From NCBI GenBank assembly GCA_026545225.1, contig CM048849.1:31196336-31260335 (forward strand): a stretch of DNA of 64,000 nucleotides. The letters are read 5' to 3'. A model generated the notes under the pieces. That model did not search any database. It saw only the letters and a program-made list of their open reading frames with translations, and was not told the DNA's origin. A program made the position numbers and the translations under genes. Below are positions 1 to 64,000 of this stretch, piece by piece (position 1 is the stretch's first letter; the number at the start of each line of letters is the position of its first letter). The stretch is from Cornus controversa (taxonomy: Eukaryota > Streptophyta > Magnoliopsida > Cornales > Cornaceae).

Positions 1-3000
1 CATATCAGTTCAGGGGACTTCGTCATAATTGCAACGAGAGGGGACACAAGATTAGGGATTGGCCCAAGCCGTGGAGTGGTAATCAGCAGAGGTTCTGGGG
101 AGCAACTCAATAGCAGGGCAGACCGAGGTACATTTAATGTTTATGGTTGTATTGCTAAAATGTTATTTGATTCTAGGTCTACGTATTCTTTTATTTCTGA
201 TGCATTTGTGGACACCCTTGGAGTTGAGTCAGAGACACTTAGTGAGAGCATCTCAATAGTGACAGTATTAGGAGGGGCCTCTACATTAGGCCATATATGT
301 TGGACATGTCCGATTACTATTGGAGAGCTTGAGCTAAGGGAAGACTTGATAGTGCTGATGATGAAGGAGTTGGATGTTATTCTAAGCATGGACTGGTTAG
401 TACAACATTATGCTAGATTAGATTCTTTTGAAAGGATGATCACATTTTTATTTCCTGGTCAGACACCATCTCAATTTCATTATGGAGAGTGGGAGGGAAC
501 CCTAACCATGGGGTTTTTGGCACACATAGAGTCTTTTGAACCATAAGCTATCATGGAACAGTTACCGGTGATTGCAGGATCGAGGCTTTATTCGTCCTAG
601 CACTTCTCCTTGGGGTGCACCTGTTTTATTTGTAACTTCAATTATGCATTGATTATCGTAAGTTAAACAAGGTGACTATCAAAAACAAATACCCCCTCCC
701 TCGTAATGAAGATTTGTTTGACCAATTCCGTGGTGCACAAGTGTTCTCAAAGATTGATTTAAGGACAAGTTATCATCAGTTGAGGGTTAGAGAGGAGGAC
801 ATACCCAAGACTGTATTTAGGACTTGATATGGATTGTATGAGTTTGTAGTCATGCCTTTTGGGCTGACTAATGCACCAGCTGCCTTCATGGATTTGATGA
901 ACAAGATTTATAGACCATATTTGGATTCATTTGTGGTAGTGTTTGTTGAAGATATTCTAATCTACTCCAAGTCTAAAGAGGAGCATGAGGATCATTTGAG
1001 GATTGCACTTCAAAATTTACGTGATCATCAATTGTACGCTAAGTTTATGAAGTGTGAATTCTGGAAAAAACAAGTTGGTTTTCTGGGGCATGTGATTTCA
1101 GGCAAGGGTGTATCGGTTGACCCTGCCAAGGTGGAAGCAATATTAAATTGGGCGCAACCTACTACAGTGACGGAGATTCGTAGTTTCTTGGGATTGGCGG
1201 GTTACTATCGTCGATTTATTGAGGGGTTCTCCCGAATTGCCACTCCAATGACTAAGTTGACTAGGAAGGGTGTGAAATTCTTGTTGGATGATCGATGCCA
1301 GTAATCGTTTGATGAGCTAAAGGCTAGGTTGACCTCAACACCTATACTTACGATACCAGTCAATGGTGAGGGGTTCATGGTCTACTTAGATGCTTCACAT
1401 TAGGGGTTAGGATGTGTATTGATGCAGAATGGGAAAGTGGTGGCGTATGCTTCCAAACAACTCAAACCATATGAACAGAATTATCCCACACACAATTTGG
1501 AGTTGGCAGCTATAGTGTTAACACTGAAGGTGTGGGGACATTACCTGTATGGTGAGAAGTGTGAACTCTTTACAGATCATAAGAGCCTCAAGTACCTATT
1601 CTCACAGAGTGATTTGAATATGAGACAACGTAGATGGATGGAGTGGTTGACCAATTTTGACGTAACCATTCAATATCATCTTGGTAAGGCAAATGTAGTA
1701 GCGGATGCATTGAGCAGGAAGCCTAGGGGCATGATAGCTTTTATGTCAATGGGTGAGTGGAAGTTACTGGAGACCCTAGTTGAATTCTCAATTACGTATA
1801 CGCCTCAGAGTACCGGGACACTCTTGTGCAGCCTTATTGCACAACCATCGCTTATCAGCAGAATCATTCAAGCACAATCTAGTGACGATATACTGCAGGC
1901 TCATTTGGCTGAGCCTGTCATTGATGGGGGTATTGTGGAGTGGACACGTGGCACTGATGGAGGTGTGAGGCTCAGAGGGAGGTTGTGTGTTCCAGATCTA
2001 CTGGACCTCAAGAGAAATATTATTGAGGAAACACACCATTCGAGGTATACAATACATCCAGGAGGCACTAAGATGTACCAAGATCTCAAGAGACAGTTCT
2101 GGTGGGAAGGCATGAAGTGAGACATTGCTTAGTTTGTGTCTAAGTGTATCACATATCAAAGGGTGAAGGCTGAACACCAGAAGCCTGGAGGAACTTTACA
2201 AAAACTGTCCATACTTGAATGGAAATGGGAACACGTGACTACGAATTTTGTGGTTGGGTTGTCGAGATCTCGGCAAGGACATGATACAGTGTGGGTCATT
2301 GTGGATCGTTTAACGAAGACATCCCATTTTTTTCCTATTCGAGTTAGTGACCCTATAAAAGTGCTGAGTAAACTGTATGTGGATAAAATAGTGTGTCTCC
2401 ATGGGTTCTAGTTTTTATTGTTTTAGATAGAGATCCACATTTTACCTCGCAATTTTGGAAGAGTTTTCAGAGATCCATGGGAACTTCTATTGATTTGAGT
2501 ACTACTTTCCATCCACAGACGGATGGGCTGTCAGAGAGGGTTATACAGATTTTGGAGGACATGTCACGAGCTTTTATTCTAGATTTTAGGGGTTCATGGG
2601 AGGATCACCTTCCACTGGTCGAGTTTGCATATAATAACAGCTATCAGTCGAGTATTGGTATGGCTCTTTATGAGGCATTATACGGTAGGCTGTGTCGATC
2701 ACCAGTTTGTTGGGCTGAGGTTGGAGATAACACCTTGTTGGGACCAGATATAGTGCAGTAGACCACAAAGAAGGTGATGGTAATTTGAGAAAGACTGCGG
2801 GGAGCTCAGAGTCGCCAAAAGAGTTATTCTGATTGGCATAGAAGACCACTCGAGTTCGAAGTGGGGGACTATGTATTATTGAAAGTGTTACCTATGAAGG
2901 GGGTGATGAGATTTGGGAATCGAAAGAGAAAGTTGGCACTGAGATTCATCGGACCTTTCAAGATAACCGAAAGAATCGGGCGTGTAGCTTACAGACTAGC

Positions 3001-3295
3001 TCTACCCCCCAACCTATCAGCAGTCCATGACGTGTTTCATGTGTCTATGTTGAGAAAGTGCCTTAGAGATGGTTCATGCGTGGTTGAACAAGACACAGTA
3101 GAGTTGCACCCGAATATTTCATATGTTGAAGCGCCAAATCGTATCGTGGACCGTATGGTAAAATGATTGAGGCAAATGGAGATTCCGTTAGTAAAGGTGC
3201 AATGGAATAATCAAGATGAGAGGGAAGTCACATGGGAGCTGGAGTCAGAAATAGTGGAAAAGTATCCTCAACTCTTTAATTAAGGTATGCAAATT
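1..3295 (+). pseudogene. gag-pol remains of element A
   Basis: Decayed polyprotein region. Recognisable landmarks are a retropepsin-like stretch with the 'ILSMDWL' flap-side motif of plant Ty3 elements, the RT '[12 protein letters not shown]' block and the 'FLGHVIS' block, RNase H '[10 protein letters not shown]' and 'ADALSRK', the integrase zinc-binding H-H-C-C region near 2030-2170, the integrase core with 'HPQTDG', and a chromodomain ending near 3285. The residue order fits a chromovirus. It cannot make a working product as it stands. Confidence 0.88.
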
Positions 3296-5135
3296 TCGAG
3301 GACGAAATTTATTTTAAGGAGGGTAGAATGTAGTGACCCAAATTTTTAATTAAGAAAATAAAATTTTCATATAAGGTTTCCATGGTAAAAAAAAAAAAAA
3401 CCCTTCTTAAAATAAATTTATGTGATTTTTAATCAAAGGATAACTTATTCTATGACATAATAAGTTATTCTGATGTGGGTTACCAAATAGCAGTTGTGTG
3501 AGAAATATTATATAAAAATAATAAGTGGGTAATTAGGGTTTATGCGTTGACAGTTTTAGATTACGGAGGAAGAAGGAGCAAAGGAGGAAGAAAGGAAAGA
3601 ATAATGTGAGACATCAAAGGGAGAATAATCATCTCTCATTTGTAAGTTTTTTTCTATGTTTCCCACAATGATTGGTATGCTATGGTAATATTTATCATGT
3701 ATTAATGTTGATCTATTTAATAATAATCACTATTTTAAATGGTTAGATGATAGAACTGGGTGTTTGAATCTGATTAGTTTATGTTTCGATGGGTGAAGAG
3801 TATGGTAGAGAATGGGAATGATGGTGACTAAATGGTGAGTTATGGTTGGAATTAATAAACTCTAATAATGGAGTAGATTGACGCATATGTATATGGGTGT
3901 GGTTTTATATGAAGCTAAATTAGGGAAGGTGCAGTATTTGTATAACTATATAGATAGATATATATGTCTATGTATATGCGGCTGATATGTATATACATTA
4001 TATAACACTCATATAATAATGGAAGATCACTGGAGTTAAACCATGGACATGATTTGATTATTTGGTTGGGATTTGAATGTGGGTCAACCTCGAGATTCTT
4101 AAGCTATATATTCAAGCTACATGGCTTTTGTTTATAGATATTCATATATATGTTGTAGTCAATTGTATATGTAATCTAAGAATCTGAGAATTTTTTTTCT
4201 TTAATTGATTATGATAGTTGCAAACATGACCCGCTAGTTTAATTTAACGCCGGTGGAATTAGAAAGTGAAGAGATATGGGTTTAATGGTGAACCAATGGA
4301 AAAATTAGAAATTAGGAAAAACCTTGTTTGGCAGCGGTTCTTGATGATTTTGGTGTCAAATGGTAGATTAAGATGTGGCGAGTTGGTTGGTGTTTATTTT
4401 GAGTTGATTGGTGGCTAAAAATGGTCGAAAACCACGCCGAAAAAGGCTGTCGGTGAGCTGGGTTTATAACAGGCCCTTTGCGCTTGAGAAACAGGTGGGG
4501 AAGATGATAAATAGGGGATGTGCAAGCCCACGCATGCCGCTGGCGCGTGAGGTGCATGGGCCATGTTCCGGCGACCGTCCGGGATCTAAAAAAGGCTGGG
4601 CCAGTCCCACTCGCGGAGTCCAACCTCCGGGCCCAGTCTCGGACCCACCCGAAATATAAAAATATTTTTTTTTATATTTTAAAATGATTAAAAATGTGGA
4701 AAATTAGAAAAAAAATGCTTAAAAAATACCGATAAATGCCAAAAAAATTTCGAAAATCAAATTAGTCTTTTGAAGGCAGAATATGATTGGAGTATAGGTT
4801 TAGGCTAGATTTAGTCACATCAGTTAGTTCATCTAGTTAGAAAAATAGGTTTTTATGCACGAAAATCGAGAGTACGAATTATCTATGAATAGTTAGGTTC
4901 TAAAATTTTACCGGTAGCTAAGATAGATAGGATGGCAAATATATAGGTACAATACTCTCTCTAGATTAGGTTCATAGATTAAAAATAGAATTTAAAATAG
5001 TATAGGACACGCGTGCATAGGAGACTGTGTGTGTGGGTGTGGGTGTGAGTGTGTGGCTAAGGGTGGTGGTTGAAATTATTGGAGTGTGTATAGGTCCCTC
5101 CAGTGTGGAGTTGCATGTCCCTCTGGTTCAAAGTG

Positions 5136-5695
5136 TGTGATGATCTATATTTTTGGTTTATTTTGAAATATATCTGTATACATAGATACGTATATATATA
5201 TACATGTGTGTGTTTATATATATGTACCAAATGTAGGGGAGAAATAAATAACCTAGCAATAAATATGAAAAGTGGGGTAGTGGAGGTAATAAATGATTTT
5301 AATAGGTATATGATTTTTTGACTTCTCAACGGGCAAAACGGATACCTTATATTATATGAGGGAAATTATTGGATGATTAAATGTAGAAGTAATGGTGACT
5401 TTTTGGTGGCTCATGTCAGTTAAGGGAAGTACTATATAAGGAAAATACAATGTAGATTTGAGGAAAAAAAAAGTTTTTTAAGGTGTCTTTTTTGGCAGAG
5501 GCAAAAAGAGGAAAGTTTTGGTGACTAAGGTAGGGAATTTATTATGGATCTATATATGCCTATGGATAGAAGAAAATCAGGAATTTCCATATTAAAGAAA
5601 TATGTGTATATGGTATTGTGATTGTTTAGTTGTTATTTAGTTTATTTTTATGATTCATTTCTCTGCTTCAATTTAGTTTAGTATTATATTGTTTC
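5136..5695 (+). repeat. left LTR portion of element B
   Basis: Starts TGTGATGATCT and matches the first ~555 bp of the right LTR at 8087 closely. Only the beginning of the LTR is present here; the right copy runs to 9799. Confidence 0.88.
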
Positions 5696-5704
5696 ATATA
5701 TGAT

Positions 5705-8075
5705 ATTTTAATCTATTCTCGGTCGAAGAAAGAGCATGAACAACACTTGTGTCTTGCTCTCCAGACTCTACAGAGCATCAATTGTATGCTAAGATGAGTA
5801 AATGCGAGTTTTCGTTAACTGAGGTGAATTTTTTAGGGCATGTAGTTTCCCATGAAGGATCTTAGTTGATCCATCAAAAGTGGAAGCAGTTTTGAATTGG
5901 GGAAAATCCAAAAATGCCTCTGAGATTCGTAGTTTCCTTGGATTAGCGGGATATTACCGGAGATTTATTGAGAATTTCTCTCGATTGGCATCCCCTATGA
6001 CAAAACTGACACGAAAAGGGATTAAGTTTGAATGGAATGAAGAATGTGAACATGCCTTTGTAGAATTAAAGAAGAGATTGACTTCTGCTCTAGTCTTGGT
6101 TATTCCGGAGCGTGGAGTAGGGTATATGGTGTATACGGACGCATCTTTGCAAAGGTTGGGGTGTGTCTTGATGCAATTAGGAAGGGTAGTGACATACGGT
6201 TCTCGTCAATTGAAGTCGTACGAAAGGAATTATCCCATTCATGATTTGGAATTGGCAGCTGTTCATTTTGCCTTGAAGATGTGGCGTTATTACTTATATG
6301 GCAAGAGGTTTGAAGTCTTCTCAGATCATAAAGGTTTGAAATATCTGTTTACTCAGAAAGAGTTAAATCAAAGACAACGTCGTTGGATGGAGTATTTGGA
6401 GGAATATGACTTCGCTCTTCATTATCATCCAAGAAAGGCGAATGTTGTAGCCGATGCCCTAAGTAGGAAGTCTCATGGATCACTCGCTAATGTCGCAATC
6501 CGAGAGTGGAAGATGTTGGAGTTTATTGGAGATGATAATTTACATGTTGTTGATCAAGGGGAGAAACTTTGTTTTTATAGTTTGATAGTACAACCAATCT
6601 TGGTGCAAAAGGTAATGGAAGCGCAAAGAGCAGATAACGAAGCTAAAATGATCCAAGTTAGTTTGGATAATGGAGATGGAGTAGAAGGATGGTCAGTTGA
6701 CAAAGATGGAGGTTTGAGGTACTTAGGAAGATTATTTGTTCCTAGGATCAAGGAATTAAGGGAGGAGATATTTCGAGAAGCTCACTATTCTAGATTTTCG
6801 ATCCATCCTGGAGGTACAAAAATATATCAAGATTTGCGACGTCAATTTTGGTGGAGTGGTATGAAGAAGGATATAGCTCGATTTGTGTCAAAGTGCCTCA
6901 CGTGTCAACAGGTAAAAGCTGAACATCAAAAGCTGGCAGGGTTACTTCAGCCTTTACCAGTAGCAGAATGGAAGTGGGAATTTATTGCAAATGGATTTTG
7001 TGACGGGATTACCAAAGTCTTCGAAGGGTCATGATGTTATTTGGGTTATTGTTGATCGGTTGACTAAGTCAGCACATTTCTTACCAATTCGAGTAACGGA
7101 TTCGGTAGATGCACTCAGTAAACTTTATGTTAAGGAGATAGTAAAATTGCATGGTGTTCCACTGACAATTGTGTCAGATCGGGATCCCAGATTTACTTCC
7201 CAATTTTGGCAGAGCTTACACAGCGAAATGGGGACACAATTGAACTTTAGCACAGCATATCACCCTCAAACGGACGGGCAATCTGAGAGAACTATATAGA
7301 TTTTAGAAGATATGTTAAGATCTTGTGTGATAGATTTTCGTGGAAGTTGGGAGGATCACCTGCCTTTGGTAGAGTTTTTATATAACAATAGCTACCAGTC
7401 GAGTATAGGAATGGCTCCATATGAGGCACTTTATGGTAGGCCATGTAGATCACCTATATGTTGGGCGGAGATTGGTGAGACCACACTTTTGGGTCCAGAC
7501 TTAGTTCGGGAAACAACGGAGAAAATTAGAGTCATACGACAATGACTTTTAATAGCTCAGAGTCGTCAGAAAAGTTACGCTGATCAAAGAAGAAGACCTT
7601 TAGAGTTCAATACTGGTGACCATATATTTCTCAAGGTTGCAGCGCGGAAAGGAATTAAACGATTTGGCAAAACTGAGAAGTTAGCTCCATGCTATATAGG
7701 ACCGTTTGAAATTCTTGAGAAAGTGGGTGAAGTGGCTTATCGATTAGCTTTGCCGCCTCAACTCTCGAGTATTCATAACATTTTTCATGTATCTATGTTG
7801 AGAAAATATGAACTGAATTTAGCTCACATTTTGAATTGGAAGGACTTTGATCTCGAAAAAGATATTTCTTATGAGGAAAAACCTATGAAGATAGTAGACA
7901 GAAAGGAGCATGTTTTGTGCACTAAAACAATTCCTTTGGTTAAAGTCTTGAGGCGACATCATGGAACGCAAGAAGCTGCGGGGGAGTTGGAGTCCGAAAT
8001 TCGAAAGAAATATCCTGGTATTTTTGAAACATCAGGTACATATGTTTTCAATTTCGAGGATGAAATTTTATTTTA
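5705..8075 (+). pseudogene. pol remains of element B
   Basis: Contains the end of reverse transcriptase ('[12 protein letters not shown]'), RNase H with '[10 protein letters not shown]' and 'ADALSRK', the integrase zinc-binding region ('HPGGTK', '[11 protein letters not shown]'), the integrase core with '[11 protein letters not shown]' and '[10 protein letters not shown]', and a chromodomain beginning 'DISYEEKPMKIVDR' near 7860. It is clearly better preserved than the pol of element A, which agrees with its being the later, nested insertion. Broken. Confidence 0.88.
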
Positions 8076-8086
8076 GGAGGGTAGGT

Positions 8087-9799
8087 TGTGATGATCTGTA
8101 TTTTTGGTTTATTTTGAAATATATATGTATACATAGATATGTATATATATACATGTGTGTGTTTATATATATTTACCAAATGTAGGGGAGAAATAAATAA
8201 CCTAGCAATAAATATAGAAAGTGGGGTAGTGGAGGTAATAAATGATTTTAATAGGTATATGACTTTATGACTTCTCAACGGGCAAAACGGATACCTTATA
8301 TTATATGAGGGAAATTATTGGATGATTAAATATAGAAGTAATAGTGACTTTTTGGTGTCTCATGTCAGTTAAGTGAAGTACTATATAAGGAAAATACAAT
8401 GTAGATTTGAGGGAAAAAAAAAAAGTCTTTGAAGGTGTCGTTTTTGGCAGAGGCAAAAAGAGGAAAGTTTTAGTGACTAAGGTAGGGGAATTTACTATGG
8501 ATCTATATATGCCTGTGGATAGAAGAAAATCAGGAATTTTCATATTAAAGAAATATGTGTATATGGTATTGTGATTGTTTAGTTGTTATTTAGTTTATTT
8601 TTATGATTCATTTCTCTGCTCCAATTTAGTTTAGTATTATATTGTTAGAATTCTATATACTAGGAATTAAAATATTCACATGAGATCTTTCAGTCAACTA
8701 ATCAACTTATAGTAATTGATGTTGGCCTGCTCATGTTTACGTGTGTGTACATATACCTATATATATATATATATATTGTTAGTATTATGTTGTTTGGTAT
8801 TATATGGTAATATATATTTTATATATATGTATGGCATCAATTAAAGACTCAACCTGGGTGGTACTTTTATTTATTTATTTCTTTAAAAAAAATAACTTAT
8901 TGTTCTATTAACTCTCACATTTTTTTTATATATATTAAAATACTTGTTTTATCACTGTGTATAGCTTGAGATTAAAATTGATTATGTTAGACAAGTTAAT
9001 TTTTTGAATTATTTATGATGTAATTCTTAGTGAAATAAAATGTTAATTTCTAAATAGTACAAAAAGTTATACCATTTGGGGGTAAAGGAAGAGAAGTTGT
9101 GTTTTATGAAAATGTTTGTCTTCAGCCCATGAATGGGTTTTGAAGGTGTATGTTCGTATATGTATAACCGGTTGAAAATAGGAAGGGTTATAATTCCTTC
9201 GGTTGAAAAATCGAGAACTATTTGGAACTATAGTTGGGTTCAGCGGCCTGCCGTGAGAATGACCGAAAATTCGCAGTGTATGTGTGTGGTATATATGTTA
9301 GAATTATTAATTTTTGTTAAAAAATTTATATGATTGAACTGGTGATGTTATTTATTCTTATTTTAATTGATTACAGATAATTTAGTAAAACAACTAATAT
9401 ATTGCATTGTTTCCTTTCTTTCATTCTATCTTATTGTATATATGGATTTAGAGTTATTTTCCTACTGGGCGGTGGTGTTCATTCCCTATATTTTTCATGT
9501 TTAGCCAGAAACAGCAGTAACGAAGATTTTCTTAAACTCACTTAAGGATGTTTTCTGGATATAAAGAATTTAAGAAAATGTTGATGAATGTCAATAATGT
9601 TTTGAAAGACTTCGATTTTTTGTTTTAAGACAAAGACATTCCATTTGTGATGTTTACTTAATTAGAAAAATAATAAGTGGATTATTGTAATGTTTTTTTT
9701 AAGTTATGAAGTTTTTTTTTCAGATACTTAAAGGTTGTTTATTTATTGTATTTATTTATTATTTTTTTGAAATCATGTCCCAAAAATCGGGGCGTGACA
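8087..9799 (+). repeat. right LTR of element B
   Basis: Begins TGTGATGATCTG right after the purine-rich tract and ends with GGCGTGACA, giving an LTR of about 1.7 kb. It is AT-rich and contains short TA runs (about 8757-8776). Confidence 0.75.
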
Positions 9800-9804
9800 A
9801 AATA

Positions 9805-10025
9805 TGTGTCCCTCCACATGATTTATACTTTCATGGAGTGTGTATATGTCCCTCTATCATGGAGTTGTGAGTCCCTCTGGCACAGAGTATGTGTCCCTCC
9901 ACATAAATTTTTATCACAATAGAGTGCGGGTGCCTCCTATGGGGTGTGTGTGTCCCTCCATTCTGCGCGTGTTGTGTGGTGTGCGTGTTCTTTCGGTTTG
10001 GAGTGTGTGGGCGTCCCTCCACATC
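9805..10025 (+). repeat. GTCCCTC minisatellite in the LTR of element A
   Basis: A degenerate tandem motif of the form GTGTGTCCCTCC recurs about every 25-40 bp, at least six times. The same motif appears at about 5080-5130 on the other side of nested element B, so B appears to have landed inside this array. Confidence 0.6.
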
Positions 10026-10765
10026 ATTTATTTTATGATCTGAACAGTTTTATACTTGTTATCTCTCTATTAGAGCATGAGTGATATTGTTGTTTCTCCA
10101 CACTGCAGGATATATTGTATATAGTGGTCTGTTGTGAAGAGTATGTCATGAATATATAATGTTTAAATGAACGTAGGTTCGATTAAATGGTTGCGTTGGC
10201 ACAGGAGATGGAACTTGTGTAACCTATTAGTTTTGGTTAAGTACTAAAAGTTTTTAATAATACTCTCTCTCTCTTTCATAAGTTAATGCATCAAATGATT
10301 TGTTATATTAATTAATTCACTGTACTAGCTGCTGAAGTATAATGGTTATTGTTGGTTAGTTAGAACATTACTTAATGAGCTTTAAAGCTCACCTCTTATT
10401 TTTCTCCACACATTTCAGGTGTTTGAAGTCATCACTTATAGCATAAAGGAGGAGGATTCCACGCGAGGATTGTTATGGTGGAACCTAGTTACTATTTTAT
10501 TTTATTTCAGTTTTGAGACAACATTTGTTGTAATTAAGGATTGAATTGATAATAACTTTGACTTTGGTTGTATTTAGTTTTCTGGATTTTAGTTGGTTAT
10601 TTCATATGCATTAATGATTATGGTGGTGATATCTTTTATATAAGAACAATATGAGAACAGGTTGTGTCAGGATATTAGTAATCCTTTGGTGAATTGTGGA
10701 ATGAAGTCAACCGCAGGTTGAGTGAAGTGGCAGATATACTCCGACCTCAACTTGGGGGTGTGACA

Positions 10766-11128
10766 AATAGGATTTTAATCCATTTAATAATAATACTGAA
10801 GGGTTGTGTCCATGATGGAAGTCCAGGTTCAACTAAAAGTTGGCAACCTTTGGAATTCTCAACAATAATAATAGGATAAAATTTCAACACTGAATTTAAT
10901 CAATTTAGTAACCTTTGGAGTTCTCGACAGTAATAATAGGATTAAATTTCAACACTGATTTGAAGCCATTTTGTGATATTGGAGGGTTGTATCAATAATT
11001 AAGGTGGAATTGCATCGAGAAATCAGTTATGGTATAAGATTCTTACTAAAATGAATTGGTGAAATTCATTTGATTGCATTACTAAGTAGATTCTTCAATC
11101 ATTTTCTCTTATCGTATAAGATTATTAT
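10766..11128. repeat. non-coding spacer with a 66-bp tandem duplication
   Basis: No gene is visible. A segment around the words AACCTTTGGAATTCTC (10843-10900) is repeated with a few changes at 10909-10965, a unit of about 66 bp. The rest is AT-rich sequence without recognisable features. Confidence 0.5.
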
Positions 11129-11501
11129 GTTGTATTTGGTATGCAACAATGGAATGGAATGGAATGCCAATATTATTTTTTTGGATCCATTCATTTGTTT
11201 GGTAAGAAAAACTTAAGTAAGAATAATCATTCCGCGTCATTCCTTTAGAATGAAAAAAATGAAAATTAATTCCATTACTCAATATATGGAATGATCATTC
11301 TATTCCTAATAAACACTAAAAAATAAGATCTAGTTACCAAAAATAATGTAATTATCATTCTATTCATGTATAATTTCATGTTTGAAACCAAACAATAAAA
11401 TGAGAGTGACCGTTCCATTCTATTCTCATTCTCATTCTATTCTCACTTTAATGAAATGCTTATTCCATTCCATATTTTCATTGTTGCGTACCAAACGTAG
11501 C
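11129..11501. mobile_element. MITE with 8-bp target duplication, hAT-like
   Basis: A 373-bp non-coding element with imperfect terminal inverted repeats (GTTGTATTTGGTATGCAAC at the left; the right end is the inverse of GCTACGTTTGGTACGCAAC). It is flanked by ATTATTAT (11121-11128) and ATTACTAT (11502-11509), an 8-bp duplication with one mismatch, the size hAT transposases make. The inside is rich in GGAATGGAATG-type words in both directions. No ORF. Confidence 0.65.
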
Positions 11502-11509
11502 ATTACTAT

Positions 11510-12007
11510 AATAATTTTTACTCCTTGTCACTTTTAAAGGCAACAAATATTTTTACTTATATATTGCTTCATAAATCAACAATCAACAATCTATTTCAAT
11601 TTAAATTAGCCCAAGACATAATTGTTAAAATTTTACCTTATACGAATTAAATCTTCTTATTGGATTAGGATCCCTTTTTCTATTTGAAAAATCACACAAT
11701 CAGATCAAGATATATTATCATTAATAGGTTTAGGTTTTATCAATAAATCTCTTATATATTTAATAGGCCTAATCTTATGCATTTCGATCCAAAGTAGGTA
11801 TAGTTTTTATCAATTTGAAACACAAAGTGATAGTTAAAGGGAGGCACTCCCATTTTCTACAATTGCACTCCACTTATTATTTTCTTTTAAAAGAAAATGA
11901 CAAAAATGTCCCTCAACTAATTAATACATCATCCCTTGTTTTAGACTACACTTTATACTAGAAACTTAAACTATTTTTTACCTTCTTTACTTTCTTAATT
12001 ACTTTTT
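11510..12007. other. AT-rich intergenic stretch
   Basis: I see no gene, repeat end or regulatory site that I could support here. Confidence 0.4.
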
Positions 12008-12515
12008 TTTTTGGATCCTATCAAAAGGTATAATTTTTTTACCTTCTTTACTTTCTTTAGTACTATATTTTTTTTTATCTTGTCAAAAGAGATAAGTTGT
12101 TCTTAGGTTTTTTTTTTGGTCCTATCAGAGAGATAATTTATTCGATAACTTCTTTTTTTTATCCTATCAAAAGAGAGAATTTATTTAATAAATATAACCT
12201 TCTTTTGGATCCTCTCAATGGAAATGATTTATTCAACAAAAATAAATTTTGTGTAGGTACTTTTTTTTTTTTTTTTTGTCCTGTCAAAAGAAAATTTATT
12301 CAACAAGCATAACTATTTTTTTGGGTACTTTTAAATTTTTAGTTCCTTCCAAACGAAATAATTTATTCAACAAAAATAATTTCTTTTTTGGGTCTTGCAA
12401 AAGAGATAATTTATTTAACATATATAGATAACTTTTTTTGAGTTATGTAAAAAGAGAGAAGTTTTTTGTTTTCGGTTATTTTTTTTCGAGTATATTTTTG
12501 GATACTATCAAAAGT
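12008..12515. repeat. degenerate minisatellite, unit about 45-65 bp
   Basis: About nine or ten degenerate copies of a module with a T-run, then CCTATCAAAAGAGATAATTT, then TATTCAACAAAAATAA. The words recur near 12019, 12078, 12121, 12163, 12212, 12280, 12346, 12393, 12446 and 12499. Spacing varies because the T-runs vary. In one frame the array reads as repeated PIKRENLFNK-like words, an accident of the repeat and not a protein. Confidence 0.65.
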
Positions 12516-12952
12516 GACCCAAAACATTAAAGATAGAAGATAGAGAAATGATAGTTTAGTATTTTGAAAAAAATTAATCATAAGGTTAAAAATGACATTT
12601 GTTGTACGATAAAAGTGCAAATGTAAGAAAATAAAAAGAGTGTGAATATTGTCTAGTTAAATTTCAAATAGATAGTTAAAAATGATTTTATTAACTGGTT
12701 AGATCAGCGTTAGTTGTTGGATGGTTAATTCCATACATACACTTTGAATAGGTATTTTGAAATATCTGTAATTTCAAATTTACAGTGACAAATCGTAGTT
12801 TCTTTTGTTCCTTTGGTCTGGACGTTTGTTTATGTACCTTCTGTTTTATTTTTCCGGATAAATGTACCCTTTGCTCTTTGTCACATTATTTACTTTTTTC
12901 ATATGAAACTTTGTTTGATTAACAAAGTCATGCATTTATTTACAACTATTTA

Positions 12953-13437
12953 GGCTTTGTTTACATAAACGGAAGAGAAAGGAAAAGAAATGATAATATT
13001 AGTCATGAAAGAAAAGAAAAAAAGAAGATAACATGTATAATGTATTCATGTATGGATAAATTATGAAGGAAAAGAAAAGAAATGGTTGCATTATTGTTTG
13101 AAAAAAGTAAATGAGAGAATAGAAAAGAAATCATTTTAATCAATTTACTATCATGTCCTTTTATGTTTATATTACAAGATATATTTAAATGTCTTTTAAA
13201 TTTTGATCTTTAAAATGTTAGGGATATTTTTGATATTACGAAAGATTCACTTATTCTTCTCATTTCTCTCCAAATCTTTTTACTTTTGAAAGGATAACAT
13301 ATGAGAGATTTGGAAGGATAAGTTATCCCTCCAAATCACTCATAATTGTTTCTTTTCTTTTACTAATGACAATTTAAACACAAAAAATATTATCATTTCA
13401 TTTCTTTTTCTTCAATTCCTTCATTCCAAATGATCCC
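12953..13437. mobile_element. Tourist-like MITE (PIF/Harbinger type), tentative
   Basis: A 485-bp purine-rich left half and pyrimidine-rich right half that pair loosely as inverted repeats. It is bounded by TTA on both sides (12950-12952 and 13438-13440), the 3-bp target of PIF/Harbinger elements. An internal perfect-looking hairpin (GATTTGGAAGGATAA against its complement, about 13310-13350) adds to the fold-back character. Terminal repeats match poorly over the first 12 bases, so the family call is tentative. Confidence 0.45.
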
Positions 13438-13463
13438 TTAGTGTTGTTACACCGTATTTATTT

Positions 13464-13721
13464 TTTGTTTTTGCAGAAGAAAAAATGCAAAATAAGCTTC
13501 CATAATTAGTATTAACACTGATCAAATAATGCATCATTAGTTTGATCGACTTTTCACCGACAATTTATGCATTTAAACTGATAGGTAACAATTTGTTTTT
13601 GCAGAAGAAAAAATGCAAAATAAGCTTCCATAATTAGTATTAACACCTGATCAAATAATGCATCATTAGTTTGATCGACTTTTCACCGACAATTTATGCA
13701 TTTAAAATGGTAGGGAACAAT
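13464..13721. repeat. tandem duplication, unit 128 bp
   Basis: Two nearly identical copies, 13464-13591 and 13592-13721, differ at only about four positions, so the duplication is recent. Each contains an internal inverted pair, TGATCAAATAATGCATCATT followed by AGTTTGATCGA. No coding content. Confidence 0.85.
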
Positions 13722-13972
13722 AATGCATCGTCACTTGTAAGCATTGTGATATCTCACTCATCTAGAGTACTCACACGTCATGGTCCAGCATTCGTGAATA
13801 TCATGATCTTACGACATTAGTGGGCCACAAAGGAGTATAAAGATTTATTTTTTTATTTTTATTTTTCCATTGTTTGATAAGTGAATATCATGTTCCTTGT
13901 GAAAAAGAAAAAATCATGTTCCTTAGACATAAGTTGGGCCTCACTATACCGTCATCATATAATTTTGGAAAA

Positions 13973-14882
13973 GGGCAAAAAAAACTCTCGACTTTTAAAA
14001 AAGTGCAAGAAATTCCTCTGTACTTTATTTGGATTACATCATACCCTTACATTTACAAAAGTAAACAATTTATCCCCTCTTACATATATTATATTTTTTA
14101 TGACTATTTTACCCTTTCTATTATTAAAAAAAGATGAGGTTTTTTTTCAAAAAATAATTTCAGCGGAAAAAACTAAATATGCACAATTACTTAATAAAAT
14201 TTTTTAAGAGAAGAGAGGTTTTTTTATATATTAAGTTATATCAACTTACGAAAAAAAAAAATACACAATTACTTAATAAAAAATTTTGGATTTTTTTTTT
14301 GTTTTTTGGAAATTTTTTCATTAGAAAGAGAGATAATTTATGAAAAGAAAATAATTTTTGGAAAAATAAAAAGAAAATCAGAAAATTATTATTATTGTAC
14401 ATATTTATTTTTTTCCCAGAAACAATTTCTGAAATTTTTTCCCGGAAAAAAACTCCTCTTTATTTTTTTTACTAAGGTAAAGAAAAAATTAATATAAAAA
14501 TACCCCTCTCTTTGTAATGAAAAATTTTTCAGGAAAAAAAAATCATAAATTTTTTATTAGGTAATTGTGCATTTTTATTTTTTTCCATAAATTAATATAA
14601 CTTAATATATATAAAAAAAATCTCCTCTCAAAAAAATTTATTAAGTAGTTGTGCATTTTTAATTTTTTTCTCCGAAAATTATTTTTGAAATTTTTTTTCC
14701 AGAAAAAAACCTCTTATTTTTTTAATAATAGAAAGGGTAAAATGGTTATAGAAAAATATAATATGTGCAAGAGGGGTAAATTGCTCACTTTTGCAAATGT
14801 GAGGGTGTGATATAGTCCAAAATATAATATAGGGAAATTTCTTGCACTTTTTTAAAAGCAGGGGGGGTTTGGCCTTTTTGCC
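13973..14882. mobile_element. 910-bp fold-back element (giant imperfect palindrome)
   Basis: Nearly the whole element is two arms of about 450 bp that are inverse complements of each other. For example, TTTTAAAAAAGTGCAAGAAA near 14000 returns inverted near 14840, and GCACAATTACTTAATAAAA near 14180 returns inverted near 14640 and 14560. The outer ends are GGGCAAAAA-like. There is no transposase, and I could not see a clear target duplication. It would fold into one long hairpin when single-stranded or transcribed, and could be a source of small RNAs. Confidence 0.75.
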
Positions 14883-15639
14883 TATCAAATATTAGTTAAT
14901 ATTGTTTGCATAAAAATCATTAACTGATTATGTTGAAAATCATTAACTGATTATGTGGCCCTTTAACTGAATATATATGTCGAAAGTATTAAGTGGTTGA
15001 AGCATAGTTCAAAGATAATTGAGAGAGTGCGGTGCATACTGAAGGATGAGGGAGGGCAACTTCTCGGAGCGCGCTGTTCAAATCCATCGAGGAATATGAG
15101 AAGACGCTTGAAGCAAAACCAATTGCTGCGCGCATGACCAAGTCCTTATAGTGCAGTTAAAGGAAAATGGAGGCTCATGTTGTTTCGTTTAATAGAGTGT
15201 GTGGTGAGTGTGAAATTTTTTGTATAAAGTGAATGTTTATAAACACGGTTTGTGTTGTCAAGCTCACACTTGATATCATTACTTTCTAAAGTAGAAGAAT
15301 GATATCATTATGTATGGCTTGTTGTGTACCTACTCATTTGGGAGCATAAGGAAATAAAAAATTGCCCAAGCAATATTACTTCATTTGGCTGATTTGTAGG
15401 ATATATATGTCCAGCCTGCATTACATGGCAATTTAGAAACAGTTCCGAAAAAGACTTTTTAAGTCCATGAACAAACGTAGTACATTTTTTATTCATTTAT
15501 AGGACTTTATAATAAAAAGTAGGATTCTTTGAAAAAAATTTCCTTTATTTAAGTATGACTAGTTTTGAGTCAAACATGTATGTCTTTTTATTTTGTCTGT
15601 TTGAGAATTCTACCTATGATTGGAACGTTGTTGCATACC
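14883..15639. other. intergenic stretch, nothing recognised
   Basis: There is a duplicated 19-bp phrase (ATCATTAACTGATTATGT, about 14915-14955) but no gene or element end that I can support. Confidence 0.4.
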
Positions 15640-17100
15640 TACTCCGTGCATATATTGATAAAAGGATGTACAAACAACTCCAATAGGAGAACAGGCTCCC
15701 GATGGAGACATACAATGTAACAGTGAAGCAATTCCTCAGAGAAAGACAAGCAGGGATGGTAGCTTATAAGTAGCAACATGACATCAAAGTTGAGTAGGTA
15801 GTGAAGTGCATGGGGGCCTAGACTAGAAGACATGATCAATTTCTAGACCCTAACTCTTTGTTGATTAGGTGGTTTCCTTGGTGACCTTAAACACCAACTT
15901 GGGAGATGCCATGCTTCTGCTAAAAGCCTTAAAGCATTGCTGTCCTTGAAGACACATGATTGCAATCTCAATTTAATTGTTTCATTGATGGATCCAATGA
16001 TTTCTTCTGGTGTGGAGGCCTTATCTTTTAAAATCCTATATATTGTTTTTCTCTTGCCATATGAAGTAAACAGATGCTGCCAGGATTAGTCTGCACAAAA
16101 GGTGTTTGATTGGTGAACTCCATGAAGTTGAAACATTGAGGAGGCAGTCTTGCCCTGATTGGTACATAACTGGAGAGTTGCAAATGGTTTGGTACTATTG
16201 CCATATGGCAGAAGTGAATGGGCAATTGAAGAATAGATTATTGTTTGTTTCTTGAGCTGAGAGGCAAAGGGAGCAGGCACTTAGATTTAGGTGAGCCATG
16301 CTTGGTTTATCTAAGGTCGATTGGGAGTTTTCCAAGGGTAGCTAACCATAGTATAAAACTATGCCTTAGAATGAAAATTTTGAACCAGACCAGTTTGTGC
16401 CATGACATTGTGTCATGTGGAAATAAAAGGGCTGGTGGATTGCATGGTAAGAGACAGGGAAAAGGATGGGAGGTTGATCCAAAGGAAGTAATCATCCTAT
16501 GATAGAGTTATGGTTGGAAATCTTGTGGGGTTCCTTAGTTCAGGAAACAGTCTTTGGAGACATAAAGTGTTGTTCCATTGGCTATTTCTGGTGAATACAG
16601 AGACTTTGGTATATCTGCCAACAGCAGTACTCATTGAATATGGATTAGTGACTTTATATGCCAGGGGGCACATTTAAACCATGAGTCAAATCAAAATGAA
16701 GTCAGTCTAACATTTTCAATCTTGGCAGTGATGAGGGGCCTGGCTAATGCCCCAAGATGCAAAAGCTATTTTAAAGACCATGAGCAATCAAGTGGACACT
16801 TGATATCCTAGAAATTATTTCCTTTGATGTAGGTGGATTGGATCTATTTGGATCAAATGCTTTGGGTGCTTGAAGAAGTACCATATGTGCTTGATCATGG
16901 CAGCTCGATTGAGAGAATTATTGTTGGCCAGACCCAATCCACCATTGGCTTCTGGGAGGCAAATTTGGTTCCATGTCAGCTTAGAGAATTTCTTAGGTTC
17001 GATATTGTTGAATGTAGATTGTTGGCTAATTGTATACAAGTATCTGGGGTCCAGTCAACATGGTTGGAAAGCTATTTTTCAATGTTTATACCAGAGTGAA
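15640..17100 (-). mobile_element. L1-type LINE, 3' part, decayed
   Basis: Minus-strand remains of a plant L1 ORF2. At about 17040-16815 the reading shows the conserved 'LTWNQICLPEANGGLGL' segment that follows the RT fingers in plant LINEs. Near 16225-16030 a zinc-finger-like zf-RVT region is visible ('RARLPPQCFNF'). Near 15985-15880 stands the typical C-terminal tail 'LRLQSCVFKDSNALRLLAEA' ending in WHLP. The following 240 bp look like a LINE 3' UTR, ending in TTTTATCAATATA at about 15650. The endonuclease and catalytic RT are missing (5' truncation is usual for LINEs), several stops and frameshifts interrupt the frame, and no poly(A) remains. Confidence 0.7.
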
Positions 17101-17545
17101 GTCTTCAAAATATTTTTAGGCCTTTTTAAGTTCAAATTTGTCTATACCCATTTCTATGACATTGTTTGGGAAAGTCTTTAAGCCCAATTCTAAATACATT
17201 GTTAGTATGTAGATAGAATCGTTAGCCTCATTGTTGAGTTACCAGGTTAGATTATTAAAAATAATTGAACATATAATGCATTACTTATTTAATATAATTC
17301 TTTGTAGCCCCATTAGTTAGAATTCCACACCTGAGTGAGAGACTTGTGGAAGTAGTTTCCATGCTTGTTTGGATGCAAATAAACCATTAGAAGAAGTGGG
17401 TTTTGTGGCTGATTCTAGTACTGGGTGATAGAATTCATTCAAGCCTTAGGTTGTGAACTTCCTAGGATTTATGAGAAACAAAGAACTATTAGGAATAAGG
17501 ATATGCATGAGTTTTAGGGGAAAGCAAAAAACCAAGATAGGATCT

Positions 17546-18140
17546 CACTACAACAAATTTAATTTTTTCCGGCGGTTTTTGACCGGCGGTATTGGAAGTG
17601 CCGAAAATTTGAAGCTATTACCGCCGGTTTTTAGAAACCGCCGGTAAAGAATAATAATTCTGGCGGTTTTTTGAAAAGCGCCAGAAATAATTGGCCATTA
17701 CCGGCGGTTTATTTAAAACCGCCGGTAATAGTCAATATATTTTTCCGACATAAGAAGAAGAGCACCACAATCTGATAAATCTGGGAAAAAAAAAAACTTT
17801 TACCGGCAGTTAACAAAAAACCGCCGGTAAAAGTAATATTTTTTCGGCAATTTTTCGAAAATCGCCAGTGATTTACCGGCGGTTCGTAGGAAACTGTCGG
17901 TAAAAGTACCATTATCGGCACTTCTAGAGTATTTACTAGCGGATAAAATCGCCGGTATAATTCCGGCGGCTACAGAAAAACTGCCGGTAATTACCGGCAG
18001 TTTAGCAAAACCGCAGGTAATTCTCTACCGGCGGGACATTTTTCGGCAAATTTTTTAACCGCCGGTGAAGTTTTTCCGGCGATTTTGAAGGCATTTTCCG
18101 GCGGTTTAAACCGCCGGTGATATAAAAAATTCTTGTAGTG
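17546..18140. mobile_element. non-autonomous CACTA (En/Spm) element, 595 bp
   Basis: Begins CACTACAACAAATTTAA and ends with its inverse, AAATTCTTGTAGTG, the hallmark termini of plant CACTA transposons. The interior is filled with the motif CCGGCGG or its inverse CCGCCGG: 13 exact copies by eye and many one-base variants, often as back-to-back pairs. In this superfamily such subterminal repeats bind the transposase. No transposase ORF is present, so it would depend on a partner elsewhere. The flanking triplets TCT and TGA do not match, so the 3-bp target duplication is not confirmed. Confidence 0.85.
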
Positions 18141-18322
18141 TGAGGAGGCATATTATTTCTTCTTCTAAAGATTAGTACTATTTAGCCATTTTGGATGTGG
18201 ATATAATCACCAGATATGAGCTGCATAACCTTAGGTATGATGTTTGTTATTCTTTATATTATCTCCCCTTTTGAATCTATTCTACAACAACTAATGGCTT
18301 TTATTATTATATTATTATTATT

Positions 18323-18681
18323 AGGGTAAAGTGCATAAACCCCCCCCCCCTCGTAGCGCTATATAGAAAATGTATAAGAAACACCCCTTCGATTTGGTAC
18401 GTGCATATAAATTCCTATAATTTCAAAATTCAGAGCAAATTGCCGCCTATTCCAAATTGATGATATCATACTTATTTTGAAAATCCAAAAGGACCCTTTT
18501 TATTTCACTTTTTGGATTTATTTTTTAATTATTTATTTATAGGGTATTTTAGTCATTTCATTGTTCAAAATGAAGATTTGAACTTATTTACTCAAATTGA
18601 AAAATGTAGGAGGTTTTGCGAACAACATGGGAGCTTTTGCACATTTTCTATATAGCGGGAGGTTTTATGCAATTTACCCTT
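18323..18681. mobile_element. MITE with AGGGTAAATTGCATAAA-type inverted ends
   Basis: The left end AGGGTAAAGTGCATAAAC and the inverse of the right end AAGGGTAAATTGCATAAAAC match well. Inside them a second block (CTATATAGAAAATGT) is also mirrored. The 359-bp element sits in a TTA microsatellite, which hides any target duplication. Ends of this kind are common among Mutator-like MITEs, but the family is inferred. No ORF. Confidence 0.65.
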
Positions 18682-19450
18682 ATTATTATTATTATTTGTG
18701 TGTGCGCGTGCGCAAGAACCAGTGTGCAATTCTACAATTTTAAGCTATCCCCTACACGATGAACTACAAAACCTTTGAAGACATCATTTATGTATTAATC
18801 ACTTAATTTCATTCTGTGTAAGCCTCATTAATTAGAACCATGCCTAATGGACCCATGGAAGTAGCTTTTATGCTTGCTTGGATGCAAATGTAACCATGAG
18901 ATGAAGTTGGTTTTCTGCCTGATCTATACTTACGTGAAAAACTCCATTCAAGTCCCAGGTTGTGGACTTCCAAGGATTTATGTGCAACAAAGATAAAATT
19001 GTTACCCTTATTCTTTTTTTTTTTGTTTTTTTGTGGAGGGTGTCCCCATCCCCTTCTAGGGCAAGATTAATCCCTTTGGATTGGAGATAACAGTGAAACA
19101 AAGATAGGAGGAATATTGTTTTCAATCTTAAATATTAGAACTATCTAGTCATCTTTGCATGCGGATAGCCACCAACATGATGAGAAGCATAACCTTTGTT
19201 AAAATGTCAATTGTTTTTCTATGTTATATTCCCTTCTGAAATGGGTATCACTACTTTATCTAAAGTTTTTTTGTGTGTGTAATTGTGCATTCGCGCAATT
19301 CTAGCTTTATAATTCATCACCATCGTAACATGTTGAATTGTGCATAACCTTTGTGTTTGATGTGTATTTTTTGTTTTATTTCTCTTGTTATTTTGTGTTA
19401 CTGCAACTAAGGTTGTTTTTCATCTAAATATATAGTGTCTGTATGTTTGT

Positions 19451-19792
19451 GTGCACGCGTGCATATGTGTGCATCGAAGTGTTTGTGCAATTCTAGCTTT
19501 CAACCCTTTAAGACCTATACATGATTGTCAGTGCCCAAGTTCCTTCACTCTTCAACACCTTAGAAATGGACCAAATAATTTTGTTCCTTGTTTGTGTAAT
19601 GCAGGTTCAGTTCTTGAAAGCAACCACTTTGATTCAGCATGGCGTGAACTAGGGGTTTGTTTTGGCATGTAATAGATTTGGAGACAATTATTTGTATTTT
19701 GTGAATTCCTATTTAGATAATATTTATTTATGTACCTTTGAGATATTGTAGCTTGTACATACGCAAAAAAAAAAAAAAAAAAAAAAAAAAAA
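19451..19792 (+). other. retrocopy-like 3' end with a 28-A tail
   Basis: A TTTGTGTAATGCAG acceptor-like site (about 19591-19604) is followed by a short open stretch to 19672, an AT-rich 3'-UTR-like region and an uninterrupted run of 28 A residues (19765-19792). A pure A-run of this length next to UTR-like sequence suggests the end of a LINE-mobilised transcript on the plus strand. I recognise no product, and slippage at a poly(A) is an equally simple origin. Confidence 0.3.
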
Positions 19793-19816
19793 CACCTTTT
19801 GGCATGAAATCGCATC

Positions 19817-20400
19817 AACTAAGAAACATGGACATGGACACAGTAAGACATGACACAAACATGCCAACACGTCAAACTCTAAAAAAGTAAGACACGAACA
19901 CAGTATGGACACAGTTAATATAAATATAAATTTCATTTATATATCTATTGAATAAGAAAATTATAGATCACTAATTAATTTATAATTTTTATGCTAAAGT
20001 TACATGAATTAGAAATAGAAGTTATTCGAATATCAAGAAGAATATATCATATTATATGATATTACTATCATATCTTATCGTTATTGTTATGTGTTTTTCA
20101 TTACATATTTTAACATGTGTTTAATGTCAATTTTTTAAGGAAAAGAAGATTGGATACTATGATGTATGAATAATATTTTCTAAGATTGTCATGTGTTTGT
20201 TTTCTAAAGATAAGTTGTGGGATGTGTTGGTCATGTGTTTGAAATGTGTTAAACTATTCGAGATGCATCGGTCAAGTGTGAATAAAAAATATTTTTAAAT
20301 TATGGACACAACCATGAAGTGTCGAAATTGTGTCCAGAAGTGTCCATGAAGTGCGGTGTCGACCACAACACGACACTTCATAAAAGTGTGTGCTTCTTAG
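19817..20400. mobile_element. possible TIR element rich in GACAC words
   Basis: The left end reads CTAAGAAACATGGACATGG and the inverse of the right end reads GCTAAGAAGCACACAC. Both flanks are rich in GGACAC/GACACGA words, and the middle is AT-rich. No transposase and no clear target duplication, so this is a candidate only. Confidence 0.4.
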
Positions 20401-21078
20401 CACATCGAATACACATGACATGGGTGTCACGTGAAAAATGTATATTTTATGTTTGCTCACTCTCGAGCCCTTCGAGTGTGTGGGCATGCTAGAGTCCTTG
20501 ACCCAAACTCGGGGTGTGATTGTAAACTGATTCCATTGATGATTTGGCTAAGATTGTAAACGGCGACCTGATAGGAAGTGGAAGTTGTTGTTCAGGCGAC
20601 TGTGAGGAGGCAATAGAGGTCCCTCCTCTTAGGTTGTGATTCCAACCTTGGTTCTGCATGCGCCAAGGGCTTATATTCTCACCGGGTGGTAGGTGGTTAA
20701 ACAAAAGTGATGGTAGAGTTATACTATATATGGATGTTAAGGTGGAGACCTATATTGGAAGGAAGATGAATAAAGATGGCAATTAATGCAAGCATTAGTT
20801 TTAGACCAATGTAGTTCTTCATCTCTTGAATAATCTTTTCACTATAATTCATTGAATTGGGAAGGTTGGTTCAAATACATTACTTGGGAAGGTTGGTACA
20901 AATACATTATACTAGGTGCAAGAAAGTAAAGTAATGTAAAACAGGTTACACTACCACAAGACAATAAAGTTAACCACCGCAAGACATAAAATATACTTTT
21001 TGGATGTATTGAGTTATAGATTCTGATGAATGGAGTTTTGGATGTATGATATTGGAGATAGAGATGAGAAGCAGAGAT
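20401..21078. other. intergenic, with a 26-bp tandem repeat
   Basis: No gene recognised. A short repeat, TTGGGAAGGTTGGTTCAAAT, occurs twice in tandem at about 20858-20910. Confidence 0.4.
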
Positions 21079-21209
21079 TGTCCCACCAGGCGTGCTAGAA
21101 ATTTGTACACACAAATTTTGAGTATGAGAAGAAGATTAAAACACATAGACAAATATGTCAAATATATTAATTTCAAAAAATATGGGTTACAAATCTCTGT
21201 AGATCTTTA

Positions 21210-21305
21210 CAAAAGAAAGAAAATTCTTTTGATTCGATCTCCTTGGTGATCCAGATTCAAAAGAAAGAAAATTCTTTTGATTCGATCTCCTTGGTGATCC
21301 AGATT
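21210..21305. repeat. 48-bp perfect tandem duplication
   Basis: Two copies, 21210-21257 and 21258-21305, around TTGATTCGATCTCCTTGGTG look identical, so this is a very recent duplication. It lies within the leader-like part of the probable LTR. Confidence 0.9.
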
Positions 21306-21650
21306 CAAAAGCTACTGGACCTTGATCTTGAATTGGATTGAAACTTTGGTGAAGAACGACACATGGATGATGTGATTGTTGTTCTTCTCCTTCAGGGTTT
21401 AGATGTCTTGGAGCTTTGAATTTTGAATGAAGAATCCTGCAAATTTTTAGCTTTCTCTTATAGTCTTCTGATTTTTTCTTTTTCCACCCTCTACCTCTAT
21501 TTATAGACTTCTTGGAGGGGCAAACTAGTTACTTCTTGTACCCTTGATAATTATCTGTCGTGATAACTATCCAATTAATATATATATTTATATGGTTATC
21601 TTTGATGATAAATATTTATACATATATATCAATTATCATTTGACCAATTT

Positions 21651-21804
21651 TCTAGTGGGATTAGCCTTCTTAGACAATTTGGATCAGCCCATAACCTATT
21701 TTCTAGTAGGTTTGGCCTTCTTATACAATTTGGATCAACGCATGACCTATTTTCTAGTAGGATTGGCCTTCTTATACAATTTGGATCAGCTCATGACCCA
21801 TTTA
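21651..21804. repeat. 51-bp minisatellite, three copies
   Basis: Three direct copies of a module beginning TCTAGT start at 21651, 21702 and 21753, with a few changes between copies. It lies in the upstream (promoter-side) half of the probable minus-strand LTR. Confidence 0.85.
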
Positions 21805-21924
21805 TTTACGGTGGGTCTGAACTTTGGATTATCTGACTCATTGGATTACATTCCAAAGTAGACTAAATTGAAGATAAGCCCAAATTATATTTTGGGTCCA
21901 TTCTATGATTTTTTAATGTCTACA

Positions 21925-22018
21925 AATTACTTTTACAATTTATTCTCTCATGTATCGGTCTACTACTATACTTTAAGTCTAAGTCTTTTAGACTTGTAGT
22001 CATTTTCAGTCCTTAATG

Positions 22019-22050
<32 letters not shown>

Positions 22051-23621
22051 TGAGTTGATAATTTTTTTGGTTTTACTAGAAATGGTCATTCTCCATTCCA
22101 GTCTTGTACTATGGGAGGGTATGCCCCCCTTCTATCTTTTTGTATTGCTAATTTTATCTTATAAAATCATGTCATTCAAATATATATATATATATGTTCT
22201 AGTTGAATTGAAGAAGGTAATTAAAGGGGTCTCCTACTTGAATACAACTACGAAACACTCTCCTATAAAAAGGAAAGTATGATACATTCAAAGGTATGTC
22301 ACGATTTAATACATAATTTCTTTTTTGTTTAGTATAATATCAAGCACTGACTTGATTGTCGGAGTATACCTTGCTGGTCCGGGTGCACCAAATCGAATCG
22401 TGTAAATTTTTGCATCAACAAAAAGTTTATATCCTTTCCCAATGTCTTTGGCCTATTCCCCTTCCTATTTGGTTTTATTGTACACAATTTATTTAGTTTT
22501 TTCTTCTTTTAAGTGTGTCCACTGAGCTTACTACCCTTACCCTTTAATATTTCTATATTCCATATTTTTATTCTACTTATTTATTTTTTATCTTTTTTAT
22601 TTGTTTTATTTAATAGAGAATTTATTATCAAAATTTGACATAAATTTTATAATCGATTATTTAACATGTTTGATCCTGGGTGCTAACTAAGCAAGGAGAG
22701 AGGCAATAGAATCAAATAAAATTAATTAGAATCACCTGGTGAAATCACATTGGGCATCAAATTTTGCATATAGAAATGCAACATGAGCTAGCTAAATCTA
22801 ATGTTAGCTTAAAACCACTAGTCCATCATCAATTTTATATATGTAAGTGCAATGTCGACAAATTTAAAGAAACGGTAAACAAATCTAAAGGAAACAATAG
22901 ACAAAATTAACAACTAACCCTATATATTACAATCAATAATTGATTATGAAGGTCTAGAGTAGAGATAATTGATTATAGACAATCAAGTCAAATCACATAT
23001 AAAATTCTGAATAGAGATTTACCCTATACAAATTAGCTGTCTTAGATTGGATTATTAGAGCTACCAAAATCTCTATCACTCTATGAAAGCTTTAAAGGAA
23101 CTGGAAATGATATCTACCACATGTACAACTTTTTCAAGTGACAAAAGAACCCATACCCAGGTTTAAAAACAACACCATTTAACAGCAAAAGATCAAACCC
23201 ACTTAAAGGATATTTTGGTCATTTAGTGGTGGTATCTATATATATATATATACACACACACACACATAGATGTATCTTTGATCTAGTTGGGAAATGGCTG
23301 GTCACATGGCTATAAGCTAGTCTCATGTGACCACACATGGTTGGGACTCTTTCCATGTTATAGTGTGTTCCCTCTAAGCAAGAGAGTCAAACTTTTACGA
23401 AATAGGAATAAAAAAAATTAAGTTGAAATATTATTTTGAATTGAAAAAATATATATCCAACATTAAGTTAAAATATTAGGATATACGAGGGTGAAATAAT
23501 TCTATCCATTTCCCACCTCTTTGAGATCCAAAAATATATATATTTATCAATATATTGTTGTCCAAGAGTAATTTTGTCCACAAGAAAATGACATATTCAT
23601 CGTAATGGTGAAAGGTGCACA

Positions 23622-23660
<39 letters not shown>

Positions 23661-24437
23661 TATATTGCAATGCTAGAATCTTTAAGACATCTAATGTTTT
23701 TATCATATTCGCAAGTCATAACCATGCTGAAAATGAATATTGGGTGGCCTAACCTTCAGTTTGGAGTCTAGAGACTTTAATGAATTCCATGTAAAATAAT
23801 GCCACATCTCCTTATCAATTCAAAATAATGACAACTGCTGCTTCATGTACACTACCAATCAATCCACACACACACAGAGATATATATATATATATCGTAA
23901 CAACGTGAACTCTGTCACTATCTTGTCATACATGTTAGTCTTGATCACCAAGTGGAAAAGTTCAAGAATCCACAACAGTATTAGATTTTTTGTCTTTTTA
24001 GTTTCCACGTTTACAATGCGTTGTTCTTCCAACAATACTTTTTCTACGGACGCTTAGTACTGACATGGTACAGTAATATTTAAACACGTGTTAATTTTGA
24101 AATTAAAAAATAATATATACATATATATATATATAATTAAAATTTTCTGTCTTATATTTTAAACATTGTTCATATTCTTCGCTCTATCTTAACTCACTTG
24201 TTCGGGCTTCATCCATTATTGATTTTTTTTTCTTTTTTTAAGTTGAAAGGTACACATTCAATTTCACCCGACTTGAACCTCGACCTCATATATTTAAAAT
24301 GTCAAAAATATCACTAAATTACAGCTCTTTGCGCAACCATTTGATTTAAATAATCTCATAGTCCAGACATTAATTAACCAGCAATAACATAAGCAAGAGG
24401 CTCAAAACACAGGGAGACAGTAAAGCACCTCCTTTCC
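21925..24437. other. intergenic, microsatellites only
   Basis: No gene or element could be supported. It contains a T-run (22034-22050), short TA runs (22183-22196), a TA/CA run (23237-23267) and a pure TA run (23625-23658). Confidence 0.5.
23625..23658. repeat. (TA)n microsatellite
   Basis: About 17 uninterrupted TA dinucleotides. Confidence 0.95.
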
Positions 24438-24455
24438 TTTATAAAGCATATAAAT
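24438..24455 (+). promoter_or_regulatory. TATA region of the unknown-function gene
   Basis: TTTATAAAG (24438-24446) and ATATAAAT (24448-24455) stand about 75-90 bp before the start codon at 24527. That leaves room for a start site near 24475 and a short leader rich in C and A, typical of plant genes. Start-site position is inferred. Confidence 0.6.
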
Positions 24456-24526
24456 CTCATGCACACCTCATAAGCCAATTCTACACCATCACTCTTTTCC
24501 CCCCACCCAAACACAACATAACCAGA

Positions 24527-25234
24527 ATGGTTTCCCTAGAAAATGTTCAGCCAGCCTCTACATCCATTGAACCAGCTTCAAGTCCCCGGATCTCTTTTTC
24601 AACTGATTTTTTCGACGAAGAAGATTTCATCTCCATAGACCTCAACTCTCAGATGGAAAAGCAGAACGAAAAGGATCCAGAGAGAGCACGTAACACGGAA
24701 TTTGAGTTCCTCTCGAGGGATTTTACTTGCCAAACCATGATAAGTACTGCTGATGAGCTATTTTCCCAAGGGAAGTTGCTTCCTTTCCGGCAAATGCAGC
24801 ATTCGGAGACACTCAACAAGATCAGTCTTAAAATGGAAGGAGTGGAAGAGAAGAGGGAAGGGAAAAAGAAGGAGAGTAAGGTGAGTTGGTTTATGGATGA
24901 TGATCCATCTCCTAGGCCTCCTAATTGCACTGTTCTATGGAAAGAGTTATTGAGGTTGAAGAAACAACGCGCTTCTTCTTTATCTTCCTCTTCCTCTTCC
25001 TCCTCATTGTCTTCCTCGGGTTCAATACGAGATTTGGTTTCCATTGATGAAGGGAAGGAAGCAACAGGAAAGAGAGAGAAGCATGTCAAGAGGATAAAGA
25101 AAGGATTGGAGAGGACAAGTTCAGGAAGTATAAGAATAAGGCCTGTGATTAATGTGCCCATATGCACACAGGGGGGGAAGAAAAGTGTCCTGCCTCCTCT
25201 GTTTCACCTTAAGAAAGGAAAACTAGATAGGTGA
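24527..25234 (+). CDS. plant-specific protein of unknown function, 235 aa
   Basis: Intron-less gene with a good start context (CCAGAATGGTT). It resembles an uncharacterised plant family to which I recall Arabidopsis At3g18300/At1g48780 belonging; this is from memory and unchecked. Blocks: PRISFSTDF (20-28), an FEF patch (59-61), ADELFSQGKLLPF (75-87), a strongly conserved-looking stretch from VSWF (119) through DDDPSPRPP (124-132) to LWKELLRLKKQR (137-148), a poly-Ser run (150-165), and a basic C-terminus with GLERT (193-197) and RIRPVINVPIC (203-213). The ADELF..GKLLP pattern also occurs in membrane-associated kinase regulators and DUF1645 proteins. No signal peptide, membrane segment or catalytic motif; composition is charged, Ser-rich and probably disordered, with possible nuclear targeting by its basic clusters. 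Its last codons and downstream region are copied at 28311 and 48313. Confidence 0.85.
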   Translation: MVSLENVQPASTSIEPASSPRISFSTDFFDEEDFISIDLNSQMEKQNEKDPERARNTEFEFLSRDFTCQTMISTADELFSQGKLLPFRQMQHSETLNKISLKMEGVEEKREGKKKESKVSWFMDDDPSPRPPNCTVLWKELLRLKKQRASSLSSSSSSSSLSSSGSIRDLVSIDEGKEATGKREKHVKRIKKGLERTSSGSIRIRPVINVPICTQGGKKSVLPPLFHLKKGKLDR

Positions 25235-26797
25235 TGAGAAGGAAGTGGCCACTTTTTTTTGGTTTGATATGTAGAATTGTCCAATATGTTCATCCCTTTA
25301 TTTTATTTTATTTTATTTTTTTGTTCATCCCTTCTTTTTTTTTTTTTTTTCTTTTTTTGAATTTCCATTCTCTGTTTCTTATTTCTAGGAGAATTTTGCT
25401 AATGTGTGTGCTTAATTACAATGTCAATATTAACTTTTATTTTTGTTGGATTCCATTAACTCCCAATTCATCTAGTTTTTCTTGTATCACCTAAAGGTTA
25501 CTTTTTGTTGACTTGTGTTCATGCAAACAAACATAGCTTGTGTTCAATTTTAAGTTCTTTTAATAAATGAGTCGATCTCAAAAAGTGCTTAGCTTGGCTC
25601 GAAAAGACTCATGTAGGTTCATTTATATTCACGGATATAAGTTATTCTAAGCTCGTTTTTATAAAATTGTATAAGCATGCTGAGTTTCTCATGAAATTTT
25701 TGAAGGATTATCTTATGAGACTATATAATACATTTAGTGCAAGTTTCATTGAAGGAGATTATACTTAGAGATTGTTAAGTAAACTAACTGGAAATGCTCA
25801 TTACTAATTTTATAAACACGACCTTAAACCCTACTTGAATTGAGCTTGAACATGAACATGAGATTAAGTTCATTTTATTTTATTAAATGATCTGAGATTA
25901 GGTGAGTCCGAAGTTGTTAAATTGTGACCAGTCAAATGTGAGTTCAAGTTTTTGAGTTAGTTACGACTGCGAGGCAAACCGGTCAAAGTTGAATCTACAA
26001 ACGAATGAGGCAAGCCCAAACAATTTAAAGTTTGGCTCCGTTATATTTATTTGTAGCTTTCAAGATTTTTTAAGTAAAAAGTTAAGAAGAACTTTAAGAA
26101 GTCTGGGTTAGACACCGGGCACTTCAAACCCACTATTGAAGATGACTTTGGATTATTTCATCATCTGTCTTTCATCGTTACAAAGTCAGAGGTGAAAAGT
26201 GAGAACAGGTAGTGGAGATAATGTTTCATTTTGATGAATTTTCACCAAAAAAAATAACATGACCATATTGGTCTTGGTGCAAGTCTCAAAAGCAACATTG
26301 CTGTCAGGATCTTGTTCGAGGCCTGCCTCAAGCTGATCCTCATTCACAGATTCAGAGGTAATAAGTTCTCCATTTTTGTGAAATATAAAAGAAATGCAAA
26401 CTCTAGAGAGAATTAAAAATCCAATTTTCGAAAGAAAAAAAAATTATTTTGGTGAGCCATGTATCCTGACACAATGTACAAAGTGGACAATATCTACCAG
26501 ACGTGAACAAATCTTAGCGGATGATATTAGAGTCAATCTCCAATCAAAAATGAAAGATAATATTAGAGTCAATTTACTATAAAAATGAAAGAGTATGCAC
26601 AAGTTGTATCACAATTTTGTTTTCAAATATTTAGCATTTTCCATATATGAATTCCGCTGATATAAAAAATATGAACATTTTGAATGTTCAAACATAAGAT
26701 CAAATCTCACTTAATATATATATGTATATATATCAAAAATGAGGTGCATCTTATTGTAGCAGCTATGAGCTCTCTATTTTTTTTCTTCTGATTATGT

Positions 26798-27564
26798 TGT
26801 TAGATTATATATTTCCTATATTATATATGCTGTTAGATTATAAGATTATATATGTTTCTTACATCTTCTCCTAAACGATTTAGGATTATAAATTTTACTT
26901 AACCTCCAAGATTATGTGCCTATAAATAGGCCTTTATGTATTGTTCATAATAATAAATCAATTCAACTTAATACAAGCTTTCTTTATTTCTAAGATGGTA
27001 TCAGAGCCTATTAATCTTTGGTAGTCTTTACATTCCGTTGCGTCACCGCTAGGATGGCACCATCGGCTTCATCACCGGCAGACAATCGTCGAAGTAGCTT
27101 CTGTCTTATATATATATATATATAAAATGAAAGAAGAAAAAATATGACAACCATCATCTGGTTTCCCAGAGCTCTCCATTCTACGGCAGTTTAGCTCAAG
27201 TTCAATTCATCGACTTCCACTAGCATTTGTGTATCAATATCGCTGATTTCAACGAGTCATTTTTCTGATTTTCAAATCAATTTTCGCTCCAACAAGCAGT
27301 TTTTGGTCTTACCGTCGCTCCAACGAGCTGATTTTGTCTACTGAGCCACTTTTTTGCAAATTCTTTGTATGTGTTCATAGCCACGGTTAGTAGCATCACG
27401 AGCCATAGTAGCTGTGTGTCAAAGTCGTTGATTCAATGAATTCCTTTTTTTTTTTTTTCAAATCAGTTCATTCCAACGAGCTGCTTTCAGACTTCATGTC
27501 GTTCCAATGAGCTATTTTTGTCTACCAAGTACCTCTTTTGTAGCTTCTTTGTACGTGTTCACAG
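26798..27564 (+). mobile_element. TRIM-like LTR element, unit-1 copy, incomplete
   Basis: Left LTR about 26798-26993 (starts TGTTAGATTATATAT, contains TATAAATAG), followed two bases later by a primer-binding site TGGTATCAGAGCC (26996-27008) complementary to the initiator Met-tRNA end, then non-coding interior. The hAT remnant begins at 27565. The right LTR is absent from this unit because the tandem duplication ends inside the hAT. Fossil, broken. Confidence 0.7.
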
Positions 27565-28310
27565 TAAGGTCGGCAGGTGCCTTAGGCGGTCACCTAAGGC
27601 CCCAGCCAATAGAAGGTCCAAAAAAAAAAAAAATTTCCTTATATTATAAAACTTTCTAAAAAAAAAAATTAATCTACCATTATTAGACTTATTTTAAAAT
27701 AAATTCTCTTATTATTAAACCCCAACTAATATGGCAATTTCCTAAAAAAATTCTCTCTCCTCTCATTACACCAGCCAAAGTATTATATTTAACATATACT
27801 AACACTTGACTTTTACACTAACAGATACACAAACCAATAATTTTAGAAAATTAAAAAGCTTTCCATTTCCTAATAAATTTTTTTTTTCCTTTACACTTTT
27901 TTGATTTTTTCCTTCTCTGTAACATTTATTTTTTCTATTCTTTTATGAACTCTTTCTCTTCTCTTAGTCTCTCATTGCAACATATTTTTCTTCTCCACTC
28001 ATCACAACCATAAAATTATTGGAAGATTTCAAACTACTAGGTACAAAATAATTGAAGGAGCATTATAGTGCATTTTTCTAATATCAGGTTATATTATTCT
28101 TTAATTTAAATTATTTATTAGTCTTATTATTTTTTGCTATCATAAAATTATATATTTTGTTTGTAATTATTGTTATTTATATTATTGGAATTTGGATATC
28201 AGAATATGTCTCAAAGTATGAATTTGGGATATAAAAAACTTAAGAAAGGAAAACTAGATAGGTGATGAGAAGAAAAACTTAAGAAAAAAAAGACATTAGT
28301 GACTTGATTC
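27565..28310 (+). mobile_element. hAT transposon fragment in unit 1
   Basis: Left part of the same hAT copy that is complete at 30860-32051. It starts TAAGGTCGGCAGGTGCC after the target-site word GTTCACAG (27557-27564, one change from GTTCGCAG in the other copy). It is cut at 28310 by the tandem-duplication junction. A 34-bp block of the host gene's end (28239-28272) is spliced into it. Confidence 0.75.
28239..28272 (+). repeat. 34-bp patch of host-gene 3' end inside the hAT fragment
   Basis: The bases from CTTAAGAAAGG through GTGATGAGAAG repeat 25208-25241, the stop-codon region of the unknown-function gene, and are bordered by hAT sequence on both sides. Both donor and recipient carry the word CTTAAG(AAA), which suggests template switching at microhomology. 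It creates an accidental short frame ending KKGKLDR, the gene's own C-terminus. Confidence 0.8.
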
Positions 28311-28443
28311 ATAAAGAAAGGATTGGAGAGGACAAGATCAGGAACTATAAGAATAAGGCCTATGATTAATGTGTCCATTTGCACACGGGGGAAAGAAAAG
28401 TGTCCTGCCTCTGTTTCACCTTAAGAAAGGAAAACTAGATAGG
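28311..28443 (+). pseudogene. 3' fragment of the unknown-function gene (copy 2)
   Basis: Matches codons ~190-235 of the gene at 24527. It has no start region and a frameshift around the former CTQGGKK segment, so it cannot encode the C-terminus. It keeps ERTRSG where the intact gene has ERTSSG. Confidence 0.85.
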
Positions 28444-31400
28444 TGATGAGAAGGAAGTGGCCACTTCTTTTTGGTTTGATATGTAGGATTGTCCAATATG
28501 TTCATCCCTTTATTTTATTTTCTTTTTTAGAATTTTTTTTTGTTCATCCCTTCTTTTTTTGAATTTCCATTCTCTGTTTCTTATTTCTAGGAGAATTTTG
28601 CTAATGTGTGCTTAATTACAATGTCAATATTAACTTCTATTTTTGTTGGATTCCATTAACTGCCAATTCATATAGTTTTTCTTGTATCACCTAAAGGTTA
28701 CTTTTTGTTGACTTGTGTTCATGCAAACAAACCTAGCTTGAGTTCAATTTTTAAGTTCTTTTAATAAATGAGTCGATATCAAAAAGTGTTTAGCTTGGCT
28801 CAAAAAGATTCATGTAGGCTCCCGACATAAGTTCTTCTAAGCTTGTTTTTATAAAATTGTATAAGCATGCTCAGTTTCTCATGAAATTTTTAAAGGATTA
28901 TCTTATGAGACTATATAATACATTTAGTGCAAGTTTCATTGAAGGAGAATATACTTAAGAGATTGTTAAGTAAACTAACTGAAAATGCTCATTAGTAATT
29001 TTATAAACACTAGCTTAAACCCTACTTGAATTGAGCTTGAACATGAACAGGAGATTAAGTTCATTTTATTTTATTAAATGATCCGATATTAAGTGAACCC
29101 GAAGTTGTTAAATCGTGACGAGTTAAATGCGAGTTCAAGTTTTTGAACTAGTTAAGACTGCGAGGCAAACTGGTCAAAGTTGAGTGTACAAATAAACGAG
29201 TCAAACCCAAATAATTTAAAGTTCGGCTCTGCTCTGTTTATTTGTAGCTTTCAAGATTTTTTAAGTAAAAAGTTACGAAGAGCTTTCAAAAAATATATAT
29301 ATATTTGGTATAGAATCCAATACAGTCATTTTCTAAGAAGAAGAGACACTTTTACAAATGTGTCAAATTTGTGTTAGACACCTGGCACTTCAAACCCACT
29401 GTTGAAGATGACTTTCGGATTATTTTATCATCTGTCTTTCATCCTTACAAAGTCAGAGGTGAAAAGTGAGAACAGTTAGTGGAGATAATGTTTCATTTTG
29501 ATGAATTTTCACAAAAAAAAATAACATGACCATATTGGTCTTGCTGCAAGTCTCAAAAGCAACATTGCTGTCAGGATCTTGTTCGAGGCCTGCTTCAAGC
29601 TGATCCTCGTTCACCGATTCAGAGGTAATAACAAGTTCACCATTTTTGTGAAATATAAAAGAAATGCAAACACTAGAGAGAGAATCAAAAATCCGATTTT
29701 CAAAAAAAAAAAAAAACATCATTTTGGTGGGCCATGTATCGCATCGAAAAGAGAATCTGTAAAGTAGACAATATTCACAAGCGTGAACGAGTCGTAACAG
29801 ATGATATTAGAGTTAATCTCCAATAAAAAAAAATAGAAGATGATATTAGAGTCAATTTACGACAAAAATGAAAGAGCATGCACAGGCTGTATCACAATTT
29901 TGTTTCCAAATATGTAGCATTTTCCATATATGAATTCCCCAAACTGCCAATATAAAAAATATGAACATTTTGAATGTTCAAACATAAGATCAAATCTCAC
30001 TTAAAATGAGGTGCATCTTATTGCAGCAGTTATAAGCACTCTATTTATTTTTATTTTTTTTCTGATTATGTTGATAGATTATATATTTTCTATATAATAT
30101 ATGTTGTTAGACTATATATATGTTTCTTACATCTTCTCCTAAATTATTTAAGATTAGGATTTTTTGTCTCCTAATTTTTCTTAGCCTCTAAAATTATGTG
30201 CCTGTAAATAAGCATTTATGTATTGTTCATAATAATAAATCAATTCAATTTAATACAAGCTTTCTTTATTTCTAAGATGGTATTAGAGCCTATCAATATC
30301 TGATAGTCTTCACATTCCGTTACGTCACCGTCAGGATGACACCATTAGCTTTATCATCAGCAAACAATCGTCGAAATAACTTCTACCTTATATATATATA
30401 TTTATGTAGATAATAAAAGAAGAAAAAAAATATGACAATCATCGTCTGGGACTCCCTGGAGCTCTCCATTCTACTGGCAGTCCAGTTCAAGTTCAATTTA
30501 TTGACTCCCACTAACATCTGTGTGTCAATGTCGTTGATTTCAATAAGTCATTTTTCTGATTTTCAAATTAGTTTTTACTCTAACAAGCAGCTTTCGGTCT
30601 TACTATCGCTCCAACGAGTTAATTTTGTTTACCGCACGAGCCTCTCTTTTGCAAATTCTTTGTATGTGTTCGTAGCAACAGTTGGTAACATCACGAGTCG
30701 TAGCATTTGTGTGTCAAAGTCGCTGATTCAACGAACTCCTTTTTTTTCTTTTCAAATCAGTTTTCGCTCCAACGAGCTGCTTTCGAACTTCCGGTCACTC
30801 CAATGAGTTGCTTTTGTCTACTAAGTACTCTTTTACAGTTTTTTTGTATGTGTTCGCAGTAGGGCCGGCAGGTGCCTTAGGCGACTTAAGTGGTCGCCTA
30901 AGGCCCCAGCCAATAGAAGGCCCAAATTTTTTTTTCTTATATTATAAAACTTTCTAAAAAAATAATAATAATCTACTAATATTAGACTTATTTTAAAATA
31001 AATTCTCTTATTATTAAACCCCAACTAATATGGCAATTTACTAAAAAAATTCTCTCTCCTCTCATTACACCAGTCGAAATATTATATTTAATAGATATTA
31101 ACACTTGACTTTTACATTAACCGACACACTAACCAAGAATTTTAGGAAATTGAAAAACTTTTCATCTCCTATTAACTTTTTTTTTCCCCTTTACACGTTT
31201 TTGATTTTTTCTTTCTCTGCAACATTTATCTTTGTATTCTTTCACGGACTCTCCAATCTCCATCTTTCTCTTCTCTTAGTCTCTCATTACAACATATTTT
31301 TCTTCTCCACTCATCACAACCATAAAATTATTGAAAGATTTCAAGCTACTAGGTACAAAATAATTGAAGGAGCATTATAGTGGATTTTTCTAATATCAGG

Positions 31401-31525
31401 TTATATTGTTCTTTAATTTAAATTATTTTTTAGTCTTATTATTTTTTGTTATCATAAAATTATATATTTTGTTTGTAATTATTGTTATTTATATTATTGG
31501 AATTTGGATATTAGAATATCATAAT

Positions 31526-31669
31526 ATGTCTATTAGAAAGTATGAATCGGGATATGAAAAACTTAAAAATAAAAGAAGAATAGATAAACTAATTCAATCT
31601 CAAAAAAGAACAATAAAGTCATCTAAAAGAATTAGAAGATTGTACAACAATGAGAGAAAAAGATATTAG
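31526..31669 (+). pseudogene. N-terminal scrap of hAT transposase (ZMYM1/TTF-type)
   Basis: Starts MSIRKYESGYEKLKNKRR and continues IDKLIQSQK, the usual N-terminus of plant hAT proteins annotated as zinc finger MYM-type 1-like or TTF-type zinc finger. It stops after about 47 residues. The zinc-finger and catalytic core are missing. Confidence 0.75.
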
Positions 31670-31807
31670 TGACTTGATTCATAATGATAATCAAATGTGT
31701 GATAAGAAAATTATTTATGAAGAATATAAAAAAGAATTGGAAGAAAGTGAAACAAGTAAAAAAATGAAGATGCATGTTAATCAAAAATCATATTAAAGTT
31801 GATAAAA

Positions 31808-31953
31808 TCATATCTAAGATCAACTATGTCAGAAGAAAAATTAAATGGACTAGCTATATTATCTATTGAAAAAGATATTTTAACAAAACTTGAATACAAG
31901 AATCTGATTAGTAATTTTGCATCTCAAAAAGTAAGAAAAATAATTTTTAAATA
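31808..31953 (+). pseudogene. C-terminal scrap of hAT transposase
   Basis: Reads SYLRSTMSEEKLNGLAILSI followed by EKDILTKLEYKNLISNFASQ, matching the hAT C-terminal dimerisation region. It follows the N-terminal scrap by about 140 bp, so the central ~500-600 codons of the parent are lost, as expected for a non-autonomous derivative. Confidence 0.78.
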
Positions 31954-32373
31954 AGTATTATTAATTATTATTTTATATTTATATATTAAATATTAAAAGG
32001 CCCCTTTTATAATTTTCGCCTAAGGCCTCAAATTATGTTGAGCCACCCCTGGTTCGCAGCCACGACCGGTAACATCACCAAATTGCTTTCACGAGCAGTT
32101 CAATATTTTTGTCTCCAAACTCAAGTTGACTTCACTCACCCTGAGTTTACGGAGGCTGCTAGATTATATATTTACTATATTATATATGTTGTTAGATTGT
32201 ATATGTTTCTTACAACTTCTCCTAAATTATCTAAAATTAGAATTTTTTATCTTCTAAATTTACTTAGCTGTCAAGATTATGTGTCTATAAATAGATTTTT
32301 ATATATTTTTTATAATAATAATCAATTCAATAAATACAATTCACTCAATATAATCTTTCTTCAATATTTCTAA

Positions 32374-33440
32374 GGATGTCAAATGTCAAGGCAGGTACTT
32401 GATCGTCTGAAAGAAAATAATATGGATGTTATATGGTCAAAATTTTGTATCAAAATTTATTTTGAGTTTCCTACGCATCATTGGCTTTATATTGACCAAA
32501 ATTTGACTAAAATAAAGTTTTTACTAAACCGAAGTTTGCCATTGAAAATTGAACAAAATGTATTCCCATATGCATGGGAGTAACATCTTCTAATATTTTG
32601 TGAATAGTCTACTTTTTGACGCGATTTAGCAAATAACCATTTTAAATCATTTGCAAATTAATACCCTCTATTGTCAAATTTTTGTTAAATTTTTGTTAAA
32701 AGGAGAACTGAAATATAGCCACGTGCGTAGACGTATATGTGTGTGTATATAAATATAATATAATATTTCTTTTAACATAAAACACATGTATTTCTTTTTT
32801 AAAACACACGATTTTATTGGATTGATACATTGTAAAAAGAATCAATAAGATGATGATGTCTAATTAGTGGGCAAATTAGTAATTTTCCATGGCATGACAG
32901 TGAACGCACATGATGACCTTACTGCAAAAAATATTTTCTAGCTATATTAGGTGCTTTTAGTTATATGAAGAGGTTGTTTGCAGAAGCGAGATAATTCAAT
33001 GGTGGCTTTATTTTATTTTTTCTTTTTTATTTTAGTGGCCTAGTGACAAAAAGGTTGTATTTGCAAATCTTTTATAATTGAGGGAGATTTTTGTAGTATA
33101 GGAGTTATTTGCAAAATGTGTAATAGTTGAGGGGTGTATTGCATTTTTCCTTATATACTCAATTGAATTTTTTTTAATCATTTTTTTTTATGGATGCATT
33201 TTATTTTTTAATTTTTAAGGACGTGGACAATTAATGCAAACCCGACATTCAAGTCGATCTAACTTTTACCCAAAACAAATCTCAACCCGACATCATTTGG
33301 ATTTGAGTTTAATGCTTAATATCTTGAGAGTTGGCCTTATTAAGGAGAAGATTTATAATATGAGTAAATATATCGGGTGAACGTAGACCATGCGTGACTG
33401 ACCACCAAACATGTCACTCGCCTGCATTTCCATCCCTTTA
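32374..33440. other. non-coding flank shared with the 48-kb copy
   Basis: No gene seen. Most of it is alignable with 49856-52230, but lacks the two Mutator-like elements present there. It is therefore the right-hand continuation of the old segmental duplication. Confidence 0.65.
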
Positions 33441-35509
33441 AACAGTAAATTGAGCAATTTACTGTTTAGCCCTGTGGTTATACAAAAAGACAAGTTTAAA
33501 ATTTTCATACACCAGGTTTTCACATCTCGATATCTCTCTACAGTTCCATGGCTTTAACACTATTTGAAAGAACAAATGGCAAAGAAATCGCCAAACACAA
33601 ATCACAATGATGAACATTTCAAATGGCCTTAATTCTTGATATCTCGTGTGACCGGCACTTGACTTGCATTATTGCAAGTTTCGTACTTGACTCGCAAACA
33701 GTAAACCACATGGTCATCAGATTGATAAAAGTGTAATTTTTATTCATGTGTTAAACTCCGGCCAACAGCCCCCTCCCGTTCCAAAGCCCATGGGCCGAAT
33801 TTGGGATTCTTCAAATGTCTTCAAGCCCGTTTCAATGAATAGTAAAAGCCCGATGGGCACGGGCTTGGGTCTTCGACACTGCTGATCGGGCCATTATGAA
33901 CCCTTAGCCGGAGTCCTCAATTTGCCTATTCCATCCTATTGCACTTTTAACTTAAGAGTTAAAGGGAAGAGAAGATTAATCGACACAACAATAAAGGGTT
34001 GTTTGGGAATGTGCGCTGTTGGATTCCATTTTTTGATTTTTAAAAAATAAAATCTGTAAACGTGTTGTGTTGCCATTTTTATGAAAAACAGAATATGTTT
34101 GATACCATCATATGATGTTGAAAATTTGAAAGCACAAATATAAAAATATGTTTGGTAACCCAAAATTAATTTAAAAAAAAAATAGCAATATCAATTGTGT
34201 TTGAGTAATATGGCCTCAATAAATGGGCCTACTATTTTTATAATTAACACAATTTAAATAGTAGTATCTCCCACTCTGCTGCTCCATCGCAACGACCATT
34301 GAGGCCATATGTTTGGTGCAATGCTTTGTTGATTTAAATTTGTATGCCCACTTATTGAGTCAATAAACTACTCAGGGGTGCACAAAAATCCGTCCAAACA
34401 AAAAAATCAGATCAGACAGGACAGTTCGGTTTGAATTTTTACGGTTCGATTCGGTCATAGCTTCTAAAACTTCAAACCGTTAATTTTTGGTTCGATTACG
34501 ATTTCGTATTCATTTAAACCGAACCGAATGATTTAAATAAATATATTATGCGATGAGAGTGTATAATGAGGTGTAAATCATTGGGCTCTCTGGTTTTTCA
34601 CCTTAATTATATCAAATGTCAAGACATTCGTTTGGAAGAGAATACGATGATTATAGAGTTTTTGTATCAAAATCTATTTAGAGTAGGCGACACCTAAACT
34701 AAAGTTTTATATTTGACCATATATAGAGAGTTATATTTTAAAATATTTTGACATGATTCCTTTATAACATAACCATTATAATACAATCAACATTATTCTT
34801 TATACACAAAGCATTCTAATTTATATGAGTGGTTAGAACAAGTAGCATTAGTAGATACCTGCCGGCTCTTTTGCCTTGTTTTGGTTGCGTGAGTGTTGTA
34901 TTGGGCGGCATTTTATAACCGTGAGTCTTGTTTTGGTAGCTTGTTGGCTCTTGTATTGGGCGGCATTTTATAACTAGAAAAATAATTTCATGTGGTGCCA
35001 AAATCATGGTTTTATATGATTTGGAGGACATCATGATTATGTCGTGCCAAAATGACTTATTCAAACTTTTTATTTTCTCATTTTTTTAATCAATACTTAT
35101 CTAGTTGAGGTTTGTCCATGTTCAATCTGAATGGACAAATTTTCGATTTGCCCCGAGCTCTATAATTCACCCATCTTTTCAAAAAGGAAGTCCACAATTC
35201 TTTTAGAGTATTTTTACACTCTCTCCATGTAATGCTCTCTATTATTTTTTAAATAAAAAATTGTATAATTATTTTAAAAAATAAAAAAACATTGTATGAA
35301 AGATACCACATGTCAAAATATTATAAACTTTCTCTGTCATTCTTAGTCCCTCAAACACCTCTCAAAAGACCCACAATATTTTATGCACGGTTGGAAATGT
35401 GTCGGTACCATGACATTCATAGGTTATTTAATTCTGATTATTATAATGAATAGTCAAAACAATAATGCTGACTTTTTTGAACCGTGTATGAGCTAGTAAA
35501 AAAAATAAT
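33441..35509. other. intergenic
   Basis: No gene seen. 33461-33525 is still alignable with 53848-53895. A stretch at 34400-34520 is rich in GGTTCGGTTTGAA/AACCGAACCGAA words common in plant repeats. A 25-bp phrase around TATTGGGCGGCATTTTATAA occurs twice near 34895 and 34950. Confidence 0.45.
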
Positions 35510-35741
35510 ACCTACCTACTCACTTAGGTAAATTCTTCTGATAGCTGATGTGTTCCAAAAAAAAAAATGAACACATCACTTTAATTACAAAATTTAATAA
35601 ATAAGTATAATACATGAGATTGATTATATTGATTATACTTATTTATTACATTTTAAATTTAATTTTATAATTAAAATTGATGTGTTATTTTTTATTAGAA
35701 TACATCAACGGTCAAAAAAATTTACTCACTGGTCGGTAGGT
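35510..35741. mobile_element. MITE upstream of the carboxylesterase gene
   Basis: A 232-bp fold-back. The left end ACCTACCTACTCAC and the inverse of the right end ACCTACCGACCAGTGAG match, as do the inner blocks GATGTGTTCC and AATAAATAAGTATAAT with their inverse counterparts. No ORF. It ends about 120 bp before the carboxylesterase start codon, so it lies in that gene's promoter. A similar half-copy is seen near 37535-37620. Confidence 0.6.
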
Positions 35742-35781
35742 AAAAATGACTTCGTTTGTGTTAATCATCGCTTGTGCTGAT

Positions 35782-35787
<6 letters not shown>

Positions 35788-35817
<30 letters not shown>
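35788..35817 (+). promoter_or_regulatory. (TA)n run at the TATA position of the carboxylesterase
   Basis: About 14 TA repeats end roughly 50 bp before the ATG at 35865. A run of TATATATA can serve as a TATA box, which would leave a short ~20-50 nt leader. Length changes in such a run could alter promoter strength. Function is inferred from position only. Confidence 0.4.
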
Positions 35818-35819
<2 letters not shown>

Positions 35820-35864
35820 ATACAGAGTCACATACACATCTCTTTCACTTTCAAAAACACTGTC

Positions 35865-36851
35865 ATGGCATCCAACACCAAGGAAGTAGCCACCGAGATC
35901 CTTCCCATCATCCGAGTCTACAAAGACGGCACCGTGGAGCGACTCCACTGCTCACCCTACGTCGCAACATCACCCCAAGACCCAGCCACCGGTGTCTCGT
36001 CCAAAGACATCACCATCTCACCCAACGTCTCAGCTCGTCTCTACCTTCCAAAACTCACAACCAACCAAAAGCTCCCCATCTTAGTCTACTTCCACGGAGG
36101 TGCTTTCTGCCTTGAATCCGCCTTCTCCGTCTTCCACCACAACTATCTCAACGCCATAGCCTCCGAGGCTAAAGCTCTCGCAGTCTCAGTCGAGTACAGG
36201 CTAGCCCCGGAACACCCTTTGCCTGCAGCCTACGAGGACAGCTGGGAAGCTCTCCAATGGGTTGCTTCACACTTTATTCAGACAATATCTATACAGTGTG
36301 AGACGGGTCTGAACAATTATGAACCGTGGTTGATTGACCACGGAGACTTCAGTAAAGTCTTTATTGGTGGTGATAGTGCAGGTGGTAATATAGTTCATAA
36401 TGTAGCCATGCGTGCCGGCGTTGAACACTTGCACGGGGATCTAAAGATCTGTGGAGGGTTTCTTTCTCATGCTTACTTCTGGTGTTCCGAGGCTGTTGGG
36501 TCTGAATCGAGTGGAAGTAGTGGTGAAGAGAGCGTGGGTTATAGGCTTTGGATGTTTGTGTATCCTGGTGCACCGGGTGGCATAGACAATCCGATGATAA
36601 ATCCTGTGATAGAGGGCGCGCCGAGCTTGTCCGGGCTGGGGTGTTCGAGGTTGCTGGTGTGTGTGGCTGAGAAGGATATGCTGAGGGAGAGAGATGTTTG
36701 TTACTATGAGGCAGTGAAGGAGAGTGGATGGGGAGGAGAAATAGAGCTGTTTGAAGTGAAAGGAGAGGACCATTGTTTTCATGTTCTCAATCCTGGTACT
36801 GAGAATGCAAACAATATGATCAAGCGCTTGGCTTCTTTTATAACCCAATGA
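35865..36851 (+). CDS. CXE: carboxylesterase, alpha/beta-hydrolase fold-3 (CXE/GID1-like family), 328 aa
   Basis: Serine hydrolase of the plant CXE family, which cleaves short-chain carboxylic esters and includes 2-hydroxyisoflavanone dehydratase and the gibberellin receptor GID1. The oxyanion-hole motif HGGAF is at 77-81, the nucleophile elbow GGDSAGGN at 168-175 with Ser171, the acid Asp271 in AEKDML and His303 in GEDHCFH, so the triad is complete. Ser171 (not Thr) and this His favour a true esterase over an isoflavanone dehydratase or GID1. The N-terminal VYKDGTVERL (18-27), EYRLAPEHPLPAAYEDSW (110-127) and SGLGCSRLLVCVAEKD (256-271) are family signatures. Length is normal (310-340 aa), no signal peptide (probably cytosolic), no intron, start context CATGGC. 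MITEs lie 120 bp upstream and 185 bp downstream. Natural substrate unknown. Confidence 0.95.
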   Translation: MASNTKEVATEILPIIRVYKDGTVERLHCSPYVATSPQDPATGVSSKDITISPNVSARLYLPKLTTNQKLPILVYFHGGAFCLESAFSVFHHNYLNAIASEAKALAVSVEYRLAPEHPLPAAYEDSWEALQWVASHFIQTISIQCETGLNNYEPWLIDHGDFSKVFIGGDSAGGNIVHNVAMRAGVEHLHGDLKICGGFLSHAYFWCSEAVGSESSGSSGEESVGYRLWMFVYPGAPGGIDNPMINPVIEGAPSLSGLGCSRLLVCVAEKDMLRERDVCYYEAVKESGWGGEIELFEVKGEDHCFHVLNPGTENANNMIKRLASFITQ

Positions 36852-37035
36852 AAGTTTGTTCTTATTTTTATTTCTCACTTATATATTCATGCATATATGC
36901 ATGCTTGAAATCTTGATTAAAGAATGGGACTTTTGGGTAGCTTTGGTCAAATATGGTTCATGTTGTGTACTATGAATTTTGTGACAAAATGTTCTAGACA
37001 TTCGCAACTATACCAGAGGAAGAGTTTTTTTTTAT

Positions 37036-37215
37036 GAGCAATGCTACACGTCATGAAAATATTTCATGAATTTTTATCTTGAATGATGTGGCAATTAAAT
37101 GGTGAGTTAGTATTGGTGGGATTCCCCCATACACGGAATGTCAATGGTATTATCACTTGCCACATCATTCATGAAGGCAATTCATGATAAAATTTCATGA
37201 CGTTTAGCATTTCTC
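37036..37215. mobile_element. Mutator-like MITE, 180 bp, perfect 9-bp target duplication
   Basis: The left end GAGCAATGCTACACGTCATG and the inverse of the right end GAGAAATGCTAAACGTCATG are near-identical. The mirror continues through CATGAAT and TGAATGATGTGGCAA. It is flanked by TTTTTTTAT on both sides (37027-37035 and 37216-37224), the 9-bp duplication typical of Mutator-type transposition. It starts about 185 bp after the carboxylesterase stop and so may contribute to that gene's 3' UTR. No ORF. Confidence 0.85.
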
Positions 37216-37224
37216 TTTTTTTAT

Positions 37225-38059
37225 TATTATTTATTGTTTTGGTCCCTTATCTCTTATTTATTTATTAATATTATTATTATATATAATTATCCAATCTAAT
37301 CGAGTGGGTCACATTTGAGCGAGTCACACTCGAGTCAATTGAGACAATCGTGACTGACCCAGGGTTGCTCTTTCGATGAGATTGGAGACAATATAAATAG
37401 AAAATTTATTTCAGAACTAAATTTTAATTGGGAGAATTACAAAAAAATGGGCTTTTGAATCCCTTTTTACAATTATATAGAGTCAAAGTCAACACATTAT
37501 AAAATTGATTCTTATAAAAAATTATAGGATAATACTTACTTTCTCACTAGTGAATAGTTGTTCTCTAACAAATGATGTGTTCCAATCATATACGAGCACA
37601 TCGTCTTTCATTATAAAATCTAAAAAAGAATTAAATAAATAGAATGACAGAATTGACCCAGCTTCATTAGGGCTAAAACAAACATCGTCTCCACTTTTCT
37701 TCTCCCTTTTTCATCCCTTCCAATGTTCACGTCCCTCTCGATATGCTTTTCTTCTTCCTCTCAAGTTAAACTAATATGGTATTGTCTTAATGTAATAATG
37801 CTAAGAGTTCTGTAAAACAAAAACCAGTTTTGCAAGAGAAATCTTCTGCCTTAAACATCTTTCACCATAGAAATCTTGAAATTATCTTTTCTATGTTTAA
37901 AAAATAAAAACAATTACCAACAAAAAAATTTGATTAGAAACAGTCGTTCGTACTGAGTATCTAAATTTAGTGGCCCGATTGTAAATTACAATTGTAATTT
38001 ATTAATACAAGAAACTTCAATCACTCTATATTTTACCCAAGAAAACTAAAATAGAAACA
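37225..38059. other. intergenic
   Basis: No gene or element end recognised. 37535-37620 resembles half of the MITE at 35510. Confidence 0.4.
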
Positions 38060-38568
38060 TGATGTAGGATAGTTGGCTTTGGAGTTTGAAGAAAAGATTG
38101 ACCGAAAATTGGCAAAACGCGCTGGTCCGAAGAAACTGGCATAACTTTTCGCTCGGTTGTCAGAATAACTATTATAATATGTTTTCGGAAAGGGGATTGA
38201 GAGCTCTATACGACCCAACTTGGGTGGAACCCGGTTGAGATCGTTTTCATCCTCAAATTCGCACTCTAAGGCGGTCTGGCGGGAGGTTCAAGTTTTAGTG
38301 TTTTCTTTCCTTTTTCGTTTCCTTTGGAAATAGATTTTCTTTTCCTGTTAGGATTAGAATTTCTACAAGTTTCCTTTATTTTTAGATTTCCTAGTACTGT
38401 TAGGATTATGATTTCTTTATTATAAATATATGTACTGCAATAGAGCAGAGGGAAATCAATTTATCAATAAAGTTTTACTTTGGTTTACAATTAATTGTGC
38501 TGGTGGATTTCAGTTTCTGTGTTCTTAGGGTTTACGCTGGTAACCCCTTATACTTCCATTCTGCGTCA
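38060..38568 (+). repeat. left LTR of element C
   Basis: The end is fixed by ...TGCGTCA just before the primer-binding site. A TATAAATATA promoter-like word lies near 38420, about 150 bp before the LTR end, followed by a leader. The left limit is a guess from a TGTAGGATAG word near 38061. Confidence 0.5.
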
Positions 38569-41500
38569 AGTGGTATCAGAGCATAAGGATTTGCCTTGTA
38601 CGATGGTCAACAATGAAGACGGAGGAGTTAACCATGGCGACGCCGGTCGTAGGGATGCAGATATATGGGCAACGATTAACGAGCAGTGACAGGCGATGGA
38701 GAGGTTGACAACCACGTTACAGCAACTGATGGAGCGGCAGCCTAATCCCGACATCCCTATTGGTAACGCTTAAGCCCCTACCAGCAGAGTTAGAGTCGAG
38801 GTAGTTGCCCTTGGCCGCCCTGGAGGTGGACATCCGCCTAGAGAGGACGTTGCGGGTCACCAAGGGATTCATCAACAAAATCAAAACCAAAATCAACCTG
38901 ACTATAGAATACGCACAGACATATCGCTGTTCCATGGTAAATTGCAGATTAAAGAATTTCTGGACTGGATTTCTGAGGTTGAGAGGTTTTTCGAAATGAC
39001 TGAAGTTACGGATGATCGACGAGTTAAGATGGTGGCGTATAAGTTGAGAAGCGGGGCTGCTGTTTGGTGGGAGAAGTTGCAAAATGATAGGCGATGACAA
39101 GGCAAGGCTCCTATACGAACCTGGAGGAGAATGAAATAAGTTTTGATGAGCAGGTTCTTACCCCCAGATTATGAACAATTTATTTTCTAGAATTACCAGA
39201 ATTGTGTGCAGGGTAATAGGACTGTTGCGGATTAGACTGAGGAGTGGATCAGGCTGTCAGTTCGTAACAACCTGAATGAGACTAAGGGACAGCAGGTTTT
39301 CAGATACTTAGCAGGATTAAAGTCTACCATTCAAGACAAAATTGGACTGCAAGTTGTTTGGACAGTGGATGAGGCGCAAAACATGGCCTTGAAAGCAGAG
39401 TTAATGGAGAAGGCATCCAATCGATTTTCCTACTACAAGAAGGACACAGTTGGGACGTCCAATGTAGTTGCAAACAGGAGCAGATTTCCACCAGGCGATG
39501 GGCAGAATTATCAGTCTAAAATTGCTATAGATCAGACTCAAAGGGGTTCTCCTTCTAGTAATAACCATGCTGGGACGTGTCCAGCAGCAGCAACTACGAA
39601 GGAAGCCCCACGGATAGCGCCAAACCCATATGCTAAAACAGGCGGTTTGAAGTGCTACAGGTGCGGCCAACCAAGCCATCGTTTGAATGAATGTCCAGCC
39701 AGAAAACCAGTGAATTTCATGGATATTGGAGAAAACGACGAGTACGATCAGGATGTTAAAGAATGAGTAGGCATTGATGAACTCCTGGATGGTGCAGAAA
39801 TTGCGGAGGAACAGGGAGAGCATGTCAACTGTGTGATTCAGCGAGTCATGTGTTCAACGAAGCTGGAGGATTTCTCACAAAGAAATAATATTTTTAAGGC
39901 TTGCTGCAGTGTCCAGGGCAAAGTCTGTGATTTAATTGTTGATAGTGGAAGTTGTGAGAATTTTGTGTCCAGAAAACTAGTGGAACATCTGAAGCTGCAG
40001 GCAGAAAAACATCCAAAGCCGTATGAGATTGGGTGGATTCAGAAGGGGCCTAAAGCGAACGTGACGGAGGTGTGTAAAGTTCCTATTTCAATCGGGCAGT
40101 ATTACCGAGATGAGGTGGTCTGCGATGTAGTCAACATGGATGCTAGTCACGTGTTATTGGGACGACCATGGCAATTTGATGTGGATATCACCTACAGGGG
40201 GCGCGATAATGTTTGTGTTTTCAGTTGGGATGGCAGGAAGATTGCGATGGTTCCGAAGCAGAGTTCCGATGGTGGCTCAACTAAGGCCACGGTAGAAGAG
40301 CAGTCCTTAGTCTCTTTAATAATGTGAGTAACTGAGTTGGAATCTGAAGTTAAGGAGGCACAGGAGGTACATGTTGTGGTTGTGCGAGCTCTAGTGATAG
40401 AAGGCAAGGAAGAGCAGAGAGTTGTGTTACCCGAGGAGGTGCAGTCCTTATTGACCGAATTCAGTGAGTTGGTGTCTGAAGAGTTACCAAATAATCTTTC
40501 ACCATTGAGAGATATTCAGCAGCATATTGATTTAGTTCCGAGAGCAAGCTTACCAAATTTGCCACACTATCGGATGAGTCCCAAGGAGAATCAGATTTTA
40601 TAGGCTAAAGTGGACGAATTGTTGTAGAAGGGGTTCATTCGAGAGAGCATGAGTCCTTACGCTGTTCCCGCGTTACTAGTCCCAAAGAAAGATGGCAGTT
40701 GGAGGATGTGTGTTGATAGTCACGCGATCAACAAGATAACTGTCAGATACAACTTTTCAATTCCGAGATTGGATGACATGCTAGATATGTTGGAGGGTTT
40801 GAAGTTGTTCTCAAAGATCAACTTGCGAAATGGATACCATCAAATTCGGGTCAAACCTGGTAACGAATGGAAGACGGCTTTCAAACAAAGGATGGACTCT
40901 GCGAGTGGCTGGTTATACCTTTCGGATTGTCCAACGCGCCTAGTACTTTTATGCGGCTTATGAACCAGGTATTGCGACCTTTCATTGGAAAATATATAGT
41001 CGTCTATTTTGATGACATACTGATTTACAGTTAGAGTGAGAAATATCATATAGAGCATCTACGGGCTGTGTTAGAGGTGTTGTCCGAAAATAAGCTGTTT
41101 ATCAACTTTAAAAAATACAGTTGGCTAACAGAAAGATTGTTATTCCTTGGGTATGTGGTCAGTTCAGAGGGAATAATGGTTGATGATGAAAACGTGAGAA
41201 CCATTCGTGATTGGCCTACACCAAAGACAGTAGGAGAGGTGAGGAGTTTCCATGGGTTGGCAACGTTTTATCGTCAATTTATTAGGGACTTTAGCAGTAT
41301 TGTGGCTCCTATTACAGAGTGCTTAAAGAAGGGTAAGTTTCAGTGGGGTGAAGATGCCGACACAGCTTTTGCAGTCATTAAAGAAAAATTGTGCACTACT
41401 CCTGTTTTGGCTTTACCCAGTTTTGAGAAACTATTCGAGGTGGAGTGTGATGCTAGTAGAATTAGGATTGGAGCAATTCTGTCACAAGAGAAGAGACCAG

Positions 41501-42990
41501 TGGCATTTTTCAGTGAGAAACTTAGTGATGCACGCCGAAAGTAGAGTACCTATGACCAAGAATTTTATGTTATTGTCCGTGCTCTGAAGCATTGGGAGCA
41601 CTATCTGATTTAGCGATAATTTATTCTTTACACTGATCACCAAGCTTTGAAGTATCTAAACAGTCAGAGGAGTTTAAGTAATATGCATGCTCGGTGGTCG
41701 ACCTATATGCAGAAGTTTCCTTATGTGCTGAAACACAAATCTGGGATTCTGAATAAGGTGGCAGATGCATTAAGTTGACGCGCGAGTTTACTGATCACTA
41801 TGCAGCAAGAGATTATTGGGTTTGAGTTCTTAAAAGAGTTATATTCTGATGATGAAGATTTCGCTGAGATATGGGAAAAATGTGGTCGTAGACAGACAGA
41901 GGGAGAATTCCATTTGGTCGAAGGGTACCTGTTCCATGGTAATCAGTTATGTATTCCTCGGAGCTCTTTGAGGGAGAAGCTGATTCGAGAGTTACATGGT
42001 GGAGGTTTGAGTGGTCACTTGGGGCGTGACAAGACTATCAGTGGGATAATCGAGCAGTATTACTGGCCTCAGTTGAAACGCAATGTGGGTAACCTTGTTC
42101 GCAAGTGTTATGTTTGTCAGACTTCTAAGGGGCAGGCTCAGAATACAGGTCTTTACATGCCTCTACCTATACCGAATGTCATATGGGAGGATTTGTCAAT
42201 GGATTTTGTTTTGGGTCTTCCACGAACTCGGCGTGGAGTAGACTCTGTGTTTGTTGTGGTTGACAGGTTCTCCAAGATGGGACATTTTATCCCTTGTCGG
42301 AAGACATCTAATGCGTCACATGTGGCTCAACTATTATTTCGTGAGGTGGTCCGTTTATATGGAGTTCCTCAGTCTATAACCCTTTATAGGGATTCAAAAT
42401 TTCTTAGCCATTTTTGGGTTACGTTGTGGCGGCGGATGGATACTACTCTAAAGTTCAGTAGCACTGCGCACTCGTAGACCGACGGGCAGACTGAGAATCT
42501 GAATCGAACACTGGGGAATTTAATTCGGAGCATTTGTGATTGTCAAGCCTAAACAGTGGGATTTAGTTCTGGCACAAGCTGAATTTGCATATAACAATGC
42601 AGTTCACACTGCTACTGGTAAATCACCTTTTGCTTTAGTGTATCGACAGCCTCCTAAGCATGTGTTAGACCTGGCACGTCTTCCCAGGGTCACTGGAACA
42701 AGTGTTGCTGTCGAGAACCTGGCTGAGCAAGTTCGCGATGTTCAGGCTGAAGTAAAGGCGCGGTTAGAGGAGAATAATGCGAAGTATAAAGCTGCAGCAG
42801 ATGTGAAGAGACGTGAGAAATTGTTCACTGAGGGTGATCAGGTTATGGTGTTTCTGTGTAAGAAAAATGAGGTCAAGAATGTTTTTTCAGTCAATGGAGG
42901 AGTAAAACAGACAATACATGTAGTGTTGGGGTTAAGTGTAATCATGCGCCAAACCTCAGGGGATGTGAGTGTAGGTTTTGCCAAATTGTA
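38060..42990 (+). mobile_element. Ty3/gypsy retrotransposon C (chromovirus-type), broken
   Basis: Parts: left LTR (uncertain start near 38060, end 38568), initiator Met-tRNA primer site TGGTATCAGAGC (38571-38582), gag (about 38600-39760) with a CCHC knuckle 'CYRCGQPSHRLNEC', aspartic protease with DSG (about 39890-40260), reverse transcriptase (about 40590-41270), RNase H (about 41300-41780) and integrase (about 41940-42840). The integrase wording ('[20 protein letters not shown]') is of the chromovirus kind, different from elements A and B. I cannot decide between the CRM, Reina and Galadriel groups. No right LTR is visible. Fossil, with about ten breaks and incomplete; age cannot be taken from LTRs. 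Confidence 0.88.
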
Positions 42991-44640
42991 AATATATGTG
43001 TAGTTATAGCAAACCTCAAGGGGTGCGAGTGTATTTTGCCATAATTTTATCCAAATACTAGTTTACGTGAAGGGGTTAATTTGTATTTATTTCACATAAT
43101 GAATTTTTTATTTAAGGCTTAGAGGGCAATTATTTTCATATAGAGGAGTTGAAAATAATTAATGGGCTTATTAAACGGTTCAAAGTGTTGAAAAACTATT
43201 TAATGGGCCCATTAGAGGCATGTATTGATAGGCACAACTATATCTCACCCCTAGTCTAACTTGGAGAGCAAGCAAGTAGTTGAAGAAGGATAAGATTAGA
43301 GAGATGGGCAGCTCACCTAAGAATCCGCCATCCCTCTCTACATATATTTGTGTTTTTCTTGTGAGATTTAATTCAATTCTACATAATTCAATTACAAAAC
43401 ATTTTCTTTCTCTAAACCTAGGGTTACCCACACTGGCTTTTTGGAGTCCACTTATCCAAAGCTTGTGGATTTCAGTAAGATCATAAGAGTGAAAATTTGG
43501 GGGTGTTCTTGAAACTATACAAATCAAGATTGATATTTTTTAAGTTAAACACGTCAAGATTCTTATTCTTGGATTTGTGCAGCCATGGTTTGCAATGGTA
43601 TTGCCGAACAGCGATACCGAGACTCACCGGTATACCAGTGAGTTCCGATATGCATACTAGTATAGACCGGTTCACTAAGAACCAACCGAGAGTCTATGGA
43701 TATCACCCATTACTATAAATATCAGTCGCTTTAGGTGAAGAACCAGTCAGCGACAACAGAGAAGAATAAGAAAGGGAAAAAAAAATTCTAGAGAGAGATG
43801 TAGCCAAAAATTCTTAAGACTCGAAAGCTTTTCTTCTATGATCATCTATGTTGAAGCTCAGAAAAATCTTCTCGTCGCAGATGGAAGACTGATTTTTTAT
43901 TTTCTTGCAATTTTTGTTCGTCCCAAAAAAGGACATTGTAGAATTCCAGGGAATGGACTATTTCTTTTCTGTGTGTGATTCCCTATTTTAAGATTGTTTT
44001 TTTATTTTTGGTGCCTTCAAACAATTGAGATTTAAGATTTGATATTTTTTAGTTCTTAATCCCAAGGCAAGTGCAGAGAAATTGTTCAGTTTTTTTTTAT
44101 TTATCTATTCAAAAAATGAAAAATATAATTTACACCGATCTTGTATAGTTATAACATTAAGCCAATGATTTATGTTTTTATTTTAATTTATTTTTTATTA
44201 CTTTACCCACACTAATTTCAAAGACCTTTCAATACTTTATCCCAAATTTTTATACTTAAAAAATTAAACATTTACAATTTCAATCCATTCTCCAATATAA
44301 TATATAGGATAATATATATTAATGAAAAATGTAATGGAAACATGAATTTTTATTTTTGTTTAAATTGAAACACTAATAGGTAGTTATAAAATTACTATAA
44401 CAATTTTATTTGTGCAGTATCCAAATACCTATATTCAATAATTAAAAAACAACTCTCATTAATTTGGAAAAAAGTATAAGTTACTAAACCTTCAATACTC
44501 TCATTAATTTATTTTTTTCATAATTAAGTTTATTTTTATTCATTAATTTTGTAAAAAGTATAATACTAAGCATTTTTAATAAGGACAACTTAGAATTCAT
44601 TAATAGGTCATTAATTGTGCTAAATGTTCTTAAAAAAATT
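42991..44640. other. intergenic, nothing firmly recognised
   Basis: Two degenerate copies of AAACCTCAGGGGATGTGAGTG occur at 42951-42990 and 43010-43046. A TATAAATATC word lies at 43716. No product or element end could be supported. Confidence 0.4.
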
Positions 44641-44760
44641 CAATAAAATAACCAAAATTCACTAAAAATTCATCTTTATCAAATTATGTTGTAAAAAGTT
44701 CCATAAAATAACCAAATTTCACTAAAAATTCATCTTTATCAAATTATGTTGTAAAAAGTC
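44641..44760. repeat. 60-bp tandem duplication
   Basis: 44641-44700 and 44701-44760 agree except for about four positions. AT-rich, non-coding. Confidence 0.92.
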
Positions 44761-44936
44761 GCGTATCAATGCATTTTGATCATTATGTGCGAGATTGAAA
44801 AAATTCACGACTACGATAACCGATTCTATTACGTTACATCAATACACACCCGAGTCAATTACACGACATCTGCAACTACAAACCTTGTGTGCAACATTTT
44901 GTATTTTGAGCATATCTCTTAGGGTACTTGGAATTT

Positions 44937-47340
44937 TGTGATGCCCTTTATATGGTTGAAAACAAGACTTGATAAGCTTTCCAACCATCTTTTGTTGGAT
45001 GGATTTTGAGTTGGTTTGACCCCTAAACTATTTTTGCAAAGTTGAGAATTGGTGGGTTTGGAAATCTGAAAATTTTCTAGAAAAAAATTATTTTTGATTT
45101 TAGACCAAATTAAATGTTTACTGAGTTTAAGGAAGTGATTTCGGAGCTGTAGCCGCTTTCAGAATCGAAAAAAGAGGTCGGGAGGATAGTTTAAGTGGTC
45201 CATGGGTGTTTTAGTCATTTCGTGCCCTAGAGACATTAAATATCTGGATTGCAGAGATATTTCTCATTTCTCTCAAAGCAATATAGCCGGATATATCTAT
45301 ATCTCTCTCCCTTTTCTTCCATCTTCTTTCTCTCCTCATTTCGAAAGCCTTTAGGCATAATTCAGGAGTTGCCGAAGAAGGACAACTCGTAGAGCTTGGC
45401 AAGGGCTTCGGTTTAGACCGAACAAACTCAAGTTTTGGCAAGGTGAAACTCGGTGGAAGGTTTTCAAATTTAAGATAGTGATGTCTTCTCATTCCTTTCA
45501 TCTATTCCTTAAGATTCTTTGTTATCTATGCATGTTAAATGTGAGTTTTGTGCCATCTATATGTGAAATATATGATGCAAGTGATATGTATAAGTGTTAT
45601 GCATGAAAAATCGTGAACTTGACATGGTAATTATAACCTAATTATGCTTTACACCCGTTGTATGCATTAGTTGAGAAGCATGAGGTTCACTAGGTTTACT
45701 TTGATCCATGACTTGAGTTATATGCACTTTGAATGCAATATGTTTGAGAAGATGCATTAAAGGCATGATTTTTCATGTTAATGCATTTGACGATATTTGT
45801 CGTTGAAATTGCATGCAAGGCAATATATATGTTGTGCATGCCTAACGTAGGTTGCACTTGCAAGGAAGTGAGTGAGTCTTGAGGAGTTTGAATTATGAGA
45901 ATGGATACACACAGGTGGTGTGATGAGCTTGTGTTCCTAATTGGTGACAAAAATAGATTTCCTCTCTCTCAATTGGCAGTTTTCAATTGATGAGGACCCG
46001 TAGTGATAATCTTGAGGTTGACAGGTGTCAACAAGTGATAATCTTGGTGGCGTGTGAGATTGATAGTTTTCCATTGGTAATAGCCTTGGTGGTCTATGAG
46101 GTTGGAAGATTTCGTTGGTGACATTCCGAAAATTAGTAGAGTTTAAGCAGTTGAGTTGGTGGTTTAAGTTTGGTTCATGAATGGTGAATTCATATTGGGG
46201 ATTTTGGTTTGTGAATTTAAGGTGAATCTTATGTTGCTTTGTGGTTGTGCATGGTTACATGCATACTTGTTATTTTGTTGCATATTTATCTTATTGATAG
46301 CATGAGCATTGTGAGCATGCCATGTAGTGTAGGGATAACATGATTGCATACCATATAGGTTGGCGTCAAGTCGATGTTTAGGCGAATTTGGTTATCTCTA
46401 CTGGGCATAGTTGTATGCTCACCCCTCTCCTCCAAACTTTTTTTCAGGTAAGCCATCGATGACAAAAGAGACTTGATTAGTCAAATGGAGCTCATAGGAA
46501 CATTTTGGGGTGTTTTGGAGATTGTGTAAGGATTATGTATATGGCTATCAATGTCGGCTTATGGCATGTGAACTTTGTTAATGTTGTAGTTACACTTGAA
46601 CTATATGTAACTTGTATTCATTTGGACCCTTACGTATGCAATTCATATGACGTTTATGAATTTGGAGGATTATATGCATAGAATGTATGAGATTTATGAA
46701 ATTATAGTAGTTCAAATTATGTTAAATAGTTAAATGGATGATTCTAAGGACTTAGATGGCATTTAGAGGTGAATTGAGTATGATTGTGAACACTTGTGGG
46801 CTTTGCAGGATTTATATTTGAGAGATTACGATGCATCGTAATACCCATTACGATGCATCAAATCTGGTGATGCATCGAAAGTTTAAAATCGATGTATTGT
46901 AATGACATAGAAAAATTGGGTCAAAAAATAGCAGAATTCGCACCCTGTTACGATGCATGTTTGATGCATCGTAAATTACGATATATCGTAACTAGGATTA
47001 TGATCCATATGAAGGATTGGTAGTTAGATGTGTTTGGTTAAATGTGGGAGGTTAAGTGTGGGGCCCATGGAGACTAGTTGATGTTGAGTCACACACTCGT
47101 ATACGTGTATATGTAATTAAGCTTCTGCTGTAGTAAGAGAGTAAGATGGTTCACTAGAGTTTGGTGGATGGAATCACCCTTAAGATCCAGACTTGGAGAT
47201 AGTATCTCCGGTGGTTCAAAAATCAGGGCGTGAGAACTTGGTATTAAAATATGGTATCATAACAGGATTATTGATATGAGGTGATGACGTAAAAACCTAA
47301 TCACCCTCTATTTTCGAGAGTCAAAAATTGGGGCATGACG
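44937..47340 (+). repeat. Tekay-type LTR (solo or fragment)
   Basis: Starts near TGTGATGCCCTTTATATGG. It carries a leader-like CT-rich tract (45240-45340), a CTCACCCCTCTCC...TTTTTTTCAG acceptor-like tract (46430-46446), and ends either near 47231 (CAGGGCGTGAG, followed by a degraded primer-site-like TTGGTATTAAAA) or at 47334 (GGGGCATGACG). The layout equals that of the LTRs of elements A and B. Left boundary uncertain. Fossil, no coding part attached. Confidence 0.45.
46826..46992. repeat. cluster of ACGATGCATCGT palindromes
   Basis: A perfect palindrome TTACGATGCATCGTAA (46826-46841) is followed by partial copies near 46848, 46869, 46895, 46948, 46963 and 46976, all within 170 bp. It lies in the Tekay-type LTR. 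Confidence 0.8.
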
Positions 47341-48312
47341 GGAAAATACGCTTAAATATCTTTTCGCTGATGCGTAATTAGCCTATATTTTGAGTTCATT
47401 TGGTTTGTCAACAAAGCGTTCAAAGTTGTGTTACATGTTGCGAGGAAAAAATGTGAGGTTGTATGAGAGGAGTTCTTCACCAAATACATGGTGGTTTTTT
47501 TTTCATGTGATGTGGCAAGACTTTCTTGATTTAGAATTCTCTAAAGAGTGTTCTCATATTGACGATCTAGCAATTGTCTCGAGATCGTATCTCTCTTCTC
47601 TCTCTTTTATGATTCACAAAAACAAGTGGGAAAAAAATTATTTTTTTTGCTTCCATTGCCATACTTGTTTTTCCAACAAAGAGTTGTAACGTTTTCCTCT
47701 CCACCTATGAAGAAGAGAGGTATAGTAGATTTGAAATCCTCAAGAGATGCTCTTGGATGTAGGTAGGAGTGCCGAACCACGTAAATATCTTGGTGTCATT
47801 GTGTTTGCATCTCGCTATCGTGGTCTCTTTACTTTTGGATATTGCACATATATTCACATGTCTATTTTCTAATTCTCTACTTCACTCTAAGGGTGTAATA
47901 CAATCAAAAATCTACTATAGCCTTGTAGACACCCATTTTTGCCTCCACTTGATTACAACGTTAAGCTCTAGATCTCCCAATAAAGAGAGAAGAAGGATCA
48001 AAGTACACCTCGTAAGTGTGTACGGTAAAAGGCACTCGTATGTGCCAATAAAAGAAAATTTGATTATTGGATCAAAAAACAGATGTCATCATCGCATCCA
48101 GAATATCCCAAAACGTTGGGCTTACCCAAAGTTCACTTCGTAACATACCTCCAAACATTTGGTCATCTAAAAGGCGAAACTGCAATTTTTCACCTTGACA
48201 AAGAAACAAGAAAATTTGGGCATCAGATCGATGAATGACTTCACTGTCATGTTCAAAACACCCAAGAACCCTAAGGTAGGCTCAAAATCGAGTGTGTAAC
48301 ACAATCCCAATC
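47341..48312. other. intergenic; two short open frames, no family recognised
   Basis: Open stretches at 47390-47689 (99 aa) and 47769-48143 (124 aa) show no motif I know. They may be decayed transposon sequence, and I do not call them genes. Confidence 0.35.
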
Positions 48313-48540
48313 ATTGTCTTCCATGGGTTCAATACGCGATTTGGCTCCCATTGATGAAGGGAAGGAAGCAACAGGAAAGAGAGAGATGCATATCAAAAGG
48401 ATAAAGAAAGGGTTAGGAGAGGACAAGATCAGAATGTATAAGAATAAGGCCTAAGATTAATGTGCCCATTTGCATCCAGCGGGGGAGGAAAAGTGTCCTG
48501 CCTCCTCTGTTTCCCCTTAAGAAAGAAAAATTAGATAGGT
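48313..48540 (+). pseudogene. 3' fragment of the unknown-function gene (copy 3)
   Basis: Corresponds to codons ~161-235 of the gene at 24527. It keeps GSIRDLAPIDEGKEATGKRE, then is frameshifted and stopped around the GLERT motif. No promoter or start. Confidence 0.88.
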
Positions 48541-50188
48541 GACGAGAAGGAAGTGGCCACATTTTTTTGGTTTGATATGTAGGATTGTCCACTATGTTCA
48601 TCCCTTTTTTTTTTTTTTGAATTCTTTTTGTTCATCCCTTCTTTTTCTTTTTTTGTTGTTGAATTTTCATTCTCTGTTTCTTATTTCTAGAAGAATTTCG
48701 CTAATGTGTATGCTTAATTACAATGTCAATATTGACTTTTATATTTTGTTTGATTCCATTAACTGTCAATTCATCTAGTTTTTCTTGTATCACCTAATGG
48801 TAACTTTTTGTTGACTCGAGTTCATGTAAACAAACTTAGCTTGAACTCAATTTTTAAATTCTTTTAATAAATGAGTCCATCTCGAAAAGTGTTTTACTTG
48901 GCTCAGGAAGACTCATGTAGGTTCATTTATGTTCAAAAACGTAAATTCCTCTAAGCTCGTTTTTATAAAATTGTATAAGCATGCTCAGTTTCTCATGAAA
49001 TTTATAAAGGATTATCTTATGAACTAATTGGAATAGATAATTAGTAATTTTATAAACAGGCTTAAACCCTAATTGAACTGAGCTTGAACAAGAACATGAT
49101 ATTGAGTTCATTTTATTTTATTAAATGATCCGATATTAGGTGATTAAATCATGACGAGACAAATGCGAGATTAAGTTTCTAAGTCGGCTCCGGTATGTTT
49201 ATTTGCAACTTTGAAAAAATTGTAAGTAAAAAGTTACGAAGAACTTTAAATAGGAAGTGTTTGGTATAGAATACAATTCAGTCATTTTTTAAAATGAACA
49301 TACACTTTTTTGAAGCTGTCAAGTTTGTGTCAGAAGGCACTTCAAATCCACTAATGAAGATGACTTTCGGATTATTTCATCATCTGTCTCTCATCCTCAC
49401 AAAGTCAGAGGTGAAAAGTGAGAACAGGCAGCGGAATTAATGTTTCATTTTGATGAATTTTCACAAAAAATAAAATGACCATATTGGTGTTGGTGCAAGT
49501 CTCGAAAGCAACTTTGTTGTCAGGATCTTGTTCGAGGCATGCCTCAAGCTGATCCTCATTAACAGATTCAGAGGTAAATAAGGTCTCAAAATTTGTGAAG
49601 TATAAAAGAAATTTAAGTTAGTGAGAGAAAATCAAAATTCCAAAAAAAAAAAGAGTACAAACAACAGTTACACGGTGTGAACGAATCATAACATATTAGA
49701 GTCAATTCCCAATCAAAAATAAAAGAGCATGCGCAATCTCTATCACAATTTTGTTTCCAAATATTTAGCATTTTCATATAAAAAATATGAACATTTTGAA
49801 TGTTCAAACATAAGATCAAATCTCCCTTAATATACATTTTTTCTCCTGATTATGTCAAATGTCAAGGTATTGTTTGAAAGAAAATAATATGAATATTATA
49901 CTGTTAAAATTTTTGTATCAAAATTTATTTAGAGTAATCCACACATCATTGGCTTTATATTGACCAAAATTTGACTAAAATAAGGCTTTTTCTTTGAAAA
50001 AACTGAAGTCTATACATATGGTAATGCCACGTGTAGGATTATGCATACGGTAAAGCCGTATGTAAAGTTGCATGATTTGGAAACTACTAAATGGTAAGTA
50101 CATCCTTACCATAAAAGTTTGCCAATGAAAATTGAACAAAATTTACTCTCATATACATGGGAGATACAACTTTTAATATTTTTGTGAA

Positions 50189-50360
50189 AGTTACTGCTAT
50201 TCAGGTAGAATTGTTAGGCAGAATTTGTAGGCAGAAATATTTATATTCATTAGATGTATATGGTAGACCCCATCGCATACACTTACCACATGCATCCAAT
50301 GGATATAAATGTTTCTGCCTACGAAATCTGCCTAAGAATTCTGTCTAAGTAGCATTATCC
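50189..50360. mobile_element. Mutator-like MITE, 172 bp, perfect 9-bp target duplication
   Basis: The left half (AGTTACTGCTATTCAGG, then TTAGGCAGAATTTGTAGGCA) and the inverse of the right half (GGATAATGCTACTTAGACAG, then TTAGGCAGATTTCGTAGGCA) pair over ~50 bp. It is flanked by TTTTGTGAA on both sides (50180-50188 and 50361-50369). The related site at about 32605 holds a single TTTTGTGAA with no insert, confirming the boundaries. Confidence 0.92.
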
Positions 50361-50694
50361 TTTTGTGAATAGTTTATCTTTTTATGCGATTGGACAAATA
50401 ACCATTTTAACTATCATCATTTGACAAATTAATACCATCTATTGTCACATTTTTGTTAAAAGGAGAACTCAAATATAGCCATGTGCAGAGGCGTACAAAG
50501 CTCTGTCTGTGTATCTATAAGATATTTCTTTTAACATAAAATGCGTGTTTTTCTTTCTTAAAACACACGATTTTATTAGATTGATACATTGTAAAAAGAA
50601 TCAATAAGATGATGATGTCTAATTAGTAGGCAAATTAGTAATTTGCCATGGAATATCCGTGAATGCTCATAATGGCTTTACTGCAAACTTTTTT

Positions 50695-51454
50695 GAAAAA
50701 ATTATACCTAAGTTTTACTTTTTTCTCCAAAAGACAACTAAGTCATTTAATTTTGTTTATAGGATCAATAAGTCCGACTTTTGAAACTATTTTACATTTA
50801 AGTTCTAAACCACTCAATAGTCAACATTCTACTTATACCCTTACAAAATTGGACTAAATTTTGCATTATAATTTGGTAAGTCAAAATTTTATATTTGAAT
50901 ATTTAAATATGTCAAAAAAATTTCTATTAACAGTTAGATTTTTTTTCATTAATATATTTTTTATTTTCAAAAAATTTGGTTCTTTTTTCAAAAGGATAAA
51001 ATTTTATTCAAATTGTTTCAATAAAAAGAAATTATAATATTTTATTAATTTTTAAATAAAATTTTTATTTTTGTATATGAAAAATTATTGTTCTAAAATC
51101 TACAAAAGATTTTTGGAATTAAATTTATTTAAATTATCAAAATAATTGGTCTTTTTTTAAAAAGAATAAAAGATTATTCAAATTATTTCAATAAAAATAA
51201 ATTATAATATTTTATTAATTTTTAATATTTGTATATGAAAATTTATTGTAGTAAAATCTACACAAAAATATTGGAATTGAATTTTAATTATATTAATTTT
51301 AAATCTAATTTGGTAAGGTATAAGTGAAAAGTTAAGTGGTTTAGAATTTAAATGATTTGTTTTTTCAAAAGTAAGACTTATTGGTCCTATAGAAAAATTT
51401 ATAGGACTTATTTGTCTTTTGCGTGGAAAAGTAGGGCTTCATTGTAGTTTTCTC
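50695..51454. mobile_element. Mutator-like fold-back element, 760 bp
   Basis: Long inverted arms: GAAAAAATTATACC at the left, GAGAAAACTACAATG inverted at the right. Internal blocks such as AAAAGACAA.TAAGTC and CAATAAGTC..ACTTTTGAAA are mirrored over at least 200 bp. The flanks AACTTTTTT and AATTTTTTT form a 9-bp duplication with one mismatch. The equivalent position near 32930 in the other copy lacks it. No ORF. Confidence 0.8.
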
Positions 51455-52235
51455 AATTTTTTTCTAGCCAAATTAGGTGATTTTGGTTACATCAAGAGGT
51501 TATTTGCGGAAGCGAGTTATTTCAACAGTGGCTTTGGTTTTTCTTTTTTTTATAGTGGCAAAAAGGCTCTATTTGCAAATCTTTTATAGTTGAGGGAGAT
51601 TTTTGTAGTACAGGAATTATTTGTAAAATATGTAATAGTTGAGGAGTGTTTTGCATTTTTCCTTATATACTCAATTGATTTTGTTTCAATCATTTTTTTT
51701 ATGGATGCATTTTCTTTTTTATTTTATTTATCTTTTAAAGGTGTGGTCAATTAATGCAAACCCGACATTCAAGTCGATCCAACTCTTACCTGAAACAAAT
51801 TTGAACTCACCCTTAATCTCAACCAAAGGTTTCTAATTGCACTTTAATTTGGAAGTTTGAAATTAAGGTTAAGTTAATTTGGATTTGAGTTTAATGCTTG
51901 AGAATTGGCCTTACTAAGGAGAAGATCACAATACACCATGTGTAAATATATCGGGTAAATTTGAACTTTGAGTATTATTCATGCACGATGAGACTCACCC
52001 TGCGTGTTGTACATGTACGGTGCTAGATTCATCGGGTGTATTTACACCATGTGTATTGTACTCCTTATTAAGGGTGCAAAACTAACTCGTGCCCACATGT
52101 TGACATGAGCTTAGGCCAAGCTTAACCCTATAAGATGATGAGTAAGGCCTAGGTATAGGGTCATCCCTTGGCTTGGCCTACAGCCTGCCCACCAAAACCT
52201 GTCACTAGCCGACATGTCCATCCCTTTAAAAAAGA

Positions 52236-53386
52236 GGTAAATTACTCTAACCTCCCTTGAAGTTTTCGTTTATTACTCATAGATTAAATTTGTCAAAATA
52301 TAATGGTCAATCCCCATGAAGTTTGTTTGACTTATCTCTCACCTCAATCCCTTGCTCTGATCTCTCTGTTAGGGCTGTTAAAATCAATTCAAACAAAACA
52401 TACTATGCCCAAACTACCCTCATCTTCCTTCCACTTACGCACAAACAAATTCAAAACCCTAAAAAATCAACAACACAACAATCATCATATATTGAACCCC
52501 CTCTCTCTCTCTCAAATTTCAGGATCATAAAACATAAACAATCATAATAAATTGAACCCCCTTTCTCTCTCTTTAAAATTTTAAGATCATAAAACACAAA
52601 ACGGACAACAATCAAACATAAAACAATAATCTCCCTCCCTTTATCTCTCTTTATACATACATAATATATGCATATATATGATATTTATATACATGTGTTT
52701 ATAATTCTCTAACTCAATTTCTCTCTCTTCTTTCAGATCCGTATCAAACCCTAAAGCATCTTCATCGCCCTCAACCAGCATCTATGAAACAACCCTCGAC
52801 GGCCTCGTTAATGTGAACTTACACTACACCATCGTTGTTTCATCAGCTCATCTCTCACCACATCGATTCAGCTTCCGTGAGGCAATGATCGGAGAACTCT
52901 TGCGTGAGCTTTTCGAACTCATCAATTTGGAGGCTGACGAGGTGGAAGACATTGTTGTTTGAGGGACTGTAAGAAACTGATTGGTTGGGTGGTGGTGGTA
53001 GGGTGAATAAAAGGTGGGTTGGAGAGAGAGTGAGGCAGTGATGGCCTCTTGCATCTGGAGGTGGAAGGTAGAACAGAACTGGAGGTAGGACTCGACAGCT
53101 TGCGCCGCCAGTAGCTCGCGGTGTTGCTGGGCAAAATTAGTGTAGCTAGAGTTGTTTGGATCGTTCGTTGTTTAAGTCAGCTAAGGTGTTCATTTTTGTA
53201 GTGACATAATGGAATTAGGGCAAGTAGAGAAGGCGTATTTTTAAGGGCATTAAAGTAAAAACACAACAACTGTTAAGTTATTTAACAGAAGTTAGTCTGA
53301 CGAGGGGTGTTTGAGAAAGTTTGCAAAAAATTTAATCCATGGGTAATAAAAGGAAACCTCAAGGGAGGTTAAAAAAATTATATATA
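52236..53386. mobile_element. large TIR element carrying non-transposon sequence (possible Pack-type)
   Basis: Ends pair over about 65 bp: TAACCTCCCTTGAAGTTTTC... with TTTATTAC.CAT.GATTAAATTT at 52247-52300, inverse at 53325-53380. The interior is unusually GC-rich for this window. At 52735-52960 it is open on the plus strand with SKASSSPSTSIYETTLDGLV, which reminds me of the start of a plant gene family (MEE60-like). At 53135-52850 it is open on the minus strand. No transposase. No clear target duplication. Gene capture is an inference from composition and this weak resemblance. Confidence 0.5.
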
Positions 53387-53418
53387 ACTTTGAGTCAGCA
53401 TATTCGTTGCAAAATTGG

Positions 53419-53460
<42 letters not shown>

Positions 53461-53480
53461 TACACACACACACACACACT
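53419..53480. repeat. (CT)n(CA)n compound microsatellite
   Basis: About ten CT units followed by about twenty CA units with one interruption. Confidence 0.95.
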
Positions 53481-54292
53481 CATACACAGTCTCACAACTT
53501 CGTTAAGGGAAAAAATAAATCATGCTTTCCCATTTTGCCAGTCATATTATTTTTGGCCTCAGTATAGGAGAATCATAAATCAAAGTATTGTTTCATCCTT
53601 CCTTATCTCTTTTAAGATCAAATTATTTTAAGGCTTAATATATTTACTCAACTCAACAAATCTTTTTCTCAACAAAATAAATAGCAATCCGTACTTAAAT
53701 TATAAATTGTGGAACAGAAATTTGTATACTTAAAGGTTTATGAGGAATGGTAGCTCTCATAACATTACATAAACTATAGCTACAATGGAAGAATACAAAG
53801 AGGACAATAAAGATTCCAGATCTATCTATTTTCTTCCAATTGGTTGTTTTAGCCCTGTCGTTATACAATAAGGCAAGTTTAAATTTTTCATACACTAGGT
53901 TTGTCAGGCCTCGATTTTTGAGTCTCGAGAACCGAGGTGTAAACTCTGAGAGATCACTCACAATATAATCATCATTATCCATATAATCCTAATTTTTTAT
54001 TATTTTCAAGAAAATTAAACATCTCCAATTTAAATAAATTAGATCCTGAATATCCATCTCATATATATATATGTCAAATGTACAACTAGGAGAAACTACT
54101 CAACATAAAACGTCTACATTTAATCCAAATGTAAACATCTTTCCAATATCCCTAACTGACTCCATGTCATTAGCAATACCTGCAAAACCTAGAAGGGTGT
54201 GAACTCAAAAGCTCAACAAGGTATGTCAAACCATACAATCACTGCTGTAGCAGGTTGATTCTCATATATTCTCAAAAATATACACATTTAAG

Positions 54293-54861
54293 TGTAATAA
54301 CCATTGTGGACGAGTGTGAGTGGGCGGGTGCGAAGACAGACACTGGGCTGAGCTACCACACTGACAAGGTACAGGGTGCTCAACCCTCATCGCTTGGGTG
54401 TAGAAAAGGGGATGTGCTTATATGTAGTACGTTCTTTTCAAATGGTATGAGGCCTTTTGTGGTAAAATCCAAGAACAAAACCATGCAGGCTCAGGCCCAA
54501 AGCGGACAATATCATACCATGTATTAGAGCGGGGTATTACAGTTGGTATCAGAGCCTGAACCCAGTTGGAAGTGTGTCGACGAGGACGTCAAGTCTCGTA
54601 AGGGGGTGGATTGTAGTAACCCTTGTGGATGGGTGTGAGTGGGTGGGTGCGAATACAGACACTGGGCTGAGCTACCACACTAACAGGGTACAGGGTGCTC
54701 AATCCCACATCGCTTGGGTGTGGAAAAGGGGATGTGCTTATATGTAGTATGTTCTCTTCAAATGGTATGAGGCCTTTTGGGGTAAAACCCAAGAGCAAAA
54801 CCGTGCAGGCAAAGGCCCAAAGCGAACAATATCATACCATGTGTTGGAGTGGGGTATTACA
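54293..54861 (+). mobile_element. complete TRIM retrotransposon, 569 bp
   Basis: Left LTR 54293-54541, primer-binding site TGGTATCAGAGC (54544-54555), a ~45-bp interior, a purine tract (about 54600-54610), right LTR 54612-54861. Both LTRs start TGTA and end TATTACA. Flanks are TTAAG and TTAAA, a 5-bp target duplication with one change. It has no coding capacity by nature and looks structurally whole. About 23 differences over 249 bp between the LTRs (~9%) suggest an age of several million years. It sits in the minus-strand Tekay-type LTR. Confidence 0.9.
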
Positions 54862-55368
54862 TTAAATATATCACAATATTTAAAATCATGCTCTTTGTAA
54901 CATACATGAACCAACAATGCATATGGCAATTCTAGCATATATGAACATATGAATCTACTACCTATGATTTTTTAAAATCATTTTTAACATGCTCAAAAGT
55001 AATAAAAATCCAACATAAATATGTATATAGAACATATATGTCAAAGCATTTACATAAACAATGTAAATCATATACAACATCGCCTACTCAATAAGTGACA
55101 AGGCTCAAATGTAATGTAGATGCATTTAAATAGTATAACATGCTTAATAGATAAACACATAAGTGTAAAGATATGAATCTCTCTCGGATCTTATTCGATA
55201 CCCCACATGATTTGGACCACTCTAACAAATCATGCAACCTAGGACGCATCCTGTAACTAGTGCATGATTTGGACGTACTCCGACAGTGTCATACTTCATA
55301 GTCAATGTTTTGATTTATCTTGTGGTGATTGGAAATACTCTGACAGTCACCAAATGTGGATATAGTGC

Positions 55369-55699
55369 CACTTACGTAACATGGATGGACACCGTTCCGA
55401 CAGCGCATGAAAATTAACATGGGTGGACATCATTTCGACAGTCCATATATGATTGATTTTCCTCGTTACCCATAATTTCCACTTACATAGCATGATGACA
55501 CTATTCCAATAACCCATAAAGGTTAACATGGGTGGACATCATTTCGATAGTCCATGCACGATATATCTTTCCCGTTACTCACAAATTTCACTTACGTAGC
55601 ATGGATGGACACCGTTTCGATAGCCCATGAAGGTTAACATTGGTGGATATCATTTCGATAGTCCATGTATGATAGATCTTCCGTGTTACTCTTAATTTC
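55369..55699. repeat. 110-bp minisatellite, three copies
   Basis: Three direct copies start with CACTTACRTARCATG at about 55369, 55479 and 55589, each containing GGTGGACATCATTTCGAYAG and a Y-rich tail. Partial older copies precede (about 55190-55340). Located in the minus-strand Tekay-type LTR. Confidence 0.85.
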
Positions 55700-56519
55700 T
55701 TCCAATATGATTTAGAACATATAATGTCTAGCATTTCATTTCATTCTTAATCTAATGCACAGGCTAGATTTAAAAGTAAATAGCATGTATTCCCCTCTAC
55801 ATCAACCCACATATAATCACGTATATGTCATTTTCCTCCCATGTATGCAATGTGGATGTATACATACTTAGCATATTATTTTCGTGCATTAACTCATGCT
55901 CATTAATACTAAAAAGAAGTATTTAGCATGCTTCTCATCACATTCCAACACGTATAGTACATACATGTTCAAAACTCATATAATGTTTCACATATGCCAA
56001 CAATCTCAACTTAGCTCATTTTTATTATGTTATAACCAATGCATACATTCAATATATATAAAGCTAGCATGCATTTCATAACCACATTTCTACATATAAA
56101 CACGTACATGTCACATCCTACTTATAATCACATATACACATATATTAGCATAGATATAGTCATGCTATCACTCAATGCATGCATTCACTACAAGCAACTA
56201 TCAGGCATTCAAATCACAATATATAATCACATATATATTCTACCATATATGTAATAAGAACATATATAACACTTAGCATATCATAATTATGATTTTCAAA
56301 TGCTCATTAATGCTATACTTATATTTAGTATGTATCTCCACTACCGCATCCATATATAATCAAATATATATTCCAAACCACGCATAAAAACCACAGATGC
56401 ATAGAAAACAACATTTGGCTAAACATATATTATATAACATACTTTTAACATAGTTTCAATGTGTACATATGCATATAACAATGCAAGCAAACATTAAATC
56501 ATCATGCTTTCATTTTCAA

Positions 56520-56558
<39 letters not shown>

Positions 56559-56970
56559 GATACATACCATATATGATTAAATTAAGAAACTTATGTAAAT
56601 TAATCGACGTAATTAAAATATATACGTAGGAGATAGAGGCAAGAATCAACCTTGCCTTAGGTCTAGCTTGTAATGAGTCCGCGTCCGTAAAACGGCCTAT
56701 ATCCGATACTGGTCCACTCCCATGTCATAGCCCACACGAACAATCCACTAACCCATTTTCCATCTGACCCATTTTCCATGTCTAAGTGATTGGTCTTTAA
56801 TTCCCATTTGGACCCTGAAATTTAATGAGTCCAACTTATAACCCGATTTAATTTAATTGAAAACCAAACCCAATCATAATCCAAGGGGCAGCCCATTTCA
56901 AGCAATACAATAGCCTAAAGTCAATTGCTACCCAATGTCACCTTAGCCCAATTCCAAAATCAATTGCACC

Positions 56971-57903
56971 CAGTGACGGACCCAGAAATTTATGTAAGGG
57001 GGGATGACCTTTAAAAATAAGATAAAAAAATTCAAATCATCATAATAAACAAAAAAATAGTAACTTTCATTGATAATTTCATTGAGTATATTTATGTCAC
57101 TGTAATATGCAAAATAACAATAGTCATCAAAAATTCTATTAAGTACATTTACAATTGTCCTCGATGACTTTTCATATTTTGAAAACGTTGTATGATAGTT
57201 TCATTATCTACACCCTTAGATATGTCTTTTTCAATATATACTAACAAACTATCACTCATTCATTCATCTCCTATCTTATTGCGTAATCGATTCTTTACAA
57301 TATTCATAGCAGAAAATGCCCTCTCTATGGTAGCGGTTGTAACTGGTAAGATCAATGCTAATGTCACAAGCAAATAAACTAGGGAGTGCACCTTGTTTAT
57401 TTCAGTTTCAACCATTTTCTTTGCAAGATCACCAATCCTTTTTAATCCTTCAAACTCGCTACTAGAGCACACATCCACAATATAATTCTCAAGTTGATCA
57501 CCAAGTTTCACAAGAGCTACTAGAGAAAATTCTTTTGGATAAAATTGAGCAAGTCAGATTAGTTTTTGCTTCTCAAAAGCAGAAATTGAATTATCCGGAG
57601 ACAAGCATGCCACACAAAGAAACAACTCAGTATTCGCTTCAGTAAAACGACTATTTAGCTATGGTGATTTCAGATCTTTAACAATATTTTAGAAGATTGT
57701 CAACAGGTGGAATGATTTCAATTTAGTGTAACCAGTGAGGATTTTGAATTGACTTTGTGACATTAACAGAGTAGATTTATTCTTGGCATACATCTTTAAA
57801 CAATATTTTCTTGTATATTTAGGTTAGCTAATTAAAATTATTGTTTCCAAGATTTTGGGGGTCAAATACACAATATTCAGTATTTATTTGAATATAGATT
57901 TTT

Positions 57904-57939
<36 letters not shown>

Positions 57940-58418
57940 AAAATTAATTTAACTATAAGATGTGAGCAAAAGTAGATCTATGGTGTTTTCATCAAAATTC
58001 CTCATAAATAGATATACAAAATCAAATATAGAAACCCTAAGTTAGATCTACAAAATCAAATGCTACAAATCCTAGAGTCTAGAGACACAACTTGAAGAAA
58101 ATTTTCAATTGGTGCTATTGCCTGTTGAATCTAGCAATATTAGAAGATTTTATTGAAGCTGACTCTTTGTTGTAGTCTGTAGATGTGGACCATGTGGTCC
58201 TGCCGACGATTGTGTGGCGATGCGAGAGAAAGTGGGAAAGAGAGAGTTTGTGCTGCGAGAGACAGAGTTTAGAAATTAAAGGGTCATAGTGTTGTTTTAA
58301 TTTTTTTTTAGGGGGGGCCATTTATGATTTTTTATTAAAATATACATATATACTACTAAAGAAAAGAAAGTCAGTGGGGGCATCCGCCCCCACTCGCCCC
58401 TACATAAGTTCGTGCCTG
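56971..58418 (-). mobile_element. hAT transposon I, 1448-bp deletion derivative
   Basis: The 3' terminal repeat CAGTGACGGACCCAG is at 56971 and the 5' terminal repeat (inverse of ...GTGCCTG, i.e. CAGGCACGAACTTATG) ends at 58418. It keeps the transposase C-terminus (57660-57190) joined to the 5' leader (57661-58418). Relative to copy II about 2.74 kb is missing, with a 2-bp CT overlap at the join. This Ds-like structure is typical of abortive gap repair. The C-terminal exon is in the normal orientation here, reading through ACAATATT at 57298-57305. Left flank is ATTGCACC. Confidence 0.88.
57190..57660 (-). pseudogene. transposase C-terminus of hAT I
   Basis: Contains the hAT dimerisation block LVYLLVTLALILPVTTATIE followed by RAFSAMNIVKNRLRNKIGDE; the catalytic Glu is in TIERAFS. 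A stop follows GDE where copies II and III have Trp. N-terminal two-thirds missing. Confidence 0.85.
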
Positions 58419-58761
58419 AATATTGTAAAGAATCGATTATGCAACAAGATGGGAGATGAATGGATGAGTGATAGTTTGTTAGTGTATATTGAAAAAGACA
58501 TATCTAAGGGTGTAGATAATGAAGCTATCATACAACGTTTTCAAAATAGGAAAAGTCGACGAGGACAATTGTAAATGTACTTAATAGAATTTTTGATGAG
58601 TATTATTATTTTGTGTATTATAGTGACATAAATGTACTCAATGAAATTATTAATGAAAGTTACTATTTTTTTTGTTTATTACGATGATTTGAATTTTTTT
58701 GTCTTATTTTTAAAGGCCGCCCCCCCTTACATAAATTTCTGGGTCCGTCATTGACAATATT
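58419..58761 (+). other. inverted terminal segment of hAT II with 8-bp inverted target copies
   Basis: AATATTGT (58419-58426) stands next to the outer end of copy I, and its inverse ACAATATT (58754-58761) next to the 3' terminal repeat of copy II. Between them, on the plus strand, lie the transposase C-terminus (NIVKNRLCNKMGDEW..., stop at about 58574), the 3' UTR and the 3' TIR. In the uninverted copy I the single site ACAATATT is at 57298. The geometry is that of reversed-ends transposition into the element's own coding region. Confidence 0.85.
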
Positions 58762-60966
58762 CATAGCAGAAAATGCCCTCTCTACGGTAGCGATTGCAAC
58801 TGGTAAGATCAATGTTAATGTCACAAGCAAATAAACTAGGGAGTGCACCTTGTTTATTTCAGTTTCAACCATTTTCTTTGCAAGATCACCAATCCCTTTT
58901 AATCCTTCAAACTCACTACTAGAGCACACATCCACAATATAATTCTCAAGTTGATCACCAAGTTTCACAAGAGCTACTGGAGAAAATTCTTTTGGATAAA
59001 ATTGAGCAAGTCGGATTAGTTTTTGCTTCTCAAAAGTAGAAAATGAATTATCCGTAGACAAGCATGCCACACAAAGCAACAACTCAGTATTCGTTTTAGT
59101 AAAACGACTATTTAGCTCTTGAAGTTGAATATCTATGACGACATAAAATAACTCAATACGATAATGATGCAAGTTTGAATTTTCATGAGCTTTGCGTCGT
59201 GGTCTTCCTAGAGGTAGAAATGTATCATCCATATTAGGAACAAGAGTGTCATGCTTGACACAAAAAGAAGAAACTTCATAAAGTAAAGAATCTCATTCAT
59301 TATCCCTCATCATTTGCAATCGGTCCTTGCATATTTTGACTAAGGGCATTGCAATAACAATATCTTGATCTTTCCTTTGAAGCGCCTTTGACAACTCTTT
59401 TGTATTTCCTAGAAGAGCTCTCATCAAATGCAAACATAATATGAAATTAAAAGATTGTATGAACTCCAACAACAAATTTACTTCAATTTTCTGTTCAGAT
59501 GACCCAACCTTTGCAATTGTCTCAAGTACACCAACCATGGCTGGAAACATGGTAATAACACTAATCAAAGTTTCATAATGTGAACTCCAATGTGTATCAC
59601 TGGATCGCTTAAGAGAAGTGTTCTGATTTAGTCCTTGTTCACTTAAAAGCTCACCACTATTAAGTGCCTCGGTAACTGTGGAAGTTTGTTTCTCTCGAAG
59701 CAAATCACAACATTTGCATGAACCACCAACTACGTTCACAAGATTAGCGACAAAAGTGAAGAGAGAAACAATATCAACATTCTTCTTTGCCACTGCGACG
59801 AGAGCCAATTGAAGTTGATGGGCAAAACAATGAATGTAAAAAGCACATTCATTCTCCCTCAAGATAAGAGTTTTGAGACCATTGAATTGTCCTCGCATAT
59901 TACTAGCCCCATCATAACCTTGCTTGCGCAAGCTAGAAATGCTCAACCCATGTCTAGAAAATAAGTCATCAATTGCCGCCTTAAGTGAGATGGCAGTGGT
60001 ATCAGTAACATGCACAAAGCCGATAAAATGTTCAACTACTTGTCCATTCTTGTCCACGTAGCGTAACACACAAGCCATTTGTTCCTTTGTTGAAATGTCC
60101 CGAGACTCATCAATTAGAATAGAAAAAAAAGCATCGCCAATATCTTTGATGATAACATTGATAGTCTCCATTGCAAAGGCATTAACAATGTCCTTTTGAA
60201 TCTTAGGTGCCGTTAATTTGAGATTTTCCAGAGCATTCTTCAATGTAACTGCGTTAATACCCTTATTATGATCTGCAAGAAACTGCAATGTCTCAAGAAA
60301 ATTCCCTTGGTTGCTTGAATCCTCAGTTTCATCATCACCACAAATTGCAAACCCTTGTCGTAAAAGGTGTCGAATGCAATCAATTGATGCAGTCAATCGA
60401 GTTCGATATTCAATTCGCGCCTTGTGTGATTGGTTGGAGAAAATTATTTGAATATGTTACTTTTGTTTCTTTAAAGGTTGATACATACTCCAAGATTGGT
60501 TGTGGGAACTTCTTAGACCTCCAATATGTTTATCAAATCTTTCTTTCTTCTTCCAATCTGAAAATCTTTCACTCACAAAGGAATCACCACCCGATTGTTC
60601 TCCAATATTTGGTTTTAAGAGATAGAAACATAGACAATATGCCGCATCCTTAACTATGCTATATTCTAACCAAATATACTCATCAAACCATGCCGGGCAA
60701 AAACGTCGTGATGATTGCCCAAATTTCCTACAAGGAAACAAATGCTTTCAAGGTTGGTAAGCACCCCTTTGTAGATATTCTCTACGAATTTGATCTCGGA
60801 CATTAGGATTATAATCCAAAATCTGAGTCCGTAGTCTAGGATCTACAGGAAGATCCTTGAGGTTGATCTCTACATCACTTCGCTTTGATGAGTGATCATC
60901 TCTTCCTAAAGAGGGTGGTGACTCTATTTTTCTTTTGAAAAAATTCTCCAATACTGATTCAAACAT
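58754..60966 (-). pseudogene. hAT transposase of copy II (ZMYM1/TTF-type), interrupted
   Basis: One continuous frame from MFESVLENFFKRK (60966), interrupted by three in-frame stops (after GAYQP near 60748, after KKQK near 60457, and at 59293 where copy III has Trp in NEWDS). Order: basic N-terminus; TTF-type zinc-finger region RRFCPAWFDEYIWLEYS (about 60710); RNase-H-like core with the first Asp in FSILIDESRD (60109-60111) and the second in GYDGASNM (about 59913); DTHWSSHYETL (about 59590); the Glu in TVERAFS (about 58780); then loss of the last ~50 residues by the inversion. All three catalytic acidic residues are still visible. It would have cut and pasted elements of this family in the nucleus; now inactive. 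Confidence 0.9.
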
Positions 60967-61622
60967 ATAGTTTATATAATTAGCTAATCACATTTTAGGG
61001 AATGAAATATTGAATAACAACTTATATCTACCACTCAAGAAAAAAAAATTAAATTAACATATTCAATATTAGTGTTTTGTGCACCAGTGGATGTGATATT
61101 TTAGATAATATTTAGCATAATTGTGCACCTGTGCATTGTGTGTAAGGTAAAAACAATGTCAGCATGTGCATTGTGCATAAACAAAAACAATGTGTGTCTG
61201 TGCATTGTGCGTAAGGCAAAAAATAAAAAAAAAATGTAAATCGCATATTTAGAAATTGCTTCAATGTTATTAGAAAAAATTCAAAGAAATAAATCTAGAA
61301 GAATAAATAATAAATATGTTGAGTTAGTTTACCCTTAGTCATTTGATTTCTACCAAGAGATTTTTCAGCAACACTTCCAATTGATCTAAATCGCTATGAA
61401 TAACTAAAAATTGTAGTCTACAGACCTGTTATAAATGAAAGAATCAACAAATTGGTCAGAAACAACCTGATTTTTTTTTGTTTTGGTATTGTTTTGGTAC
61501 AGTTTACTTTTTTGCTAAGGATTTGTTTAATCTATTTGACGAGCTTTAAAAGATGACTCATCAGTACAATGGTACAGTTTGAGGGTGGGAATTGTGTAAA
61601 TCTTGTTTTATAATTATTTTCT

Positions 61623-61661
<39 letters not shown>

Positions 61662-61858
61662 CGAAAAGGAAAGCAATTGTATATATGAGGATAATATTAC
61701 TAAAACTTGTACACTAACATATCTGGTCTTTGGGATGCACATGTTACATGTGGTACACCTTTATGACCCTCTTATAGATCCATTGATTACCGGATGCTTT
61801 CATTGTTTTTCACTTTTATTTGACCTTAATTGAAGGCTGTCTACCTAGTTTAGTCCCT
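60967..61858 (-). other. 5' leader/upstream part of hAT II
   Basis: Non-coding. Contains degenerate repeats of GTGCATTGTGCRTAA (61120-61215) and a pure TA run (61625-61659). Together with 61859-62626 it forms the 1.66-kb 5' leader of the element. Copy I lacks the 60967-61858 part through its internal deletion. Confidence 0.6.
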
Positions 61859-62108
61859 ATGGTGATTTCAGATCTTTAACAATATTTTAGAAGACTGGCC
61901 AGCAGGTGGAATGATTTCAATTTAGTATAACCAGTGAGGATTTTGAATTGACTTTATGACATTAACAGAGTGGATTTATTTTTGGCATACATCTTTAAAT
62001 AATATTTTCTTGTATATTTAGGTTAGCTAATTAAGATTATTGTTTCCAAGATTTTGGGGGTCAAATGCACAATATTCAGTATTTATTCGAATATAGATTT
62101 TTCTTTCT

Positions 62109-62143
<35 letters not shown>

Positions 62144-62626
62144 GAAAATTAATTTAACTATAAGATGTGAGCAAAAGCAGATCTATGGTGTTTTCATCAA
62201 AATTCCTCACAAATAGATATACAAAATCAAATGATAGAAACCCTAAGTTAGATCTACAAAATCAAATGATACAAATTCTAGAGTCTAGAGACACACCTTG
62301 AAGAAAATTTTCAATTAGTGCTATTGCCTATTGGATCTAGCAATATTAGAAGATTTTATTGAAGCTGACTCATTGTTGTAGTCTGTAGATGTGGACCATG
62401 TGGTCCTGCCGACGACTGTGTGGCGATGCGAGAGAAAGTGGGAAAGAGAGAGTTTGTGCTGCGAGAGACAGAGTTTAGAAATTGAAGGGGCCATAGTGTT
62501 GTTTTAATTTTTTTTTAGGGGGGGCCATCTATGATTTTTTATTAAAATATACATACATACTAATAAAAAAAAAAAAAGTCAGTGGGGGCATCCGCCCCCA
62601 CTCGCCCCTACATAAGTCCGTGCCTG

Positions 62627-62968
62627 AATATTGTAAAGAATCGATTGTGCAACAAGATGGGAGATGAATGGATGAGTGATAGTTTGTTAGTATATATTGA
62701 AAAAGACATATCTAAGGGTATAGATAATGAAGCTATCATACAACGTTTCAAAATATGAAAAGTCGTCGAGGACAATTCTAAATGTACTCAAGAGAATTTT
62801 TGATTAGTACTGTTATTTTGTATATTACAGTGACATAAATGTACTCAATGAAATTATCAATGAAAGTTACTGTTTTTTTGTTTATTACGATGATTTGAAT
62901 TTTTTTTTTCTTATTTTTAAAGGCCGCTCCCTCTTACATAAATTTTTGGATCCGTCACTGACAATATT
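62627..62968 (+). other. inverted terminal segment of hAT III
   Basis: AATATTGT (62627-62634) next to the end of copy II, C-terminal exon on the plus strand, 3' terminal repeat ending GATCCGTCACTG at 62960, then ACAATATT (62961-62968). Same breakpoints as in copy II, so the rearrangement predates the duplication or was carried by it. Confidence 0.88.
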
Positions 62969-64000
62969 CATAGCAGAAATTTCCCTCTCTACGGTAGCGG
63001 TTGTAACTGGTAAGATCAATGCTAATGTTACAAGCAAATAGACTAGGGAGTGCACTTTGTTTATTTTAGTTTCAACCATTTTCTTTGCAAGATCACCAAT
63101 CCCTTTTAATCCTTCAAACTCGCTACTAGAGCACACATCCACAATATAATTCTCAAGTTGATCACCAAGTTTCACAAGAGCTACTGGAAAAAATTCTTTT
63201 GGATAAAATTGAGCAAGTCGGATTAGTTTTTGCTTCTCAAAAGCAGAAAATGAATTATCTGGAGACAAGTATGCCACACAAAGCAACAACTCAGTATTCG
63301 CTTTAGTAAAACGACTATTTAGCTCTTGAAGTTGAATATCTATGATGGCATAAAACAACTCAATACGATAATGATGCAAGTTTGAATTTTCATGAGCTTT
63401 GCGTCGTGGTCTTCCTAGAGGTAGAAATGTATCATCCATTTTAGGAACAAGAATGTCATGCTTGACACAAAAAGAAGAAACTTCATAAAGTAAAGAATCC
63501 CATTCATTATCCCTCATCATTTGCAATCGGTCCTTGCATATTTTGACTAAGGACATTGCAATCACAATATCTTGATCTTTCCTTTGAAGCGCCTTTGACA
63601 ACTCATTTGTAATTCCTAGAAGAGCTCTCATCAAATGCAAACAGAATATGAAATTAAAAGACTGTATGAACTCCAACAGCAGATTTACTTCAAATTTCTG
63701 TTCAGATGACCCATCCTTTGCAATTGTCTCAAGTACACCAACCATGGTTGGAAACATGGTAATCACACTAATCAAAGTTTCATAATGTGAACTCTAACGT
63801 GTATCACTGGATCGCTTAAGAGAAGTGTTCTGATTTAGTCATTGTCTACTTGAAAGCTCACTACTATTAAGTGCCTCAGTAACTGTGGAAGTTTGTTTCT
63901 CTCGAAGCAAATCACAACCTTTGCATGAACCACCAACTACGTTCACAAGATTAGCGACAAAAGTGAAGAGAGAAACAAGATCAACAATCTTCTTTGCCAC
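62961..64000 (-). pseudogene. hAT transposase of copy III, partial
   Basis: C-terminal half. It keeps NEWDSLLYEVSSF (open where copy II has a stop) and LVYLLVTLALILPVTTATVE, but has changed AFSAMN to EISAMN and carries a stop in place of Trp in DTHWSSHYE (about 63795). Upstream it remains alignable with copy II to the window edge. Confidence 0.88.

Follow-up and report, generated by a model that had tools for sequence, protein, structure and literature searches.

How did a DNA transposon come to carry one of its own arms inverted inside its own transposase gene? The question is raised by an array of hAT elements in the Cornus controversa genome, within a 64,000-nucleotide stretch (C5:31196336-31260335 of a 771.7-Mb assembly; hereafter 'the window', with positions counted from its first base). 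A first-pass annotation of this sequence interpreted the array as the footprint of reversed-ends transposition (RET), in which a transposase pairs the ends of two neighbouring elements and inserts them into a nearby site. We examined the junctions, relatives and flanks of the array, and considered which routes could have produced it.

An array of three adjoining hAT copies

Three adjoining copies of the element are present at the locus, all on the plus strand. Left and right refer here to the ends of the window; because the transposase is encoded on the minus strand, the 5' end of the first-pass annotation is the window-right end. Copy I (56971-58418) is in normal order with both termini present, running from the left terminus CAGTGACGG to the right terminus GTGCCTG (58412-58418), and has an internal deletion of ~2.77 kb with its joint near 57660. 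Copy II (58419-62626; 4208 bp) has an inverted left arm. Copy III occupies 62627-64000 in the window and extends to ~65535 beyond it, within an additional 20 kb of flank (L031 and L032, beginning at 62965 in window terms). It has the same inverted arm (62627-62960) and the same junctions – the inversion first noticed in copy II is real, but not peculiar to that copy.

The element has the features of the hAT superfamily: an 8-bp target duplication, short terminal inverted repeats and a borderline C-terminal dimerisation domain. By inspection, the terminal inverted repeats of copies I and II are CAGTGACGG on the left and CGTGCCTG on the right, and several relatives terminate in CGTCACTG. A copy II transposase frame with a DUF4371 domain lies at 59293-60396 on the minus strand (E 5.1e-59). 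Dimer_Tnp_hAT was identified in the copy I frame at 57260-57511 (minus strand; E 2.2e-4), with a score of 21.4 bits that is borderline against the cut-off of 21.4. The corresponding C-terminal frames of copies II and III are both interrupted at the target by the rearrangement and have no hAT dimerisation match at E 0.01. In copy II this frame (58663-59232, minus strand) is cut at the target and continues into the inverted arm – consistent with the earlier placement of the target inside the transposase gene.

We compared the array with 17 relatives, four of which lack a placed right end. Among the 13 with both ends placed, ten (counting L035) have 8-bp flanking duplications with seven or all eight bases in agreement; the exceptions are L034 (1/8), L036 (2/8, with a degraded right end) and L038 (5/8). 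L034 (C3:46764411-46768644) is the closest full-length relative, with normal order and both termini. Its 8-bp flanks, ACACGAAT and TTCTCCGT, do not match, so this copy may itself be rearranged.

Breakpoints of the inverted arm lie at transposon termini

Base-level comparison gave the order of copy II as GTGCCTG of copy I, AATATTGT, the inverted left arm, CCGTCATTG, ACAATATT and the remaining element. The arm (58419-58753, minus strand) starts with the inverted target AATATTGT (58419-58426) and finishes at the left terminus CCGTCATTG. In agreement with the terminal inversion of ~335 bp that had been proposed for copy II, it is the reverse complement of 56971-57304, with 22 mismatches and 2 gap positions, one of which is due only to the copy I piece being one base over-long. 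Complementarity is 94% over an inverted arm of 256 nt and 93% over one of 87 nt. AATATTGT directly abuts GTGCCTG of copy I, leaving zero spacer between copies I and II, and a second copy of the target ACAATATT (58754-58761, plus strand) comes immediately after the left terminus. In copy I the target occurs once, uninterrupted, at 57297-57304 (plus strand) rather than at 57298-57305 as originally reported. The arm length is 334-335 bp, with the target 327 bp from the left end.

As the first-pass annotation had described, the octamers at the two breakpoints are inverse complements and the ends are cut exactly at the termini. Both breakpoints thus coincide with transposon termini, and the 8-bp target is present at both in opposite orientations – the arrangement that defines inversion-type alternative transposition. 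Together with the complementary arms and the 8-bp duplications of relatives, the coincidence of the breakpoints with termini and with one 8-bp site makes the inversion more than a chance arrangement.

Both junctions recur in copy III, where GTGCCTG is joined to AATATTGT at 62626/62627 and CCGTCACTG to ACAATATT at 62960/62961. Because copy III carries the same junctions as copy II, we infer that one rearrangement event was followed by a tandem duplication giving rise to II and III. Separate events in the two copies would be unparsimonious, given their identical junctions and the 14 exclusive alignment columns that they have in common (see below). Inverted and tandem repeats are readily misassembled, which raises the question of whether an assembly error lies behind the inverted order. 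We consider this hardly credible: both junctions occur twice, in copies that have diverged by 4-6%, which argues against an assembly chimera; the extended sequence contains no N between 50000 and 82964; and the joints coincide with transposase-specific bases.

The inverted order is derived

The first-pass annotation had proposed searching the genome for uninverted copies and for the same junction elsewhere. Using the copy II arm plus junction as a query against the 771.7-Mb assembly, we scored 40 of 247 candidate places: the arm is in normal order in 28 (copy I included) and inverted in two (copies II and III), and ten have no second piece. Since the normal order prevails among the scored places, the inverted order is a derived state. 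The opposite polarity, with the inverted order as the ancestral structure, is ruled out by the 28 normal arms and by the confinement of the inversion to copies II and III among the 40 places scored. The copy III junction of the I/II type was matched over all 101 bases only at the two sites in the window (40 scored of 53 candidates).

With junctions that are exact, an order that is derived and relatives that have 8-bp duplications, there is good support for strand transfer of hAT ends into an 8-bp site that lies within the transposase gene of the element itself.

Four routes lead to the same order

In a symbolic comparison, four routes yielded exactly the observed order: RET of two neighbours, sister-chromatid transposition, nested reverse insertion followed by a flip, and a recombined autointegration circle. 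The absence of a spacer between the elements had originally been taken as unusual, but each of the four routes would leave zero spacer – RET because this reaction loses the inter-element segment, as reported in maize (PMC8225341). The first-pass interpretation therefore stands in part: the RET inversion signature is there, but a reaction between two neighbours is one of four routes with the same order. Because order alone fits four routes, the outer target duplications are needed to separate RET of two neighbours, which is the only route that predicts differing duplications, from the other three.

In the nested route, a reverse-orientation copy inserts into another at ACAATATT with an ordinary 8-bp duplication, and recombination between the inverted left arms then flips the interior. 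This produces the exact order and zero spacer in the symbolic comparison, and the arms of 334-335 bp are still 93% alike. However, an extra recombination step across these short arms is required, and the unflipped form was found in none of the 40 scored arm places. In its present form the array differs from a double-Ds-type structure, in which a copy sits reversed within a similar one with a direct 8-bp duplication; the order seen today is flipped, although a nested state may have preceded it. In maize double Ds and sesqui-Ds, an element is inserted in reverse orientation into a like element, and aberrant transposition of double Ds is reportedly the topic of a published study. Among nested forms double Ds comes closest, but it is unflipped, whereas the array described here would need an added inversion and is duplicated in tandem. 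We regard the nested route as unlikely, though a serious contender.

Suicidal autointegration offers a different explanation for the repeated unit. The excised element would attack itself within the transposase gene, producing an inversion circle (the element plus 8 bp) that would recombine into a resident copy, captured perhaps as a dimer or a rolling-circle product. The 4208-bp repeated unit corresponds to such a circle opened at its joint, and the tandem of units is explained directly. Sleeping Beauty and piggyBac give inversion circles with target duplications (PMC3952818). This route nevertheless requires circle capture by homologous recombination, and a limited literature search found no report of autointegration in hAT elements; we judge it improbable.

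Outer flanks of the array

We examined the flanks for the outer target duplications. The left flank (53902-56970, plus strand) is repeated sequence, part of an LTR-like repeat that is broken by the hAT insertion. A C1 relative has this repeat twice, ~9.6 kb apart, and two C1 copies continue without an insert where CAATTGCACC meets AAACTCATTC. Because the two C1 copies continue uninterrupted at the corresponding point, we presume that ATTGCACC (56963-56970, plus strand) is the left outer target duplication. On the other side, copy III stops inside the element at ~65535 (L031 ~position 2571), and its right end is missing. A search for an orphan right part of the subfamily (40 scored of 69 candidates) found no full-length match besides copies I and II, C3, C8 (at least 92%) and C1 (81%).

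The flanks and the right part have several further features. The sequence joined to the end of copy III, read by eye, resembles a minus-strand gypsy-like polyprotein. The first 147 bases of the copy II right part (61861-62007) match C7:6366678-6366824 at 91%, and the rest of the right part has no match in that locality among the matches listed. Two segment copies starting TGTAATAACC, ~90% alike, lie ~319-320 bp apart at 54293-54861, and a ~110-bp unit is present in three tandem copies at 55369-55699 in the LTR-like left flank.

Kinship of the three copies

Copies I, II and III could descend from one element or from two. In the body alignment – which leaves out L039, L042 and L045 to L049, under the coverage rule or as outside the set of 11 – 14 columns are common to II and III and found in none of 10 other rows. 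One exclusive II+III column falls in the region covered by copy I, and copy I has it too; there are no exclusive columns in the left arm. Copies I and II have 5 columns in common in the right part when compared with 3 rows; strict I+II columns against 12 comparators number 2, equal to another, unrelated pair. II+III received a bootstrap value of 100 in the body, and I+II one of 93 in the terminal 484 bp of the right part (an alignment from which L038, too short, was left out). In the left arm plus first body, the values were 56 for I, II and III against other copies and 64 for I+II. The likeness of I and II in the right part could itself come from unequal exchange or gene conversion.

The deletion in copy I bears on the same question. 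With a query across its joint (1-150), 40 of 96 candidates were scored, and copy I alone matched at full length. Other matches mostly cover 1-70 or 69-150; five weaker ones (78-86%) cross the joint, four to 91-97 and one to 92, and these are presumably chance extensions. Since the deletion joint is private among the scored places, copy I was probably once full length. Together, the shared columns and this private deletion give a weak hint of descent of all three copies from a single ancestral element, and dating and tree comparison carry a weak signal as to a one-element or two-element origin.

These results bear on RET of two neighbouring, independently inserted direct copies with loss of the intervening segment. 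Consistent with that route, the junction signature is as in Ac/fAc inversions (PMC8225341) and the order is reproduced symbolically. Distances within the family are star-like, with L034 (C3) at roughly the same distance from I, II and III as separates these three from one another, which is compatible with the participation of two family members. Against it are the weak signs of one-element descent and the requirement that another direct copy had inserted close by, without leaving a trace. We consider a two-neighbour origin quite unlikely.

A tentative model

We tentatively favour a history in which a single hAT element underwent sister-chromatid transposition into its own gene, with copy III arising afterwards by unequal exchange. 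The element would have been resident in the LTR-like repeat. During or after replication, transposase would have brought together a right end and a left end from two copies of the same element, the second copy most likely being that on the sister chromatid. The end pair would then have entered ACAATATT, a site within the transposase gene that lies 327 bp from the left end, in the orientation that gives an inversion. A single reaction of this type could yield an intact copy I, its right end followed by the inverted target and inverted left arm, then the left terminus, the target and the rest of copy II. Copy III may have come from unequal exchange between I and II; in a symbolic model, I-II becomes I-II-II through a single unequal exchange within the right part that both copies share. 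The deletion inside copy I and the loss of the copy III right end would have occurred afterwards.

We prefer the sister-chromatid event to the nested route because it would involve fewer steps. Sister-chromatid transposition and RET are both known for Ac/Ds (PMC3744419). The I-II and II-III distances are near equal (arm, 0.066 versus 0.063; first body, 0.038 versus 0.044), which suggests that the unequal exchange came soon after the rearrangement, if gene conversion has not blurred the distances. A rolling-circle origin of the third copy, of the kind proposed for bz1-m4-D6856 with its truncated third repeat (PMC4270019), is also possible.

Relation to known alternative transposition products

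The locus is a new natural case of a known kind of alternative transposition, with the element itself being the target. In a limited search of the literature, neither this locus nor a fossil of self-targeted inversion in a hAT element turned up. RET between Ac and fAc at maize p1/p2 produces terminus-to-target inversions with 8-bp repeats at the termini and loss of inter-element DNA (PMC8225341); the Cornus array likewise has a terminus-to-target inversion with 8-bp repeats exactly at the termini. The inversions described in that study are ~81 kb and involve two known elements, whereas here 335 bp is inverted and the target lies inside the element. The natural hAT duplications of maize B73 attributed to RET are, similarly, fossils of alternative transposition with 8-bp evidence; they are direct duplications of flanking DNA, however, without a self-targeted inversion (PMC3744419). 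Like our array, bz1-m4-D6856 and composite insertions contain tandem repeats with a truncated third copy, but the bz1-m4-D6856 repeats are gene DNA separated by Ds, whereas here the rearranged element itself is repeated (PMC4270019).

The array provides a single-base view, in an undisturbed genome, of how a hAT transposase can target the element's own gene while joining ends abnormally. The rearrangement inactivates the C-terminus of the transposase gene, and its product can then be tandemly copied. Finding the usual RET signature – termini plus an inverted 8-bp target – is not enough to establish that two elements donated the ends; this also requires the outer target duplications, a point to bear in mind in genome-wide surveys for RET fossils.

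Autointegration products of Sleeping Beauty and piggyBac also have both ends in the element itself, a target duplication and an inverted segment; these are circles from other superfamilies on laboratory plasmids, whereas the present case is a chromosomal hAT (PMC3952818). A similar explanation has been given for an Arabidopsis VANDAL5 inversion (PMC12312487). Were the autointegration reading true, the locus would document, in a natural chromosome, that hAT elements undergo suicidal autointegration, preserved as a tandem of self-disrupted elements with the last unit truncated.
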